Part shown: in pieces, positions 1 to 64,000 of the stretch
Position numbering within the stretch: the stretch's first letter is position 1
Layout: each line of letters begins with the position of its first letter
Source of the DNA: Owenweeksia sp.
GTDB lineage: Bacteria; Bacteroidota; Bacteroidia; Flavobacteriales; Schleiferiaceae
Assembly: GCA_028285465.1 (NCBI GenBank)
Contig: JANQPD010000010.1
Location: 1-64,000 of the forward strand
Length of the DNA: 64,000 nucleotides
Direction: 5' to 3'
Notes under the pieces: model-generated
Told to the model about the DNA's origin: nothing
Database searches by the model: none
The model's input: the letters and a program-made list of their open reading frames with translations, nothing else
Made by a program: the position numbers and the translations under genes

Positions 1-275
1 GTCTCTATCTACTGCGGGCGTTAGAAATTTGAGGGGGGCTGACTTTAGTACGAGAGGACCGAGTTGGACACACCTCTAGTGTACCTGTTGTGGCGCCAGC
101 TGCATCGCAGGGTAGCTACGTGTGGAAGAGATAAGCGCTGAAAGCATATAAGCGCGAAACTCGCCCCAAGATGAGATTTCTTTTAAGGGTCGTTCGAGAT
201 GAGGACGTTGATAGGATACAGGTGTAAAGGCAGTAATGTCATAGCCGAGTATTACTAATTACCCGTTAGCTTTCT
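1..275 (+). rRNA. 23S rRNA, 3' end (partial)
   Basis: The window opens inside a 23S rRNA gene. The universally conserved sarcin-ricin loop AGTACGAGAGGACC lies at 47-60, followed by domain VI sequence. The 3' end is placed near 275 by its resemblance to other Bacteroidota 23S ends (the ACTAATTACCCG stretch) and is approximate. It is followed by a 5S gene in the usual 23S-5S order. The 16S gene and most of the 23S gene lie outside the window. Confidence 0.95.
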
Positions 276-329
276 AATCTAGATCATTTTATGTATTTAC
301 CTTCTCAATATGTTATAATATTTAACTTT

Positions 330-440
330 TATGGTGACTATTGCAGTGGGGATCACCTCTTCCCTTTCCGAACAGAGCAGTTAAGCCCACTTGCGCAGAT
401 GGTACTAGGGTAACACCTGGGAGAGTATGTCGTTGCCAAT
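330..440 (+). rRNA. rrf: 5S rRNA
   Basis: A length of about 110 nt and the conserved core CCGAACAGAGCAGTTAAGCC (368-387) identify 5S rRNA. The 5' ATGGTGAC and 3' GTTGCCAAT ends can pair to form helix I. It lies about 55 nt after the 23S end and just before a strong terminator. The ends are good to a few bases. Confidence 0.95.
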
Positions 441-443
441 TTT

Positions 444-472
444 AAGCCCCCTTTTTAGGGGGCTTTTTTTTT
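444..472 (+). terminator. intrinsic terminator of the rRNA operon
   Basis: A perfect stem AAGCCCCC / GGGGGCTT with loop TTTTTA is followed directly by a run of T residues. It closes the rRNA operon immediately after the 5S gene. Confidence 0.95.
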
Positions 473-475
473 GCC

Positions 476-483
476 TATGTTTG
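476..483 (+). promoter_or_regulatory. candidate -7 element for the porin gene
   Basis: TATGTTTG matches the Bacteroidota -7 consensus TAnnTTTG. It starts four bases after the rRNA terminator and about 30 nt before the porin start codon. No clear -33 TTTG is visible because the T-run of the terminator occupies that position, so the assignment is tentative. Confidence 0.45.
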
Positions 484-512
484 GTCGAGTTTTTGTTATG
501 CTTGCCTATTCT

Positions 513-2387
513 ATGAAGAAAAGCCTTTTCTTATCTTTTGTCTTACTTGCTTTTCAACTGTTTTCACAGGAACTTCCCTTGCGTAACGCAAAACCGGTTT
601 TTTCCCATCAGTATACCTACCTGAACGGAGATTCATACACATTTATTGATACCAACCTGAATAGCCTGGAGAGCTATTACGAATGGGATTTTACTACCGC
701 TAATCCCTTTGAATATGTAAGGTTAGGCAATATAGGAGCGGCATTAAACCCTCTTACCTACCAAAAGCGCACTTCTCCCTGGGATATCTATACCTTTCTC
801 GGGCTTGAGCCTCAAAGCCAAAACATTGAAGAGCTTAAGCTTTTTTATACCCTCTCACCCCTTACAGAAGCACGTTATAGAATGGGGTATGACAGAGGGC
901 AAGTCTTTAGCATTAACCACGCGCAAAACATTAATCCCTTTTGGAACGCCAGCATTGGCTATACGCGCTTAAATTCTATTGGCTTGTACGACAATGAAGC
1001 CAACCAGGGGAGCAGGTTCGTGGCTACTTCAAACTATTTCAGGCCCAAAGATGGTTTACAGGTAAGATCTGTTTTTTTACAGGAAAAACTAAGCCTGGAA
1101 CAGAATGGAGGTATACAAAGTGACTCTCTTTTTGAGGCAAATGAATTTCCCCAACGGGTCCTGATGCCGGTTAACCTGTCGGACGCTACAAGGGAGCACC
1201 GAAAGAGAAGCTTGTATAATGATTTCGCCATCAATTTCCTGCAATGGCCAAGGCCTGTTAAAGAAAACGATTCTATACAAGGTGATACAATAAGCGTAAG
1301 TCCTTCTTCATATCTAAAAATAGGACACAGGTTTAATTACCAGCAGCTTAAGCAAACGTACAGGGATGGAGGGGCAGGCACTTTTTACACCAACTCCTAT
1401 TTTACCGATGGCACTTTCCAGGATAGCAATGCATTCATACAGGTGGATAATACCCTTTATTTACAGGGGAATGTGGGCAAAGAGTCTAACCTGAACGTAC
1501 TTGCGGGAGTAAGGCACACTTATTCTGACTATAGCGGGGAGCAATTTTCAATTTCAGGCCATAACCTGGGCGTTTTAGGGGAGCTAAGAGGAAGGGTGAA
1601 AAATTATGCAGATGTAGAAGGAAGGCTGGACTATATCATAACAGGGCCGCTTCGGGAAAGCCTGAGGCTTAGCGGGAAGGGGAGTGTTCAATTGTATAAG
1701 GCCTTGAAGGCATACGGAGGCTATAGCCTGAACCTGGCTTTCCCCGATGTTAAAACACAGTTTTACCGTTCCAATCATTTTATTTGGAGGAATGCCTTTC
1801 GCAAAGTTTCGGAGAATGTGCTTAGCTACGGGCTGAAATGGGGAAAAGGGAACGGTATAGAAGCAAAAAACATTTTCCTGAATGACTATGTCTATTTCAA
1901 CGAAGAAGCACTGCCACAACAGAATGCTTCCCTGATTTCTATAACGGAGATCAGGTTAAAACAAAACTTCACGTTCTGGGATTTTCTTCACCTGGACAAC
2001 CAGGTCATTTACCAAAACGTACTCGATGAACAGAACGCACTTCCTTTGCCGGAATGGGTAAGCAGAAATGCGTTGTACTTTGAGTTTGCCGTTTTCCGAA
2101 AGGAATTAAAGTGCTTAATTGGTGCTGAAGTAAACTATTTTTCGGAATACAACAGCCCTTCCTACATGCCTGCCACAGGAGCGTTTTACGTGGCTAATCA
2201 ATCCTCTATTGGAAATTATCCTTTGGTTAATGCATTTGCCAACTTTCAGCTTAAGAAAGCTCGCTTTTACTTCAAATACGAACACGTGAATGCAGGGCTT
2301 TCCGGTTATCGCTATTACGCGGCACCTTCTCATCCCTTGCCGGACAGGGTATTGCGTGTTGGTATTGACTGGCGCTTTTTTAACTAG
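513..2387 (+). CDS. putative outer-membrane porin (Porin_10-like)
   Basis: Encodes 624 aa with an N-terminal signal peptide (MKKSLFLSFVLLAFQLFSQ, cleavage probably near residue 19). The rest is rich in alternating aromatic and polar residues, as expected for outer-membrane beta strands, with no long hydrophobic helix. It ends in the aromatic residue Phe within WRFFN, a typical barrel C-terminus. Overall it resembles the Bacteroidota putative porin family (Porin_10). I infer an outer-membrane beta-barrel; the substrate cannot be told. ATG 513 was chosen because it opens directly into the signal peptide; an in-frame TTG at 471 would overlap the rRNA terminator. The stop codon overlaps that of the convergent gene on the other strand, so the two genes end tail to tail with no spacer. 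Confidence 0.8.
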   Translation: MKKSLFLSFVLLAFQLFSQELPLRNAKPVFSHQYTYLNGDSYTFIDTNLNSLESYYEWDFTTANPFEYVRLGNIGAALNPLTYQKRTSPWDIYTFLGLEPQSQNIEELKLFYTLSPLTEARYRMGYDRGQVFSINHAQNINPFWNASIGYTRLNSIGLYDNEANQGSRFVATSNYFRPKDGLQVRSVFLQEKLSLEQNGGIQSDSLFEANEFPQRVLMPVNLSDATREHRKRSLYNDFAINFLQWPRPVKENDSIQGDTISVSPSSYLKIGHRFNYQQLKQTYRDGGAGTFYTNSYFTDGTFQDSNAFIQVDNTLYLQGNVGKESNLNVLAGVRHTYSDYSGEQFSISGHNLGVLGELRGRVKNYADVEGRLDYIITGPLRESLRLSGKGSVQLYKALKAYGGYSLNLAFPDVKTQFYRSNHFIWRNAFRKVSENVLSYGLKWGKGNGIEAKNIFLNDYVYFNEEALPQQNASLISITEIRLKQNFTFWDFLHLDNQVIYQNVLDEQNALPLPEWVSRNALYFEFAVFRKELKCLIGAEVNYFSEYNSPSYMPATGAFYVANQSSIGNYPLVNAFANFQLKKARFYFKYEHVNAGLSGYRYYAAPSHPLPDRVLRVGIDWRFFN

Positions 2388-3661
2388 GTTTTTTGCTTTT
2401 CCTTTTTTGCTGCCGGAAAAAGAATGTTGTTGAGAATAAGACGGTAGCCCGGAGAATTTGGATAGAGCTCGAGCTCGGTTTTGGGATCCCCCACGCGGTG
2501 TTGGTAATCTTCCGGATCATGACCTCCGTAAAAAGTCCAGGTGCCCTTGCCCAGCTCCCCATGTATGTAGCGGGCTTCATTAGCACTCTTTAACTCTCCC
2601 ATTACCAATACGTTTGGTTTCAGGTATTTCTTGTTAAAAGCCGTGGTTTGTCCCATAAACCCTTTTACAATATTCGTATGGTTTTGGCAAAGCATACTGG
2701 GAACCAAATCCCACTTGGCCGAAAAATCAAAAAGGGTAAAATAATCGTTTTCCGGTTTTACCGTGCGCACATGTAGTTCAGTCACATCAATATTGGAGAA
2801 CTCATACTTCAAAGGGTCTGTAACCAAAGAAAAATCACGAAAGGCAAAAGAAGGGCTGTAATCCAGCTTATTGTTATAATTGGGGGTAGTACCGTCCCCG
2901 TCAAACATCGGTTCGCAAATGTCAATACCTGCGGCCGCCAGCGCAATATCATAGCTATCTGTTGCCGAGCACATGGCAAAAGTGAATCCTCCCCCAATCG
3001 TATATTCCCTTATCTTTTGTGCTACAGCCAGTTTTTGCTCGCTTACTTTCTCAAACCCCATACGCTGGGCCTCTGCTTCTGCTTTCTTTTTCTGTTCGAT
3101 GTACCAGGTGGCATTTCGAAAGGCTGCGTAAAACTTGCCATACTGGCCGGTGAAGTCTTCATGGTGAAGGTGAAGCCAGTCATATAAAGGCAACATATCG
3201 TTCAGTACTTCCTCGTCATAAATTACATCATAAGGAATTTCGGCATAAGTGAGCACAAGGGTTACGGCATCGTCCCAGGGTTGATTGCCTTTAGGGGAGT
3301 ATACCGCTATTTTGGGTGCTTGTTGGAGCTTTACCACTTCCTGGTTTACCGCAGGGCTGCTGATCTGCAACCGAATGGCCTCTGCTTGTGCATCGCTGAT
3401 CACCTCATAAGAAACATTCCGCACCAGGCATTCTGCCTGTAAACGGTCTGAGAAAGGAGCCAGGAAACTTCCCCCGCGATAGTTGAGTAGCCATTCTACT
3501 TCCTGCCCTTTTTGCAGCACCCAATAAGCAATGCCATATGCCTTTAAGTGCTCCTTTTGACTGTCTTCGCTCATAGGGATAAGCAGCATATTGGCCTTTA
3601 GCGAAAAAAAAAGACAGCTAAAAAGAAGAAGCAGGAAAGGTCTAAAAAGGTTGTTCATCAT
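2384..3661 (-). CDS. conserved secreted protein, often named asparagine synthetase B in databases
   Basis: Encodes 425 aa starting with a signal peptide-like segment (about residues 1-24) and then MLLIPMSEDSQKEHLKAYG. From memory, close relatives in Bacteroidota are commonly labelled asparagine synthetase B. The sequence does not support that name: there is no N-terminal Cys glutaminase domain and no SGGLDS ATP-pyrophosphatase loop. The function is unknown. The protein is probably exported to the periplasm and has a mixed alpha/beta composition. The start (two adjacent Met codons at 3661 and 3658) lies inside the last 20 bases of dnaB, so translation is probably coupled to dnaB. An upstream in-frame extension (to 3730) has no signal peptide at its start and was rejected. 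Confidence 0.75.
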   Translation of the reverse strand: MMNNLFRPFLLLLFSCLFFSLKANMLLIPMSEDSQKEHLKAYGIAYWVLQKGQEVEWLLNYRGGSFLAPFSDRLQAECLVRNVSYEVISDAQAEAIRLQISSPAVNQEVVKLQQAPKIAVYSPKGNQPWDDAVTLVLTYAEIPYDVIYDEEVLNDMLPLYDWLHLHHEDFTGQYGKFYAAFRNATWYIEQKKKAEAEAQRMGFEKVSEQKLAVAQKIREYTIGGGFTFAMCSATDSYDIALAAAGIDICEPMFDGDGTTPNYNNKLDYSPSFAFRDFSLVTDPLKYEFSNIDVTELHVRTVKPENDYFTLFDFSAKWDLVPSMLCQNHTNIVKGFMGQTTAFNKKYLKPNVLVMGELKSANEARYIHGELGKGTWTFYGGHDPEDYQHRVGDPKTELELYPNSPGYRLILNNILFPAAKKEKQKT

Positions 3662-5144
3662 TGAAGTCTTGCGACTGACCGAGAAAGTTATCGTCATTGA
3701 TCTTTGATTCGAGGTAAACGGGTTCTCCATAGTCTAAGTTTTCTTCCAAATCGGAAAATTTGGCGAGGTGGCCCTGGAACTTCAGTCGTATGTTTTCCAG
3801 GCCCCCATTTCGGTGCTTGGCAATTATAAATTCAGCCTGATCTTTACATGGCGTACCATCTTGCCACTCTTCAATTTTGTAGTATTCAGGACGGTATATA
3901 AACGTCACAATATCTGCGTCCTGTTCAATAGCGCCTGATTCACGCAGGTCCGATAACATAGGGCGCTTGTCGCCTCCCCTGGTTTCTACGGCACGGCTGA
4001 GCTGAGACAGCGCAATTACGGGTACGTCCAATTCCTTGGCAATACTCTTAAGTGAACGTGAAATGGTACTGATTTCTTGTTCTCTATTGCCGCCATTTTT
4101 ACCCTGTCCTCCGGCTGTCATAAGCTGCAGGTAATCAATTATGATCACCTGAATGTCGTGAGTGGCTTTCAGCCTCCGGCATTTTGCACGTAGGTCGAAT
4201 ACGCTTAAGGCAGGGGTGTCGTCAATAAAAAGAGGCGCTTTTTCGATCTTTTTCACCTTGCTCATCAGGATCTCCCACTCATGGTCCTCCAAATTCCCTT
4301 TGCGTAACTTTTCAGATTCCAGCCCGGTTTCGCTTGAGATCAAACGGGTGATAAGCTGAACGGAAGACATTTCGAGGGAGAATACCGCTACTGGCTTCTG
4401 ATGATCAATGCTCATATTGCGGGCCATGCTCAATACAAAAGCGGTTTTCCCCATACCGGGGCGGGCAGCAAGAATAACCAGGTCTGAAGGTTGCCAGCCA
4501 GCCGTAACCCGGTCTACTTTGGTAAAACCAGAAGGTACCCCGCTCAACCCTTCTTTTTTAGAGATTTCCTCGATGCGGTGAATGGCCTCTTTGATCAGGT
4601 CCTGTGCTGTTTCATAGTTCTTGGAAATATTTCCCTGTGCTACTTCAAAAAGGCTTTGTTCCGCTTCATCCAGCAATTCAAAAACATCGGTGGTTTCATC
4701 AAAGGCCTTGGTCATTATGCCTCCTGCAACCCGGATCATTTCACGCTGGATGTGCTTTTGTACAATAATGCGCGCGTGAAACTCGCTGTGCGCCGAGGAG
4801 GATACCTTCTGACTCAGTAGGATCAGGTAATACTCACCTCCTATAGCCTCAAGCTCTCCTTCACTGCGCAATTGGTTGGCAATGGTTAAAATATCTACAG
4901 GTTGGCTGGCGCCAAAGAGTTCTTTTACTGCTTTATAGATCAGCTGGTGCTCTGTTTTATAAAAGCTCTCTGGCGATAAAATATCGATCACCTGGTTGAT
5001 GGCAGAATTATCGATGAGCATAGCACCTAGTACGGCTTCTTCAAAGTCTACGGCCTGTGGGGGAATACGACCTTGTTCTAAGGTTACCACTTTTCGTTTG
5101 CTTTGTTTTGCCGGGCTATTTTGCTGATTTCTTGTTTGTTCCAT
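3642..5144 (-). CDS. dnaB: replicative DNA helicase DnaB
   Basis: Encodes 500 aa, the usual DnaB length plus a short basic N-terminal tail. The N-terminal helical DnaB domain covers about residues 27-130. The RecA-like ATPase domain follows, with Walker A RPGMGKT at 228-234, Walker B VIIID at about 333-337, and conserved FSLEMS (255-260) and LSDLRESGAIEQDAD (397-411). The C-terminal SKINDDNFLGQ tail is acidic. It forms the hexameric ring that unwinds DNA at the replication fork and binds primase through the N-terminal domain. No intein interrupts the Walker A or DnaB intein sites. The gene is expressed with the overlapping downstream secreted protein. A weak -7-like element TACCTTTA lies at 5192-5185, about 40 nt upstream of the start. 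Confidence 0.97.
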   Translation of the reverse strand: MEQTRNQQNSPAKQSKRKVVTLEQGRIPPQAVDFEEAVLGAMLIDNSAINQVIDILSPESFYKTEHQLIYKAVKELFGASQPVDILTIANQLRSEGELEAIGGEYYLILLSQKVSSSAHSEFHARIIVQKHIQREMIRVAGGIMTKAFDETTDVFELLDEAEQSLFEVAQGNISKNYETAQDLIKEAIHRIEEISKKEGLSGVPSGFTKVDRVTAGWQPSDLVILAARPGMGKTAFVLSMARNMSIDHQKPVAVFSLEMSSVQLITRLISSETGLESEKLRKGNLEDHEWEILMSKVKKIEKAPLFIDDTPALSVFDLRAKCRRLKATHDIQVIIIDYLQLMTAGGQGKNGGNREQEISTISRSLKSIAKELDVPVIALSQLSRAVETRGGDKRPMLSDLRESGAIEQDADIVTFIYRPEYYKIEEWQDGTPCKDQAEFIIAKHRNGGLENIRLKFQGHLAKFSDLEENLDYGEPVYLESKINDDNFLGQSQDFNDEQPF

Positions 5145-5208
5145 GTACTTTTGCTACCAATCAAGTTCCTGTAAAACGGACTTGTAAAGGTATCATTTAG
5201 GTTTTAGC

Positions 5209-6468
5209 ATGCGGATAATAAAACAACTATTTTGCGCGTCTTTTTTATTGCCGGTAACTTTTTCAGCTTGTAAAAAGGAAAAGGTGTATCCGCAGATAAC
5301 GCTATCGGTTGAAAATGATCAAAGATTACGCTATGGCGATACTTTGGTTTTCAGGTTTGCCGTACAGGACTATGAAGAGCCGGTCAGGGTAACCGTATTG
5401 GAGGGAGCCAGGGAAATTCCTTTTGTTACAAACAGGCTGAGTAAAACCGGGGCCGATTTTGTATACCAGATCTACGTTACCGATCGCTACATTGAATCGG
5501 GCCGGTATAGCATCCGGGTAAGCGCCCAAAACGGAGAAGCGGGGAGCAGCGCGTTTTTAACACTTATTTATACAGGGCTGGAGAAGAAGATCACTGGTTT
5601 TGCGGCTCTAGAAGTAGGCGGACGTTTGCATCTGGCAGACACCAACCGGGTTTTCATTCCCTTATCTTTAGAGAAGCCTTTTCGTAAACTTTGCTTTAAT
5701 TCCAGGTATCAGTTGCTCTATGCATTAGAGAACGGAGGAGAGCTGAGAGGATTGCGTGCAGGGAGCCTGGAAGAGGTTTTCAGAAGGGAGGAAGCAAGCA
5801 GCTTCGATCAAGGCTTCCAAAACCTGGTACAGGCCGAGGGAGAAACCTATCTGTTGAAAAGGCAGGGCGTTATAGAGCAACTCAATGCTACCGGCGGCTC
5901 TAAAAAGCGTATTTCTTTACCCGCAAACAGGCAGCCTATCCAACTTTCGGCTTATGAGGACGTATTGTTTTGTTTGGCAAGCGTAAATGAGCAAGGCAAC
6001 ACCGGGCGCGAACTTCTGTTGATCAATGAAGGTACAGGAGCTACTACAGGCAGCCTGTTTCTACCCGGTGGAAGCAGGGATATCTCTACCCTCAGTAAAT
6101 CGGAATGTTTGATCCTGGACTATTCCGGAGGAATAAGCAGTGTATATTATTTCAGGCGCAACGATATGAGCCTGACCAAGCTGTTTGAAATTCCGGAGAA
6201 CTTTAAAGGAGTGCTGGCTACTCCCAAGGGTCATGCTATATTGTATGGATCGGCAGGCATATACAGGTTTAGCCCTCAAAGTAATTTGCAACCTGTGCTT
6301 CTAGCTGGTTTTCCGATCGATGCCCTTTTTATGGATGCGCTTAGTGGCAATTACCTGGTAAGTTCAGGCTTTTTTTTACAATGGGTTAACGCCAATACCG
6401 GGGAATCCCAGGTATTTTTGCGTGCTGCCGCCCCTTTAACCGATGGCGCAATTTTATACAACAAATGA
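5209..6468 (+). CDS. hypothetical lipoprotein with repeat-rich, propeller-like C-terminal part
   Basis: Encodes 419 aa. An N-terminal signal ends in a lipobox (TFSACKKEK, Cys about residue 21) followed by lysines. A beta-rich, Ig-like region covers roughly residues 30-125. The C-terminal 290 residues contain recurring short beta motifs, each a small strand ending in a charged turn, resembling an irregular beta-propeller. No catalytic motif is seen. Its stop overlaps the start of the nuclease gene (ATGA, 6465-6468), so the two are almost certainly co-translated. A cell-surface or periplasmic partner role for the nuclease is possible but not shown. Confidence 0.75.
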   Translation: MRIIKQLFCASFLLPVTFSACKKEKVYPQITLSVENDQRLRYGDTLVFRFAVQDYEEPVRVTVLEGAREIPFVTNRLSKTGADFVYQIYVTDRYIESGRYSIRVSAQNGEAGSSAFLTLIYTGLEKKITGFAALEVGGRLHLADTNRVFIPLSLEKPFRKLCFNSRYQLLYALENGGELRGLRAGSLEEVFRREEASSFDQGFQNLVQAEGETYLLKRQGVIEQLNATGGSKKRISLPANRQPIQLSAYEDVLFCLASVNEQGNTGRELLLINEGTGATTGSLFLPGGSRDISTLSKSECLILDYSGGISSVYYFRRNDMSLTKLFEIPENFKGVLATPKGHAILYGSAGIYRFSPQSNLQPVLLAGFPIDALFMDALSGNYLVSSGFFLQWVNANTGESQVFLRAAAPLTDGAILYNK

Positions 6469-8075
6469 GAAAAGCATTCACACTTTTTTTCCTTTCTTTT
6501 CTAGGAGGCACACAGGCGCAAAACATTGAAGTAGTAAATAATGTGCTCAATTTTGCCCAAACAGATGAATTATCTTCCGGCAGCGAAACACTGAAGATAT
6601 ATAATCCGGGCATTTATCCCATTACGGTAGAAGACGTAGACCTGTTCACCAGGTTTGACCGCCTGCCCTTTGTTGTTTCAGATACTGCATTTTTGTTGAT
6701 GCCCCAGGATACGCAGCAGGTGGTTGTTCATTTCGAACCCAACCACAACATAGCGTATGGCATGAGCCTGGTCGTAAAAACCAACAGCGGCTTTGGCCAT
6801 GTGGGCGTAACGCTTACCGGGCAGGGAGTTTTTAGCAATACCTATTACAACGGCACGCAAAACCTCAGCGACCAGTCTTTGAAAACCGCCTTAAGTGCAA
6901 AACTCGCTTCTAATTATAACAGCCTGGGGTATAATACAGCTCGCGATCATATGTTTATGACCATCGACAATCAGAAAACAAATGGACAGGGAGCGAGTGT
7001 GAACACCCTTGAATGTGTGTATACGGGTACTACCATTACCGGGTATGCTAGCCGTAGCGCAGCACAAAACGGATCTCCCCAGTTCAATACGGAGCATACT
7101 TTTCCTCAGGGCAAGTTCAACAGCAATGAACCGATGCGGAGCGACCTGCACCATCTTTTCCCTACCACCAATACTTCAAATAGCCGTAGGGGAAATGACC
7201 CGTTTGGTGTAGTAAGCAACCCAAGCTGGAATGTAGGAGGCTCTAAAAGCGGTGGAGGCAGCTTTGAACCCCGAGATGTACAAAAAGGGGCAACCGCCCG
7301 CGCGATGATGTATTTTGTGCTTCGCTACCAGGATTACCAGAACTTTTTTGCAGGCCAAGAGAGCGTATTGCGCAATTGGCATCGTACCTATCTGCCGGAT
7401 AACGTAGACCATGCCAGAAACAACGCCATTGCAGCATTGCAAACGGCACGTAACCCATTTGTAGACTATCCCCAACTGGAAGAGCGTATTTACAGCTTTA
7501 GCAGCAGCAACAGCAGGCCCTTGGTAAAAAAATTATATCAATCGGACGACACCATTCATCTGGCTCGCCTGGCCGGACGGTATGTTTACGATTTTGTATT
7601 GTACAACGAGGGTACTGCCAATATTAACCTGAATGGTTTTGCTCTCAGTGATACCAGCCTGAGGTTTGCACAGGGACAACCTACTTCTATTCTCCTGGCT
7701 CCCGGAGCTACGGAAACCATTAAGATAAACTTTGATTCATCGCGTGATTACCAGGCAAGCCTGAGCTTTAATACGGACGTGCCGGGTAATGTCAATATAG
7801 TGGTTCCCATTAGAAGCGGAACTTCGATTGGTCTGCAGGAAAAACCGCTTATACCCCGTTTTTCTGTTTATCCTAATCCCGCCAGTCATTGTTTCAGTTT
7901 AAACTTTGGAAAAGTACCCCCCACCCAGCTTTGGCTGGTAGACGCCCGGGGGCGTAGCATCGAACTGCCCTTGCATCAAAGAATTGAGTGTGCTCACCTA
8001 CGTAAAGGAGTATATGTAGTAAAAGCAGGTTTTGCCAATGGTTATTTGGCAACTAGGCGTTTGGTGATCCTGTAA
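6465..8075 (+). CDS. secreted endonuclease I-family nuclease with T9SS sorting domain
   Basis: Encodes 536 aa: a signal peptide (1-18), an Ig/ASH-like beta domain (about 20-122), an endonuclease I (EndA/NucM-type) core (about 125-345), a second ASH-like beta domain (about 355-450), and a C-terminal T9SS type A sorting domain starting at FSVYPNPASH (about 460-536). The nuclease is recognised by FNTEHTFPQG (His211), SDLHHLFPT, RGNDPFG and FEPRDVQKGATARAMMYF (267-284), which form the beta-beta-alpha metal site of the family. I infer a metal-dependent nuclease that degrades extracellular DNA or RNA and is exported by Sec and T9SS. It overlaps the upstream lipoprotein gene by 4 bp and ends just before a 22-bp bidirectional terminator. 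Confidence 0.9.
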   Translation: MRKAFTLFFLSFLGGTQAQNIEVVNNVLNFAQTDELSSGSETLKIYNPGIYPITVEDVDLFTRFDRLPFVVSDTAFLLMPQDTQQVVVHFEPNHNIAYGMSLVVKTNSGFGHVGVTLTGQGVFSNTYYNGTQNLSDQSLKTALSAKLASNYNSLGYNTARDHMFMTIDNQKTNGQGASVNTLECVYTGTTITGYASRSAAQNGSPQFNTEHTFPQGKFNSNEPMRSDLHHLFPTTNTSNSRRGNDPFGVVSNPSWNVGGSKSGGGSFEPRDVQKGATARAMMYFVLRYQDYQNFFAGQESVLRNWHRTYLPDNVDHARNNAIAALQTARNPFVDYPQLEERIYSFSSSNSRPLVKKLYQSDDTIHLARLAGRYVYDFVLYNEGTANINLNGFALSDTSLRFAQGQPTSILLAPGATETIKINFDSSRDYQASLSFNTDVPGNVNIVVPIRSGTSIGLQEKPLIPRFSVYPNPASHCFSLNFGKVPPTQLWLVDARGRSIELPLHQRIECAHLRKGVYVVKAGFANGYLATRRLVIL

Positions 8076-8088
8076 AGAAAGGCAGTCC

Positions 8089-8137
8089 ATACAAACAAAA
8101 CATCCAGAGGAATACCCTCTGGATGTTTTGTTTGTAT
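8089..8137. terminator. bidirectional terminator between nuclease and accA
   Basis: A perfect 22-bp inverted repeat (arms 8089-8110 and 8116-8137) with the 5-nt loop AATAC. The core CATCCAGAGG / CCTCTGGATG is GC-rich and flanked by A/T-rich tracts on both sides. It can therefore terminate both the plus-strand nuclease unit and the minus-strand unit ending in accA, which converge here. Confidence 0.92.
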
Positions 8138-8145
8138 TTCTCAGA

Positions 8146-9099
8146 TTAATCCTTTACGTAACCCATTTTGCTGAACTTATTGATCCGGGCGGTAATGCGC
8201 TTCTCCGCATCCATTCCCTTCAGCTTTTCCAGGTGTTTCAGAACCTCTTTTTTTACGATGGCAAACATTTCTTCCGGATTGTTGTGCGCTCCTCCTAAAG
8301 GCTCTTTAATGATCCCGTCAATCAGTTTGTTTTTGTACATATCTTCAGCGGTGAGCTTTAAAGCTTCAGCAGCTTTTTCTTTAAAGTCCCAACTCCTCCA
8401 CAATATAGAAGAACAACTTTCAGGAGAGATTACGGAGTACCAGGTATTCTCTAACATAAGCACTTTGTCGCCTACGCCAATTCCCAACGCGCCTCCCGAG
8501 GCACCCTCGCCTATAATGATGCAAATAATGGGCACTTCAAGTACGGCCATTTCCAGCAAATTACGGGCAATGGCCTCTCCCTGTCCGCGCTCTTCGGCTT
8601 CTAACCCGGGGAAAGCGCCCGGGGTATCGATCAAGCAGACAATGGGCTTCTTAAACTTCTCAGCCATTTTCATAAGCCGTAAAGCTTTTCTATAGCCCTC
8701 AGGATTGGCCATGCCGAAGTTTCGGTATTGCCGCATTTTCGTATTGATGCCTTTCTGCTGGCCAACAAACATAACCGATTGGCCATCCAGCATACCCCAA
8801 CCGCCTACCATAGCCTTATCATCGCCTACCGTGCGGTCTCCATGCAGTTCTATGAAGTTGCCCTCCGTAAGTGCCTCAATATACGCCAGGGTATAAGGGC
8901 GCTGTGGGTGGCGCGACAATTGTACGCGTTGCCAGGCGGTGAGTTTTTTGAAAATGTCTTTTTGGGTGGCGGTAATCTTTTTCTCCAGTTCCTTGATGGT
9001 TTTGCCCATATCCACGTTGGTTTCGGCTTCCAGATCGCGGGTTTTTTGCAATTGCTCCTTGAGCTCTTTTATAGGTTCTTCAAAATCAAGATAATCCAT
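8146..9099 (-). CDS. accA: acetyl-CoA carboxylase carboxyltransferase subunit alpha
   Basis: Encodes 317 aa, the normal AccA length. The N-terminal coiled-coil ([19 protein letters not shown]) and the crotonase-like carboxyltransferase domain are both present, with landmarks [23 protein letters not shown] and [17 protein letters not shown]. With AccD (not in this window) it transfers CO2 from carboxybiotin to acetyl-CoA, the first step of fatty acid synthesis. ATG 9099 was chosen because it gives the family N-terminus; an in-frame extension to 9186 would add 29 unrelated residues. It is the last gene of the minus-strand run that begins with tgt. A -7-like TACTTTG at 9134-9128 may give it its own promoter. 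Confidence 0.97.
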
Positions 9100-9127
9100 A
9101 TAAAGCTGTTCATTCTGTTGTGCGGGC

Positions 9128-9134
9128 CAAAGTA
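9128..9134 (-). promoter_or_regulatory. possible internal promoter for accA
   Basis: On the minus strand TACTTTGG lies about 28 nt before the accA start. It resembles the -7 element TAnnTTTG with one base missing in the spacer, and a TTG sits about 22 nt further upstream. The 86-bp gap before accA is larger than the other gaps in this run, which fits a separate promoter. Confidence 0.35.
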
Positions 9135-9185
9135 CGAATTTTGAGTATGTAGGAAGCAAGAAGTCCCTATAAGCATAAAAAGGCA

Positions 9186-10055
9186 TTAGCTACCTTTTTC
9201 CCGCTTTCTAAGGTATGCATCAACAAATACGGTGGAGAGGATCAGGCCGGCTCCTAAAAAGAAATACCCATTGAGTTGTTCGTATTCGTTGAAGAATACA
9301 AAGGCCAGCAGAATGCCATATATGGGTTCCAGGTTAATGGCCAGCAAAAAGGTGAAAGGTGCCAAATGCCGCAGCAAATTAACGGTTTCCAGAAAGGCAT
9401 ACCCGGTACAAACAACACCTAACAGGATCAATAAAGCCCAATCCATGCCGGAAAGCACAAAGAGTTGGGCAGTAAATTCCCCTTTGAGAAATAGATAGGT
9501 TCCTATTGCGAGAAAGCCCCCTGTCATTTCCAGGAAGGTGATCCGGTAAGGGGTGTTGCCCTTTACCAAAACACCGTTGAGTACGGAAAAAAGGGCGCTC
9601 AAAAATGCACTGAGTAAAGCCGTAACAATGCCCCAAAAGTACTGTCCCTGGAAACGGAAAATGAGATAAATGCCTACCACGACCAGCAGGCCGAGCGCAA
9701 TTTCACGAATACGGATAGGCCTCTTAAATGCAATGGGCTCAATAAGCGACCCAAAAAACGCCCCCGTGCTTACGCACGCCAGGGTTACGCTTATGTTCGA
9801 GATCTTAATGGAATGGAAAAAGGTGATCCAGTGGGCAGCAATGATAATACCTGCCAAGAGAATGCGCCAGGCTTTTTTATCAATTTTGAAATCGGTACGC
9901 TTTGTAGCCAACAGGAAAACGAGAATGGCCAGCGCTGCGATCCACATGCGGTGGAATACCAGCGCTATGGCTTGCAAGCTGATCAGGTTGCCCAGGATGG
10001 CTGTGAAACCAAAAATGAAAACCACGAAGTGGAGTCTCAGGAGAGGCTTGCCCAT
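9186..10055 (-). CDS. EamA-family (DMT superfamily) transporter
   Basis: Encodes 289 aa with about ten hydrophobic segments arranged as two five-helix EamA repeats, the second starting near [18 protein letters not shown]. The C-terminus is short and basic. It is an inner-membrane drug/metabolite transporter-type permease; the substrate is unknown and the family covers amino acids, nucleotides and sugars. ATG 10055 is preferred over an in-frame TTG at 10067. The start is 8 bp after the stop of the GT39 gene, so it is in the same transcript. Confidence 0.85.
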
Positions 10056-10063
10056 CAAAACAG

Positions 10064-11533
10064 TCAATCGGGATGTGTAACCAGCATATACGTCTCTGAA
10101 ATTCCTGAAGGTATATCCTCTCTGCCATTGTCTACAAATACAGGGGTATAACCCTTTGTTTTTACAAGGTCTATCTGCTCCTGCGAAGGCATTAGATCAT
10201 AAGCAATGCAATCTGCATAATACATGATCTCAATATGCTTGAATTCAGGCACATTAAAGAGTACGGCTTTTTCAGGCAGCTTCTTTGCTATACTTGTATA
10301 GTATACTTTTTCCTTTTTTAATTGTAAGAAGTATGGGTTGTCCTGGTCGAAACCTATTCTCAAAACAAAGAATACGATAGAGCAAAGCATTATAAGATCC
10401 ATAAAACGCTTGAAAATGAAGTTGGTTTGAATGGCCTTACTAAAAACGCTGCCCATAGAAAAAATGGCCGGACCAATAGCTAAGAAGGTATATGCCTCCA
10501 ACTTGGTCTTCGCCAGGCTAAACACCCCAAACACAATAAAAACGCTAGCCATTAAACACCATGAGAGCATGTTTTTTCTTTGGAAAATGAAATGTATGGC
10601 CACGGCAATAAGAAAGAAAAAAGCAATAGGGCTAAGCATTTTTCCCCATACCTCGAAATGGTATTTCCAGGAGCCTGCATGATCTTCTACCACTTCAAAC
10701 AGATGCTTCCCGTTATAGGCCCACTCTGCCTTGGCAGTATCCGGAAAAGTAGAAAAAGTATAGAGATACCAGGGACTCACAAGCACAGTCACCAATAAGA
10801 TGCCAAGTAGCATATACAACCAATCCTTTCTCTTTTTACCGGGTGTTAGCAATAGGTAAAAGAACCAGGTGGCAAAAACCAGGCCTCCTGCAAGCCATTT
10901 GGTGAGGATAGCCGCTGTGGTTCCGATAACCAACATAAGCATACCCGGCCACTTTTCTGTACTTTTCAGCATTTCAATAACCCCCCAGAAAGAGAAGGTT
11001 ACCCAGGCAACAAAAGCAATGTCATTATGCTCCATGCCTTGCCTGCCACTTATCAAATTGTAGAAGACGGGCTGGAGTGCGGCCATCAAAGCCAGGGGAA
11101 AAGCCAGGGGGGCACTTATTTTTTTTGTTCCAAAATATATGCTGGTTACGATCAACAAAAGCATGAGTAAACTGGGAAGGCGCATGGCCCATAGGTCGCT
11201 GCCAAAAAAGTGAATGCTAAGCGCCATTTGCCAGGTAAACCAGGGCTGTTTATGAAGCCAGATATGCGTATTATACCATGCGCTGGTATGCATATTTAGC
11301 AAATCCTCTTTATACAAAGTTGGCTTCAGAAAATCCACAGCTGTATTTTTTGCTACAAGGGCGTGAAAACGTTCATCCCAGGGAAGTAAAAAATCGTAAA
11401 CCTGAATGCTGTAAATACCGAACGCCAGTACAGAAAGAATGAGCGCACCAAATGCAAAAGGACTGCTTTTTTTATAATAAAGTACTAAAGAACAAGCGAG
11501 CGCAACATAGCCAATATAAAAAAGTACGTCCAT
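10064..11533 (-). CDS. glycosyltransferase family 39-like integral membrane protein
   Basis: Encodes 489 aa. About 11-12 transmembrane segments are visible. The first large loop carries LLPWDERFHALVAKN, equivalent to the catalytic acidic DE(A/R) motif of PMT/ArnT-type (GT39/GT83) transferases, followed by HKQPWFTW (KPP-like). These enzymes use polyprenyl-phosphate sugars on the outer face of the inner membrane. I infer glycan or lipid modification; the acceptor is unknown. It lies 8 bp downstream of the LptF/G-like gene, a partner that would fit envelope lipid biogenesis. Confidence 0.82.
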   Translation of the reverse strand: MDVLFYIGYVALACSLVLYYKKSSPFAFGALILSVLAFGIYSIQVYDFLLPWDERFHALVAKNTAVDFLKPTLYKEDLLNMHTSAWYNTHIWLHKQPWFTWQMALSIHFFGSDLWAMRLPSLLMLLLIVTSIYFGTKKISAPLAFPLALMAALQPVFYNLISGRQGMEHNDIAFVAWVTFSFWGVIEMLKSTEKWPGMLMLVIGTTAAILTKWLAGGLVFATWFFYLLLTPGKKRKDWLYMLLGILLVTVLVSPWYLYTFSTFPDTAKAEWAYNGKHLFEVVEDHAGSWKYHFEVWGKMLSPIAFFFLIAVAIHFIFQRKNMLSWCLMASVFIVFGVFSLAKTKLEAYTFLAIGPAIFSMGSVFSKAIQTNFIFKRFMDLIMLCSIVFFVLRIGFDQDNPYFLQLKKEKVYYTSIAKKLPEKAVLFNVPEFKHIEIMYYADCIAYDLMPSQEQIDLVKTKGYTPVFVDNGREDIPSGISETYMLVTHPD

Positions 11534-11541
11534 ACACAGCG

Positions 11542-12624
11542 TTATTTAGGGGCAATACTATACAAGTAGGCCGCAACAAACGTAAACAAAATATTGGGGA
11601 ACCATACCGCCAGTGCGGGTGAAAAGTTCCCTACCGTGGCAAGGGTGGTGCTGATCTGCATGAAGAAAATATACACTACACATACCCCCAGACCGATGGC
11701 AATATTCAACCCCAATCCTCCCCGGGTTTTTTTGCTGCTGATGCTCACCCCAATAAGCACTAAAACGTAAGTAGCTACCGGCCAGGAAGTGCGTTTGTGT
11801 TTTTCAATCTCATAGAAAGCCAGGTTTTCAGACCCCCTTAGTTTTTCCGCTTCAATGAAGTCCAGCAGCGTAGGGGTATCCATCATTTCTACGCTGTAGA
11901 GCTTAGGTACGATTTCTTCTGCTTTAAAACTGAAAGTAGTGTCGAGCGTACGCCCACTGCGCAATGACTCCGTACCGTCATCGGCTATTCTCCGTATAAC
12001 ATAGTTATCCAATCGCCATGCATTTTTTGTCGTATCCAGCTTTATAAAATCTGCTTTTAATTTGGATGTTAGCCTTTGGTCTTCAAACACTTCGTAGGTA
12101 AAGTGATAACCCGTACGTCTTTCGTTGTTGTAGTTTTCAAAGTAAATAATGTGCCCGGGTTCTATCTGGCGGTGAATATTCTTAAAGCGTTCGTTTTGTT
12201 TGCGGTCTATATACGTATGCTTGAAATGTAACATACTTATATTGGTTCTGGGAATAACAAAATGACTTAGCCCCAGACTTATCCCGGCTACTATGGTGGC
12301 TGAAACGAAATAGGGCCACATCATGCGTTTAAAACTTACGCCCCCGGTAAGAATGGCCACTATTTCCGTGTTACTGGTCATTCGGGACGTAAAGAAAATG
12401 GTGGCAATGAAAACGATCATGGAGCAAAACAGGTTGCCGTAAAACACCAGGAAGTTCAGGTAATAATCTACGATGATCTCTTTGGCAGAGGCCCCTTTGG
12501 TAATAAAGTCTTCAATTTTTTCGGAGATATCAAAGACAATGGCAATGGCCAAAATGAGGGTGATGGTCAGGAAAAAGGTGCCCAGGAATTTCCGTATGAT
12601 ATAACGATCGATGATTTTTGTCAA
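11542..12624 (-). CDS. LptF/LptG-like (YjgP/YjgQ) permease
   Basis: Encodes 360 aa with the family layout: about three N-terminal transmembrane helices, with SNTEIVAILTGGVSFKR between helices 2 and 3, then a periplasmic beta-jellyroll domain (about residues 130-265), then three C-terminal helices. In the Lpt system two such subunits and LptB2 extract lipopolysaccharide from the inner membrane and pass it to LptC/A. The gene start is one base after the tgt stop, so it is translationally linked. The sequence alone does not settle whether it is LptF or LptG. Confidence 0.9.
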   Translation of the reverse strand: MTKIIDRYIIRKFLGTFFLTITLILAIAIVFDISEKIEDFITKGASAKEIIVDYYLNFLVFYGNLFCSMIVFIATIFFTSRMTSNTEIVAILTGGVSFKRMMWPYFVSATIVAGISLGLSHFVIPRTNISMLHFKHTYIDRKQNERFKNIHRQIEPGHIIYFENYNNERRTGYHFTYEVFEDQRLTSKLKADFIKLDTTKNAWRLDNYVIRRIADDGTESLRSGRTLDTTFSFKAEEIVPKLYSVEMMDTPTLLDFIEAEKLRGSENLAFYEIEKHKRTSWPVATYVLVLIGVSISSKKTRGGLGLNIAIGLGVCVVYIFFMQISTTLATVGNFSPALAVWFPNILFTFVAAYLYSIAPK

Positions 12625-12625
12625 C

Positions 12626-13756
12626 TCACAATCGGTTTTGCAGTTTTACTACCATTTCGTTTTTCCAGGAGGTGAAGGTGTTCTGCAAAATGTGCATGCG
12701 TGCCTGCTCCACCAGCCATAGGTAAAAACGTAAGTTATGCAGAGAAGCGATTTGCCTTCCCAAATACTCATTTGCGGCAAACAAGTGTCGCAGGTAAGCC
12801 CTGGTATAGGCACTGTCTACAAAACTGGTTCCATTCGGGTCAAGTGGGCTAAAGTCAGCTTCCCATTTTTTGTTTTTAATGTTGAAAATGCCTTCCGAAG
12901 TGAAGATCATCCCGTTGCGGCCGTTGCGGGTAGGCATTACACAGTCAAACATATCTACGCCCAGTGCGATGTTTTCCAGGATATTAGCCGGGGTCCCCAC
13001 CCCCATCAGGTAGCGGGGTTTGTTTTCCGGTAAGTGGCTGCAAACCAGTTCGCTCATGGCGTACATTTCTTCGTGCGGCTCACCTACGCTCAATCCGCCA
13101 ATGGCGTACCCCTCGCAATCAAACCCGGCAATGGTTTCGGCCGATTGTTTTCTCAAGTCTTCGAAAGTAGATCCCTGAACAATGGGAAACAGGTATTGAG
13201 GGTGCCCATATACGGGTTCATTTTCAGCTAACCAGCCTACGCATCGCTCCAGCCAGCGATGGGTCATGTGCATACTGTTTTTAGCATATTGGTAGCTGCT
13301 TGGGTAAGGAGGGCATTCATCAAAAGCCATGATGATGTCGGCCCCGATGCTGCGCTGAATTTTCATACTTGCTTCCGGGCTGAAGAAGTGTTTGGAACCG
13401 TCAATGTGCGATTTAAACGCTACCCCTTCCTCGGTAATTTTATTGGTACCTGATAGGCTGTATACCTGGTAGCCCCCACTATCCGTTAGAATTGGGCCGG
13501 GCCATCCCATAAACTTATGCAACCCACCGGCTTGCTCCAGAACGGTTGTGCCAGGGCGTAAGTAAAGGTGATAGGTATTGCCTAAAATGATCTGTGCCTG
13601 CGTGTCTTCCCTAAGTTCTTTTTGATGAACTGCTTTTACGGAAGCAACCGTGCCCACAGGCATAAAAATAGGGGTTTCTACCGCGCCATGAGCAGTAGTG
13701 AAACTGCCCGCCCGTGCTTTGCTGCCGCTATCTGTGGCCTTTAATTGAAAGTTCAT
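12626..13756 (-). CDS. tgt: queuine tRNA-ribosyltransferase (TGT)
   Basis: Encodes 376 aa, full-length for bacterial TGT. TIM-barrel landmarks are LTDSGGYQVYSL, MAFDECPPYP, GGLSVGEP, LMGVGTPANIL and DMFDCVMPTRNGRNG (containing the nucleophile-region Asp). It exchanges guanine-34 for preQ1 in tRNAs with GUN anticodons. The zinc motif that is CxCx2C in E. coli is replaced by DPNGTSFVDSAYTRAYL; only the distal His (LHNLRFY) remains, so this enzyme probably does not bind zinc at that place. It is the first gene of the run tgt-lptF/G-GT39-EamA-accA. The -7 element ends 5 nt before its ATG, implying an almost leaderless mRNA. Confidence 0.97.
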   Translation of the reverse strand: MNFQLKATDSGSKARAGSFTTAHGAVETPIFMPVGTVASVKAVHQKELREDTQAQIILGNTYHLYLRPGTTVLEQAGGLHKFMGWPGPILTDSGGYQVYSLSGTNKITEEGVAFKSHIDGSKHFFSPEASMKIQRSIGADIIMAFDECPPYPSSYQYAKNSMHMTHRWLERCVGWLAENEPVYGHPQYLFPIVQGSTFEDLRKQSAETIAGFDCEGYAIGGLSVGEPHEEMYAMSELVCSHLPENKPRYLMGVGTPANILENIALGVDMFDCVMPTRNGRNGMIFTSEGIFNIKNKKWEADFSPLDPNGTSFVDSAYTRAYLRHLFAANEYLGRQIASLHNLRFYLWLVEQARMHILQNTFTSWKNEMVVKLQNRL

Positions 13757-13761
13757 TGCGG

Positions 13762-13769
13762 CAAAAGTA
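13762..13769 (-). promoter_or_regulatory. -7 promoter element of tgt
   Basis: TACTTTTG read on the minus strand matches TAnnTTTG exactly. Only 5 nt separate it from the tgt ATG. It lies in one arm of an imperfect 16-bp inverted repeat (13758-13773 / 13793-13808, one mismatch) whose other arm holds the divergent promoter. Confidence 0.75.
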
Positions 13770-13796
13770 AGCTATATGGCATACACCCAAAGAGCT

Positions 13797-13804
13797 TACT
13801 TTTG
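13797..13804 (+). promoter_or_regulatory. -7 promoter element of the GT2 gene
   Basis: TACTTTTG on the plus strand matches TAnnTTTG exactly and mirrors the tgt promoter. ATG 13809 follows 4 nt later. This decides the start of the glycosyltransferase gene: the alternative ATG at 13776 would lie upstream of this promoter. Confidence 0.75.
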
Positions 13805-13808
13805 CGGC

Positions 13809-14915
13809 ATGTTGCTCCTGCTTTACTTTTGGGTAGCCGCTGCTACCGGGCTTGTTATCTACTATTTAGGCGTGCTTCTTCCTTTTGTGTTCGGCAATAT
13901 GCGCCAGGAGATCGTTACCCGCGAACTACCCAAAGTAAGCGTGCTTATCTGCGCCCGGAATGAACTGGAGAACCTGAAGCAAAACCTGGCTTTGATCCTC
14001 GATCAAGTGTACCCTCAGGGTTTTGAAGTACTGGTAATAAACGATGCAAGCAGCGATGGTACGCGGGAATGGCTTAAGGCACAAACCGGGCGCTACACAC
14101 AACTCAGGGTGTTGCATCTTACGGAAGGAGAAAAAAGAGGGAAAGGAAAAAAGGGAGCTTTGGAACTGGGCATAGAGCAGGCAACTTACCCCAATTATAT
14201 CCTAACCGATGCGGATTGTCGACCGGCTTCTGAAAGATGGCTCTTTCATATGGCATCTGCGTTGGCCGGCAAAAACCTGGTGCTGGGCTATGGACCTATT
14301 TCCCATAGAAAAGGGTCATTTCTCAATGCCTTTTGTCGTTGGGAAGCCTGGCAGACAGCCGTTAGTTATTTTTCTCTGGCATACCGCGGTTTCCCATATA
14401 TGGGAGTAGGGAGAAATCTGGGATATACGGATGCCCTTTATTCGGAAACAGGCGGTTTTTCGGCACATATAGACCTGGCTTCGGGAGATGACGATCTTTT
14501 TGTGGCGGCCGGGCGAAAGAAGGCTAAAGTGGCCCTTCAGCTTTCACCGGAGAGCTTCATGTATTCCAGGGCTCCTTTAGGGTGGCTTTTGTGGTTTAAG
14601 CAACGTACCCGGCATTTGAGCACGGCTTATCGCTATCCATTCCGGCCAAAAGTGTTATTGGCCCTGCTCGGCTTATTTAATCTATTTTTTTACCTCTTGC
14701 TTCCCTTTGCCTTATGGGCAGCTAAGGACTTTACCCTGGCTGTTTTTTTTGGCAAGGTGTTGTTTCAATATCTGATCTGTTTTCCTTTGTACGTGAGGTT
14801 CAAGGCGCTTACCCTCTGGCCGTTTACCTTTGTGTTTGAATGCATAAGTACCGTACTCACCGCTTTTTTTCACGTAAGAACACTGTTTAAAGGCCAACAT
14901 ACCAGCTGGAAATAA
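13809..14915 (+). CDS. family 2 glycosyltransferase, membrane anchored
   Basis: Encodes 368 aa. One N-terminal transmembrane helix is followed by a GT-A domain (VSVLICARNE, VINDASSDG, LTDADCRP as the metal-binding DxD, then GDDDLF and QRTRHLST in place of the processive QxxRW motif) and two to three C-terminal transmembrane helices. It probably transfers a sugar from a nucleotide sugar to a lipid or polysaccharide at the cytoplasmic face. The start at 13809 is favoured by the adjoining promoter; ATG 13776 would add 11 residues. Its stop overlaps the rsmG start by one base (TAATG). Confidence 0.88.
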   Translation: MLLLLYFWVAAATGLVIYYLGVLLPFVFGNMRQEIVTRELPKVSVLICARNELENLKQNLALILDQVYPQGFEVLVINDASSDGTREWLKAQTGRYTQLRVLHLTEGEKRGKGKKGALELGIEQATYPNYILTDADCRPASERWLFHMASALAGKNLVLGYGPISHRKGSFLNAFCRWEAWQTAVSYFSLAYRGFPYMGVGRNLGYTDALYSETGGFSAHIDLASGDDDLFVAAGRKKAKVALQLSPESFMYSRAPLGWLLWFKQRTRHLSTAYRYPFRPKVLLALLGLFNLFFYLLLPFALWAAKDFTLAVFFGKVLFQYLICFPLYVRFKALTLWPFTFVFECISTVLTAFFHVRTLFKGQHTSWK

Positions 14916-15547
14916 TGGAATTAATTAAAAAGTACTTTCCCGATTTGGAGCAGGAACAGTACGCTCGCTTTGAGCGTTTATTGCCGCTTTACACTACCTG
15001 GAATGCACAAATCAACGTGATCAGCCGAAAAGATATGGCGCATTTTTATGAGCGCCATGTGCTTCATTCCATGGGCATAGCCAAAGTTCGTTCTTTCGAA
15101 AAAGGGCTTGACGTATTAGACATCGGAACCGGAGGAGGTTTTCCCGGCATACCGCTTGCCATATTGTTCCCGGAAACGCATTTTCATCTGGTGGACAGTA
15201 TTGGGAAAAAGATAAAGGTAGTGCAGGCTGTGGCGGATGCCTTGGAGTTGAAAAATGTAAAAGCCGAGCATGCAAGAGCGGAAAAGATAAAGGGAACGTA
15301 TGATTTTATTGTGTCAAGAGCGGTAACGCATATAGACCGCTTTTTACCCTGGACCAGGGGAAAAATAAAAAAGGCCCGGAATAAAACCGGGCTTGCCAAT
15401 GGGATCTTGTATTTAAAAGGAGGATTTATTACCGATGAATTCATCAACGTAAAACAGTATACCCCCTATGCGCTTTCTTCTTATTTCAAGGAACCCTTTT
15501 TTGATACCAAGAAGGTAGTGCACATACCACTGCCCGCTATACTATAA
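14915..15547 (+). CDS. rsmG: 16S rRNA (guanine-527-N7)-methyltransferase RsmG
   Basis: Encodes 210 aa, the normal length. The SAM-binding motif DVLDIGTGGGFPGIPLA and the family signature FYERHVLHS are present, as is SRAVTHIDRF. It methylates G527 in the 530 loop of 16S rRNA. It is translationally coupled to the upstream GT2 gene. The codons for KIKKARNKTGL (about 15361-15396) double as an intrinsic terminator for the convergent cytochrome peroxidase transcript on the minus strand, because only 28 bp separate the two genes. Confidence 0.96.
   Translation: MELIKKYFPDLEQEQYARFERLLPLYTTWNAQINVISRKDMAHFYERHVLHSMGIAKVRSFEKGLDVLDIGTGGGFPGIPLAILFPETHFHLVDSIGKKIKVVQAVADALELKNVKAEHARAEKIKGTYDFIVSRAVTHIDRFLPWTRGKIKKARNKTGLANGILYLKGGFITDEFINVKQYTPYALSSYFKEPFFDTKKVVHIPLPAIL
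15361..15394 (-). terminator. minus-strand terminator embedded in rsmG
   Basis: Read on the minus strand, a stem AAGCCCGG / CCGGGCCT with the 7-nt loop TTTTATT is followed by TTTTTTATTTTT. The only minus-strand gene that could use it is the cytochrome c peroxidase gene ending at 15576. The terminator lies wholly inside the rsmG coding sequence. Confidence 0.85.
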
Positions 15548-15575
15548 CAAGAATCAAGCTTAAGAAAGTTCAGTT

Positions 15576-16727
15576 TTAGTTTAAGAAGGGGTCGCTGAAG
15601 TTGGTGTCTTCCAGGAAGGTGAAATCTGTTAAACTACCTAAGAAAGCTTTGAGGGCAGCTTTTTCCCTGGGACTCCAGTTACGGCCAATACCCGCAGCCT
15701 TCATATTGGGGTCGGTATTGCTTGTAGCCGTTTTGTGCCCCCCAAAATTGTAAAACTCTATAAGGCTATCTAAGGTAGGAATGCTTCCGTCATGCATAAA
15801 AGGCGCACTTAACGCTACGGAGCTGCCATCGCCAAAAGAGATTACCGTGTTGCGCAAAGTAGGTACCTTCATTTTTCCTATATCTTCAGGAGCACCGGTC
15901 ACTTCAAAACGTCCTTTTTCATCAACCCAATCTGCCTTTAACCCGTTGTTTCTAAAAGTAGCGTCTTTGCCGAAGGCTCCCAGTAAATAACTGGTTTCCA
16001 CTTCACCATGGCAGTGAAAACAATCCCCGTCTTCGCTTCGGAATAACTGATAACCTTCTTCTACAAGGGGGTCGGAGAAAGGATTTGTAGACGGTAAGCC
16101 ACCCGAAGCGGTTTCGCGTTTCACACGGTCGTATTCAGAATTAGCCGAAACGATGGTGCGTTCAAATTGCGCAATGGCCTTACCTACCCTTTCCTTGGTA
16201 ATGTTTTTATCGCCAAAAGCGGCCTCAAAAAGGGGAGGGTACATGGGAGTAGCTTCCAGGCGGGCAAGCACTGTAGGCCAATCGGCATTCATTTCAATGG
16301 GGTTTGTTACCGGTTCCAGGGCCTGCTCTTCAAGTGTTTTTGTACGGCCGTCCCAGAAGAAAAATTCCTGCCAGGCCAGGTTAAAAAGCACCATGGCATG
16401 CCGATCGGTTTCCAGCCCTGCGATACCTATTGATTTAGCCTTGATGTCGCCAAAAGAAACTTCTTGCATATGGCAACTGCCGCAACTTTGCGTTTGGTCA
16501 CCCGAAAGTTTTTTTTCATAGAATAAAAAGCGTCCCAATTTTACCCCTTCCACTGTAGTAAGATTATCGGCCGGGATCATAGGCTGCGGAAAACCGTTTG
16601 GAACAACCAGGTTATAGGGGGTGGTATTGGATTGGTCTTCCACGATCTTTTGGTCGGGCTGACATTTAGTGAGGGCCAGTACAGCACCCAAAATCAATAG
16701 TATAGTCAGACCTTTTTCTCTCTTCAT
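15576..16727 (-). CDS. di-haem cytochrome c peroxidase (copy 1)
   Basis: Encodes 383 aa. Two c-type haem motifs, CGSCH (82-86) and CFHCH (236-240), sit in the two-domain arrangement of the bacterial CcpA/MauG family. Family landmarks GRFLFYEKKLS, FWDGR, EQALEPV, IAQFERTI and APFMHDGSIPTLDSLIEFYN are present. The N-terminus is a signal with Cys22 (LALTKCQPD), possibly a lipoprotein although Lys at -1 is atypical. It would reduce hydrogen peroxide in the periplasm using electrons from a cytochrome, or act as a MauG-like oxidase. The neighbouring gene encodes a close paralogue, so this is a tandem duplication. A perfect -7 element lies 5 nt before the ATG. Confidence 0.92.
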   Translation of the reverse strand: MKREKGLTILLILGAVLALTKCQPDQKIVEDQSNTTPYNLVVPNGFPQPMIPADNLTTVEGVKLGRFLFYEKKLSGDQTQSCGSCHMQEVSFGDIKAKSIGIAGLETDRHAMVLFNLAWQEFFFWDGRTKTLEEQALEPVTNPIEMNADWPTVLARLEATPMYPPLFEAAFGDKNITKERVGKAIAQFERTIVSANSEYDRVKRETASGGLPSTNPFSDPLVEEGYQLFRSEDGDCFHCHGEVETSYLLGAFGKDATFRNNGLKADWVDEKGRFEVTGAPEDIGKMKVPTLRNTVISFGDGSSVALSAPFMHDGSIPTLDSLIEFYNFGGHKTATSNTDPNMKAAGIGRNWSPREKAALKAFLGSLTDFTFLEDTNFSDPFLN

Positions 16728-16732
16728 AATTA

Positions 16733-16740
16733 CAAATATA
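16733..16740 (-). promoter_or_regulatory. -7 promoter element of peroxidase copy 1
   Basis: TATATTTG on the minus strand matches TAnnTTTG and ends 5 nt before the ATG at 16727. This is the same very short spacing seen at tgt and the GT2 gene, and suggests a leaderless or nearly leaderless mRNA separate from that of copy 2. Confidence 0.65.
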
Positions 16741-16846
16741 CTACCTAAAACGTTGAGAAATAAGGGGGCACTTAGCTAGCTTGCTTTATGGATTTGTTGT
16801 TGATGTGCCTTTTGTATTGTACGCGATGCTTTGGCTTCGGGGCGCT

Positions 16847-17977
16847 TCAGTCTTCAAAGGGATCTCGGTAGGCGGTGTCCGTTAAGAATTTATAATCGGT
16901 TAAGCTCCCTAAAAATGCCTTTAGTGCATCTTTTTGATCCTGTTCCCAATCTCTTCCTTTGCCTTTGGCTTCCATATCTACGTCTGTATTGCTGTTTTCC
17001 GTATCAAAACCTCCCATATTGTAAAACTCAATCAGGCTATCTAAAGTGGGAATACTTCCATCGTGCATAAAGGGAGCACTTAAGGCAACAGAGCTGCCAT
17101 CTCCAAAAAAGAATGCCGTATTGCGTACGGAAGGAACCTTCATCTTTCCAATATCCCACGGAGCCCCGGTTACTTCAAAACGCCCTTTTTCGTCAATCCA
17201 ATCCGGTTTTAAGCCATTGTTTCGAAAGGAAGCTTCTTCGCCCATTGCTTTTAACAAGTATCCACCTTCGCCATGGCAGTGAAAGCAATCTCCCTCCGGA
17301 CTCATAAACATCTTATAGCCACGTTCAATAAGGGGGTCTTCAAAAGGTAAAGGAGAGGGAGGCATTCTTTTTATGCTGTCGTATTTGCTGTTGTAGCTAA
17401 CAATAGTACGTTCAAACTGGGCGATGGCCTTTGCTACACGTTCTTTGGTAATGTTTTTATCGCCAAAAGCCGCTTTAAAAAGCGGGGGGTACATCGGGGT
17501 CGCTTCCAGGCGGGCAAGCACAGTGGGCCAATCCGCATTCATTTCAAAGGGATTTGTTACAGGTTCCAAGGCCTGTTCTTCGAGGGATTTTGCCCGCCCG
17601 TCCCAAAAAAAGAACTCCTCCCAGGCCAGGTTAAAAAGCACCATGGCATGCCGTTTGGTTTCCAAACCGGCAATCCCTACAGATTTGGCTTTCATATCTC
17701 CAAAGGAAACGTCTTGCATGTGGCAACTGCCACAACTTTGCGTTTGATCGCCCGATAACTTTTTTTCGTAAAAGAGAAAGCGTCCGAGCCTTACACCTTC
17801 AACCGTGGTAAGGTTGTCGGCCGGTATATTGGGTGGAAGAAATCCCTTAGGTACAAAAAAATCGTAGGGTGTGGTGTTGGCGTAATGCTCCACGATTTTT
17901 GGCTCCGGTTGGCACTTACTGAGGATAAGCACAAAGGTGATAAGTAATAAAGCTACTAGCCCCTTACGTTTTTTCAT
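16847..17977 (-). CDS. di-haem cytochrome c peroxidase (copy 2)
   Basis: Encodes 376 aa, aligning with copy 1 along its whole length and very similar by eye, for example in the shared stretches SGDQTQSCGSCHMQ and MNADWPTVLARLEATPMYPP. It has the same two haem motifs (CGSCH, CFHCH) and the same signal ending in SKCQPE. Copy 2 is shorter by a few residues around the second haem (GEGGYLLKAMGEE against a longer segment in copy 1). It lies upstream of copy 1 on the minus strand with a 119-bp spacer and its own promoter-like sequence, so the two may be expressed independently. Confidence 0.92.
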   Translation of the reverse strand: MKKRKGLVALLLITFVLILSKCQPEPKIVEHYANTTPYDFFVPKGFLPPNIPADNLTTVEGVRLGRFLFYEKKLSGDQTQSCGSCHMQDVSFGDMKAKSVGIAGLETKRHAMVLFNLAWEEFFFWDGRAKSLEEQALEPVTNPFEMNADWPTVLARLEATPMYPPLFKAAFGDKNITKERVAKAIAQFERTIVSYNSKYDSIKRMPPSPLPFEDPLIERGYKMFMSPEGDCFHCHGEGGYLLKAMGEEASFRNNGLKPDWIDEKGRFEVTGAPWDIGKMKVPSVRNTAFFFGDGSSVALSAPFMHDGSIPTLDSLIEFYNMGGFDTENSNTDVDMEAKGKGRDWEQDQKDALKAFLGSLTDYKFLTDTAYRDPFED

Positions 17978-17981
17978 TTAA

Positions 17982-17989
17982 TAAAGATA
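17982..17989 (-). promoter_or_regulatory. candidate -7 element of peroxidase copy 2
   Basis: TATCTTTA on the minus strand differs from TAnnTTTG only in the last base. It ends 4 nt before the ATG, the same spacing as the promoter of copy 1. Confidence 0.45.
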
Positions 17990-18024
17990 CTGAAGTCTTC
18001 AGATACTTTTTTCTCATTGAATGG

Positions 18025-19050
18025 CTACTCCAATTTATGTTGTGCGTAACCACGCCATTTTTCGATTAATCCGGCCATATCTTCAGGTAGTGCAGAATCA
18101 AAACTCAAACGTGTTTTTTGGGTGGGGTGCTCAAAAGCCAATGTTTTGGCGTGCAAAGCCTGTCTTGGGCAAGTGCTAAAACAATTGGCCACAAATTGCT
18201 TGTATTTGGTAAAGGTGGTCCCCTTCAGAATCGCGTCTCCTCCATAATCCTTATCGTTAAAAAGGGGATGCCCCAAATGTTTCATATGCACCCGTATCTG
18301 GTGTGTACGTCCGGTTTCCAGTTTGCATTCCACCAAGGTAGTGTAGCCAAAACGCTCCAACACACGGTAGTGCGTTACGGCATGCTTACCCCTCTCTTCG
18401 GCTACTTCAAATACCTTTCTGTTTTTTAGGCTGCGTGCAATATTGCCGGTTATGGTACCCCGTTCCTCTTTTACATCCCCCCATACCAGGGCCCAATAAG
18501 TACGATCCGTGCTGCGGTCAAAAAACTGCTTGGCCAGGTGCGCCATGGCAAAATCTGTAGCCGCTATTACCAGAATACCGCTCGTGTCTTTGTCTAGGCG
18601 GTGTACCAGGCCGGGACGGGTTTCGTGCGAAGCTTCAGGTAGGTTTTGAAAATGGTGCAAGAGGGCATTTACCAAGGTGCCGCTGTAATGTCCATACCCG
18701 GGGTGTACTACCATACCGGCTTCCTTATTGATCACGATTACTTCATGATCTTCATGCACTACCTGCAACGGAATATTTTCGGGAATCAACTCGATCTCCC
18801 TGGGCGGGTATGCCAAAACCACCTGCACTACATCATCCGCTTTTACTTTATAATTGCTCTTTACGGGCCGGCCGTTTACATGGATGTTGCCTGCGGCAGC
18901 GGCTTGCTGGATTTTATTACGTGAAGTATTGGGCAGAAGATTCCCTAAAAATTTATCTACGCGAAGTGGTTTTTGACCTTTATCTGCATGTAAGCGATGA
19001 TGTTCAAACAGTTCTTCGTTTTCTTCTTCTGCGTGGTATTCTGTTTCCAT
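18025..19050 (-). CDS. RluA/RluD-family pseudouridine synthase
   Basis: Encodes 341 aa. An S4 RNA-binding domain (about residues 28-90, LRVDKFLGNLLPNTSRNKIQ) precedes the catalytic domain with HRLDKDTSGIL (catalytic Asp153) and LETGRTHQIRVHM. It isomerises uridines to pseudouridine in rRNA. RluD, acting on helix 69 of 23S rRNA, is the best match by architecture, but the RluA family is broad. The start codon shares one base with the stop of the T9SS protein gene upstream, so the genes are coupled. Confidence 0.9.
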   Translation of the reverse strand: METEYHAEEENEELFEHHRLHADKGQKPLRVDKFLGNLLPNTSRNKIQQAAAAGNIHVNGRPVKSNYKVKADDVVQVVLAYPPREIELIPENIPLQVVHEDHEVIVINKEAGMVVHPGYGHYSGTLVNALLHHFQNLPEASHETRPGLVHRLDKDTSGILVIAATDFAMAHLAKQFFDRSTDRTYWALVWGDVKEERGTITGNIARSLKNRKVFEVAEERGKHAVTHYRVLERFGYTTLVECKLETGRTHQIRVHMKHLGHPLFNDKDYGGDAILKGTTFTKYKQFVANCFSTCPRQALHAKTLAFEHPTQKTRLSFDSALPEDMAGLIEKWRGYAQHKLE

Positions 19051-20933
19051 TAACGGGCGATCATCAACTTTTGGATGGCTGGTTTTCTCAGGGAGCTGTT
19101 TTTTGGTGGAAGGAGTTGTACCAGGTAAAGTCCTTCCGGCAAGCTTGAAACATCAATACGCGCTGTTGCTTGTCCGCGTTGAAGCAACTGCCCGTTTAAA
19201 GAGCGTATTTGATAAACATACTGTTTTAATTCACTTTGTTCCGGGATAGTAAGGCGGAACCAATCCCGGGTAGGGTTGGGGTACAGTTCAAAGCGGACTT
19301 CGGGCAAATTGTTTTCTTCTACTGAAATGTCTTTCGGTAAGTAGTTGAAAAAGGGGCGCATCATCAAAGAACCCACTTCAAATTCCTCAAACAGGTTGCC
19401 CTCCTTACCTATAAATAAAGCAGTGAGCTTTTGATTGATGTCAAAACCAATATTTAAACGGGCAATGGTTTTTTGTCTTACACCGATAAACACGGAACCA
19501 TTCACTTCTATGCCGGCAGTATCCAATACATAAGGCAGGTAGAAATTCTTGCTGGTGATTTGGGGGATGTACATGCTGTCGCTTTCATAAATAAGCGTAC
19601 CGGGTTCTCCCGCATCGTTGCTGTATACCACTAAGCTGAACTCGTTGGCCGTGGCATCCGTACCTGCCGGCACAAAATAGATGTATAAGCCCTTTAGTGT
19701 GCTGTTTTCCAACACATCGTATTTCACTAAGGTAAGCGCACCTGCCTCTCCTTCTACGCCATAACCACGCTCTGCAGACCCATCGTCATAGGCGTAGTAG
19801 TTCTTAAACTCCTGGGTAAAGCGTACGGTATCGTTCTGAGCAAACCGGGAGTCGCTTTGTCCAATCCAACTCTGATACGTACTGATGGTAAACTCATCTG
19901 TAGGGGTATAAGAAGGATCGGCATAGGTTCCCAGTGGTACGGAAAAGGTGATGTGCGTATTGTCTGCATGGCCTACGTCAATGTTAACGGTCCCATCAGG
20001 GTCTTGCTTTAGCACGGTACTGCCGCTTCCATCGGTTTGACGTATCAGGTACGCGCCCAGGTCGGGATTTGAAATTTCTCCAGGCGCAATGTTCCTTATG
20101 TAGCTGAGACTCACGGCATCTTTAAAGCCATCCGCGGGCAAATCGTTGTAGTGAAACCAGGGAATTGCCTGGTAATTGGAGAGCAAAGGAGGATGGGGTG
20201 CGGTAAAAGCTATGTCCACATCATAAAGAATGGTATCTACTAAATTTCTCTGATCGTCCAGGACGATATAATCGACATGCCATACGTCATATGCACCTGC
20301 CAGGTTGCCATAGCTAATAAAACGGAATTGAAAACCGCTTTGCAAAAAGGCCGGATCAACGAGCAGGGCAACGTATTGAAAAGGGAGGCTTTGCCTGCCC
20401 TGGGTACGCCATACGCTGACCCAATTGTCGAGTGCCGGGTTGTAAAAGTATAGCGCCAGGGAATCATTATTTTCAGGAGGTTCTACAAGTGTTTTTCCCT
20501 GGGGTTGGTACCAGAAGGAAAGTACCACATCTCCGCTAGTTCCGCTAAGGTCAATGGGCTGGGAAGTTAGGAGGTCGGCCGTATCGGTACCCGTAAAATT
20601 AATGTCGTATGCATAACCGAAGGCATCAATCCCATCAAAAGTTGCTGTGCCAATACTGGGTGGGTCTTGTGCCAGGGTTTGGTTGACAAAAACCTTGGCG
20701 TCCTGCCAAAGCGCAGTATCGGGCCAGCTTTTTCCGGCACTAAAATCATCCCGAAAAGGCAAGCTTACCAGAGCCTGTGTTTTTGCCAACGCCTTAGGCC
20801 TGAATTCTTCAGGGGCAGGGCGCCCGGCAGGGACACTCAATACTTTCTTAACCTGGCCATAAGCCAGCGTACTGAGAAAAAAGGCGGCTAACCCAAGGTG
20901 CCATTTATTAAAATTCAGGAGCTGGGTCTTCAT
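19050..20933 (-). CDS. T9SS-exported multidomain surface protein of unknown function
   Basis: Encodes 627 aa. A signal peptide ends at AYGQ. A long beta-rich region follows; part of it (about residues 65-220: LSFWYQPQGK, WVSVWRTQG, WHVDYIVLDD) resembles a concanavalin A-like or MAM-type lectin fold. The C-terminal T9SS type A sorting domain starts at RFELYPNPTRDWF. No catalytic motif was seen. An adhesin or carbohydrate-binding role is a guess. ATG 20933 is preferred over TTG 20939. The start overlaps the end of the PASTA gene by 26 bp and the stop abuts the pseudouridine synthase gene, placing a surface protein in the middle of an otherwise cellular operon. Confidence 0.8.
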   Translation of the reverse strand: MKTQLLNFNKWHLGLAAFFLSTLAYGQVKKVLSVPAGRPAPEEFRPKALAKTQALVSLPFRDDFSAGKSWPDTALWQDAKVFVNQTLAQDPPSIGTATFDGIDAFGYAYDINFTGTDTADLLTSQPIDLSGTSGDVVLSFWYQPQGKTLVEPPENNDSLALYFYNPALDNWVSVWRTQGRQSLPFQYVALLVDPAFLQSGFQFRFISYGNLAGAYDVWHVDYIVLDDQRNLVDTILYDVDIAFTAPHPPLLSNYQAIPWFHYNDLPADGFKDAVSLSYIRNIAPGEISNPDLGAYLIRQTDGSGSTVLKQDPDGTVNIDVGHADNTHITFSVPLGTYADPSYTPTDEFTISTYQSWIGQSDSRFAQNDTVRFTQEFKNYYAYDDGSAERGYGVEGEAGALTLVKYDVLENSTLKGLYIYFVPAGTDATANEFSLVVYSNDAGEPGTLIYESDSMYIPQITSKNFYLPYVLDTAGIEVNGSVFIGVRQKTIARLNIGFDINQKLTALFIGKEGNLFEEFEVGSLMMRPFFNYLPKDISVEENNLPEVRFELYPNPTRDWFRLTIPEQSELKQYVYQIRSLNGQLLQRGQATARIDVSSLPEGLYLVQLLPPKNSSLRKPAIQKLMIAR

Positions 20934-21762
20934 TTTCAAAGGTAGAATCTGGAGTGATTGTCGTTTGGAACTGTAACGAGTCGTTAGGGATTTTGGTATA
21001 ATCCTGGGTAAGCCAAAGATCTACGGAAATACCGGAGTTGACGGTGGGCTCCATGCTAGGAGGGGGGTACTGCTGGTAAACCAACGCTAGTGTACTGTCC
21101 AACACATCTTCATCAAATTGTATGCTGCCGGGGTTAAGTCCCGAAGTCAACATTTTGTCTTTCGCTTCACTCAGGCTCATCCATTTGAGATAGGGCATAC
21201 GGATGCGGGTGTCTCCCAAGCCCCGCCCTAGGATCAAGGTTACTTCGGTACCTTTGTCGAACCGCTCTTTGGGATTTACCGAAAGGCCGTTTACCTTAAC
21301 ATCCACGACCACGTCTTTGCCTATAAAAGGCACATATTCCAAAGGTCCTACTTCAAATCCTTTCGACTCGAGGTCGTAAATAGCCCTGCGCTTGGTCTTT
21401 TCTACCAGATTAGGGAGTTCTATTTTTCTGGGTTTCAGTGGATTTAAGGTAAGCTTTATTTCGCGACCGGTTTTTACCAGGGCTTCAGCCTGGGGATATT
21501 GCTCCACTATGGCTCCTCTTGGCATCTGCGGATCATATTCTGCCGTGTCTAATATTTCGGCTTCCAAGCCTAATGCTTCCAATTCATTTTTGGCTTCTGT
21601 GTATGAAAGCCGTGACAAATTAGGCACGGTGATATTTTCACCGTGCTTCGTATAGCTATCCAGCCAGGTTTTTAATCCCCAAAATAAAAGGCTGAGTACG
21701 ATGGCTGCCAGGATCAGGTTTAGCCAGAAGGTTTTACTTTTAAAAAACCGGAATAGTTTCAT
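20908..21762 (-). CDS. PASTA-domain membrane protein
   Basis: Encodes 284 aa: a short basic cytoplasmic N-terminus, one transmembrane helix (about residues 14-34), then three extracytoplasmic PASTA repeats (about 40-108, 112-183 and 188-255), each with a hydrophobic-Pro-xLeu core such as ITVPNLSRLSYTEA. There is no kinase or transpeptidase domain, unlike the best-known PASTA proteins. PASTA domains bind peptidoglycan fragments, so a cell-wall sensing or anchoring role is likely. It heads a three-gene overlapping unit with the T9SS protein and the pseudouridine synthase. Confidence 0.87.
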   Translation of the reverse strand: MKLFRFFKSKTFWLNLILAAIVLSLLFWGLKTWLDSYTKHGENITVPNLSRLSYTEAKNELEALGLEAEILDTAEYDPQMPRGAIVEQYPQAEALVKTGREIKLTLNPLKPRKIELPNLVEKTKRRAIYDLESKGFEVGPLEYVPFIGKDVVVDVKVNGLSVNPKERFDKGTEVTLILGRGLGDTRIRMPYLKWMSLSEAKDKMLTSGLNPGSIQFDEDVLDSTLALVYQQYPPPSMEPTVNSGISVDLWLTQDYTKIPNDSLQFQTTITPDSTFENEDPAPEF

Positions 21763-21789
21763 GTAGAGGTGTTGAAAGGGTGAAAATAA

Positions 21790-22869
21790 CTAAACACGGT
21801 GTAAAAATTCCAGCGTATCTATTTTATCCGCATAATCCCAAAGCTTTGGGTGTTGCGCTTCTCCAAAAGCTACATCAGGTAAGGCATGTGCTGTATTCCC
21901 AACAATGCACTGAAGCTCCTTTGCTTTCTCTTGGAGGGTCTGCTGCAAACTTGCCTCCTGTTTGTAAAAGGAATAATGCAACACAGAAACAGGTGCATGC
22001 GTTTCTTCACTTTCTTTCAGCATCAAAAAACCGTTGTCTAAAAATTCCTGTTGCTCCATCAGGTAAATGGCCCGGTGGTATTCGTAGTTGTTGTGGTATT
22101 TTTTATTGTCACTTACTGCACTGAACTTGAAAAAAGCTTTGAAGATCCGGTCTGTATCAAAACCTTCCGGCAGATATAACTTCGTTACATTCCGGCACCC
22201 CAGCCCGTAATAGGTAAATACATCTTCTCCCAGTTTTTCTAATTGCTCTTGATTTTCATCGCCCTCTAAAACAGCTACGGAAGTGCGGTTTTTGCGAATG
22301 ATATGTGGGTATTTACCGAAGTATTGTTCAAAATAACGGGCAGAGTTATTGCTTCCTGTGGCTATTACTGCGTCAAAGTCGGTCATTTTGCCATCGGCAA
22401 AAAGCATGCGTCCGGCAAACTCCCGTTCGATAGCTACCAGCACCTGGGCCAGAAAAGGAATAAGCTTTTTGTCGTCGCTGCTGGGTTTTACCAATACTTT
22501 GTGTCCCGTTAACAAAACACTCACGAAATCGTGGAAGCCTACCAGCGGGATATTACCGGCCATGACAATGGCCACCGTTTTATTACCGTTTTGGTTGAAG
22601 TGGCCCGGGGCATAGCGCTGTAGCCAGGCTTCTATGTTTTCTTTTCTTAGGTTTTGTCCCCAGCTTTCCAGGGCAGACAAAAGTTGATTGCGCTCAAACC
22701 AGCCGTTAAAGAGGCTGGCTTCCAGTATAGCCTGATGATAACCATCTAAAAAAAAGTCGTTGAGCTTTTGCAAAGCAGCATCCTTTGAGGCTTCGGTGTG
22801 CTGCAGCATAAATTTCCCTAAAAGTGAAAAGGCTTCTATGCGTGCCTCTAAGCTTAGGTTTCCCTGCAT
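21790..22869 (-). CDS. acyl-CoA reductase (LuxC-like)
   Basis: Encodes 359 aa matching the LuxC-type acyl-CoA reductase family: VAIVMAGNIPLVGFHDF near residue 100, VLLTGHKVLVKPSSDDK, and YYGLGCRNVTKLYLP containing the presumed catalytic Cys. It would reduce an activated acyl group to an aldehyde with NAD(P)H. In Bacteroidota this gene often sits beside a ferredoxin gene and serC/serA, as here, but the physiological substrate is not known. It is divergent from the ferredoxin gene; the two promoters overlap face to face at 22878-22895. Confidence 0.85.
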   Translation of the reverse strand: MQGNLSLEARIEAFSLLGKFMLQHTEASKDAALQKLNDFFLDGYHQAILEASLFNGWFERNQLLSALESWGQNLRKENIEAWLQRYAPGHFNQNGNKTVAIVMAGNIPLVGFHDFVSVLLTGHKVLVKPSSDDKKLIPFLAQVLVAIEREFAGRMLFADGKMTDFDAVIATGSNNSARYFEQYFGKYPHIIRKNRTSVAVLEGDENQEQLEKLGEDVFTYYGLGCRNVTKLYLPEGFDTDRIFKAFFKFSAVSDNKKYHNNYEYHRAIYLMEQQEFLDNGFLMLKESEETHAPVSVLHYSFYKQEASLQQTLQEKAKELQCIVGNTAHALPDVAFGEAQHPKLWDYADKIDTLEFLHRV

Positions 22870-22877
22870 CTAATGTG

Positions 22878-22895
22878 TAAATTTGCGCAAAAGTA
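22878..22895. promoter_or_regulatory. overlapping face-to-face -7 elements of acyl-CoA reductase and ferredoxin genes
   Basis: TAAATTTGCGCAAAAGTA contains a plus-strand TAnnTTTG (22878-22885, for the ferredoxin) and a minus-strand TAnnTTTG (22895-22888, for the acyl-CoA reductase). They are separated by two bases and form a near-palindrome. RNA polymerase could occupy only one promoter at a time. Confidence 0.7.
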
Positions 22896-22907
22896 AGCAT
22901 CTAAGCA

Positions 22908-23255
22908 ATGGCTATAAAGATAACAGACGAATGTATTAATTGTGGTGCTTGTGAGCCGGAGTGCCCCAACAATGCGATATATGAGGGAGCCCAGGAGTGG
23001 CGTTTCTCGGAAGGTACAGGTTTAACAGGTAAAGTGAGCCCCAAAAGCGGGGGTACTTATGATGCCGATGAGCCACAGGAACCGGTAGACTATGATGTAT
23101 ATTATATTGTGACAGATAAGTGCACGGAGTGTGTTGGTTTCCACGAAACCCCGCAGTGTGCAGAAGTATGTCCGGTGGATTGCTGTGTGCCCGATGAAGA
23201 TCATGTAGAGAGTAAAGAGGAACTGGAAGAAAAGAAGGAGTTCTTACATCTTTAA
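22908..23255 (+). CDS. 4Fe-4S dicluster ferredoxin
   Basis: Encodes 115 aa. The first cluster motif is [12 protein letters not shown]; the second is [18 protein letters not shown], with the long 8-residue spacing seen in Alvin-type (Allochromatium) 2[4Fe-4S] ferredoxins. There is an inserted acidic loop between them and a charged C-terminal helix ([10 protein letters not shown]). It is a soluble low-potential electron carrier. Its partner is not shown by the sequence. The divergent acyl-CoA reductase gene is its conserved neighbour in this phylum. Confidence 0.93.
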
Positions 23256-23287
23256 TACTAAGCCGTTTGGCTTTGCGTTTGCTCCAC

Positions 23288-24208
23288 ATGAAGCATAGAT
23301 TGGTTTTTGGGATCTTGTTTTTATCCCTTTCTGTTTTGGCGAAAGCTTTCCAGGTACCTCAGGAACAAGCAGCCTCTTCGACAGATAGTATTACCACTTT
23401 GCTTAGCCACGCGGGCAAACACATTCTGCAACATCCTGAGTTTGCCAGAAGGGATTCGGCAAATTCGCTTTTTAGAAGGGCACTGGTAGACTTTTTGGCT
23501 ACGAAGGAGGGCTTTTCCCACCCGCTCGATTCGGTAAAAAACATGATCCGCTTGAGCGATCCCAAAGGAAAAGTAGTGATTTGTACGTGGCAAATGCCGA
23601 ACGCAGATTTTGAATATGTACGTTTTGGCGTTGTTGCTGCCCTTGATGGCCGTGGCCGTATCCAGGTGAGCGTGCTTGAAGACCGACTCATGGAATTGGG
23701 GGACAAAGCCACGTTTAAATTGTTGAGGGCGGATAGCTGGCCCGGGGCATTGTACTATAAGATACTCCCGGTTAAGAAAGAAGGAGAGGAACTGTATACA
23801 TTGTTAGGCTATGCACCGGGCTCCGAATTGAACCGCAAGATCGTAGAGGTACTACGTATAGACAGGCGGGGCAGACCTCGTTTTGGAGGAAAAGTATTCC
23901 GCATCGAACGTTTCGAAGATGAATTGTACCGGAAGCCTCCCATGCGCCTCATAATGAAATATCACCCCCGGCATACGGCCAGCCTGAACTGGAACCCCAC
24001 TGAAAAAATGATCATAATGGACCATCTCTCTCCACCTGATGCCGCTTTTATAGGGCAGCACAATAAATACGGACCAGACTTCAGTTATGATGGTCTGTCC
24101 TGGGAAAAAGGATGGTGGGAATTGAAAAGCGAGATACGCTTTAACAGTGGGCAAAACATACAAATACGTCCTCCTGCTCCGCGCGACAGCAGCAACGCAA
24201 ATAATTAA
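23288..24208 (+). CDS. hypothetical exported protein
   Basis: Encodes 306 aa. A signal peptide (MKHRLVFGILFLSLSVLAKAF) is followed by a mixed alpha/beta region with no recognised motif. ATG 23288 was chosen because it opens into the signal peptide. A conserved-looking core is KVVICTWQMPNADFEYVRFG and YYKILPVKKEGEELYTLLGY. It lies 32 bp after the ferredoxin gene on the same strand and before the serC promoter. The function is unknown; it is probably periplasmic. Confidence 0.75.
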   Translation: MKHRLVFGILFLSLSVLAKAFQVPQEQAASSTDSITTLLSHAGKHILQHPEFARRDSANSLFRRALVDFLATKEGFSHPLDSVKNMIRLSDPKGKVVICTWQMPNADFEYVRFGVVAALDGRGRIQVSVLEDRLMELGDKATFKLLRADSWPGALYYKILPVKKEGEELYTLLGYAPGSELNRKIVEVLRIDRRGRPRFGGKVFRIERFEDELYRKPPMRLIMKYHPRHTASLNWNPTEKMIIMDHLSPPDAAFIGQHNKYGPDFSYDGLSWEKGWWELKSEIRFNSGQNIQIRPPAPRDSSNANN

Positions 24209-24242
24209 TGAGTACTTAACCCATACACTTTTTTTAAATTGC

Positions 24243-24250
24243 TACTTTTG
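24243..24250 (+). promoter_or_regulatory. -7 promoter element of serC-serA
   Basis: TACTTTTG, followed by CA, matches the -7 consensus. The distance to the serC ATG leaves a leader of about 140 nt that contains two hairpins, unlike the very short leaders elsewhere in the window. Confidence 0.6.
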
Positions 24251-24282
24251 CACTATAAATCAGAATTTTATTACAATTACTG

Positions 24283-24340
24283 ATTTGCAGCAGCAAATTT
24301 CTCCATCTGTCCGTATTGCCTCTAAGAGGCATGTCTTTTT
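24283..24340 (+). promoter_or_regulatory. candidate attenuator in the serC leader
   Basis: Two small hairpins: ATTTGC/GCAAAT (24283-24298) and TGCCTC-TAA-GAGGCA (24317-24331). The second is followed within 3 nt by a pyrimidine tract TCTTTTT, giving a weak intrinsic-terminator shape 57 nt before serC. Regulation by attenuation is an inference only. Confidence 0.3.
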
Positions 24341-24397
24341 CAGCCTGAAGGCAGAAATCTATAATTCTTCGCACATTAAACCTCAAATCCATAGAGC

Positions 24398-25468
24398 ATG
24401 AAAGTACATAACTTTTCGGCCGGCCCTTGTATATTACCTCCTGAAGTTCTGCGTAAAGCATCCGGAGCGGTAATCAATTTTGATGACCTGAACTTATCGT
24501 TAATAGAGATCAGCCACCGCAGTAAGAGCTTTGTTGCTGTGATGGAGCGGGCACAAAGCCTGGTGCGTGAATTGTTAAAGGTTCCGGAAGGGTATTCCAT
24601 ACTGTTTCTGCAGGGAGGGGCCAGCCTGGAGTTTGTTATGGTACCTTATAACCTGATGAAGAAAGGAGGAAAGGCTGCTTACCTGGATACGGGAACCTGG
24701 GCAAATAAGTCTATTAAGGAAGCAAAGCGTTTCGGTGAGGTTGATGTGGTGGCCAGCGCCAAAGACGCCAACTATAGCTATATCCCCAAAGACTATACGA
24801 TTCCCAGCGATGCAAATTACTTTCATTGCACTTCCAACAACACCATTTTTGGGGTACAGATGAAGGCGTTTCCAAAAACCGATGTTTCCATGGTATGCGA
24901 TATGTCCAGCGATATATTCAGCAAACGGGTAGATGTATCGGATTTTGACCTGATCTATGCCGGTGCGCAAAAAAATATGGGCCCGGCCGGCGCTACACTC
25001 GTGATTGTAAAAGATGAGGTTTTAGGCAAGAGCGGGAGAGACATCCCGGCTTACCTGGATTATCAAACACATATCAGCAAAGACTCTATGTTTAATACGC
25101 CTCCCGTTTTTCCGGTGTACGTAAGTATGCTCACCCTGCAATGGTTGAAAGACAACGGGGGAGTAAGTTGGATTGAACAGGTAAACAATAAAAAGGCCGA
25201 GCTTATGTACAATGAAATTGACCGCAACCCGCTCTTTAAGGGAACGGCCGAAGTAGAGGACCGCTCTAACATGAATGCCTGTTTTTTACCCATCGAGGAA
25301 GCTTCACAACCCGAATTTGATAAAATGTGGAAGGAGGCAGGTATAAGTGGCATAAACGGCCATCGCTCCGTTGGGGGATACCGGGCCAGCATGTACAATG
25401 CGCTTCCGTTGGAAAGCGTGCGTACCCTGGTGGATGTAATGAAAGAATTCGAGCGTACAAAAGGATAA
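24398..25468 (+). CDS. serC: phosphoserine aminotransferase
   Basis: Encodes 356 aa, the usual SerC length. It opens with NFSAGPCILPPEVL, has the phosphate-binding LQGGASLEF (71-79), and the PLP lysine is K192 in GAQKNMGPAG. The C-terminal GHRSVGGYRASMYNA is diagnostic. It converts 3-phosphohydroxypyruvate and glutamate to phosphoserine in serine synthesis, and can also serve pyridoxal phosphate synthesis. It is followed 35 bp downstream by serA, the preceding step of the pathway. Confidence 0.97.
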   Translation: MKVHNFSAGPCILPPEVLRKASGAVINFDDLNLSLIEISHRSKSFVAVMERAQSLVRELLKVPEGYSILFLQGGASLEFVMVPYNLMKKGGKAAYLDTGTWANKSIKEAKRFGEVDVVASAKDANYSYIPKDYTIPSDANYFHCTSNNTIFGVQMKAFPKTDVSMVCDMSSDIFSKRVDVSDFDLIYAGAQKNMGPAGATLVIVKDEVLGKSGRDIPAYLDYQTHISKDSMFNTPPVFPVYVSMLTLQWLKDNGGVSWIEQVNNKKAELMYNEIDRNPLFKGTAEVEDRSNMNACFLPIEEASQPEFDKMWKEAGISGINGHRSVGGYRASMYNALPLESVRTLVDVMKEFERTKG

Positions 25469-25503
25469 AAAGACAAATAACTAAGCTGAATCAACAAATA
25501 GAA

Positions 25504-26460
25504 ATGAAAAAAGTACTGGCCAATGATGGCATCTCTCCTGCAGGAGCTAGTAAGCTGAAAGAAGCAGGTTTTGAAGTAGATGAAACGCGTGTGGCGCAAG
25601 AGCAGTTGGAACACTACATGAAGGAACACCAGGTAAGTGCCCTTTTGGTGCGCTCAGCCACTAAAGTACGCAAGGAACTGATCGACTCCATGAACGGGCA
25701 GCTTAGGTTGATAGGTCGCGGGGGAGTAGGTATGGATAATATTGATGTGAAATACGCGAAAGACAAAGGCATACACGTAATTAACACGCCTGCAGCCAGC
25801 AGCCGTTCAGTAGCTGAGTTGGTGTTTGCGCATCTTTTTGGCATGGTGCGCTTCCTGTTTGACAGCAATCAAAAAATGCCTCTTGAAGGAGATACCCGCT
25901 TTAAGGAATTGAAAAAGAATTATGCGGGGGGGATAGAGGTAAAAGGTAAAACCATAGGCATTATAGGCTTTGGCCGCATCGGAAAAGAGGTAGCGCGCAT
26001 GGCCTATGGGCTGGGTATGCACATTGTAGCGGCCGACAATAAGCAGCAGGAGGTGGGGCTTGAAATTCCCTTTGCGGACGGGCAAAAGCTGACCACTAAA
26101 GTTACCACCACAACTATTGAAGAAGTATTAAAAGTGGCTGACTTTGTTACGGTACACATCTCCGGGGCAGGGCAAACCTTAATTGGGAAAAAGGAAATTG
26201 AGATGATGAAAGACAACGCAGCCATTATCAATACTTCACGCGGGGGCGTAGTAAGTGAAACGGCTTTGCTGGAAGCCCTGGAAAACGGAAAACTGCGTTA
26301 CGCTGCCCTGGACGTGTTCGAAAATGAGCCAACCCCGGCCATGCAGGTGCTTATGAATCCCTATTTATCGCTTAGCCCGCATATTGGAGCCGCCACGCTG
26401 GAAGCGCAAGACCGCATTGGTGAAGAGCTGGCGGATCAGATCATAACACTTTTAAAATAA
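25504..26460 (+). CDS. serA: D-2-hydroxyacid dehydrogenase, probably 3-phosphoglycerate dehydrogenase
   Basis: Encodes 318 aa: a short-type SerA without the C-terminal ACT regulatory domain. The NAD-binding motif is GFGRIG (155-160). Catalytic residues are R246 (NTSRGG), E275 (DVFENEP) and H293 (SPHIGAAT). It oxidises 3-phosphoglycerate to phosphohydroxypyruvate. Position next to serC supports this role over other D-2-hydroxyacid substrates. ATG 25504 was chosen because the in-frame upstream extension runs through the serC coding region and is not homologous. Without the ACT domain, serine feedback would have to act differently or be absent. Confidence 0.92.
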   Translation: MKKVLANDGISPAGASKLKEAGFEVDETRVAQEQLEHYMKEHQVSALLVRSATKVRKELIDSMNGQLRLIGRGGVGMDNIDVKYAKDKGIHVINTPAASSRSVAELVFAHLFGMVRFLFDSNQKMPLEGDTRFKELKKNYAGGIEVKGKTIGIIGFGRIGKEVARMAYGLGMHIVAADNKQQEVGLEIPFADGQKLTTKVTTTTIEEVLKVADFVTVHISGAGQTLIGKKEIEMMKDNAAIINTSRGGVVSETALLEALENGKLRYAALDVFENEPTPAMQVLMNPYLSLSPHIGAATLEAQDRIGEELADQIITLLK

Positions 26461-26491
26461 GCTGAAGCAGGTTTTAGCCTGCCATACTGTT

Positions 26492-26529
26492 AAACCGGCC
26501 CGGGAGGCTTCCTCTGGGGCCGGTTTTTT
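26492..26529 (+). terminator. terminator of serC-serA
   Basis: The stem AAACCGGCCC / GGGCCGGTTT (26492-26501 with 26517-26526) is followed by further T residues. It lies between the convergent serA and dipeptidase genes and works best in the plus direction. Confidence 0.9.
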
Positions 26530-26545
26530 ATGAGGTAAGTGTAGG

Positions 26546-27265
26546 TTATTCAACCGGGAAGTCAAAATAAGTATCCGGATAAGGCTCATCAACCAGGGTG
26601 AAGTGCCACCACTCTTCAGGGAGGTGCTTGAAACCGTGTTTTTCCATTACCAATTGAAGCAGCTTACGGTGCGCACGGGCTGTAAGCGAAATATCCGGGT
26701 AGTCGGGCCAGGAAGGAGGACCGAAGAAATCGAAGCGGGTACCCATGGAAAGGGCCTCTTGGTTTTCTCCTTCTTTCAACGAAATGATGGTGAGGTCTAC
26801 CGTGCTGCCCCGTGAATGCCCGGACCGGGCTGCGATATATCCTTTTTCGAATAATTGCTCCTTGGGAACGTCAGGATAATAGATCGATTTATTTGTTGTG
26901 TTTTCCAGGTCTTCTGCCCATTTGGCAAAGTGGTTTACTGCCCTTTGGGGACGGTAGGCGTCAAACACTTTTAGGCCCAAACCAAAGGAGCTGAGATCTT
27001 GTTGCACCTGCTTAAGTGCCAAGGCTGCTTCTCTGCTTAATATGCATTTTTTAGAGATGTATCCCTCTATAGGCTCTCCTACAAAGTTATTGGTGGTGAA
27101 ATAACGCATATCCAGAGCGATGTCCGGAATAACCTCTTCTACATATACAAAACCTTTTGGCAAGCCCTTGCCTTGCAGTTCTTTTTTTAGATCGATTAAG
27201 GAAAAGGCATATACTACAGATGAAACAATTCCCGCTGCCAATAAAAGAATAAATATTTTGCGCAT
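26546..27265 (-). CDS. D-alanyl-D-alanine dipeptidase (VanX/DdpX-like, M15)
   Basis: Encodes 239 aa. An N-terminal signal or anchor is followed by the M15D zinc peptidase core: SGHSRGSTVDLTI supplies the first His and the Asp, and EEWWHF supplies the general base Glu and the last His ligand. VFDAYRP is the substrate Arg motif. It cleaves D-Ala-D-Ala, here probably in the periplasm for peptidoglycan recycling rather than vancomycin resistance, as no van genes are nearby. ATG 27265 opens directly into the signal sequence. Confidence 0.9.
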   Translation of the reverse strand: MRKIFILLLAAGIVSSVVYAFSLIDLKKELQGKGLPKGFVYVEEVIPDIALDMRYFTTNNFVGEPIEGYISKKCILSREAALALKQVQQDLSSFGLGLKVFDAYRPQRAVNHFAKWAEDLENTTNKSIYYPDVPKEQLFEKGYIAARSGHSRGSTVDLTIISLKEGENQEALSMGTRFDFFGPPSWPDYPDISLTARAHRKLLQLVMEKHGFKHLPEEWWHFTLVDEPYPDTYFDFPVE

Positions 27266-27353
27266 AAGCCAGGCTTTAATGAAGCTGGAAGATAGCAATA
27301 AAGTGCTTTTTGATGGAGCAGGTCAGCTCAGAGCGCCTCTGAATACATCAAAA

Positions 27354-28046
27354 CTATTCGGTTAAGCCAAACTGCATCAACTTTTGATCCCAGTCGATCA
27401 AATGATTGAAGAGCGCAAACATAACCAGGCCTACCGTGTTCTTAGCCCCGGTTTTAAGAAGCAGGTTGTTGCGATGACCTTCCACGGTACGGATGCTGAT
27501 AAAAAGCTTTTCGGCAATCTCAGCATTGGTGTATTGCTCACAAATGAGCTGCAACACTTCTTCTTCCCTTCTTGTAAGTTCAGTGTGTATGCTCCACTTG
27601 GGAGATTTCATTTTTTTTCCGGATCCCAACTGTTTTTGTAGGCTTTGTAGCTGGCTCTCGGTAAAGAATAGGCCTTTTAGATGTACCTGTTGTATAACCC
27701 GGACCAATTCACCGGGGGCTATGTTTTTAGGCAAGAAGGCGTTAACCCCCAACTTCATCATATACCCCAAGAAGGCTTCGCGGTAATGGCTGGAGAGGAC
27801 AATGATCTTTAATGCAGGGTGGTTTTTTTTCAAATGCTCTGCAGTAGTCGCTCCGTCCATGCCTTTCATGCGCAAATCCAACAATACGATATCGGGTTGT
27901 TTTTGTTCTTTGAGTTGGGCCAGCAGGCTTTCACCGGACGTAGCTGTAAGGTTTACCGCTATGGTTTTATGAGACTTGAGTATTGTGCTCAAGCCTTTAA
28001 GGAACAACGCTTCGTCATCTGCCAGGGCCAGCTTGATTTTAGTCAT
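27354..28046 (-). CDS. NarL/LuxR-type response regulator
   Basis: Encodes 230 aa: a receiver domain (1-125) with the acidic pair DD (10-11), phosphoacceptor D57 (VLLDLRM) and Lys in FLPKN, then a LuxR-type helix-turn-helix (about 160-225, LTRREEEVLQLICEQYTNAE). It binds DNA when phosphorylated. ATG 28046 is preferred to TTG 28052. The gene lies 102 bp after the sensor kinase gene on the same strand, making them the likely cognate pair. Confidence 0.93.
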   Translation of the reverse strand: MTKIKLALADDEALFLKGLSTILKSHKTIAVNLTATSGESLLAQLKEQKQPDIVLLDLRMKGMDGATTAEHLKKNHPALKIIVLSSHYREAFLGYMMKLGVNAFLPKNIAPGELVRVIQQVHLKGLFFTESQLQSLQKQLGSGKKMKSPKWSIHTELTRREEEVLQLICEQYTNAEIAEKLFISIRTVEGHRNNLLLKTGAKNTVGLVMFALFNHLIDWDQKLMQFGLTE

Positions 28047-28148
28047 GTGCAAAACGCTTAAAGCATTCTAAGATAATTCTTTGAAACGGATGTGTTACGT
28101 ACTTACGCACTATATTGTTTTTGGCTTGTTTCCGGTCACCGTTTGCAT

Positions 28149-28919
28149 TCAACCTTTTGCTTCCTTTTTAGTGATAAGTACTATAACCCGGGTTCCCTTA
28201 CCCAGTACAGTTTTGATTTTATAGATGCCACCTAAGAGCTGTACCCGCGCTTCTACATTGTTAAGGCCAAGGCCTGTTTTTACCTGGCTGGGGCTAAAGC
28301 CTTTTCCATTGTCGTATACCTGAAGGGCTATATAGGTTCCGGCAACTTTTAAGGATAAGGAAAGCTTAGAAGGTTCAGCGTGCTTTATTGCGTTCTGAAC
28401 AAGCTCCTGACTAATGCGAAACAAGTGCAGGGTTTGCTTTGCGGTGAGATTTTCCGTATTACCTATCGCAAAGAATGTTATGCTGAGTTTCTGCTCAAGG
28501 GGCTGAAGGAAATCCTGCAGGGCTTCTATCAGGCCGAGTTCTTTCAATAAAGGGGGATAAAGATCGTGGGCAATCCTGCGTGAGAGGCCAATGGCTTCAT
28601 CGAGGAGCTTGTTGTTCTCATCTGGAGATGACTTTGTGTTATAGAGACTTAGCTTCAACACGTGAAGGCGTGAGGAAAGCTCGTCATGCAGATCACCAGC
28701 AATGCGCTCGCGTTCACGCTCCTGCGTATGAATGCTGTTGTAGAGTAACTTTTGTTGATGTTGAAGTTCGGCCTGCCTTCTCTTTTCTTTTTCCTGGTGC
28801 ACCCGGTGTAAGGCTAGTCTAAAGATGATTATAACCGACAGGGCCAGGGCGGTCATCGCCAGCACGGCTGTGGTTACCCATAAAGTAAAGTCTTCGTACG
28901 CTGGCTGTCCTTCTGCCAT
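28149..28919 (-). CDS. sensor histidine kinase (HisKA_3/NarX type)
   Basis: Encodes 256 aa: one transmembrane helix (about 12-34), a basic coiled-coil linker (38-70), a HisKA_3 dimerisation domain with phosphoacceptor H78 in RIAGDLHDELSSRL, and a HATPase domain with N-box (QELVQNAIKHA) and G boxes (DNGKGF, GLGLNNV). There is no sizeable sensor domain; the protein has almost nothing outside the membrane. It overlaps the preceding membrane-protein gene by 46 bp, which suggests that protein may be the sensor partner. Confidence 0.92.
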   Translation of the reverse strand: MAEGQPAYEDFTLWVTTAVLAMTALALSVIIIFRLALHRVHQEKEKRRQAELQHQQKLLYNSIHTQERERERIAGDLHDELSSRLHVLKLSLYNTKSSPDENNKLLDEAIGLSRRIAHDLYPPLLKELGLIEALQDFLQPLEQKLSITFFAIGNTENLTAKQTLHLFRISQELVQNAIKHAEPSKLSLSLKVAGTYIALQVYDNGKGFSPSQVKTGLGLNNVEARVQLLGGIYKIKTVLGKGTRVIVLITKKEAKG

Positions 28920-29572
28920 AAAGCTATAACACAAGCTAGGTGAAAGACAAAGGTAAGCAGCACATTGATGAGCCAGATGTATAGGGTTTCAGAAAGCTGG
29001 GCCTGGATCATTTGATTGATTATAAGGTAGATGATAAAGCTCCCGGCAAAATAGAGAAGCGCCCCCGAGTTAAAATAGGCCGAAGCGTTAAAGTGGTTGA
29101 GGTAGCGTTCCGGCTTCTTCAGGCTGGAAATAAAAAAACGAATGGCCAGGGCGATCATGGTACCGTTTACAAAGAGCTTGCTGTACAACTCAAAGTTCTC
29201 AGGCGAGAATGAGGAGGTAGTAAGACTGATCAGGGCATAAAACGAAATACTTATAAGAACGATCAGGAAATACAGGCGAAGCCATTTGTTTTTTTTGGGG
29301 GGTAAGTAAAGTATGTATTGGTAAACCAGAGCCAGCAAAACAAATTCTACCAGGGTATAGATGTGCAATAAATATAGATTGTAACCGGATAACCACCCGT
29401 ATACATAAAGCTTGGCTAGTATTTCTACCCCGGAAACAAACAGCAAATAAACCACCAAAAGCCGGAAAGCCGGATGCAACTTTTTAAAAGCATACAAGCG
29501 GGAGCCTGTACCTATCAGCAAAAGGGTTAAGTCAAGCAAGGCAATGTACTTAATGAGATCAGCGGCACTCAC
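28874..29572 (-). CDS. hypothetical seven-helix membrane protein
   Basis: Encodes 232 aa with about seven hydrophobic helices and short loops. No known signature. The start is GTG, supported by a 4-bp GTGA overlap with the stop of the upstream gene. Its 3' end overlaps the histidine kinase gene by 46 bp. The order soluble unknown - membrane unknown - kinase - regulator suggests that this protein senses or relays a membrane signal to the kinase, which lacks a sensor domain; this is inference from gene order. Confidence 0.75.
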   Translation of the reverse strand: MSAADLIKYIALLDLTLLLIGTGSRLYAFKKLHPAFRLLVVYLLFVSGVEILAKLYVYGWLSGYNLYLLHIYTLVEFVLLALVYQYILYLPPKKNKWLRLYFLIVLISISFYALISLTTSSFSPENFELYSKLFVNGTMIALAIRFFISSLKKPERYLNHFNASAYFNSGALLYFAGSFIIYLIINQMIQAQLSETLYIWLINVLLTFVFHLACVIALWQKDSQRTKTLLYG

Positions 29573-30240
29573 CGGTTAAAATAGTGCTGTAATAAGTGGT
29601 AACTATCTTCCTGTTTGGTGCCAAAGGGAGGCTTGGGGGTAGTGAAGTCATCTACGGAGAGATTCAGGAAATTGCCGGAATCCCCATCGTAAAACAATAA
29701 GTGTAGCTGCTTGGCCGGGTTCATGTCCGTGCCCAGGCCTAAAAACACAAAGAGCTCATCCTTTTGCTCAAAATGATGCGTGATATCCTGAGTGGGAACA
29801 TCCGAAACCAGGGTCATACCCTCCGCACTTTCATGAATCATATAACGCAACCAAGGCTCATGCTCATCGGCCCAGCGTTCCTGTAACACATCCGCCGTTT
29901 CAGGGTCCATCTTAAAAGTAAATCCATCGTTGATATAAGGAGCCCGGTAAATGTATACCTCGGATTCAAAATCGCCTGTTCTTAGCTTGTCGTGCGATTC
30001 TGAAATGAAAAGCAAGGAAAGCTGGAGACTAAGGGTTCCCCCTTCTGCCGGAGTAGACGTTATGGCAAAATAAGCATGGGCTTGCTGATTTTCAAAAACA
30101 GTATGGTCGAAATCGCTGCCGATATGAAAATAGTATCCGTTATCCAGAAGCTGTTTCACCAAGCTAAGATTGGTGCGTACGGTTAACCAGTTGTTCACCT
30201 CGGTCATTGCTTCAGAGGGGGAAATAATGCGGTTGCTCAT
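29569..30240 (-). CDS. conserved hypothetical soluble protein
   Basis: Encodes 223 aa with no signal peptide or membrane segment, acidic, mixed alpha/beta. I do not recognise the family. It overlaps the membrane-protein gene by 4 bp (GTGA) and heads the four-gene unit that continues with the kinase and regulator genes. A cytoplasmic role is likely; nothing in the sequence shows activity. Confidence 0.7.
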   Translation of the reverse strand: MSNRIISPSEAMTEVNNWLTVRTNLSLVKQLLDNGYYFHIGSDFDHTVFENQQAHAYFAITSTPAEGGTLSLQLSLLFISESHDKLRTGDFESEVYIYRAPYINDGFTFKMDPETADVLQERWADEHEPWLRYMIHESAEGMTLVSDVPTQDITHHFEQKDELFVFLGLGTDMNPAKQLHLLFYDGDSGNFLNLSVDDFTTPKPPFGTKQEDSYHLLQHYFNR

Positions 30241-30311
30241 ACTTCTTTTTTATATGGTTTATGCTTGCCGAAAGGTAGTGTGCTTCTGCTACAAAGAAAC
30301 GAGTAGAACTA

Positions 30312-30348
30312 CCTGATTTTAAAAACCGGTTTTTATGCGGCTATCAGG
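30312..30348. repeat. palindromic sequence between two minus-strand units
   Basis: A perfect 16-bp palindrome TAAAAACCGGTTTTTA (30320-30335) lies inside an outer repeat CCTGAT / ATCAGG (30312-30317 and 30343-30348). It sits in the 267-bp gap upstream of the signalling unit, about 75 bp from its start, and could be an operator or a cruciform. No TAnnTTTG element was found in the gap. The rest of the gap holds no gene. Confidence 0.6.
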
Positions 30349-30435
30349 ATAAAGCGGACAAAGCCCTCTTGGAGTACGATAAACAGCGCGGAGCCTTCAC
30401 AGGTTGTAGTAATGTTTTAAATAAGCTTGATACTT

Positions 30436-30469
30436 AAAAAAGAGGCTGTCTCTAAAATGAGACAGCCTC
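30436..30469 (-). terminator. terminator of the subtilisin-like protease gene
   Basis: On the minus strand, a perfect 11-bp stem GAGGCTGTCTC / GAGACAGCCTC with loop ATTTTA is followed by TTTTTT. It lies 39 bp after the protease stop codon. Confidence 0.95.
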
Positions 30470-30507
30470 ACGAAGGTCAATTAGAAAATTAGGTTGACCG
30501 CAAATGA

Positions 30508-33500
30508 TCAGTTAATGATGAGTTTTTCTGTATAGGTTTGATTCCCGTACTTCACACGAATAATGTAAAGACCGCTTTTCAGTTGTTCTGTGTTGATGGT
30601 ATTGGCTTCTTCATCCACTAATATACCCGCTTTTACCGGGCTTCCATTTATGGAAAAGATCTCGTAAGTCAAAGGCCAGGAAACCTCGCCGACAAGGGTA
30701 ACGTTTCTTCCTGCGGGGTTTGGAAATAGCCGCACAGGAGAAGCATAAGTGCTTGCCCCTCTTTCCTGCTCCATAGGTGAGGGGGCTTTTTTTCCAATGT
30801 CACCGGTATTTATGGGATCTAACCAATAGGTAAAAACAGCATCCGTTTCGAGGGTGATGAAAGATCTTGCAATTTCACAGCCCGGTTTGGTGCAGTCATC
30901 TGCAAGTTGATCAACAATAGCTCTAAAGGCATCATTGCTCTCGTACATTTCAAAAGGGTTTTCTCCATTTGAAAGAGCCGTATGTACGTAGTGCAATACT
31001 TCATGCACGTCTGCATATCCAGGTGAGTCTGCTATCTTATTGAGCATTGTAGCGGCTTTAGCCCAGTCTTGCATCTCCCAGTAAATACGCAACAGGGGCA
31101 ACTGTGTTTCTATAGAACTGCCCATTTCAAGATAATAGGCTAAAGTATCCAGCGGAGACCTGTCGTTGGTATCGTGGAGGAATAAGCGCATGAGCTCGTT
31201 CAAAGCCAGATCCCGGTCTATTCGGTACTCCTCCAGCATGTCTTGAAGCGTATAGAGAACAGGATAACCTTCCTGCACGTCTTCCAGCTCAAGGAGCTGT
31301 TCCGCACTTAAAATACTGCTATATATATCCTGTTCCGCAAGTACTTCCTGGGTAAGGGGAGAATGGGTGCTCAATACATCAAAAAGATCAGCGGCATCGA
31401 GGGGTGTACTCCGTTGTATGGTGGCGATGAGCACCTCTTCAGAAGCATAAGGGGCGATGTTAACCACGGCATCTCTTATGTCAGAAGAAGCGTTTCCATT
31501 GTCCATGATCAGGTCCAGAAGTGCTTGTGTGTTGCCGTCATCGATCAGTTGTGCTACATCATTTATCGCAGTTTTTAATACGCTTTCACGCATAAAGAGT
31601 GCGTTTCTCTTTCCCGCTCGCCTATCTTGGTAAATGGCTACAGAACCACTTTGCGTGCTGATCACAGGGAGGCAGGATTGATCGGAAAAGCTTGTTCCGC
31701 AGTTTGATAGAATGATCTTGTTGTTTGTATAGCAGCTGGGTGCAACACGAGCCTCTGAAGCAGGACTGTGCATGCGATACTGTACAAAACCTGTGTAAGC
31801 AGAGTGCAGGTTGAAATCCGTTTGAAAACCCGTGCAGGTCTGACTGAATAAGTTGCCGGCCGGGCCACTTGCCCCACCGCTGCAATTTCCCTGGTTCACC
31901 GCAATTTGCCCTGTAGACACACTGATGTCTGCTACATGGTGATTTGCCCTGAAATCATTGCACTTAAAACGCAGGCCCTGGTTGCCGAATGCCAGGCTTC
32001 CCTGGGCATTGATCCCTACTTCATTTTCTTCAAATATGTTCCGGTATACTTCATTTCCGTATGAGCCAAGCTGGTTAAAGCTTATAGCACGGGCTACCGA
32101 AATACCCTGATCGATATGCTGTTCATATTCGTTGTCGGTAAGCAGAAACCCTATGGATTGATGGAAGAAGCTTCCCGAAGAAAGATTGCCGTTGAACCGG
32201 TTTTCCCGGAGTATGGCGAAATCGTGGTTTCTTACCACGGAGCCGAAGGGACAACCCTCAAAAGTGTTGTCAACCACCTGAACTTTCGAAATGTTGGTCA
32301 GGTCGGCCAGGGTGATGCCGGCCCAAAGGTTTTTAAAAGTATTTTTCTGCGCTATATAGGAGGCGTTAATGCTATATATGCCGTGTCCCCACCGTGTCCG
32401 GTTAATGATCTGCGTGTTTATTTCATTTACAAAGTGGTTTTGGGCAATGTTTAAACCGTGTACATCCAGCATGGTAATTTGGCCCATGATGTTTTTATTG
32501 AGATCAGGGTAATCGTCTTGTATCCGAAAGTTACAGCCCAGGATGCGGCTAAGGTTCCTGTATTCATTTCCGGTGGAGGGATTAAAGTTTTGATAACTTA
32601 CAAACTCTAGCCCTTTTCGGCAATTGATAAAATTAGCATTGGTGGCTTCCACAATGCCCCCAATGGCTGACCAGTCGCCAGGCCTCCAGAGCCGCACACC
32701 AAAATCGGCATTTTTGATCGTTGCTCCGTTTTTCAGGATCACGTGTGCCTGGTAGGGGCCTCCGGCAAAGGGGAACTGGTGTTGAGCGCTGTTGCCCCAG
32801 GCTTCGATGCCGCTCCAAAAAAAGGTCTTACAGCTTGGTGAGCTGGTCAGCGTACCTCCATCTACAATCAGTTTTCCACCTTGCTTTACAATCAACCGGC
32901 TACCTGCAGAAAAATAGACCTTCCCGGTTACGGTGAGGCTGGCGCCAGGCTCAATAATGAGGTCTCCGTCTACAAAGCGTTCGGTAAACCAGGTGAGGTT
33001 TCCGCTAATCGGCGGTTGGGCACCGTATTGCTGTGCCATCAACACCGCCTGGTAAGCATCAATTCTCCCTGTGCCTATAAGGCCGGGAAACAGGTGGGCA
33101 TCGTTGATAGGGCTGGCAGTGGCCTTTATGATGTGTTCAATTGCGGTAGGGGTTAAGCAGGGATTTATCGACCTGATCAAAGCTGCCAACCCTGCTACTT
33201 GCGGAGCGGCAAAGGAAGTGCCTGACATGCCTCCCGCATACGTGTTGCCAGGATAAGCACCGAATAAGTGTATTGATTGGGCGCACACATCCACCCGGCT
33301 GTTGCGTGCATGGTTCGTAGTGCCGTGGTTGTTGTTTGGCCCCACGCCACTTACATTAATTACACCGGGTATATTCGCATAGGCGCTATGGTGGTTAGCG
33401 CCAGGGCTGTTTCCTGCAGCCACTACCAGCACTTGACCCGAGGCTACTATCTCTTCTACGGCAGCAATGGCCTGTTGTCCCCAGCCCATGCCAATACCTG

Positions 33501-34215
33501 ACCAACTTACGTTGATTATATCGGCTCCATCAAGGTGTGCTTGCCAAACCGCTTGTCCCAAGCTCCATCCACTTGCATAGTACCCTCTCATTTTAGATTT
33601 ATAGCCTATGGCCGCGGTGCCTTTGTTATTGTTGGTTTCGGCAGCTGCAAACCCGGCAGTTATCGTTCCATGATTTTGTGAAGAAGTAGGAGATCCCCAC
33701 ACGGATTCGATTTGGTTGCTGAGGTCTTCATGGGATAAGTCGAATTCGGTATCTACAATGGCTATTTTCACATTCGGCGACCCTTGCGTGACTGACCAGG
33801 CACAATAGGCATTGGCATTAGCCAGTGGAACATCATCTCCCCAGTTGTTGACCAGCCAGGTATCATTGATGGTATGTGGCTGGCTACAGGATAAGATAGA
33901 ATCATAGGGAATGATGTATACCGTATCAATACTTGTTTTGATAAGCAGTTCCGATTGAAGTTCCGAGGTAGGGCCGTTTAAGTGTACCTCCCAGAGGTTT
34001 TGTAAAATGGGAGATTTGGCACCCTTGAAGGCTTCGCGGTGATCCACCATACCATACGCTTCGTTTAACCAGCTTGCCTCTGCCGAGAAAAAGGCAGCTC
34101 CGGAAGCGGTGGGTTTAAATTTTACATAGAGAAAACCTTCTTCAAGGTTTTGGCAATAAGCCTTGCTTGTAAGAAGCAATACGACCATGATCGAGTAAAG
34201 AAGTGAATTTTTCAT
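30508..34215 (-). CDS. subtilisin-like (S8) serine protease with beta-helix region and T9SS tail
   Basis: Encodes 1235 aa. A signal peptide (1-21) is followed by a propeptide-like region (about 22-120) and an S8 domain with the triad D155 (IAIVDTEFD), H182 (NHGTITAG) and S334 (SGTSFAAPQ), plus N269 for the oxyanion hole (AAGNS). Residues about 400-800 contain many short Asn-rich strand repeats typical of a right-handed parallel beta-helix. Residues about 850-1120 are acidic and helical. The protein ends with a T9SS type A sorting domain from VRLFPNPAGRNV. I infer a large surface-attached protease. The helical region between the beta-helix and the sorting domain is unusual and unassigned. It ends at a strong terminator, so it is probably monocistronic. 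Confidence 0.9.
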   Translation of the reverse strand: MKNSLLYSIMVVLLLTSKAYCQNLEEGFLYVKFKPTASGAAFFSAEASWLNEAYGMVDHREAFKGAKSPILQNLWEVHLNGPTSELQSELLIKTSIDTVYIIPYDSILSCSQPHTINDTWLVNNWGDDVPLANANAYCAWSVTQGSPNVKIAIVDTEFDLSHEDLSNQIESVWGSPTSSQNHGTITAGFAAAETNNNKGTAAIGYKSKMRGYYASGWSLGQAVWQAHLDGADIINVSWSGIGMGWGQQAIAAVEEIVASGQVLVVAAGNSPGANHHSAYANIPGVINVSGVGPNNNHGTTNHARNSRVDVCAQSIHLFGAYPGNTYAGGMSGTSFAAPQVAGLAALIRSINPCLTPTAIEHIIKATASPINDAHLFPGLIGTGRIDAYQAVLMAQQYGAQPPISGNLTWFTERFVDGDLIIEPGASLTVTGKVYFSAGSRLIVKQGGKLIVDGGTLTSSPSCKTFFWSGIEAWGNSAQHQFPFAGGPYQAHVILKNGATIKNADFGVRLWRPGDWSAIGGIVEATNANFINCRKGLEFVSYQNFNPSTGNEYRNLSRILGCNFRIQDDYPDLNKNIMGQITMLDVHGLNIAQNHFVNEINTQIINRTRWGHGIYSINASYIAQKNTFKNLWAGITLADLTNISKVQVVDNTFEGCPFGSVVRNHDFAILRENRFNGNLSSGSFFHQSIGFLLTDNEYEQHIDQGISVARAISFNQLGSYGNEVYRNIFEENEVGINAQGSLAFGNQGLRFKCNDFRANHHVADISVSTGQIAVNQGNCSGGASGPAGNLFSQTCTGFQTDFNLHSAYTGFVQYRMHSPASEARVAPSCYTNNKIILSNCGTSFSDQSCLPVISTQSGSVAIYQDRRAGKRNALFMRESVLKTAINDVAQLIDDGNTQALLDLIMDNGNASSDIRDAVVNIAPYASEEVLIATIQRSTPLDAADLFDVLSTHSPLTQEVLAEQDIYSSILSAEQLLELEDVQEGYPVLYTLQDMLEEYRIDRDLALNELMRLFLHDTNDRSPLDTLAYYLEMGSSIETQLPLLRIYWEMQDWAKAATMLNKIADSPGYADVHEVLHYVHTALSNGENPFEMYESNDAFRAIVDQLADDCTKPGCEIARSFITLETDAVFTYWLDPINTGDIGKKAPSPMEQERGASTYASPVRLFPNPAGRNVTLVGEVSWPLTYEIFSINGSPVKAGILVDEEANTINTEQLKSGLYIIRVKYGNQTYTEKLIIN

Positions 34216-34609
34216 AACATATTCATTTTTGTTAATTATTTGGCATACCGTATTCAGATGATATGCTTAACTATATTACCCTTAAAGGTCATGTGTACTT
34301 CAGTACTATCAACCGTTTATGTATATGTCTATGAATTGAGTGTGTGGATATACTGTATTTTTGTGTGATTATGCCTGGTTAATGGAGGTGCCGTAAAGAT
34401 CTATGAGAAGTATACTTGCATCGGCTTTTGTATTGAAGCTGCTTACATAGGTTATGTTGGAAGCGTACTCTTATCATTTACTTATCAAAGGTTGAAGCAT
34501 TTTACAGGAATGCCGGGAGTAAGGCGCTACAAGCTTATGAGCAAGCTCGGTTAAACGGAAAACGGTTTTACAAATTCCGAGAATACAGATCAAGAATTAG
34601 GATAAAAGC
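34216..34609. other. 394-bp intergenic region
   Basis: It lies between the start of the protease gene and the end of the LytTR regulator gene. It must hold the protease promoter, but no exact TAnnTTTG element is visible on the minus strand. A short plus-strand open stretch near 34484-34614 (about 44 codons, ending KFREYRSRIRIKA) has no start codon or other support as a gene. No convincing terminator for the regulator gene was found. Confidence 0.5.
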
Positions 34610-35341
34610 TTAAGTGCTGAATAAGCCTTTTAAAACATGCTTGTACTTTTTTGACAAGGGTATCTCTACATCGGTATGCATCACAAAAGAACCCCCGTAG
34701 GCCTTTAGGTATTCCTTAATATGCAGGGTGTTGATGAGATAAGAATTGTGCGGCCTTATGAACCCTAAAGGTTCTAACTCCTCTTCAAACTTTCTTAAAA
34801 GCTTGATTACCGTTACCTGGCTGTTGTTGAGCAAGTGCAGTACACTGTAATTCCCTTCGGCTTTGATGTAAACAATTTCTTTGGCCGGAACCACTTGCCA
34901 GCCCTTGCCGGTAGGTATACGCAGTAGTTTACGGTCGTATAGACTATTTAAGAGGGGGCTATAATCCGGAATTTGATTACGAGCCATTCTCAAACGTACT
35001 TTGCTGATCACCTCAGCTAGCTCTTCAGGGTCTAAGGGCTTCAGTAGGTAATCGAGGGCATCCAGCTTAATGGCGTGGAGGGCGTATTTTTCGTGGGCGG
35101 TAAAAAACACACAGAACAACTCTTGTTTTTGCAAAGCTTTCAATACTTCAAGCCCGCTGGTACCTGGCATTTCAATATCCAGGAAGACCAGTTGGGGTTT
35201 AAGGATCGGGATGTTTTTTATAGCCTCTGAAGCTTTGTGGTATGTAGCAACAACTTCAATGTCTGGAAAATCTAACGTCAGCAGAGATTGAAGCACCAGG
35301 GTAGCATCTGGCTCATCATCAACTAAAACGGTCGATATCAT
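34610..35341 (-). CDS. LytTR-family response regulator
   Basis: Encodes 243 aa: a receiver domain with D9/D55 (VDDEPDA, VFLDIEMPG) and the switch Lys in YLLKPLD, followed by a LytTR DNA-binding domain (about 140-240, with IVYIKAEGNYSVLHL and the FIRPHNSYLIN motif). It is phosphorylated by the overlapping histidine kinase (23-bp overlap). Targets are unknown. The large surface protease gene next to it is a natural candidate, but no operator pair was identified. Confidence 0.95.
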   Translation of the reverse strand: MISTVLVDDEPDATLVLQSLLTLDFPDIEVVATYHKASEAIKNIPILKPQLVFLDIEMPGTSGLEVLKALQKQELFCVFFTAHEKYALHAIKLDALDYLLKPLDPEELAEVISKVRLRMARNQIPDYSPLLNSLYDRKLLRIPTGKGWQVVPAKEIVYIKAEGNYSVLHLLNNSQVTVIKLLRKFEEELEPLGFIRPHNSYLINTLHIKEYLKAYGGSFVMHTDVEIPLSKKYKHVLKGLFST

Positions 35342-38225
35342 TTTTAGGGTTTATGGGTAAATAAGGTATGGTTAAAGTAATTTGAGTAAAGCCGGGTTTG
35401 TTTAGGATGTCAAATTTAGTTTCCCTTCCCAACCATTTTTGCACCAGGGCCAGTCTTTTTTTTACCAGTTTAATGCCAGATGGCCTGCTGCTTTTATCCT
35501 GTAATATGTTTTCTTTTTCGTCATCGGCAAAATGCCGCCCATTGTTGCTAACGATGATGAATAACTGATCGTTTATTCGGTTAATTTCTATGTTTAGCAT
35601 ACCATTTTCTGGTTCGTTGTTTTCTAATATGCCATGTTTGATCGCATTTTCTGCCAAGGGTTGTATCAGAAGAGGAGGAAGATAGCAATCAAAAGTGTTG
35701 ATGCTTTCGTCCACGACAATTTTGTAAGTCAGGTATTCTTTAAAGCGAAGTTTCTCAAATTCCAGGTACCTTCTTAATAGCTCCAGCTCGGTTTCCAGCA
35801 AAACCATATTCTGAGAAGTCACTTCGAAAATTGAACGGAAGAGCTTGGCAAAAAGCGCTACAAAAGCCATGAGTTTCTTGCTGTCGTTTTTAACCGCATA
35901 AGCCTGAACCGAATTCAGACTGTTGAAAATGAAATGCGGGTTGATCTGAGAACCCAACGCCTGGTTTTGGTAAAAACTGATCTCGTCTAGTACCGCTTGT
36001 TGCCTTTTTATATAATTGACACGAAGCTTAAAAATCACAAAAAAAATTCCCGTTAAACTCAATATGGAAAACACAATAAACCAGGGCCTGTACCATAATG
36101 GAGGAGATATGGTGAAGAAAAAAGAAGCGGTGTTGGCAGACCACCACCCACGACCGTCACCGGCCTGAATTTGCAATTGATAATGACCCGGAGGTAAGGA
36201 GTTGTACTCCAAATCGTTGTTGTGGGTGGTTGTCCAATTCGTAAAACCGGCGAGGCGATAACGGAACAATAAAGAGGAACGGTATTTGAAATTGACCGCA
36301 TCAAAGCTCAATTGGAAATTGTTCTCGCGATGGCTCAAAGCGGCCTTGGATGGAAGCAAGGTGTCTATCCCATTGATCTTTATCGTTTTAATGTAAATAG
36401 GAATTTCTTTTTTGTCATACGCGATGAGTTCCTCCTTGAAAAAAGAAACCCCTTTATCCGTAGCGGCTACAACCCAGCCATTGTCGACTCGTATATCATA
36501 TATTAGGTCGGAAACCAATCCATCCGATGTGTTATAGCTGCGCACCGGACAAAAATCAGTATCGAATTTGCTGATACCGGAGTTGGTAGCCATCCAAAGA
36601 TGATTTTTGTCAAAAAAAAGACGGTTGCACAAATTATCGGACAAACCTTCATCTACAGTAATGTGATGCGTTACTTTATCGTCTTTAAGTATGACTATCC
36701 CTGCTCCTAAGGTAGCAATGGCACAAACGGAATCGCTCAGACTGATCATGTCGGATATGCGACTGCCCAGTGGGGGATAAAAGCCACTCATGCGCAGAAT
36801 AGTATCTTTTGTAGCTTTATACAACCCAAAGCGGCTGCCCAGTAAAATTCCGGTAGTTGTTAAAGCAATATACCGGTAGCTTTTGTTTGGTACATTGTAG
36901 ATAACCGTATCGATAGCAAAGGATCCCCGGTTGATAAGGATCAATGAATCATTTCTATGAACAACCAGCATATTATGTTCGGATAAGGCATCTTGAAGAT
37001 AGGATAATTTAGGCAGGCTGAAAAAACTTCCGGTTTGGGGGTCATATTCGTAATTGCTGCCAAATCCCAAGCCGATCTTTCCGTCCGGCCAGCTTATCAG
37101 TGTTTGTATATGGTATTTTATATTCAGTATTTTTTCGAGCTTCTCCGAGTCAGGCTGCAGGCTGTAAAGGCTACCGTCATAGGTACCCAGGTAAAAGTGC
37201 TTGTTTTGTGAAGTTACCACCTCAATATGCTCATTAGTCAAGCCATTACTGGCGCTGAAGCATTTGTTGTTGATATTAGGTGCATATAAAACCCCATTAT
37301 TATGTGTGGTAAACCAGTAGCCCGATTCGTGATCTTTGTAGATAGAGGTAATGCTGTAATTTGCCAGGTAAACAACCGGTTTTTGCGACAAGTTGGAAGC
37401 ATTATAACGGTATACTCCTTTGGTGGTTCCTACCCAAAGGCTATTGCTGTCGAGAAAAAGCGCATTATTGAGATTGAAATCAAATTCCAACACTTCACAC
37501 TTTTCTCCTGGTTCAAAAGCAAGTAAGTAGTTGTTGGAAATGCAAAAGTAAGTGCTGTCCAGGAGGTGGGTGTATATCCAGCTATTCTCAAAGTTAAAAG
37601 GGCATTTCAAATACTCAGAAACAACGGATTTTTTTCTGATCCTTTTTAATCGGATACCCTTTAAAGGATAGTAGGACATAAAAGCAGCAGCAAAAATGGG
37701 GTGATCGGCAATAACGATCTCGAAATATGGGCTGCTTGCATCAAAAGTGGAATACGTCTTTATATCTGTACAGTTGTAATCAGATGTAGTTAATTGACCA
37801 TGTGTTTGAGATACCGTGATTTTACCTTCTCCTGCATAAATATTACCTATTACATAAGGTGTTTTTTTTAGGGAATCAGATAAGCAATGCCGGTTGATCC
37901 GGCCTTTTTCGTAGTAATAGATGTCGTTGTTATAGGAAGAAAACCAGATCCGGCCCTTTTCATCTTTATACAGATTAAAAAGAGTAACGTCTTTCAAACC
38001 GTCTTCAAAAGTGAAGCGCTCGAATTTACGGCCGTTAAAGCGGGCTATTCCCCGGTCGGTGACAAACCACATGTAGCCTTCATCATCCTGCAGGGATTGA
38101 TATACTTCCGGACTGGGGAGACCATCTTCAACAGAATATTGGGTATAGCTGAAAGAAGCATTTTGTTGTCCTAAACCTTTTAAAACAACTGTAAGGAGAA
38201 TGAGTAGCGTAAAAACAATTTTCAT
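35319..38225 (-). CDS. two-component sensor kinase with beta-propeller sensor (Reg_prop/Y_Y_Y/His_kinase)
   Basis: Encodes 968 aa. A signal peptide is followed by a large periplasmic region with repeated propeller blades (for example GLPSPEVYQSLQDDEGYMWF, GLTNEHIEV, GLSDNLCNRLFFD, GLVSDLIYDIRVD), a Y_Y_Y Ig-like domain (about 620-720), one transmembrane helix (PWFIVFSILSLTGIFFVIFK), then a His_kinase domain with QINPHFIFNSLNS (His near 765) and a HATPase domain (QPLAENAIKHG). The kinase is of the LytS type, matching the LytTR regulator encoded next. This is the sensor architecture of polysaccharide-responsive systems in Bacteroidota, but no carbohydrate-use genes are adjacent. ATG 38225 is preferred to TTG 38231. 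Confidence 0.95.
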   Translation of the reverse strand: MKIVFTLLILLTVVLKGLGQQNASFSYTQYSVEDGLPSPEVYQSLQDDEGYMWFVTDRGIARFNGRKFERFTFEDGLKDVTLFNLYKDEKGRIWFSSYNNDIYYYEKGRINRHCLSDSLKKTPYVIGNIYAGEGKITVSQTHGQLTTSDYNCTDIKTYSTFDASSPYFEIVIADHPIFAAAFMSYYPLKGIRLKRIRKKSVVSEYLKCPFNFENSWIYTHLLDSTYFCISNNYLLAFEPGEKCEVLEFDFNLNNALFLDSNSLWVGTTKGVYRYNASNLSQKPVVYLANYSITSIYKDHESGYWFTTHNNGVLYAPNINNKCFSASNGLTNEHIEVVTSQNKHFYLGTYDGSLYSLQPDSEKLEKILNIKYHIQTLISWPDGKIGLGFGSNYEYDPQTGSFFSLPKLSYLQDALSEHNMLVVHRNDSLILINRGSFAIDTVIYNVPNKSYRYIALTTTGILLGSRFGLYKATKDTILRMSGFYPPLGSRISDMISLSDSVCAIATLGAGIVILKDDKVTHHITVDEGLSDNLCNRLFFDKNHLWMATNSGISKFDTDFCPVRSYNTSDGLVSDLIYDIRVDNGWVVAATDKGVSFFKEELIAYDKKEIPIYIKTIKINGIDTLLPSKAALSHRENNFQLSFDAVNFKYRSSLLFRYRLAGFTNWTTTHNNDLEYNSLPPGHYQLQIQAGDGRGWWSANTASFFFTISPPLWYRPWFIVFSILSLTGIFFVIFKLRVNYIKRQQAVLDEISFYQNQALGSQINPHFIFNSLNSVQAYAVKNDSKKLMAFVALFAKLFRSIFEVTSQNMVLLETELELLRRYLEFEKLRFKEYLTYKIVVDESINTFDCYLPPLLIQPLAENAIKHGILENNEPENGMLNIEINRINDQLFIIVSNNGRHFADDEKENILQDKSSRPSGIKLVKKRLALVQKWLGRETKFDILNKPGFTQITLTIPYLPINPKNDIDRFS

Positions 38226-38396
38226 AACCAAGGTTGGCTAAACCTAAGGCTACTAAAATACGCATCTGTTACACTTGTTTTAGTATAAGAAAAAGGAGTA
38301 TGAAAATATAAAGATGCGTGACTCTTAAAAAGGCAAGCTGATGAAAACAGAACATTTTCCCCTAACTCTGTTGTTATACATTTACTTTATACACGT

Positions 38397-39719
38397 ATGA
38401 ACCAACCCAAAAGCACGTTTACCGCAAGGCAATTGCTTTTTGCACTTTTGCTCTTACCCTTCTTAGCCTTTACTGCCTGGTGGGGATACCAGGTATACCA
38501 TGTTTCCAATGAGCGGGCCGACATGAAGGATGATTATATGGAGGCCAACAGCATTATGCATGGTATTTTTAATGTAAACAACTGGCGGGAAAGTTTTAAG
38601 TCTATAATCAAGACGCAGATAGAAGACTTCGAGCTTACCCCGCGCCAGGATAGCGTGTTGGAGCAGCAAGTCAGCAGCTTGCTCCATAAAATGGTGGAAG
38701 AAGCCGAGAGCCAGGTGGAAGAAGGAGGAGGGATCATCCAGGGAAAGCTTAAGCGGTGGGCAGTTGATGTATTTGTAGATTGGGATAATCTCCATGAAGG
38801 AGTTCCGGGCTTCACCGCTACGATTATGGAAGAGCTTACCAGCGAAGAAAGCAAGGAGCGGCTGAAGATCCTGGCGCTGGATAAGTTCAATGAATACGCA
38901 GATAAGATTTATGACGATACCCTTGCTACCAGGCTGATGGATATATACACCCGGTACGATCAGCAAAATTTGGCGGCTTTTAACCAGGCGGTAGCAGAGG
39001 AAACGCAAGCATTGGGCAGGCGAGCCAATACCTACACCTATTACATATTAAGTGTACTGGCCTTTTTTCTTTTGCTGTGGGGGGTGACTTATAAATGGCC
39101 GGAATTGCGCAAACCTCTTTTTTTTATGTCCGTCTTGTTGGCGCTTATCGTACTGATCACCGGGCTGAGCAGTCCTATGATAGAGATCGATGCCCGCATT
39201 CAAAAAATAGATTTTGTTTTACTGGACGAACACATAGAGTATGAAGATCAAATGCTCTTTTACCGAAGCAAGAGCATCCTGCAAGTGGTGGGTATAATGA
39301 TGGAGTCTGCACGTTTTGACTCTAAAGCAGTGGGTTTCCTGATCCTGGCCTTTAGTGTAATCCTACCCGTCTCAAAATTGATCAGCACGCAGCTATACCT
39401 TTTGGGCGGAAAAATCTTCAGGAGAAACAAAATTGTAGGTTGGCTCGCTTTTAAATCCGGGAAATGGAGTATGGCCGATGTAATGGTGGTGGCCATTTTC
39501 ATGAGCTACGTGGGGTTTGATGGCATTATGGACAACCAGTTGAAGCTGGTTGAGCGTCATACGGAACAAGTAACGTCCATTACCACCAACCTGACCTCAT
39601 TGCGCCCTGGCTTTATCCTTTTCGTTTGTTACGTGCTCTACGGATTGATCCTGGCCGCAATTCTTCAAAAGATCAGCCCTGATAAACAAAGCAATAGCGT
39701 TAGCGAAACGGATGCATAG
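38397..39719 (+). CDS. PqiA-domain membrane protein with large N-terminal extracytoplasmic region
   Basis: Encodes 440 aa. One N-terminal transmembrane helix (about 12-32) is followed by a charged, helical region of some 170 residues. Four transmembrane helices follow in the second half, with KSGKWSMADVMVVAIFMSYV matching the C-terminal signature of the paraquat-inducible protein A family. Usual PqiA proteins have two such four-helix units and zinc-ribbon Cys motifs; here there is one unit and no Cys cluster, and the N-terminal helical domain is distinctive. In E. coli PqiA works with MCE proteins in lipid transport; no MCE gene is nearby. Confidence 0.75.
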   Translation: MNQPKSTFTARQLLFALLLLPFLAFTAWWGYQVYHVSNERADMKDDYMEANSIMHGIFNVNNWRESFKSIIKTQIEDFELTPRQDSVLEQQVSSLLHKMVEEAESQVEEGGGIIQGKLKRWAVDVFVDWDNLHEGVPGFTATIMEELTSEESKERLKILALDKFNEYADKIYDDTLATRLMDIYTRYDQQNLAAFNQAVAEETQALGRRANTYTYYILSVLAFFLLLWGVTYKWPELRKPLFFMSVLLALIVLITGLSSPMIEIDARIQKIDFVLLDEHIEYEDQMLFYRSKSILQVVGIMMESARFDSKAVGFLILAFSVILPVSKLISTQLYLLGGKIFRRNKIVGWLAFKSGKWSMADVMVVAIFMSYVGFDGIMDNQLKLVERHTEQVTSITTNLTSLRPGFILFVCYVLYGLILAAILQKISPDKQSNSVSETDA

Positions 39720-39740
39720 CAAATGCGGTCTTTTCGAAGT

Positions 39741-39748
39741 TACCTTTG
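39741..39748 (+). promoter_or_regulatory. distal promoter (P1) of the ribosomal protein cluster
   Basis: TACCTTTG (followed by CC) matches TAnnTTTG. It lies 327 bp before rpsL and 21 bp after the PqiA-type gene, with no gene between it and rpsL. Together with P2 it suggests tandem promoters; P1 would give a leader of about 315 nt. Confidence 0.5.
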
Positions 39749-39755
39749 CCACACC

Positions 39756-39796
39756 GTACGATATTGAGAGCAAGTAAAGCGTACAGAGGGCTTGCT
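39756..39796 (+). ncRNA. possible H-type pseudoknot in the leader of the ribosomal cluster
   Basis: Two interleaved perfect stems begin just after the P1 start point: GTACG (39756-39760) with CGTAC (39780-39784), and AGCAAG (39769-39774) with CTTGCT (39791-39796). The order A-B-A'-B' defines an H-type pseudoknot. The stems are short, so chance is not excluded; autoregulation by a ribosomal protein is one possible role. Confidence 0.3.
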
Positions 39797-39981
39797 TGGT
39801 TTAAAGAGAAGCGGGAACCTGTTTTTTATAGTACACCACGCAGATCAGGCTTTCCTTGCTTTACACGAATTAAAGAAAGAAGAAGCGTTAGTAAGTTAAA
39901 GATTTTGGACACCAATATTTCTCTTTGGTAAAGTCTCCGAAACCTCCTGGAAAAATCTCTAAAACATTTTTTCTCAAGGCA

Positions 39982-40011
39982 TTGCCAGTAATACAAATAG
40001 TTATACATTTG
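39982..40011 (+). promoter_or_regulatory. proximal promoter (P2) of the ribosomal protein cluster
   Basis: A -33 TTG (39982-39984) and the -7 element TACATTTG (40004-40011) are separated by 19 bp, close to the Bacteroidota consensus spacing. The start point would be near 40017, giving a leader of about 50 nt before rpsL. This is the best-formed promoter in the window. Confidence 0.75.
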
Positions 40012-40067
40012 CAGTCCCCTAAAAATAGGGTAACCGCTGATTTTTAATAGCTTATATATTTAGGTAT

Positions 40068-40448
40068 ATGCCAACGATACAACAATTAGTACGAAAAGGT
40101 AGGACCAAACTAGAGAAGAAGAGTAAATCTGCCGCGTTGGAATCATCTCCGCAGAAGAGAGGGGTTTGCACGCGTGTGTATACTACTACGCCTAAGAAGC
40201 CAAACTCGGCCATGCGTAAAGTAGCTCGTGTGCGCCTATCGAACCAAAAAGAGGTGAACGCCTATATCCCCGGTGAAGGGCATAATCTGCAGGAGCACAG
40301 CATTGTGTTGGTGCGTGGGGGTAGGGTGAAGGATTTGCCCGGTGTGCGTTACCATATAGTACGCGGTGCGCTTGATACATCAGGTGTGAGCGGACGTACC
40401 CAGCGTAGGTCTAAGTACGGGGCTAAGAAACCTAAGGATAAAAAATAA
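40068..40448 (+). CDS. rpsL: 30S ribosomal protein S12
   Basis: Encodes 126 aa. [11 protein letters not shown] (41-51) and [13 protein letters not shown] hold the two streptomycin-site lysines (K43 and K88) and the modified aspartate position D89. The wild-type lysines suggest a streptomycin-sensitive ribosome. It forms part of the decoding centre. It is the first gene of the cluster, 16 bp before rpsG, downstream of promoters P1 and P2. Confidence 0.98.
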
Positions 40449-40464
40449 TTTTTGAGATAGCGCG

Positions 40465-40941
40465 ATGAGAAAAGTAAGAGCTAAAAAACGTCCTTTATTG
40501 CCGGATCCGAGGTTCAATGACGAACTGGTGACAAGGTTTGTGAACAACATGATGTTGGACGGTAAAAAAAGCACGGCTTACCGTGTGTTTTACAATGCCA
40601 TAGATATGGTGTCTGAGAAAACCGGCGAAGCAAATGGTTTAGAGCTTTGGAAGGAGGCGTTGAATAATGTAATGCCACACGTGGAGGTGAGAAGCCGCAG
40701 GGTTGGCGGAGCAACCTTCCAGATCCCTATGCAGATCCGTCCGGACCGTAAGGTGTTTATGGCGATGAAATGGCTGATCTCTTTTGCGCGTAAACGCAAT
40801 GAAAAATCCATGGCGGCCCGTTTGGCAGCTGAGATCCTGGCGGCTAGCAAAGAAGAAGGCGCTGCGGTAAAGAAGAGAATGGATACGCATAAAATGGCAG
40901 AGGCCAACAAGGCTTTTGCGCACTTTGGAAGATTTAAATAA
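40465..40941 (+). CDS. rpsG: 30S ribosomal protein S7
   Basis: Encodes 158 aa, the usual length. It begins [17 protein letters not shown] and contains [13 protein letters not shown], the family signature. It nucleates assembly of the 30S head by binding 16S rRNA and contacts mRNA at the E site. It lies between rpsL and fusA, the classic str order. Confidence 0.98.
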
Positions 40942-40968
40942 AAAACCTAAAGAAGCACTCAGGAAGCA

Positions 40969-43071
40969 ATGGCTAAAAGAGACTTAAAATTTACGAGAAA
41001 TATTGGTATTGCTGCACACATTGATGCGGGCAAAACCACCACCACAGAGCGTATCCTTTATTACGGTGGCGTGAGCCACAAAATCGGTGAGGTGCACGAT
41101 GGTGCAGCTACTATGGACTGGATGGAGCAGGAGCAGGAACGTGGTATTACCATTACCTCTGCCGCTACTACGCTCGGCTGGCCTTACCGTGGGCAGGATT
41201 ATCACGTAAATATCATTGATACTCCGGGACACGTTGACTTCACCGTTGAAGTGAACCGTTCTCTTCGGGTGTTAGATGGTTTGGTATTTCTTTTCTCTGC
41301 GGTAGATGGTGTAGAACCTCAGTCAGAAACGAACTGGCGTTTGGCTAATAACTATAACGTACCCCGTATTGGTTTCGTAAATAAGATGGACCGGCAGGGA
41401 GCTGACTTTCTGAACGTTTGCCGCCAGGTGAAAGAGATGTTGGGCAGCCATGCTTTGCCTTTGCAGATCCCTATCGGAGCGGAGGCTGATTTTAAAGGAG
41501 TGGTTGACCTGATCAATTTCAGAGGCATCGTATGGAACGAAGAAGATCAGGGTATGACTTTTAAGGAAGTGGAGATTCCGGCCGATGTGTTGGAAGAGGC
41601 CACTGAATATCGTGAAAAACTGCTGGAAGCAGTAGCGGAATTCAACGATACCTTGATGGAAAAATATTTTGAGGATCCTGAGTCTTTGACCGAAAGAGAG
41701 ATCCTCGATGCTTTGCGCGAAGCTACTATTGCCGGTACAGTAGTGCCTATGATGTGTGGTTCTGCGTTTAAGAATAAAGGTGTGCAGGCCATGTTGGATA
41801 TGGTGATGGAAATTCTTCCTTCTCCATTGGACGTAGAAGCAATTGAAGGGACCAACCCTAAAACAGAAGAAGAAGAAAAACGCAAGCCCAGCTACGATGA
41901 GCCTTTCTCCGCGCTGGCTTTCAAGATCGCGACAGATCCATTTGTTGGGCGCTTGTGCTTTACCCGTGCTTACTCAGGTGTACTGGAATCAGGTTCTTAT
42001 GTGCTGAACACCCGTACCGGGAAAAAAGAGCGCATCTCACGTATATTCCAGATGCATGCCAATAAGCAAAACCAAATTGATGCTTTGGGTGCCGGAGATA
42101 TCGGGGCCCTGGTAGGTTTTAAAGACATTAAAACCGGAGATACGCTTTGTGCGGAGGGTAACCCCATTGTACTGGAATCCATGGATTTCCCCGATCCGGT
42201 TATTGGTTTGGCAATTGAGCCTAAAACCAAGGCTGATGTGGATAAGTTAGGTATTGCTTTGGGCAAGCTGGTAGAAGAGGATCCTACCTTCCAGGTAAAA
42301 ACAGACGAGGAGACCGGCCAAACCGTAATCAGCGGAATGGGTGAACTTCACCTGGATATCATTATGGATCGCCTGAAGCGTGAATTTAGGGTAGAAGTGA
42401 ACCAGGGTGCTCCCCAGGTAGCCTATAAAGAATCCGTACGTGGAAGCGTGCAACACAGAGAAGTGTATAAGAAGCAAACGGGTGGACGCGGTAAATTTGC
42501 CGACATCATCGTTACGGTCGAAGCTTCTGACAGCGAAGAGCCCGGTTTGACTTTTGTAAATGAAGTGAAGGGGGGTAACGTACCTAAGGAATTTATTCCC
42601 TCTGTGGAAAAAGGTTTCAAAGATGCAATGAATAACGGGGTGTTGGCAGGCTTCCCGCTGGATCGCCTCAAAGTAACCTTAAGCGATGGTTCTTTCCACC
42701 CCGTGGATTCGGATCAGCTTTCGTTTGAATTGGCCGCAAAGCTTGCATATAAAGAAGCTTTACCAAAAGCAAATCCCGTTTTACTGGAGCCCATTATGAA
42801 GCTTGAGGTACTTACTCCCGAAGAAAACATGGGGGATGTAGTAGGCGACCTGAACAGGAGAAGAGGGGTAGTAGAAGGTATGGGTGACCGCAGCGGGTCT
42901 AAAGTGATCAAGGCTAAAGTGCCCTTATCTGAAATGTTCGGATATGTTACCTCATTGCGTACCATATCTTCCGGTAGAGCTACCTCAACTATGGAGTTCT
43001 CGCATTATGACGAAGCGCCTAAGGGAGTAGCGGATGAAGTAATAGCAACTGTAAAAGGTAACCAAGCCTAA
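40969..43071 (+). CDS. fusA: translation elongation factor G
   Basis: Encodes 700 aa. The GTPase motifs are AHIDAGKTT (16-24), the switch [10 protein letters not shown], and NKMDRQGAD. All five domains are present and the C-terminus reaches the standard EF-G end ([15 protein letters not shown]). It drives tRNA-mRNA translocation. The str operon here continues directly into rpsJ with a 10-bp gap; tuf, which often follows fusA in other phyla, is absent from this position. Confidence 0.98.
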
Positions 43072-43081
43072 TATTATTAAG

Positions 43082-43387
43082 ATGAGTCAGAAAATTAGGA
43101 TAAAGCTTAAGTCTTACGATTTCAACCTGGTAGATAAGTCTGCCGAGAAGATCGTAAAAACGGTAAAGAGCACGGGTGCCATTGTAAATGGACCTATCCC
43201 TTTGCCTACCAACAAGAGGATTTATACTGTGTTGCGTTCGCCACACGTAAATAAGAAGTCGCGTGAGCAATTTGAGCTATCTTCTTACAAGCGTTTGATG
43301 GACATCTACAGTTCGTCTTCAAAAACCATTGATGCCCTTATGAAGCTGGAACTGCCTAGCGGGGTAGAGGTGGAGATAAAAGTGTAA
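43082..43387 (+). CDS. rpsJ: 30S ribosomal protein S10
   Basis: Encodes 101 aa with the signature SGAxxxGPIPLPT-type segment ([15 protein letters not shown]) and [12 protein letters not shown]. It is a head protein of the small subunit; in E. coli it also binds NusB in antitermination. It starts the S10 portion of the cluster, fused to the str portion by a 10-bp gap after fusA. Confidence 0.98.
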
Positions 43388-43416
43388 TTAAGTACTAACT
43401 ATAAAAATTAGGTCAA

Positions 43417-44034
43417 ATGCCTGGATTGATCGGTAAAAAGATCGGAATGACAAGCCTCTTTGACGAGAACGGCAAAAATTTGCCGTGTACCGTTATCGAA
43501 GCAGGCCCTTGTGTAGTAACACAAGTAAAGTCTAACGAAACAGATGGATACGAAGCGGTACAGATCGCCTTCGGTGAGAAAAAAGAAAAAAATGTGGCCA
43601 ACCAGCAGGTAGGGCACTTCAAAAAAGCCGGAACCACCCCAAAGGAAAAAACCATCGAAGTAGATGGTTTTGACAACGATGCAAAGTTGGGAGACGAGAT
43701 ATCCGTCTCCATTTTCGAAGAGGGAGAGTTCGTTGACGTTTCCGGTACTTCCAAAGGAAAAGGTTTTCAAGGTGTAGTAAAACGCCACGGTTTCGGTGGT
43801 GTAGGGCAGGCCACACACGGTCAGCACAACCGCCTGCGTGCTCCGGGTTCTATCGGAGCCGGTTCTGACCCTTCCAGGGTGTTCAAAGGAACCCGCATGG
43901 CCGGCCGCATGGGAGGTACAAAAACCATGATCGAAAACCTGCGTGTGCTCAAAGTGGATTCAGAAAAGAATATTTTGGTAGTTAAGGGTTCGGTTCCCGG
44001 GCCTAAAAACTCAATCGTAATTATTACAAAGTGA
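43417..44034 (+). CDS. rplC: 50S ribosomal protein L3
   Basis: Encodes 205 aa. It begins [17 protein letters not shown] and contains [20 protein letters not shown], the extended loop that reaches towards the peptidyl-transferase centre, and the Gln that is methylated in E. coli. Its stop overlaps the ATG of rplD (TGATG). Confidence 0.97.
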
Positions 44035-44660
44035 TGGAAGTAGCTGTATTAAATATAGAAGGAAAAGAAACCGGTCGTAAGGTTACTTTGTCTGATGATT
44101 TGTTTGCCGCTGAGCCCAACCATCATGCAATTTACCTTGACGTTAAGCAATACCTCGCCAACCAGCGCCAGGGAACGCACAAGGCAAAAGAACGTGCTGA
44201 AGTTGCGCGTACCACCAAGAAGTACTTTCGCCAGAAGGGAACGGGAGGAGCACGTAGAGGTTCGTTAAAGTCTCCCATACAGAGAGGGGGGGGTACTGTT
44301 TTTGGCCCGCGTCCCCGGAATTATGGGTTTAAGTTGAACAAAAAACTCAAAGCTGTTGCCCGCAGATCGGCACTGAGCCTGAAGGCAAATGAGAACAGCA
44401 TTGTAGTGGTTGAAGACATCAACTTCGACTCTCCGAAAACGAAGGACTATATCCGTTTCGTAGAGGCACTGGGTGTATCAGACAAAAAATCCTTAGTGGT
44501 TCTTGGGGAGTCAAATAAAAGTGTATATTTGTCGTCCCGAAATTTTAAGGGGTCTAGCGTTGTAACTGCTTCTGATATAAACACTTACGGTATTTTGAAT
44601 GCACAAAGTGTTGTTTTGACAGAGGGCTCGTTAGATAAATTGGAAACAGTTTTAAGGTAA
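44034..44660 (+). CDS. rplD: 50S ribosomal protein L4
   Basis: Encodes 208 aa. The basic extended loop [20 protein letters not shown], which lines the exit tunnel, is intact with no insertions typical of macrolide resistance. In E. coli L4 represses its own operon; no matching leader was identified here. ATG 44034 shares a base with the rplC stop; GTG 44031 is a less likely start. Confidence 0.97.
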
Positions 44661-44666
44661 GATATC

Positions 44667-44957
44667 ATGGGTATATTAATACGTCCGGTAATTACGGAAA
44701 AGGCTACGGCAGACAGCGAGGATAACAATCGTTTTGCTTTTGTGGTTGACCGTAAGGCAAACAAGCTCCAGATCCGAACCGCTATTGAAGAGGTTTACGG
44801 GGTGCACGTAGAAAATGTGCGTACCATGATTATTCCTGGTAAGAAGAAGAGCAGATTTACCCGCAATGGTGTTGTGAGTGGCAATACAGGCGCTTATAAA
44901 AAGGCTGTTGTAGAGGTTAGAAGTGGAGAGACCATAGATCTATATAGCAATATCTAA
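44667..44957 (+). CDS. rplW: 50S ribosomal protein L23
   Basis: Encodes 96 aa with the family motif [13 protein letters not shown] at the start and the tunnel-exit segment [24 protein letters not shown]. It forms the docking site for signal recognition particle and trigger factor at the ribosomal exit. It is 6 bp from rplD and 5 bp from rplB. Confidence 0.97.
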
Positions 44958-44962
44958 GTATC

Positions 44963-45787
44963 ATGGGTGTAAGAAAATTGAAACCGGTAACCCCGGGACA
45001 GCGTTTTAAAGTAGTAAATGACTTTGCAAATGTTACTGCAGCCAAGCCTGAGAAGTCTTTGGTGAAGGGAAAATCAAAGTCGGGGGGTAGGAACAACTCC
45101 GGTAAAATGACCATGCGCTACATTGGTGGCGGGCACAAACAGAAATACCGCCTGATTGACTTCAAGCGCGATAAGGATAACATCCCCGCTAAGGTAGCTT
45201 CCATTGAATACGATCCTAACCGCACCGCACGTATTGCCTTGCTGGTTTATGCTGATGGAGAAAAACGCTATATGATCGCGCCAAACGGTTTACAGGTTGG
45301 TCAGAGCGTGATGAGCGGTACAGAGGCGGCTCCCGAGATCGGTAACGCAATGTACTTGTCCGATATCCCTATGGGTACTGTAATAAGCTGTATCGAAATG
45401 CGCCCGGCACAGGGAGCAGTATTGGCTCGTTCTGCAGGTTCCTTTGCACAGCTATCTGCGCGTGATGGCAAGTACGCGATCATCAAGATGCCAAGCGGGG
45501 AAACACGGATGATCTTAACTACCTGCAAGGCGATGATCGGAGCGGTAAGCAACTCCGACAATGCTTTGGAAATATCCGGTAAAGCAGGTAAAAACCGCTG
45601 GTTAGGGCGCAGGCCAAGAACCAGGGGTGTGGCCATGAACCCGGTAGATCACCCCATGGGTGGTGGTGAAGGCCGTTCTTCAGGTGGCCACCCGCGCTCA
45701 AGAAACGGTGTGCCTGCCAAAGGGTACAAAACACGTACCCCGAAGAAGGAGTCGAACAAGTATATTATTGAAAGAAGGAAAAAATAG
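44963..45787 (+). CDS. rplB: 50S ribosomal protein L2
   Basis: Encodes 274 aa, full length. [20 protein letters not shown] contains the conserved His in the MNPVDHPHGG-type loop; here the second His of the usual HPHGG is Met (DHPMGG). It helps form the peptidyl-transferase centre and subunit contacts. Confidence 0.97.
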
Positions 45788-45793
45788 AGCAAT

Positions 45794-46075
45794 ATGTCCA
45801 GGTCATTAAAAAAAGGTCCTTTTATACATTACAAGCTCGAGAAAAAAGTGCTCGAGAATGTGGAAAGCGGAAAGAAGTCTGTGATCAAGACCTATTCTCG
45901 CCCTTCTGTGATCTCTCCCGATTTTGTAGGTCAGACCATAGCAGTGCACAACGGAAGAACTTTTGTGCCGGTGTTTATAACAGAAAACATGGTGGGCCAC
46001 AAGCTTGGTGAGTTTTCACCTACCCGCACATTCAGGGGGCACGGAGGAAATAAGAAAGATAAAGGTAAGCGCTAA
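45794..46075 (+). CDS. rpsS: 30S ribosomal protein S19
   Basis: Encodes 93 aa. [15 protein letters not shown] and [16 protein letters not shown] are the family signatures. It is a 30S head protein near the A site. Gaps to neighbours are 6 and 11 bp. Confidence 0.97.
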
Positions 46076-46086
46076 TATCAGTAATC

Positions 46087-46521
46087 ATGGGTGCTAGAAA
46101 AAAACTAAGAGCGGAGGCCATTAAAGAGGCCAGGAAAAATATAGCGATGGCTAAGCTTAACAATTGCCCTACTTCACCTCGTAAAATGAGGTTGGTGGCC
46201 GATATGGTAAGAGGCCTTGAAGTGGAGAAAGCATTGTTCCTATTGAAACACAGTGGTAAGGAAGCGAGCATCCGGTTGGAAAAGCTCGTGCTTAGCGCCA
46301 TCAACAACTGGGAGCAGAAGAACGAAGGTGCCCGCATGGATGAAGCCGGTCTGGTTATAAAAGAGGTGTATGTAGACAGCGGCAGGATGCTTAAGCGCAT
46401 TCAACCCGCTCCACAAGGAAGGGCACACCGCATCCGTAAGAGAAGCAATCACGTAACCGTAGTTGTGGATTCTGGCATAGCTGAGCAAGTAGAAGAAACG
46501 AACGAAGAAACTAACGCATAG
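46087..46521 (+). CDS. rplV: 50S ribosomal protein L22
   Basis: Encodes 144 aa, longer than the roughly 110 of E. coli because of a basic N-terminal extension ([18 protein letters not shown]) and an acidic C-terminal tail ([10 protein letters not shown]). The tunnel-lining hairpin ([20 protein letters not shown]) is intact. It binds several domains of 23S rRNA. Confidence 0.96.
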
Positions 46522-46526
46522 TTTAG

Positions 46527-47258
46527 ATGGGACAGAAGACGAACCCTATAGGAAACAGATTAGGTTTTATCCGCGGTTGGGACAGCAACTGGTATGGTGG
46601 CCGCAACTACGGAGATAAAATTGCCGAGGACGACAAGATCCGAAAATATTTATACGCCCGTCTTGCTAAAGCCAGCGTAAGCCGCATCATTATTGAGCGC
46701 ACGCTTAAACTGGTAACCGTTACCATTACGACCAGCCGTCCCGGTATCATTATCGGAAAAGGCGGGCAGGAAGTAGATAAGCTGAAAGAAGAATTAAAGA
46801 AGCTGACCAACAAGGAGGTGCAGATCAATATTTTTGAGATCAAGCGCCCTGAGCTAGACGCCAAGTTGGTGGCTGACAGCATTGCCCGCCAGATCGAAGG
46901 ACGTATCAGCTACAGGAGAGCCATTAAGATGGCCATTGCAGCTACTATGCGCATGGGATCAGAAGGAATTAAGGTGCAGATATCAGGCAGGTTGAATGGT
47001 GCAGAGATGGCGCGTTCTGAAATGTATAAAGACGGCAGAACTCCCTTGCACACCTTTAGAGCGGATATCGATTACCATATCGCAGAAGCACATACTACCT
47101 ACGGCCGTATTGGCATTAAGGTATGGATCATGAAAGGTGAGGTATACGGCAAACGTGACTTGAGCAACCTTTTGGGTACCGTAAAAGGTGCCGGAGGGAA
47201 AGGCGGAAACGCAGGCCCACGCGGTGGAGGTGCTGACCGCAGAAGAAAAAGAAAGTAA
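46527..47258 (+). CDS. rpsC: 30S ribosomal protein S3
   Basis: Encodes 243 aa: a KH domain ([18 protein letters not shown]) and the C-terminal S3 domain ([20 protein letters not shown]), followed by a Gly/Arg/Lys-rich tail. It lines the mRNA entry channel and has helicase activity with S4. It starts 5 bp after rplV. Confidence 0.97.
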
Positions 47259-47283
47259 GAAGAGTTTATAAAGAGCTAACAAG

Positions 47284-47706
47284 ATGTTACAGCCCAAAAA
47301 GACTAAGCATAGGAAGACTTTTAAAGGAAGGATGAAGGGAAACGCACACCGCGGTTCTCAAATTGCCTTCGGTAGCTTCGGTATCAAAGCATTGGATGAA
47401 GTGTTTATTACCTCCAGGCAGATAGAAGCAGCCCGTATTGCGGCTACGCGTTATATGAAAAGGGAAGGGCAGTTGTGGATCCGCATTTTTCCCGATAAAC
47501 CCATCACCAGCAAACCTGCTGAGGTACGGATGGGTAAAGGTAAAGGAGCCCTCGACCATTGGGTGGCCGTAGTTAAGCCAGGGCGTATCATCTTTGAATT
47601 GGACGGGGTAAGTCCTGAAGTGGCTGCAGAGGCATTGCGCCTGGCCGCACAGAAGCTCCCTGTAAAAACGAAGTTTATTGTACGTAGAGATTACGTAAGC
47701 GCATAA
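47284..47706 (+). CDS. rplP: 50S ribosomal protein L16
   Basis: Encodes 140 aa. [19 protein letters not shown] and [16 protein letters not shown]-type segments (here [18 protein letters not shown]) are diagnostic. It organises the A-site region of the large subunit. It starts 25 bp after rpsC. Confidence 0.97.
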
Positions 47707-47718
47707 TAGGGGAAAGCC

Positions 47719-47919
47719 ATGAAAGCATCAGAAATAAAAGAAATGACCACCCAGGAGCTTGTAGAAAAAATACAGGCCCAAAAGGTAAACTATGCCAAAG
47801 TGAAAATGGCGCATAGCATATCACCACTTGAGAATCCGGTGGTGTTGAGGGCAAACCGTAAGGACATTGCGCGTATGGCAACCGAGCTGCGCAACCGCGA
47901 ATTAAATGACAATAAGTAA
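47719..47919 (+). CDS. rpmC: 50S ribosomal protein L29
   Basis: Encodes 66 aa; two-helix protein with the family core PVVLRANRKDIARMATELRNRE. It sits at the exit tunnel next to L23. It starts 12 bp after rplP and ends 12 bp before rpsQ. Confidence 0.95.
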   Translation: MKASEIKEMTTQELVEKIQAQKVNYAKVKMAHSISPLENPVVLRANRKDIARMATELRNRELNDNK

Positions 47920-47931
47920 TTGCTTGTCAAA

Positions 47932-48192
47932 ATGGAAATGACTAGAAATCTTAGGAAAGAACGTATTGGTATCGTTACCAGTAACAAGATGAATAAATCT
48001 ATCGTGGTAAGTGTAGAGCGCAAGAAAAAGCACCCTATTTACGGTAAGTTTATCAAATTGACCAAAAAGTTTCACGCACACGATGAGCAGAATGATTGCA
48101 ACGTAGGAGACACTGTGCGTATAATGGAGACCCGCCCCCTTAGTAAAACTAAGAACTGGCGTTTAGTAGAAATCTTAGAAAGAGCTAAGTAA
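47932..48192 (+). CDS. rpsQ: 30S ribosomal protein S17
   Basis: Encodes 86 aa with the OB-fold signature [20 protein letters not shown] and the C-terminal [21 protein letters not shown] 47932 gives the usual family length; ATG 47938 and an upstream TTG at 47920 are alternatives. It is a primary 16S rRNA-binding protein. Confidence 0.96.
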
Positions 48193-48193
48193 G

Positions 48194-48562
48194 ATGTTAC
48201 AACAAGAATCAAGACTAAGAGTAGCAGACAACACCGGGGCAAAGGAAGTATTGTGCATCCGTGTATTGGGCGGAACCAAAAGGCGTTACGCTTCGGTAGG
48301 AGATAAGATCGTGGTTTCTGTAAAGGAGTCTACGCCTTCCGGTACGGTGAAAAAGGGACAGGTATCTACCGCTGTGGTGGTGAGAACGAAAAAAGAAGTG
48401 CGTAGGGCGGACGGATCTTATATCCGCTTTGACGACAATGCTTGTGTGTTGCTCAATGCACAAGGCGAGATGAGAGGTACCCGTGTATTTGGTCCCGTAT
48501 CAAGGGAGTTGCGCGATCGTCAATTTATGAAAATTGTTTCTCTGGCACCAGAGGTACTATAA
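48194..48562 (+). CDS. rplN: 50S ribosomal protein L14
   Basis: Encodes 122 aa beginning [19 protein letters not shown] and containing [18 protein letters not shown]. It forms intersubunit bridges and is the binding site of the silencing factor RsfS. It begins 1 bp after the rpsQ stop. Confidence 0.97.
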
Positions 48563-48575
48563 AGGATAATTGAGT

Positions 48576-48893
48576 ATGGCAAAGTTTCATATCAAAAAAG
48601 GAGATACGGTAACCGTACTGAGTGGCGAATACAAAGGCCAGACCGGTACAGTGATCAAGATGTTTCCCGATAAGAGAAAGGCATTGGTGGAGGGCATCAA
48701 TGTGGTAAAAAAACACAAAAAGCCGGATGCGGCTAACCCACAGGGAGGCATCATAGAGATGGAGGCGCCTATTTACATCAGCAAGCTTATGTATACAGAT
48801 GCTTCAGGACAGGCCAGCCGCGTGGGCAGAAAAGAAGATGAGAACGGTAAACTCGTAAGGTTTTCCAAGAAAACTCAAGAAATCATTAAGTAA
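48576..48893 (+). CDS. rplX: 50S ribosomal protein L24
   Basis: Encodes 105 aa. The KOW motif is [19 protein letters not shown], followed by [11 protein letters not shown]. It starts 50S assembly by binding the 5' end of 23S rRNA. ATG 48576 is preferred over TTG 48570. Its stop shares a base with the rplE start (TAATG). Confidence 0.96.
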
Positions 48894-49441
48894 TGAGTTA
48901 CGCACCTACACTTAAAAAGAAGTACAAGGAGGAGATCATTCCTTCCTTGAAAGAGGAATTCGGTTACAAAAACGTAATGGAAATTCCCCGTCTTAAAAAG
49001 ATTTGCCTTTCCCAGGGGGTGGGCCAGGCTACCGCGGATAAGAAACTGATCGAGTACGCTGTGGACGAGATGAGCCGTATTGCCGGTCAGAAGGCCGTGC
49101 CTACCGTGTCCAGGAAAGACATCTCTAACTTTAAACTGCGTAAGGGAATGCCCGTGGGTGCCCGTGTTACGTTGAGGGGAGAGCGGATGTATGAATTCTT
49201 AGAGCGCTTGATCTGGAGCTCATTGCCCCGTATCCGTGATTTTAACGGGATCAAGGGAAGCGGCTTTGACGGAAGAGGAAACTATACCTTAGGTATTACA
49301 GAGCAGATCATCTTCCCCGAAATAGATATTGATAAGGTAAACAGGATCTCCGGAATGGACATTACTTTCGTTACTTCGGCTGATACCGATAAAGAAGCGA
49401 AAGCCCTGTTGCAAAAATTTGGACTACCCTTTAAGAAATAA
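48893..49441 (+). CDS. rplE: 50S ribosomal protein L5
   Basis: Encodes 182 aa with [16 protein letters not shown] near the start and [19 protein letters not shown]. It binds 5S rRNA and contacts the P-site tRNA. It is translationally coupled to rplX and lies 2 bp before rpsN. Confidence 0.97.
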
Positions 49442-49443
49442 GT

Positions 49444-49713
49444 ATGGCTAAGGAATCAATGAAAGCGCGCGAAGTTAAGCGCCAGGAAATGGTCGACAAG
49501 TATGCTGAAAAACGCGCTGCACTAAAGGCGGCAGGTGATTATGAGGCTTTGCAAAAGCTTCCTAAGAACGCTTCGCCCGTTAGGTTGCACAACCGTTGCA
49601 AGCTTACAGGAAGGCCAAGAGGGTATATGCGCCAGTTTGGTATTTCAAGGGTAACCTTCAGGGAAATGGCGAATAATGGTTTAATCCCAGGTGTAAAAAA
49701 GGCAAGCTGGTAA
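49444..49713 (+). CDS. rpsN: 30S ribosomal protein S14, zinc-free type
   Basis: Encodes 89 aa of the long C-minus type: [19 protein letters not shown] is present but the CxxC pairs of zinc-binding S14 are absent (a single Cys, in NRCKL). It belongs to the 30S head. With L36 below it shows that this cluster encodes the zinc-independent versions. Confidence 0.96.
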
Positions 49714-49725
49714 TAATAAGATATC

Positions 49726-50124
49726 ATGGTAACAGATCCAATTGCAGATTATTTAACCCGCGTGCGTAACGCGATCATGGCCGGACATAAAGTGGTAGAA
49801 ATCCCCGCTTCCGGCCTTAAGCGTGAGATGACCAAAATTTTGTACGAGCAAGGGTTTATACTGAATTATAAACTGGAAGAAAAGGGCCCGCAAGGAACCA
49901 TTAAGATCGCATTGAAATACGATCGCATCTCCAGCGAACCCGCTATCCGTTCATTGGAGCGGGTAAGCAAGCCCGGCTTGAGAAAGTACAGCGGCAGCAG
50001 TACACTTCCCCGTGTAATTAACGGGTTGGGTATTGCCATCATCTCTACCTCCAAAGGTGTGATGACAGACAAACAGGCACGTAAAGAGAACGTGGGCGGA
50101 GAAGTACTTTGCTACGTTTATTAA
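49726..50124 (+). CDS. rpsH: 30S ribosomal protein S8
   Basis: Encodes 132 aa. It opens [14 protein letters not shown] and ends with the RNA-binding signature [20 protein letters not shown]. In E. coli S8 represses the spc operon at a site near rplE; a comparable site was not identified here. Confidence 0.97.
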
Positions 50125-50148
50125 TAGAAAGCACTTAAGCGATTTAAG

Positions 50149-50700
50149 ATGTCTAGAGTAGGAAAAGCAATTATTAACGTACCGGATGGTGTTACCGTAG
50201 CCGTAAATGGCAACGAAGTAACCGTAAAAGGTAAATTAGGCGAGTTAAGCCAAACACTCTCTGATGCCATAGAGGTAAAGCAAGAGGGTGCCGAGCTTAG
50301 CGTTACAAGAAAGAACGAAGAAAAACAAACCCGGGCCGACCACGGATTGCACCGCGCCCTTATCGCCAATATGGTGGCTGGTGTAAGTACCGGATGGAGC
50401 AAGAAACTGGAGCTGGTAGGTGTAGGGTACAGAGCGCAATCGCAGGGGCAGAAACTGGACCTTGCTTTGGGGTATTCGCACAACATCTTGTTTGAAGTAC
50501 CAAAAGAAGTAAAGGTAGAGACTACCTCTGAAAAAGGAAAAAACCCGATCGTAACCCTTACCAGCCACGACAAGCAATTGATCGGCATGGTAGCGGCTAA
50601 GATCAGGTCGTTCAGGAAGCCTGAGCCATACAAAGGAAAAGGCGTGCGTTTCGTGGGTGAATACATTAGAAGAAAAGCTGGTAAAACAGCTGGTAAATAA
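50149..50700 (+). CDS. rplF: 50S ribosomal protein L6
   Basis: Encodes 183 aa with two L6 repeats; the C-terminal signature is PEPYKGKGVRFVGEYIRRKAGKT. It lies near the factor-binding site of the large subunit. It starts 24 bp after rpsH. Confidence 0.97.
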   Translation: MSRVGKAIINVPDGVTVAVNGNEVTVKGKLGELSQTLSDAIEVKQEGAELSVTRKNEEKQTRADHGLHRALIANMVAGVSTGWSKKLELVGVGYRAQSQGQKLDLALGYSHNILFEVPKEVKVETTSEKGKNPIVTLTSHDKQLIGMVAAKIRSFRKPEPYKGKGVRFVGEYIRRKAGKTAGK

Positions 50701-50706
50701 TAAGAT

Positions 50707-51060
50707 ATGGCACTTACAAAAGTTGAAAGCAGGGCTCGTATCAAGAGCAGAGTGAGAAAGTCGATATTTGGCACCGCCGAAGTGCCCCGCTTATCTGTGT
50801 TTCGCAGCAATAAAGAGATCTACGGACAGTTGATCAATGACCTGGACGGCAAGACTTTGCTTTCCGCCTCTTCTATGGATAAGAGTATTGAAAAGACCGG
50901 AAACAAGTCGGATGTAGCGAAAGCCGTAGGCAAGGCATTGGCGGAAAAAGCAAAGGAAGCCGGTATTGAGCGGGTGGCTTTTGACAGGAACGGGTATTTG
51001 TATCACGGGCGCGTGAAGTCTTTGGCTGACGGCGCTAGAGAGGGTGGTTTAAAATTTTAA
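50707..51060 (+). CDS. rplR: 50S ribosomal protein L18
   Basis: Encodes 117 aa with [19 protein letters not shown] and the C-terminal [20 protein letters not shown]. It binds 5S rRNA with L5. It lies 6 bp after rplF. Confidence 0.97.
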
Positions 51061-51070
51061 GAGCTAAAGC

Positions 51071-51595
51071 ATGTTTAAAGGACATAAAAACGTAACCCGG
51101 GTAAAACCAAGCGGTCTCGAATTAACCGATAAGTTGGTGGGCGTACAACGTGTAACCAAGGTTACCAAAGGGGGTAGAACATTTGGATTCTCCGCCATTG
51201 TAGTGGTGGGTGACGAAAAAGGTGTGGTAGGCCACGGCTTGGGTAAATCCAAAGAAGTTTCCGAAGCCATTCAAAAAGGGATCGAAGACGCCAAGAAGAA
51301 CCTCGTGCGCATTCCTTTGGTGAAAAGCACGATTCCCCACCCTGAAAGCGGGAAGTATGGCGGAGCGCGCGTATTCTTGCGCCCTGCAGCAAACGGTACC
51401 GGTGTAATTGCCGGTGGTGCGATGCGTGCTGTATTGGAGAGCCTGGGTGTACATGACGTACTCGCGAAATCCAAAGGTTCTTCGAACCCGCACAACGTGG
51501 TAAAAGCTACTTTTGATTGCCTGTTGAAAATGCGTGATGCAGGCACCATTGCCCGCACACGGGGCATCAGCGTAGAAAAAGTGTTTAACGGATAA
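51071..51595 (+). CDS. rpsE: 30S ribosomal protein S5
   Basis: Encodes 174 aa: a double-stranded RNA-binding domain ([20 protein letters not shown]) and the S5 C-terminal domain ([19 protein letters not shown]). It contributes to decoding accuracy and the mRNA entry channel. It lies 10 bp after rplR. Confidence 0.97.
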
Positions 51596-51607
51596 TATTA
51601 GGGCTAC

Positions 51608-51790
51608 ATGACTACACTTAAAATAAAACAGGTACGCAGTCAGATCAACAGGCCTGCTAACCAAAAGAAAACGCTTCAGGCACTGGGTATAAAGAAAATG
51701 AACCAGGTAGTGGAGCATAAGGCAACCCCTCAGATCCTGGGCATGGTAAAAACCGTAGCACACCTGATAGAGGTAGAAGAAGTAAAATAA
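51608..51790 (+). CDS. rpmD: 50S ribosomal protein L30
   Basis: Encodes 60 aa: the short bacterial type of L30 with LKIKQVRSQINRPANQKKTL and LGIKKMNQVVEHKATP. It lies in its usual place between rpsE and rplO. Confidence 0.95.
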   Translation: MTTLKIKQVRSQINRPANQKKTLQALGIKKMNQVVEHKATPQILGMVKTVAHLIEVEEVK

Positions 51791-51811
51791 GCTTGTAAAA
51801 CAGTATTTGTG

Positions 51812-52261
51812 ATGAATTTACATAATTTAAAACCAGCTGAAGGCGCTACCAAGTCAACAAAGCGTATTGGCAGAGGGCAGGGTTCCGGTCACGGAGGTAC
51901 TTCTACCCGCGGACATAAGGGAGCCAAGTCGCGCAGCGGGTACAAGTCCAAGATTGGTTTTGAGGGTGGCCAGATGCCCCTGCAAAGACGTGTGCCAAAG
52001 TTTGGTTTCAAGAACATCAACCGCGTGGAATATACAGGCATCAATATTGATGCGCTACAGGCCCTGGTAGATGCGAAGAAGATAAAAGATACCGTTGGTG
52101 TAGAAGACCTGCGCAACAACGGGCTGGTAGGAAAGAAGGACCTGGTAAAGATACTGGGCAGAGGAGAGTTAAGTGCCAAACTTACCGTGGAGGCGCACAA
52201 ATTTTCTAAAACCGCGCAGGCAGCGATTGAGGCCAATGGCGGTGAGGTAAAAACTCTTTAA
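51812..52261 (+). CDS. rplO: 50S ribosomal protein L15
   Basis: Encodes 149 aa. It starts MNLHNLKPAEGATKSTKRIG with the basic Gly-rich segment GRGQGSGHGGTSTRGHKGAK. ATG 51812 is chosen over GTG 51809. It is a late assembly protein of the 50S subunit. It sits 12 bp before secY. Confidence 0.96.
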   Translation: MNLHNLKPAEGATKSTKRIGRGQGSGHGGTSTRGHKGAKSRSGYKSKIGFEGGQMPLQRRVPKFGFKNINRVEYTGINIDALQALVDAKKIKDTVGVEDLRNNGLVGKKDLVKILGRGELSAKLTVEAHKFSKTAQAAIEANGGEVKTL

Positions 52262-52273
52262 AGAGCATTTTAG

Positions 52274-53602
52274 ATGAAGCGTTTTATAGAAACAATTAAA
52301 AATATTTGGAAGATTGAAGAGCTTAGAGAAAAGATCCTTTTAACATTGGGTCTTCTCTTTATTTACAGGCTAGGCTCTAACGTGGTCCTTCCGGGTATTG
52401 ACACCGAGAGCTTGAGCCAGCTGCAAAGCCAGGCAGATGGCGGCATTCTGGGTATTCTGAACGCCTTTACCGGCGGTGCATTTGCAAACGCTTCTATTTT
52501 GGCCCTGGGCATAATGCCCTATATCTCTGCTTCTATTGTGATCCAACTCCTGGGTATGGCCGTACCAAGCATCCAGAAAATGCAAAAAGAAGGGGAGAGC
52601 GGCAGGCGCAAACTGAATCAGTTTACCCGTTTCCTGACCATAGCCATTACGGGGGCACAGGCACCGGGCTATATCGCCAACCTTATGGCGCAAAATGTGC
52701 GCATTACTATGGATCCCAGTTTATTCTGGAGCATGAGCATTGTAGTACTTGTAGCGGGAACCATTTTTGCCATGTGGCTGGGTGAACGCATTACAGACAA
52801 AGGCATTGGCAACGGTATTTCCCTGCTTATTATGGTGGGTATTATCGCAAGCTTACCACAGGCCTTCCTGCAGGAGCTGGCCTCAAAAATTGATCATATT
52901 GTACTCTTCATTATCGAAATATTCGTACTGTATGTCGTTATCCTTTTGTCGGTAGCATTGGTACAGGCCGTACGGAAGATCCCCGTGCAATACGCCAAAC
53001 GCACCACGGGCGGAAGAACCTATGCCGGAGGCATGGCAAGGCAATACATTCCCCTTAAAGTAAATGCGGCAGGGGTAATGCCGATCATCTTTGCGCAAGC
53101 CATTATGCTCATCCCGGTTACCATATTGACCTATTCAGGCGTGCAGGACGGTGAGGCAAATTTCCTGGTATCGGCTTTTAGTGATATCCAGGGCTGGCCT
53201 TACAATACGGTATTTGCCATCCTGATCATACTCTTCACCTATTTCTATACGGCCATCCAGGTAAACACCAATCAAATGGCTGAAGACCTGAAGCGCAACG
53301 GAGGGTTTGTGCCGGGTATCAAACCGGGTAAAGCAACAGCTGAGTTCTTGGATACGGTATTGAGTCGGATTACTTTACCAGGCTCTATTTTCCTGGCGCT
53401 GTTGGCGATTTTGCCTGCTTTTGCCATGGTGGCGGGAGTAAACACAGCTTTTGCTTATTTCTATGGCGGTACAAGCTTGTTGATCATGGTGGGGGTAGTG
53501 CTGGATACTTTGCAGCAAATTGAAAGCTACCTGCTGAACAGGCATTACGATGGCTTGATGAAGAGCGGTAAACTAAAAGGACGCGCAGCTAGCGCATTTT
53601 AA
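52274..53602 (+). CDS. secY: preprotein translocase subunit SecY
   Basis: Encodes 442 aa with ten transmembrane helices. The cytoplasmic loop signatures are SGRRKLNQFTRFLTI, YAKRTTGGRTYAGG and LKRNGGFVPGIKPGKAT. It is the channel of the Sec translocon. In this cluster it is followed directly by infA (22 bp); neither adk nor map, which follow secY in many bacteria, is present. Confidence 0.98.
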   Translation: MKRFIETIKNIWKIEELREKILLTLGLLFIYRLGSNVVLPGIDTESLSQLQSQADGGILGILNAFTGGAFANASILALGIMPYISASIVIQLLGMAVPSIQKMQKEGESGRRKLNQFTRFLTIAITGAQAPGYIANLMAQNVRITMDPSLFWSMSIVVLVAGTIFAMWLGERITDKGIGNGISLLIMVGIIASLPQAFLQELASKIDHIVLFIIEIFVLYVVILLSVALVQAVRKIPVQYAKRTTGGRTYAGGMARQYIPLKVNAAGVMPIIFAQAIMLIPVTILTYSGVQDGEANFLVSAFSDIQGWPYNTVFAILIILFTYFYTAIQVNTNQMAEDLKRNGGFVPGIKPGKATAEFLDTVLSRITLPGSIFLALLAILPAFAMVAGVNTAFAYFYGGTSLLIMVGVVLDTLQQIESYLLNRHYDGLMKSGKLKGRAASAF

Positions 53603-53624
53603 ATTAAGGAAGTAAGTATTTACA

Positions 53625-53840
53625 ATGGCGAAGCAATCTGCAATAGAACAAGACGGTTCCATTATTGAAGCGCTATCCAACGCAATGTTCAGGGTAGAGT
53701 TGGAAAACGGACATATTGTAACGGCCCATATTTCGGGTAAGATGCGGATGAACTACATCAAATTATTACCAGGAGATAAGGTGAAGCTTGAAATGTCGCC
53801 TTACGACCTGAGCAAAGGAAGAATAACGTATAGATACTAA
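53625..53840 (+). CDS. infA: translation initiation factor IF-1
   Basis: Encodes 71 aa, an S1/OB-fold protein: [40 protein letters not shown] and SKGRITYRY are characteristic. It binds the A site of the 30S subunit during initiation. It lies 3 bp before rpmJ. Confidence 0.97.
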
Positions 53841-53843
53841 ACC

Positions 53844-53960
53844 ATGAAGGTAAGAGCATCAATTAAAAAGAGAAGCGCAGATTGCAAGATCGTGCGCAGA
53901 AACGGGAAACTTTATGTGATCAACAAAAAGAATCCTAAGTTCAAACAAAGACAAGGATAA
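53844..53960 (+). CDS. rpmJ: 50S ribosomal protein L36, zinc-free type
   Basis: Encodes 38 aa, starting [20 protein letters not shown] and ending KFKQRQG. Of the four zinc ligands in E. coli L36 (C11, C14, C27, H33) only C14 remains; the others are Ser, Asn and Phe. It is therefore the C-minus version that does not bind zinc. It lies between infA and rpsM, as in most bacteria. Confidence 0.95.
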
Positions 53961-53978
53961 TATTTTAATACATCATTT

Positions 53979-54356
53979 ATGGCGAGGATTGCTGGTATAG
54001 ACTTACCAAAAAATAAGAGAGGTGTAATTGGCCTTACTTACATTTTCGGCATCGGAAATAGCCGGGCTGCGGAGATCTTGAACGAGGCCGGAATTAGCCA
54101 GGATACCAAGGTGCAGGACTGGAACGATGAAGAGATCACTAAGATCCGGGAGATCATCGGTGAAAGCTTTAAAGTAGAAGGTGAGTTGCGCTCAGAGGTT
54201 TCTCTTAATATCAAGCGTCTGATGGACATCGGTTGCTATAGAGGCATTCGCCATCGTTCCGGGCTCCCACTGCGTGGCCAAAGAACAAAGAACAACTCGC
54301 GTACCCGTAAAGGAAAGCGTAAAACGGTTGCGAACAAGAAAAAAGCAACCAAGTAA
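53979..54356 (+). CDS. rpsM: 30S ribosomal protein S13
   Basis: Encodes 125 aa: [20 protein letters not shown] and the C-terminal [19 protein letters not shown] contacting the P-site tRNA. It forms intersubunit bridges with L5 and starts the alpha portion of the cluster. Confidence 0.97.
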
Positions 54357-54369
54357 TTAGGTAAAGATC

Positions 54370-54765
54370 ATGGCAAAGAAAGCATCAGGTAAAGCTACCA
54401 AAAAGAGAAAAGTAGTAGTAGAAGCTGCGGGCGAGGCACATATCAACGCTACGTTCAACAACATCATCATATCCCTTACCAATACCAAAGGACAAGTTGT
54501 GTCCTGGTCATCTGCCGGTAAGATGGGATTCCGTGGTTCTAAGAAGAACACGCCTTATGCTGCGCAAATGGCAGCAGAAGATTGTGCTACACGTGCAAAC
54601 GAAATGGGCCTCAAAAAAGTAAAGGTGTATGTAAAAGGACCGGGCAATGGCCGCGAATCCGCCATCCGTTCTATCCACAACAGCGGGGTGGAAGTAACGG
54701 AGATCATTGACGTGACCCCGATGCCGCACAACGGTTGCCGTCCACCCAAGAGAAGAAGAGTTTAA
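54370..54765 (+). CDS. rpsK: 30S ribosomal protein S11
   Basis: Encodes 131 aa: [28 protein letters not shown]-like segment and the C-terminal [18 protein letters not shown]. It lies on the platform near the E site and mRNA exit. Confidence 0.97.
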
Positions 54766-54790
54766 CAAACAACGTTTAGATAGCTACATA

Positions 54791-55396
54791 ATGGCAAGAT
54801 ATACAGGACCAAAATCCAAAATAGCTAGAAAGTTCGGTGATCCAATTTTTGGACCTGACAGTGCTTTCGAAAGAAAAAACTATCCTCCCGGGCAACATGG
54901 TGTTTCCCGCAGAAGAGGAAAGAAATCGGAATATGCTATTCAGTTGGCCGAAAAGCAAAAGGCAAAATACACCTATGGTATTTTGGAGCGCCAGTTTGCA
55001 AACATGTTTGATAAAGCTTCACGTGCCAAAGGAATTACCGGTGAGGTACTCTTGCAGTTGTGTGAGGCGCGTTTGGATAACGTAGTATACCGCATGGGCA
55101 TAGCGCCATCACGGAGTGCAGCCCGCCAGTTGGTAGGACACCGCCACATCACCGTAAACGGGGAAATATTAAACATTCCTTCGTACTCGGTAAAAGCCGG
55201 GGACGTGATCGCGGTGCGTGAAAAATCAAAATCCCTTGAAGTAATTGCAGACGCATTATCTTCGAGAAAAGACCAGTACGAATGGTTGGAATGGAATGAT
55301 TCCAGCAAATCTGGCAAGTACTTAAGCGATCCGCTTCGTGCTCAGATCCCTGAGAACATCAAGGAGCAACTGATCGTTGAATTGTACTCTAAGTAA
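54791..55396 (+). CDS. rpsD: 30S ribosomal protein S4
   Basis: Encodes 201 aa. [16 protein letters not shown] is followed by the S4 domain ([20 protein letters not shown]). The N-terminal region lacks the four-Cys zinc site of some S4 proteins. It starts 30S assembly; in E. coli it also represses the alpha operon. Confidence 0.97.
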
Positions 55397-55424
55397 TCAT
55401 ATAAATTTCAACTTAATTTTTGCT

Positions 55425-56417
55425 ATGGCAATATTAAACTTCCAAAAGCCGGATCAGGTGATCATGAATCACTCTACTGAAACTGAAGGTCAGTTTGAGT
55501 TTAGGCCTCTAGAGCCTGGTTATGGGCTTACAGTGGGAAATGCCTTGCGCAGAGTGTTGTTATCTTCTCTTGAAGGTTTCGCCTTTACTTCGGTTAAGAT
55601 CGAAGGAGTAGAGCATGAGTTCAGCACTATAAAAGGAGTGGTAGAAGATGTTACGGAGATCATATTAAACCTAAAGCAGGTACGCTTTAAAAGACAAATC
55701 GAAGAGCAGGAAGAAGAGCGTGTGAATGTAAGCCTGGGTGGTCTTGAAAAGGTAACCGCTGCCGATCTGGGTAAATACATCTCCGGATTCCAGGTATTGA
55801 ACCCGGAATTGGTGATCTGCAACCTGGACCCCTCCGTAAAGCTTGAAATGGAGTTGGTGATCGAGAAGGGCCGCGGCTACGTTTCTGCCGAAGAGAACAA
55901 GAAGAGCAATGCTTCTATCGGTACCATTGCGATCGATTCGATCTACACCCCTATTAAGAATGTGAAATACAGCATCGAAAACTACCGGGTGGAGCAAAAG
56001 ACCGACTATGAGAAGTTGATCCTGGATATCCATACCGATGGCAGTGTGCATCCTAAAAAGGCACTTACCGAAGCCTCCAAGATATTGATCCATCACTTCA
56101 TGTTGGTGAGCGATGAGCGCATTGCCTTGGAAGACAGCAAAACTGCCGAAACAGACAATTACGATGAGGAGATCCTCCATATGCGCCAGCTGTTGAAAAC
56201 CAAACTGGTAGATATGGACCTTTCCGTACGCGCTTTGAATTGCCTGAAGGCAGCAGAAGTAGAAACACTGGGAGATCTGGTAACCTATACGAAGAGCGAC
56301 TTGATGAAGTTCAGGAATTTTGGAAAGAAGTCCTTGACAGAATTGGATGAACTGGTAGAGAACAAGGGCCTGCACTTTGGTATGGACATCTCTAAATATA
56401 AACTGGACAAGGAATAA
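55425..56417 (+). CDS. rpoA: DNA-directed RNA polymerase subunit alpha
   Basis: Encodes 330 aa: an N-terminal dimerisation domain with [20 protein letters not shown] and a C-terminal domain (about 250-330, [20 protein letters not shown] and [16 protein letters not shown]) that binds upstream promoter DNA and activators. ATG 55425 is the family start; an in-frame extension overlapping rpsD was rejected. Confidence 0.98.
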
Positions 56418-56423
56418 AAAGTA

Positions 56424-56981
56424 ATGAGACACGGAAAGAAATTCAATCATTTAGGCCGTACCGCTTCTCACCGTAAGGCCATGCTTTCGAATATGGCATG
56501 TTCCCTTATTGAGCACAAACGCATCAATACTACCGTGGCCAAAGCCAAAGCATTGAAGCACTTTGTAGAGCCTTTGATTACCAAATCCAAAAGCGATACG
56601 ACGCACAGCAGAAGGGTTGTGTTCAGCTACCTGAAAAACAAGTATGCCGTTACGGAGCTTTTCAGAGAAGTAGCTTCTAAAGTAGGCGACAGGCCCGGTG
56701 GGTATACCCGCATCATCAAAACGGGTAACCGTTTGGGCGACAATGCCGAAATGGCCATGATAGAACTGGTAGATTTTAACGAGCTCTACACCAATGGTAA
56801 AGAGGCTGCTAAATCTAAAACAAGAAGGAGCCGCAGAGGAGGCAGTAGTACGAAAAAGGCGGAAGCCGTAACAGAAGAGACAAAAGAAGCTGTAGTAGCC
56901 GAAAAAGCTGCTGATAGTGAGGCTCCTGCCGAAGAGCAGCCAGCTGCTGAAGAAACCAAAAAGGATGACTCCAAAGAGTAA
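56424..56981 (+). CDS. rplQ: 50S ribosomal protein L17 with long C-terminal tail
   Basis: Encodes 185 aa. The L17 core is residues 1-120 ([34 protein letters not shown]). A tail of about 65 residues follows: first basic ([16 protein letters not shown]), then rich in Ala, Glu and Lys, and probably disordered. Such tails occur in other Bacteroidota. It is the last gene of the ribosomal cluster, just before a terminator. Confidence 0.96.
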
Positions 56982-57008
56982 TCTTGTAAAAATGGTATAA
57001 AAAACAGG

Positions 57009-57045
57009 AAAGGATAAGGGCAAGTGCTTCTTATCCTTTTTTTTT
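57009..57045 (+). terminator. terminator of the ribosomal protein cluster
   Basis: A perfect 10-bp stem AAAGGATAAG / CTTATCCTTT (57009-57018 with 57030-57039), an 11-nt loop, and a run of T residues. It lies between rplQ and carA. Confidence 0.92.
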
Positions 57046-57068
57046 GCAAAAAGAATAAAGCGTTGTTT

Positions 57069-59469
<2,401 letters not shown>

Positions 59470-59497
59470 TCCACCATATTTTCAAATTATCAGTAGA

Positions 59498-60805
59498 ATG
59501 GAAAAATTAAAAGACCACTTTGCCACCAAAGTTGGCCCGGCCCTTAAAGATGTAAAAGACTTTGTTGCTGCACACGGAGATGAAGTGCTGGGCGAGATTA
59601 AAGTGAGCCAATTATACGGAGGCATGCGCGGCATGCCGGCCCTGATCACGGAAACCTCAAAACTGGATGCAGCGGAAGGCATCCGTTTCCGTGGCTACAG
59701 CATTCCCGAGCTGCAGGAAAAACTACCCGCATACCCGGAGGGAGAACAACCCTTGCCCGAAGGTATTTTTTACCTGATGCTCTTTAACGAATTGCCGGAT
59801 GACGATACCGTACGCCGGGTAAGCAACAACTGGGCAAGAAGGGCCACCATCCCCCCGCACGTATTTAAGGTAATTGATGCGCTGCCCATGACTACGCACC
59901 CCATGACCCAGTTTGTAACGGGGATTATGGCCTTGCGTACCGAAAGTGAGTTTCAACGGGCGTACCGGGCCGGGATCTCCAAAGCGGAGTATTGGGACCC
60001 CACCTATGAAGACGCCATGAACCTGATCGCGCGTTTGCCCCGCCTGGCGGCTTATATCTACCGGAGGATGTACCACAACGGAGCGCATATTGAGCCGGAC
60101 AGCAAGCTGGATTGGGCGGGTAATTTTGCACATATGCTGGGCTTCGAAAACGAGGAGTTCAGGGAATTGCTGCGTTTGTACATGACCATACATGCCGACC
60201 ATGAAGGCGGGAATGTATCGGCTCATGCCATACACCTGGTAGGCTCCGCCCTGAGCGATTGCTACCAGGCTTTTGCTGCCGGTATGAATGGCCTCGCAGG
60301 CCCGCTGCACGGCCTGGCCAACCAGGAGGTGATCCGCTGGACCCTGGCGATGCGTGACGAATTAGGCGGAGGCCTGCCTTCAAAAGAGCAGATCGCCAAC
60401 TATGTAAAGAAAACCTTAAACGATGGCAAAGTAATTCCGGGCTTTGGACATGCCGTGCTGCGCAAAACAGACCCCCGCTATACCGCGCAACGCGAATTTG
60501 CGCTGAAGCACATGCCGCATGACGAACTCTTCCAAATCGTAAGCCGCGTGTACGAAGTGGTGCCCGAAATACTACAGGCCACCGGTAAAGTGAAAAATCC
60601 CTGGCCGAATGTAGATGCACACAGCGGACAATTGCTGATGCATTACGGCCTTACACAATACGATTTTTATACCGTGTTGTTTGGCGTGAGCCGGGCATTG
60701 GGTACGCTGGCCAGTCTTATCTGGGACAGGGCACTGGGCTTTCCGATCGAAAGGCCGGGCAGTACCACTACTGCTCTGCTTAAAGAGCGCTTTGCCGCTA
60801 AATAG
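59498..60805 (+). CDS. citrate synthase, mitochondrial-like type
   Basis: Encodes 435 aa. It resembles the eukaryotic (mitochondrial) citrate synthase lineage rather than the E. coli GltA type: IHADHEGGNVSAH, AGPLHGLANQEV with catalytic H271, GFGHAVLRKTDPRY with H318, and NVDAHSG with D373. These match His274, His320 and Asp375 of pig citrate synthase almost in number. It condenses acetyl-CoA and oxaloacetate in the citric acid cycle. The NADH-binding site region of GltA is absent, so it is probably the dimeric form. It is the third gene of the carA-eno-citrate synthase unit and is followed by a terminator. Confidence 0.95.
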   Translation: MEKLKDHFATKVGPALKDVKDFVAAHGDEVLGEIKVSQLYGGMRGMPALITETSKLDAAEGIRFRGYSIPELQEKLPAYPEGEQPLPEGIFYLMLFNELPDDDTVRRVSNNWARRATIPPHVFKVIDALPMTTHPMTQFVTGIMALRTESEFQRAYRAGISKAEYWDPTYEDAMNLIARLPRLAAYIYRRMYHNGAHIEPDSKLDWAGNFAHMLGFENEEFRELLRLYMTIHADHEGGNVSAHAIHLVGSALSDCYQAFAAGMNGLAGPLHGLANQEVIRWTLAMRDELGGGLPSKEQIANYVKKTLNDGKVIPGFGHAVLRKTDPRYTAQREFALKHMPHDELFQIVSRVYEVVPEILQATGKVKNPWPNVDAHSGQLLMHYGLTQYDFYTVLFGVSRALGTLASLIWDRALGFPIERPGSTTTALLKERFAAK

Positions 60806-60823
60806 GCATACCTCCATACCATT

Positions 60824-60854
60824 AAAAAGCCCCACAGAAAGCGGGGCTTTTTTT
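60824..60854 (+). terminator. terminator after the citrate synthase gene
   Basis: The stem AAAAGCCCC / GGGGCTTTT with loop ACAGAAAGC is followed by T residues. It closes the carA-eno-citrate synthase unit. Confidence 0.93.
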
Positions 60855-60865
60855 ATGAAAATACC

Positions 60866-60912
60866 AAACCTTCCAGGTTTTTCAGCGGTATGGGGATAAA
60901 CCTGGTTTCCCA
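60866..60912 (-). repeat. 47-bp palindromic repeat, copy 1 (degenerate)
   Basis: Its first 40 bases match the reverse complement of the copy at 62112-62158 at 37 positions: AAACCTTCCAGGTTT, then the 17-nt loop with three differences, then AAACCTGG. The last seven bases have diverged. Together with copy 2 it forms an inverted pair about 1.25 kb apart. The 206 bp that follow (60911-61116) are strongly AT-rich and hold no gene. Confidence 0.85.
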
Positions 60913-61116
60913 ACCTTGTTCTTCTAGATATCAATCTATTCACTATAATTGTTCATAACTTTTTATTCTATTTTTATCTAGTCTAAATTACTAAATTAAT
61001 ATTGTTAAGTACTCTATTAGAGATAATTAGAGATTTATGGAGTGTTAGAATTGCTTTATTTGGTCTACTATAGACGGGCATTGAAGAAAAATTGTGTTTT
61101 CGTCAAGGGTTTTTCA

Positions 61117-61124
61117 TATCTTTG
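61117..61124 (+). promoter_or_regulatory. -7 promoter element upstream of the small island gene
   Basis: TATCTTTG matches TAnnTTTG; a possible -33 TTG lies 22 bp upstream (61092-61094). A transcript from here would run through a hairpin (61176-61205) and the tRNA-like structure before reaching the 153-codon gene at 61346. Confidence 0.5.
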
Positions 61125-61172
61125 AGGCGTGAGAATTAAGATAAGTACATATAGTAACCAAACTCATCAAAC

Positions 61173-61299
61173 AAAAAAAGCAACTGATTGCCGTCAGTTG
61201 CTTTTGATATTTAAGGATGCCCCCGCGTGGCGTGTATTGGCCTTGGTATGTCAACAACAGTCGGTTCGATTCCGACCGGGGGCTCTTTTACTTATAAAG
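61173..61299 (-). ncRNA. candidate minus-strand RNA A
   Basis: The minus-strand -7 element TATATTTG (61312-61305) would start an RNA near 61299. It ends at a perfect 12-bp hairpin AAAAGCAACTGA / TCAGTTGCTTTT (61205-61176, loop CGGCAA) followed on this strand by further T residues (61175-61173). The RNA, about 125 nt, is antisense to the tRNA-like sequence and to the probable leader of the gene at 61346. No open reading frame of note lies within it. Confidence 0.4.
61219..61284 (+). other. tRNA-like sequence (degenerate or truncated)
   Basis: It has a 7-bp acceptor-like stem GCCCCCG / CGGGGGC (61219-61225 with 61277-61283) and a canonical T arm with 5-bp stem GTCGG / CCGAC and 7-nt loop TTCGATT (61260-61276). 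Only 34 nt lie between acceptor and T arm, too few for normal D and anticodon arms plus variable loop; weak 3-bp helices are possible. No CCA is encoded. It may be a tRNA remnant, an old integration site, or a tRNA-like leader element. Confidence 0.5.
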
Positions 61300-61345
61300 T
61301 ATGACAAATATAGTAAACACTACCATCTTTAAAAAGTAGTTTATT

Positions 61346-61807
61346 ATGGAATTTCCAGAAGAAATATCAGGCGATGAAGAACGTGAGGCCTTGGCTTCTT
61401 TCTATCGATCCCAAGTAACCACCTATCAGGAAAAGGCCAACTATTACCTATCCCTTGTGAAGAAGTACACAAAATTGCTCGAAGAGATTGATGAGAAAGG
61501 GCTGATCGAGGCAAGTGCGAGGAAAGCTGGTTTTGACCAAAAATGGCCCTGGCTGCAAAAAATCAGGTTTATACTTTTCAACCAGGGGGAATACATGACC
61601 AGTAGACAAATAGTAGATACCCTTAAAAGCTATCAGCCATCGGTAACAAACCCTATCAAAAGCATTTCGGCTACGATAAGCCAAAATTCAGGTCAAGACG
61701 GGGAGCTTCACAAGTATTCGGCTATTGATGGCAACAACTATGTAGGACTAAAAGAATGGGAGGACATAACAGGCCACAAAAAAATACCCCCAATAGAGGG
61801 GGCATAA
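61346..61807 (+). CDS. hypothetical protein with coiled coil and winged-helix-like domain
   Basis: Encodes 153 aa. An acidic N-terminus leads into a predicted coiled coil (about 15-55, EKANYYLSLVKKYTKLLEEI). The C-terminal part (about 68-140, WLQKIRFILFNQGEYMTSRQ and ATISQNSGQDGELHKYSAID) has the helix and wing pattern of a HARE-HTH or similar winged helix, suggesting nucleic acid or protein binding. It is the only clear gene between the two inverted repeats. Its 3' end contains a hairpin that acts as a minus-strand terminator (61805-61778), so the candidate RNA B is antisense to the last 30 bases. The function is unknown. Confidence 0.7.
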   Translation: MEFPEEISGDEEREALASFYRSQVTTYQEKANYYLSLVKKYTKLLEEIDEKGLIEASARKAGFDQKWPWLQKIRFILFNQGEYMTSRQIVDTLKSYQPSVTNPIKSISATISQNSGQDGELHKYSAIDGNNYVGLKEWEDITGHKKIPPIEGA

Positions 61808-61954
61808 GAATGAGAAATCTCCTTCATGAAGGGAGTCAGTAGGCTGGATACTGTAAATATATGCTAGCCTAGTGTGCGTGTCTCATAAGCACGAAAGCCG
61901 AACAGGCTTAAAGCCTACTGTAAGCAGGGAAGACGTTACCTTCCCTGCTTTTCA
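61778..61954 (-). ncRNA. candidate minus-strand RNA B, structured
   Basis: A -7 element TACTTTTG at 61966-61959 would start an RNA near 61954. The 3' end is an intrinsic terminator: stem ATGCCCCC / GGGGGTAT (61805-61798 with 61791-61784) followed by six T residues. Between them lie an 11-bp 5' hairpin AAGCAGGGAAG / CTTCCCTGCTT (61950-61922), a 9-bp long-range helix CAGTAGGCT / AGCCTACTG (61920-61912 with 61845-61837) enclosing smaller hairpins, and a CTCC(C)TTC hairpin at 61835-61819. The length is about 175 nt. The plus-strand reading is also structured but ends in a weaker T tract. It matches no RNA family that I recognise. Confidence 0.45.
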
Positions 61955-62197
61955 TTTACAAAAGTATCACTTTTGTCTTTATCACTATCAGAGCGCTTTT
62001 TTCAGCTCTTCCTTAAAGCTATGATCTTTACCGTGGGAACCCTAATGTCCTTATCTTTCTTGAGCTCGGGTCTTTTCGTCATTTTGCGCACTTCTAAACT
62101 TGAAAGATACTAAACCTTCCAGGTTTATCTCCGTACCGCTGAGAAACCTGGAAGGTTTTTAAAAGAAAGTTGTATTGGTCAGCACACAGGACATCAA
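61808..62197. other. 390-bp gap without protein genes
   Basis: It contains most of candidate RNA B, an 8-bp inverted repeat ACAAAAGT / ACTTTTGT (61958-61976) that includes the RNA B -7 element, and the intact palindromic repeat at 62112. I see no protein gene here. Confidence 0.6.
62112..62158 (+). repeat. 47-bp palindromic repeat, copy 2 (intact)
   Basis: A perfect 15-bp inverted repeat AAACCTTCCAGGTTT / AAACCTGGAAGGTTT with a 17-nt loop. Each arm is itself nearly palindromic around CCTTCCAGG. A partly decayed copy lies in the opposite orientation at 60866. The compact palindromic form and dispersed copies recall REP or MITE-type elements; no transposase gene is in the window. Confidence 0.9.
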
Positions 62198-62446
62198 CTA
62201 ATCCATCTTTACCAGCTCCTCCATAGGTACATCCAATGCCTTGGCGATAATGGCCAGCTTGATAATGCTTATCCCCACTTTTGCTTTTTCTATTTTATAG
62301 AGGTACTGCCTGTCGCTGTAGATCCGGTTGGCCAGCTCGGTTTGGGTAATGCCTTTGGATTCCCTCAGCACCCGGATGTTTTGGCCTATCCTGATGGAAA
62401 CCTCCCTCCCAAACTTAGCTTGTTCTTCTTTGGAAAAATCTGACAT
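62198..62446 (-). CDS. XRE-family helix-turn-helix regulator
   Basis: Encodes 82 aa, a single HTH_3 domain: RIGQNIRVLRESKGITQTEL, ANRIYSDRQYLYKIEKAKVG and ALDVPMEELVKMD. It has no sensor or protease domain. Such small regulators are usual in mobile elements and toxin-antitoxin or restriction systems; no partner gene overlaps it here. It lies 40 bp from repeat copy 2. A near-consensus element (GACATTTG) lies just upstream of its start. Confidence 0.92.
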   Translation of the reverse strand: MSDFSKEEQAKFGREVSIRIGQNIRVLRESKGITQTELANRIYSDRQYLYKIEKAKVGISIIKLAIIAKALDVPMEELVKMD

Positions 62447-63092
62447 ATATCAAATGTCAGCGGAGCATTACAAGAAATTGTAACCTTAAAATACTACATG
62501 TAAACTTATTTTACTACATTAGCCTGGCGCAAACGCATAGCGAATGTTCGGATACATCATTTTAAAAGTAAGTACACTCAAGGAAGGTTTTTCTTTGAAA
62601 ATGCACCCAACGTGACAAGTCCGGTATATTGAAGCCTTAGGGGTGTGAAGATATATGCTATTGCAAGGGGAGTAAACTTCGGTTTTATTTAGACCAGAAA
62701 ACCTGATGTATTGGCCAGCGTATTCCTACCGGTTGGTTTAAAGAAATATCTTTTGTACAAAGCCCCATCGGCCTAATTTTTCTAAGGCTAGAAAAACAAG
62801 CGATACACAGTCCAGAGAAGTGCTGAAGTGAAACGGAGTGAGCGGCTGGGGCTTCGAAGACGGAGTAACGCGCTGGTTTTTCAGCCTGAAGAATTAAGCC
62901 TTGACTTTTTGGTTCGTTTTGGGTTAAGCCAAAATGAACAGCAATACATGAAACGTTTGGTTGTCAATCATACAACCGAAGGCACGCATAAAAGCACGAA
63001 TGAATCCATCTAAACGATCTTAAACGTTTAACAAACGGAAAACGAGAAATTTTAATAATAGGTTTGAATACACTTAATCAAACAACAACCTC
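62447..63092. other. 646-bp intergenic region with repeat-like hairpins
   Basis: No convincing gene. It holds an 8-bp hairpin TTTTTCTA-AGGC-TAGAAAAA (62777-62796) and an 11-bp hairpin GTTCGTTTTGG / CCAAAATGAAC (62912-62922 with 62929-62939, one G-T pair). The stretch from about 62815 to 62940 resembles a dispersed noncoding motif I associate with Bacteroidota intergenic regions (recalled, not checked). A TAGGTTTG element at 63059-63066 may serve the metalloprotease gene. Confidence 0.5.
63059..63066 (+). promoter_or_regulatory. candidate -7 element of the metalloprotease gene
   Basis: TAGGTTTG matches TAnnTTTG and lies 26 bp before the ATG at 63093. No -33 TTG is visible. Confidence 0.4.
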
Positions 63093-64000
63093 ATGAAAAC
63101 AAAACTCCTTGGCCTTGTCCTGTTTTTTTCCCAGGGCCTGTCCGCTCAATTTATTTGCAGTACCGTTGATTCCGCGCTGCCCGCAACACCCGAAACCGTT
63201 TCCTGTACCAGTGCATTTGCGTATATCCCTGGTTATGGGGCCGCCAGTGATGCGGTTTTGGAGGTAAACCTGGCGTTCGTGGTCCTGCAAAATGCAAACG
63301 GCCATTCTCCTTTTGCCGACAATTACCTGCAAGACCTCCTTGATTTTTCCAATGCCGTGCATAACGGGGAAAACCCCATTCTCCAAAACATGGCCGCCGC
63401 CGTAAGCAACCCGGACCCTATTGTGTACAACGGAACGGCCCTGAACGTTACCGATGCAGGGATCAGGCTGGTGGTTGATACCATCATTTACATCCGGAAC
63501 AGCGTATTCCCCGGGGCTGTTACAGACCTGGAGCTCTATGCCCAGGTACCGGAAAGCATACGCAAGCACAGCAATGTGGTGATCATGGCTACGGATACCC
63601 TGATGAAGAACGGCTCTACCCACACCATCCCGGGAGGAAGGGCCTTGGGCAAATTCGTGTTTATGGCAAATTTTAAACCCTCCGTATGGTTTGGCGGCCT
63701 CTTGCTGCACGAGTTGGGTCATTTATGGGGCTTGCCCCATACGTTCCATTACAACAGCTGGGGAGATGGAGACAACATCCCGGATACGCCCCTGGACATC
63801 TACGCTACCGATTCCGCCCTTTGTTACCCCCTAAATGCACCTTGCCATTGTCCGCCCGCTACGCCTTATCCCAATAATGTTTGCCCGGCCAACATCATGG
63901 GCTACAACCAAAAAAACTATTTTTCTCCCCGGCAGATCGGCATCATCCGCAGCACTTTGCTGGGCAAATTCTCGTATGCCCTGGCGCCCCAGCAAAGCGG
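63093..64000 (+). CDS. secreted metzincin-type zinc metalloprotease (3' end outside window)
   Basis: Open from ATG 63093 to the end of the window (302 codons), so partial. A signal peptide (MKTKLLGLVLFFSQGLSAQ) is followed by a domain with the metzincin zinc motif HELGHLWGLPH (HExxHxxGxxH, first His at residue 206) and, about 65 residues later, NIMGYN, the Met-turn. The spacing and the Cys pairs near CHCPP suggest the M43 (pappalysin/cytophagalysin) family, though the upstream region is divergent. It is probably an exported protease and may carry a T9SS tail beyond the window. Confidence 0.85.
   Translation, partial: MKTKLLGLVLFFSQGLSAQFICSTVDSALPATPETVSCTSAFAYIPGYGAASDAVLEVNLAFVVLQNANGHSPFADNYLQDLLDFSNAVHNGENPILQNMAAAVSNPDPIVYNGTALNVTDAGIRLVVDTIIYIRNSVFPGAVTDLELYAQVPESIRKHSNVVIMATDTLMKNGSTHTIPGGRALGKFVFMANFKPSVWFGGLLLHELGHLWGLPHTFHYNSWGDGDNIPDTPLDIYATDSALCYPLNAPCHCPPATPYPNNVCPANIMGYNQKNYFSPRQIGIIRSTLLGKFSYALAPQQS

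Follow-up and report, generated by a model that had tools for sequence, protein, structure and literature searches.

A coiled-coil protein gene of Owenweeksia sp. with candidate antisense RNAs at both ends: a possible module of mobile-element origin

The small-gene stretch near the citrate synthase gene of Owenweeksia sp. may represent a module derived from a mobile element, in which a coiled-coil, probably winged-helix protein is encoded together with a structured 3'-UTR RNA placed under antisense control, an interpretation that we favour tentatively. In the window, i.e. the whole stretch of 64,000 nucleotides analysed here, the citrate synthase gene ends at 60805 and is followed by a terminator, and the small-gene stretch lies after both (features are collected in Table 1). 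As the initial annotation had claimed, a plus-strand gene lies between two repeats, and two minus-strand units (RNA A and RNA B) each combine an exact TAnnTTTG element (TATATTTG and TACTTTTG, respectively) with a terminator, RNA A facing a tRNA-like segment and RNA B ending antisense within the last codons of the gene. The proposal that gene and flanking RNA elements form a compact module was likewise supported, since the whole order recurs in another genus (locus L057) and a convergent folded segment is found at distant relatives. This recurrence shows the compact layout to be genuine and conserved as a unit.

Table 1. Features of the locus in window coordinates
Feature	Position	Strand	Remarks
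Left palindromic repeat copy	60866-60905		Interspersed; outside the functional unit
TATCTTTG, promoter-like element of the gene-strand transcript	61117-61124	+	Newly recognised
RNA A candidate	61168-61299	-	Promoter, tRNA-like complement and terminator; counterpart in L057
RNA A terminator hairpin	61176-61205	-	Also leader hairpin on the gene strand; L057 counterpart 2293-2330
Degenerate tRNA-like segment	61219-61284	+	Acceptor and T arm perfect; D and anticodon arms shrunken
TATATTTG, promoter-like element of RNA A	61305-61312	-	Exact TAnnTTTG
153-aa protein ORF	61346-61807	+	N-terminal coiled coil, C-terminal putative winged helix
RNA B transcript candidate	61782-61958	-	Fully antisense to the 3' UTR
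RNA B terminator	61784-61805	-	Inside the last codons of the gene
Structured 3'-UTR RNA	61808-61954	+	Consensus pairs with L057 (see text)
Gene-strand terminator	61922-61950	+	Last hairpin and T-run; newly recognised
TACTTTTG, promoter-like element of RNA B	61959-61966	-	Exact TAnnTTTG; kept in L057
Frameshifted small-ORF remnant (KDIRVP...SFKE)	61990-62077	-	Counterpart follows IS1595 transposase in L057; newly recognised
Right palindromic repeat copy	62112-62158		Complete 47-bp palindrome; interspersed; outside the unit

The second copy came to light when the DNA of 88 genomes belonging to the same family (Schleiferiaceae) was searched, the RNA B segment being found in one other genus (genome G021, an uncultured Owenweeksia MAG) at 84% DNA identity; the L057 RNA B sequence is also present in CAKZRR010000015.1, from uncultured Owenweeksia. 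Locus L057 displays, in order, a hairpin, a tRNA-like segment with TACATTTG on the opposite strand, a gene for a 161-aa coiled-coil protein and a convergent RNA B, the terminator of which abuts the stop codon of the gene. The proteins of the two loci resemble each other weakly, with 21-26% identity in the aligned parts, and RNA B is thus far more conserved than its neighbouring protein. At the start of RNA B, the minus-strand TAnnTTTG element and the +1 region are kept exactly between the two loci, while the DNA upstream is not. Upstream of RNA B in L057, an IS1595 transposase is immediately followed by a small ORF.

TAnnTTTG is an established promoter element in Bacteroidota. The motif by itself is not rare in the analysed sequence (5 found against 3.1 expected); the three informative sites of the window are all found at the same places in L057, where TATCTTTG occurs as the same element at 2350-2343. 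Both minus-strand units fold better than shuffled sequences (z of -4.9 and -5.4). The promoter-like and terminator elements of both strands would be compatible with 3'-overlapping antisense regulation, in which convergent transcripts are complementary in their 3' parts.

The view of RNA B as nothing more than a minus-strand RNA is doubtful: its promoter and terminator are conserved, but covariation and folding energy favour the gene strand. The gene-strand alignment of the window with L057 yielded 41 consensus pairs, 5 with compensatory changes and 4 kept via G-U, with none broken, while the minus strand gave 40 consensus pairs, 5 compensatory and none broken, and no one-sided changes kept via G-U. 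Such G-U-kept changes distinguish the strands, since the same changes would be C-A on the other strand. The gene-strand fold also reached the lower energy, over a slightly longer alignment. This covariation is suggestive of the gene-strand fold rather than proof of it, resting as it does on one comparison, since the searches yielded just two sequences of the RNA B family. With the gene strand offering the better-supported fold, the minus-strand transcript would probably act as antisense counterpart to a structured 3' UTR, which it would overlap completely.

Searches for further members of the RNA B family were carried out at several scales. No Rfam family (4227 models) exceeded the gathering threshold at the window RNAs or at the RNAs of twelve relative loci, the sole match among the relative loci being Flavo-1, located elsewhere in L075. 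Among 396 genomes of the order, the RNA B covariance model matched no further one, and when 84,980 genomes were scanned with 18-mers a convincing fold was obtained only in L057's own record (L068); a Sulfurimonas stretch scored 29 bits with RNA B, with pairs broken and much of the model missing.

In the mechanism that we tentatively favour, the mRNA would extend from the element at 61117-61124 across pseudo-tRNA leader and gene as far as the terminal hairpin (61922-61950), while RNA B would be transcribed in the opposite direction, cover the entire 3' UTR and stop in the last codons of the gene. The ~150-bp duplex formed between RNA B and the 3' UTR would prevent the 3'-UTR fold and set mRNA stability, and RNA A, as a second opposite-strand RNA, would act in the same way at the leader. 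The analysis shows where the ORF and the promoter-like and terminator elements lie, that the layout is kept in L057, and the covariation; transcription of both strands, duplex regulation of the gene, DNA binding by the protein and a link to transposition are inferred. Bacillus offers known cases of antisense RNAs that overlap a convergent gene at its 3' end, namely the RatA/txpA and SR4/bsrG pairs, which the window module resembles in that a convergent gene and a small RNA overlap at their 3' ends and each has its own promoter and terminator (candidate elements in the present case). In contrast to these pairs, the protein is not a small membrane toxin but a 153-aa coiled-coil protein that probably binds DNA, and the 3' UTR is itself strongly structured. 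One point against the favoured model is that convergent genes often have bidirectional terminators.

No tRNA, defined as a cloverleaf with a 7-nt anticodon loop, was identified at the tRNA-like segment, with ARAGORN giving no match in the window and RF00005 placing none of the 32 tRNAs that it lists in the genome at this site; a known RNA family or tmRNA was ruled out via Rfam and ARAGORN. The segment has its nearest counterpart in a tRNA-Leu from the window genome, and the corresponding segments of L057 and the relative locus L110 are closest to other tRNAs, identities that we take from reading the sequences. In each of the three segments (3/3), the opposite strand carries an exact TAnnTTTG as well as a terminator. 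By their sequence, the segments are degenerate pseudo-tRNAs. An attachment-site copy of a resident tRNA was rejected on the basis of the T-arm/acceptor 26-mer, which is unique in the genome.

The winged-helix assignment is based on the sequence pattern of the protein and a weak match of one relative (L087) to HARE-HTH (PF05066; E = 0.0065, under the Pfam cut-off), and the window protein itself matched neither HARE-HTH nor known winged-helix families at the Pfam gathering score. Structure prediction was set aside as a means of judging the fold, since the AlphaFold model is too poor (mean pLDDT 46.6) and the coiled coil at residues 10-47 is its sole part with fair confidence. Pfam, NCBIfam, PHROGs, PADLOC and PDB gave no convincing family score for the protein, and the PADLOC defence models gave no match at E 0.1; among the relatives, PADLOC returned a weak HEC-01B match in L078 only (E = 0.001) and a control-protein match in L003. 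The protein is probably DNA-binding. Homologues were not found in phages, plasmids or viral contigs, and matches of a conserved 17-mer of the small ORF in viral contigs proved unrelated.

Profile searches revealed weak protein relatives elsewhere in Bacteroidota, with 15-25% aligned identity to the window protein and E-values mostly between 1e-3 and 1e-12 for relatives outside the alignment. At approximately eight of these a folded segment or terminator faces the end of the gene: a folded 109-180-nt segment with its terminator at the stop codon in L003, L075, L078, L108, L117 and L118, a tRNA-like complement with promoter and terminator like those of RNA A in L110, and a short promoter/terminator unit in L109. 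Under a strict rule (exact TAnnTTTG plus a terminator at the stop, with controls counted without the relatives themselves), the combination was present in 6/23 relatives compared to 4/133 control genes (p = 0.0008), an association noticed post hoc; without the two discovery cases it was present in 4/21 relatives (p = 0.013). The gene-strand fold was the stronger one in seven of eight loci, a modest signal (sign test p = 0.035). Several relatives (among them L087, L106, L107, L115 and L120) have no promoter-plus-terminator pair, so that only part of the protein family is concerned. Homologues lying without the flanking structures, named initially as a refuting condition, thus exist among the distant relatives, and the association is with a subset. 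The RNA B model gave no matches on the other RNA-bearing loci, and kinship of the distant RNAs is therefore by layout alone.

Some smaller observations were made at these loci. By eye, a UCUCAUWAG hairpin loop can be seen in the window, L057, L078, L108 and partly in L075. In L124 (the L110 locus; L127 and L125 are the L109 and L117 loci, respectively), the terminator loop of the tRNA-like antisense RNA (2620-2440, minus strand) shares the 9-nt word TACGAGGAC with the ribosome-binding region of the gene and could pair with it; this type of pairing was not found at the other loci compared. Pairing of RNA B with the ribosome-binding region of its own gene was rejected, as there was no excess compared to other loci and the 9-nt match at L110 is isolated. 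Other module copies adjoin a type I restriction operon (L126), an S24-like repressor (L073, the L003 locus) and obg (L128, the L075 locus), neighbours that we name from reading their translations. Crp-family matches (L004-L008) were set aside as not belonging to the same module, as were L091 and L092 (genomes G367 and G073), in which a tniQ-looking gene, a transposition accessory, has as its neighbour a 159-aa protein matched by the same profile.

Transposases adjoin the module in four loci, of the IS1595 type (confirmed by Pfam) in L057, L124 and L127 and of the IS1 type in L125. In eight genomes searched there were 0-3 such transposase matches per genome, and none in most, and since such matches are few, repeated adjacency to the module is unlikely by chance alone; mobile regions are generally enriched for insertion sequences and the adjacency was judged informally. 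The unit was probably brought by, or was cargo of, an IS1595-type element, the transposase of which is now missing here, as none was found in the window or its genome. While the transposase adjoining the module in L057, L124 and L127 recalls IS1595 insertion sequences with passenger genes, the window locus differs from these in having no transposase, and no terminal inverted repeats framing both the module and the transposase turned up in the relatives examined. The arrangement that defines IS1595 cargo, a module lying between such repeats with a transposase, was therefore not found, there being no convincing repeats and no transposase in the window genome. The few plasmid IS1595 copies that were opened held no module. 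In L096 (G021 contig C57, 1504-3403), a second IS1595 transposase, 52% identical, is directly followed by an unrelated 328-aa ORF, presumably of P63C type, showing that the passenger genes of these transposases vary. In L094 (G451 contig C29), a strongly self-complementary stretch of ~110 nt was seen by eye downstream of an IS1595 transposase ending near 2421, with no coiled-coil winged-helix gene near.

The transposase neighbours also bear on a different explanation, in which the gene-strand RNA is the partner of the protein, the two forming a protein-RNA complex from one transcript as in TnpB and serving an IS1595-type element, with the antisense promoter as a tuning device. This is unlikely. 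The reRNA/omega RNA of TnpB in IS200/IS605 is a transposon-encoded 3'-end RNA, and the likeness lies in a structured RNA directly 3' of a mobile-element gene and on its strand, which here is the better folded one; moreover, the 25-nt, largely unpaired stretch GCTGGATACTGTAAATATATGCTAG is identical in the window and L057. However, TnpB and IscB nucleases are absent from the module, searches of the 153-aa protein returned neither an RNA-binding nor a nuclease domain, the transposases next to the module are IS1595/IS1-type DDE enzymes, none is present in the window genome, and conservation extends to RNA B but not to the neighbouring protein, in contrast to what a coevolving pair would show. A TnpB/omega-RNA-like complex in the strict sense, with an RNA-guided nuclease upstream, was rejected, as the protein is without a nuclease domain.

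Should the association hold, it would represent a Bacteroidota-wide module of protein and structured RNA that is not described by Rfam, Pfam, NCBIfam or PADLOC, and the open-licence papers searched contained nothing on such a module. There is also a paradox, in that between two genera conservation is far stronger in the RNA than in the neighbouring protein, and more distant copies share layout and not sequence. We know of no dedicated structured RNA of DDE transposases. IS1595 elements may carry structured RNAs more generally. The broadest version, which we regard as a long shot, is that IS1595/IS1-type elements of Bacteroidota carry an undescribed module of coiled-coil winged-helix protein and fast-diversifying structured 3'-end RNA with an antisense promoter, which controls or targets transposition or acts as a stand-alone RNA-dependent regulator.

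It is unlikely, too, that the locus is what remains of a decaying IS1595-type element and serves no function in this genome today. The absent transposase, the frameshifted small ORF and the degenerate tRNA-like segment would suit such a relic, as would the rarity of the module in the order, but the ORF of the gene is intact, compensatory changes have preserved the pairs of RNA B, and RNA B also has an intact promoter and terminator. Quite unlikely is an explanation in which RNA B acts on its own, as a small RNA of the minus strand with targets in trans, and the gene lies nearby incidentally: while its exact promoter, conserved start, strong terminator and greater conservation compared to the gene would agree with this, the fold and the G-U pattern favour the other strand, and distant relatives of the gene again have folded segments convergent to them.

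The weakest explanation is the original one, an island delimited by palindromes with a regulated gene and two minus-strand RNAs, which is highly improbable: the inverted repeats and the two minus-strand units are real, but single copies of the same repeat are found elsewhere between genes of this genome, and L057 has the module with no comparable inverted repeats found around it. Of the two inverted 47-bp palindromes described at first, the inverted copies are real (60866-60905 and 62119-62158, 93% complementary), but the left copy falls short of a full 47-bp palindrome, with the right arm lost or broken. The repeat arm AAACCTTCCAGGTTT (15 bp) recurs, as part of the same ~47-bp palindrome, in several further intergenic regions of the 3.84-Mb window genome, which identifies the palindromes as interspersed repeats rather than ends of the module, and their role as bounds of a ~1.3-kb island was therefore rejected. 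REP-type palindromes (PMC3733652, PMC2817692) are likewise short, intergenic and repeated in the genome, the difference being that only a handful of copies with the 15-mer arm were found in the window genome. A further palindrome pair was seen ~2 kb apart (G000:C88:929-975 and 2906-2952) around two ordinary genes, presumably a TatD-like hydrolase and an asparaginase-like gene, which also argues against a boundary role. Just past the right repeat lies a small HTH gene of Cro/C1 type (62198-62446, minus strand; HTH_3, E = 6.6e-13), and at the opposite end of the window, positions 1-441 hold the end of a 23S rRNA gene and a 5S rRNA gene.
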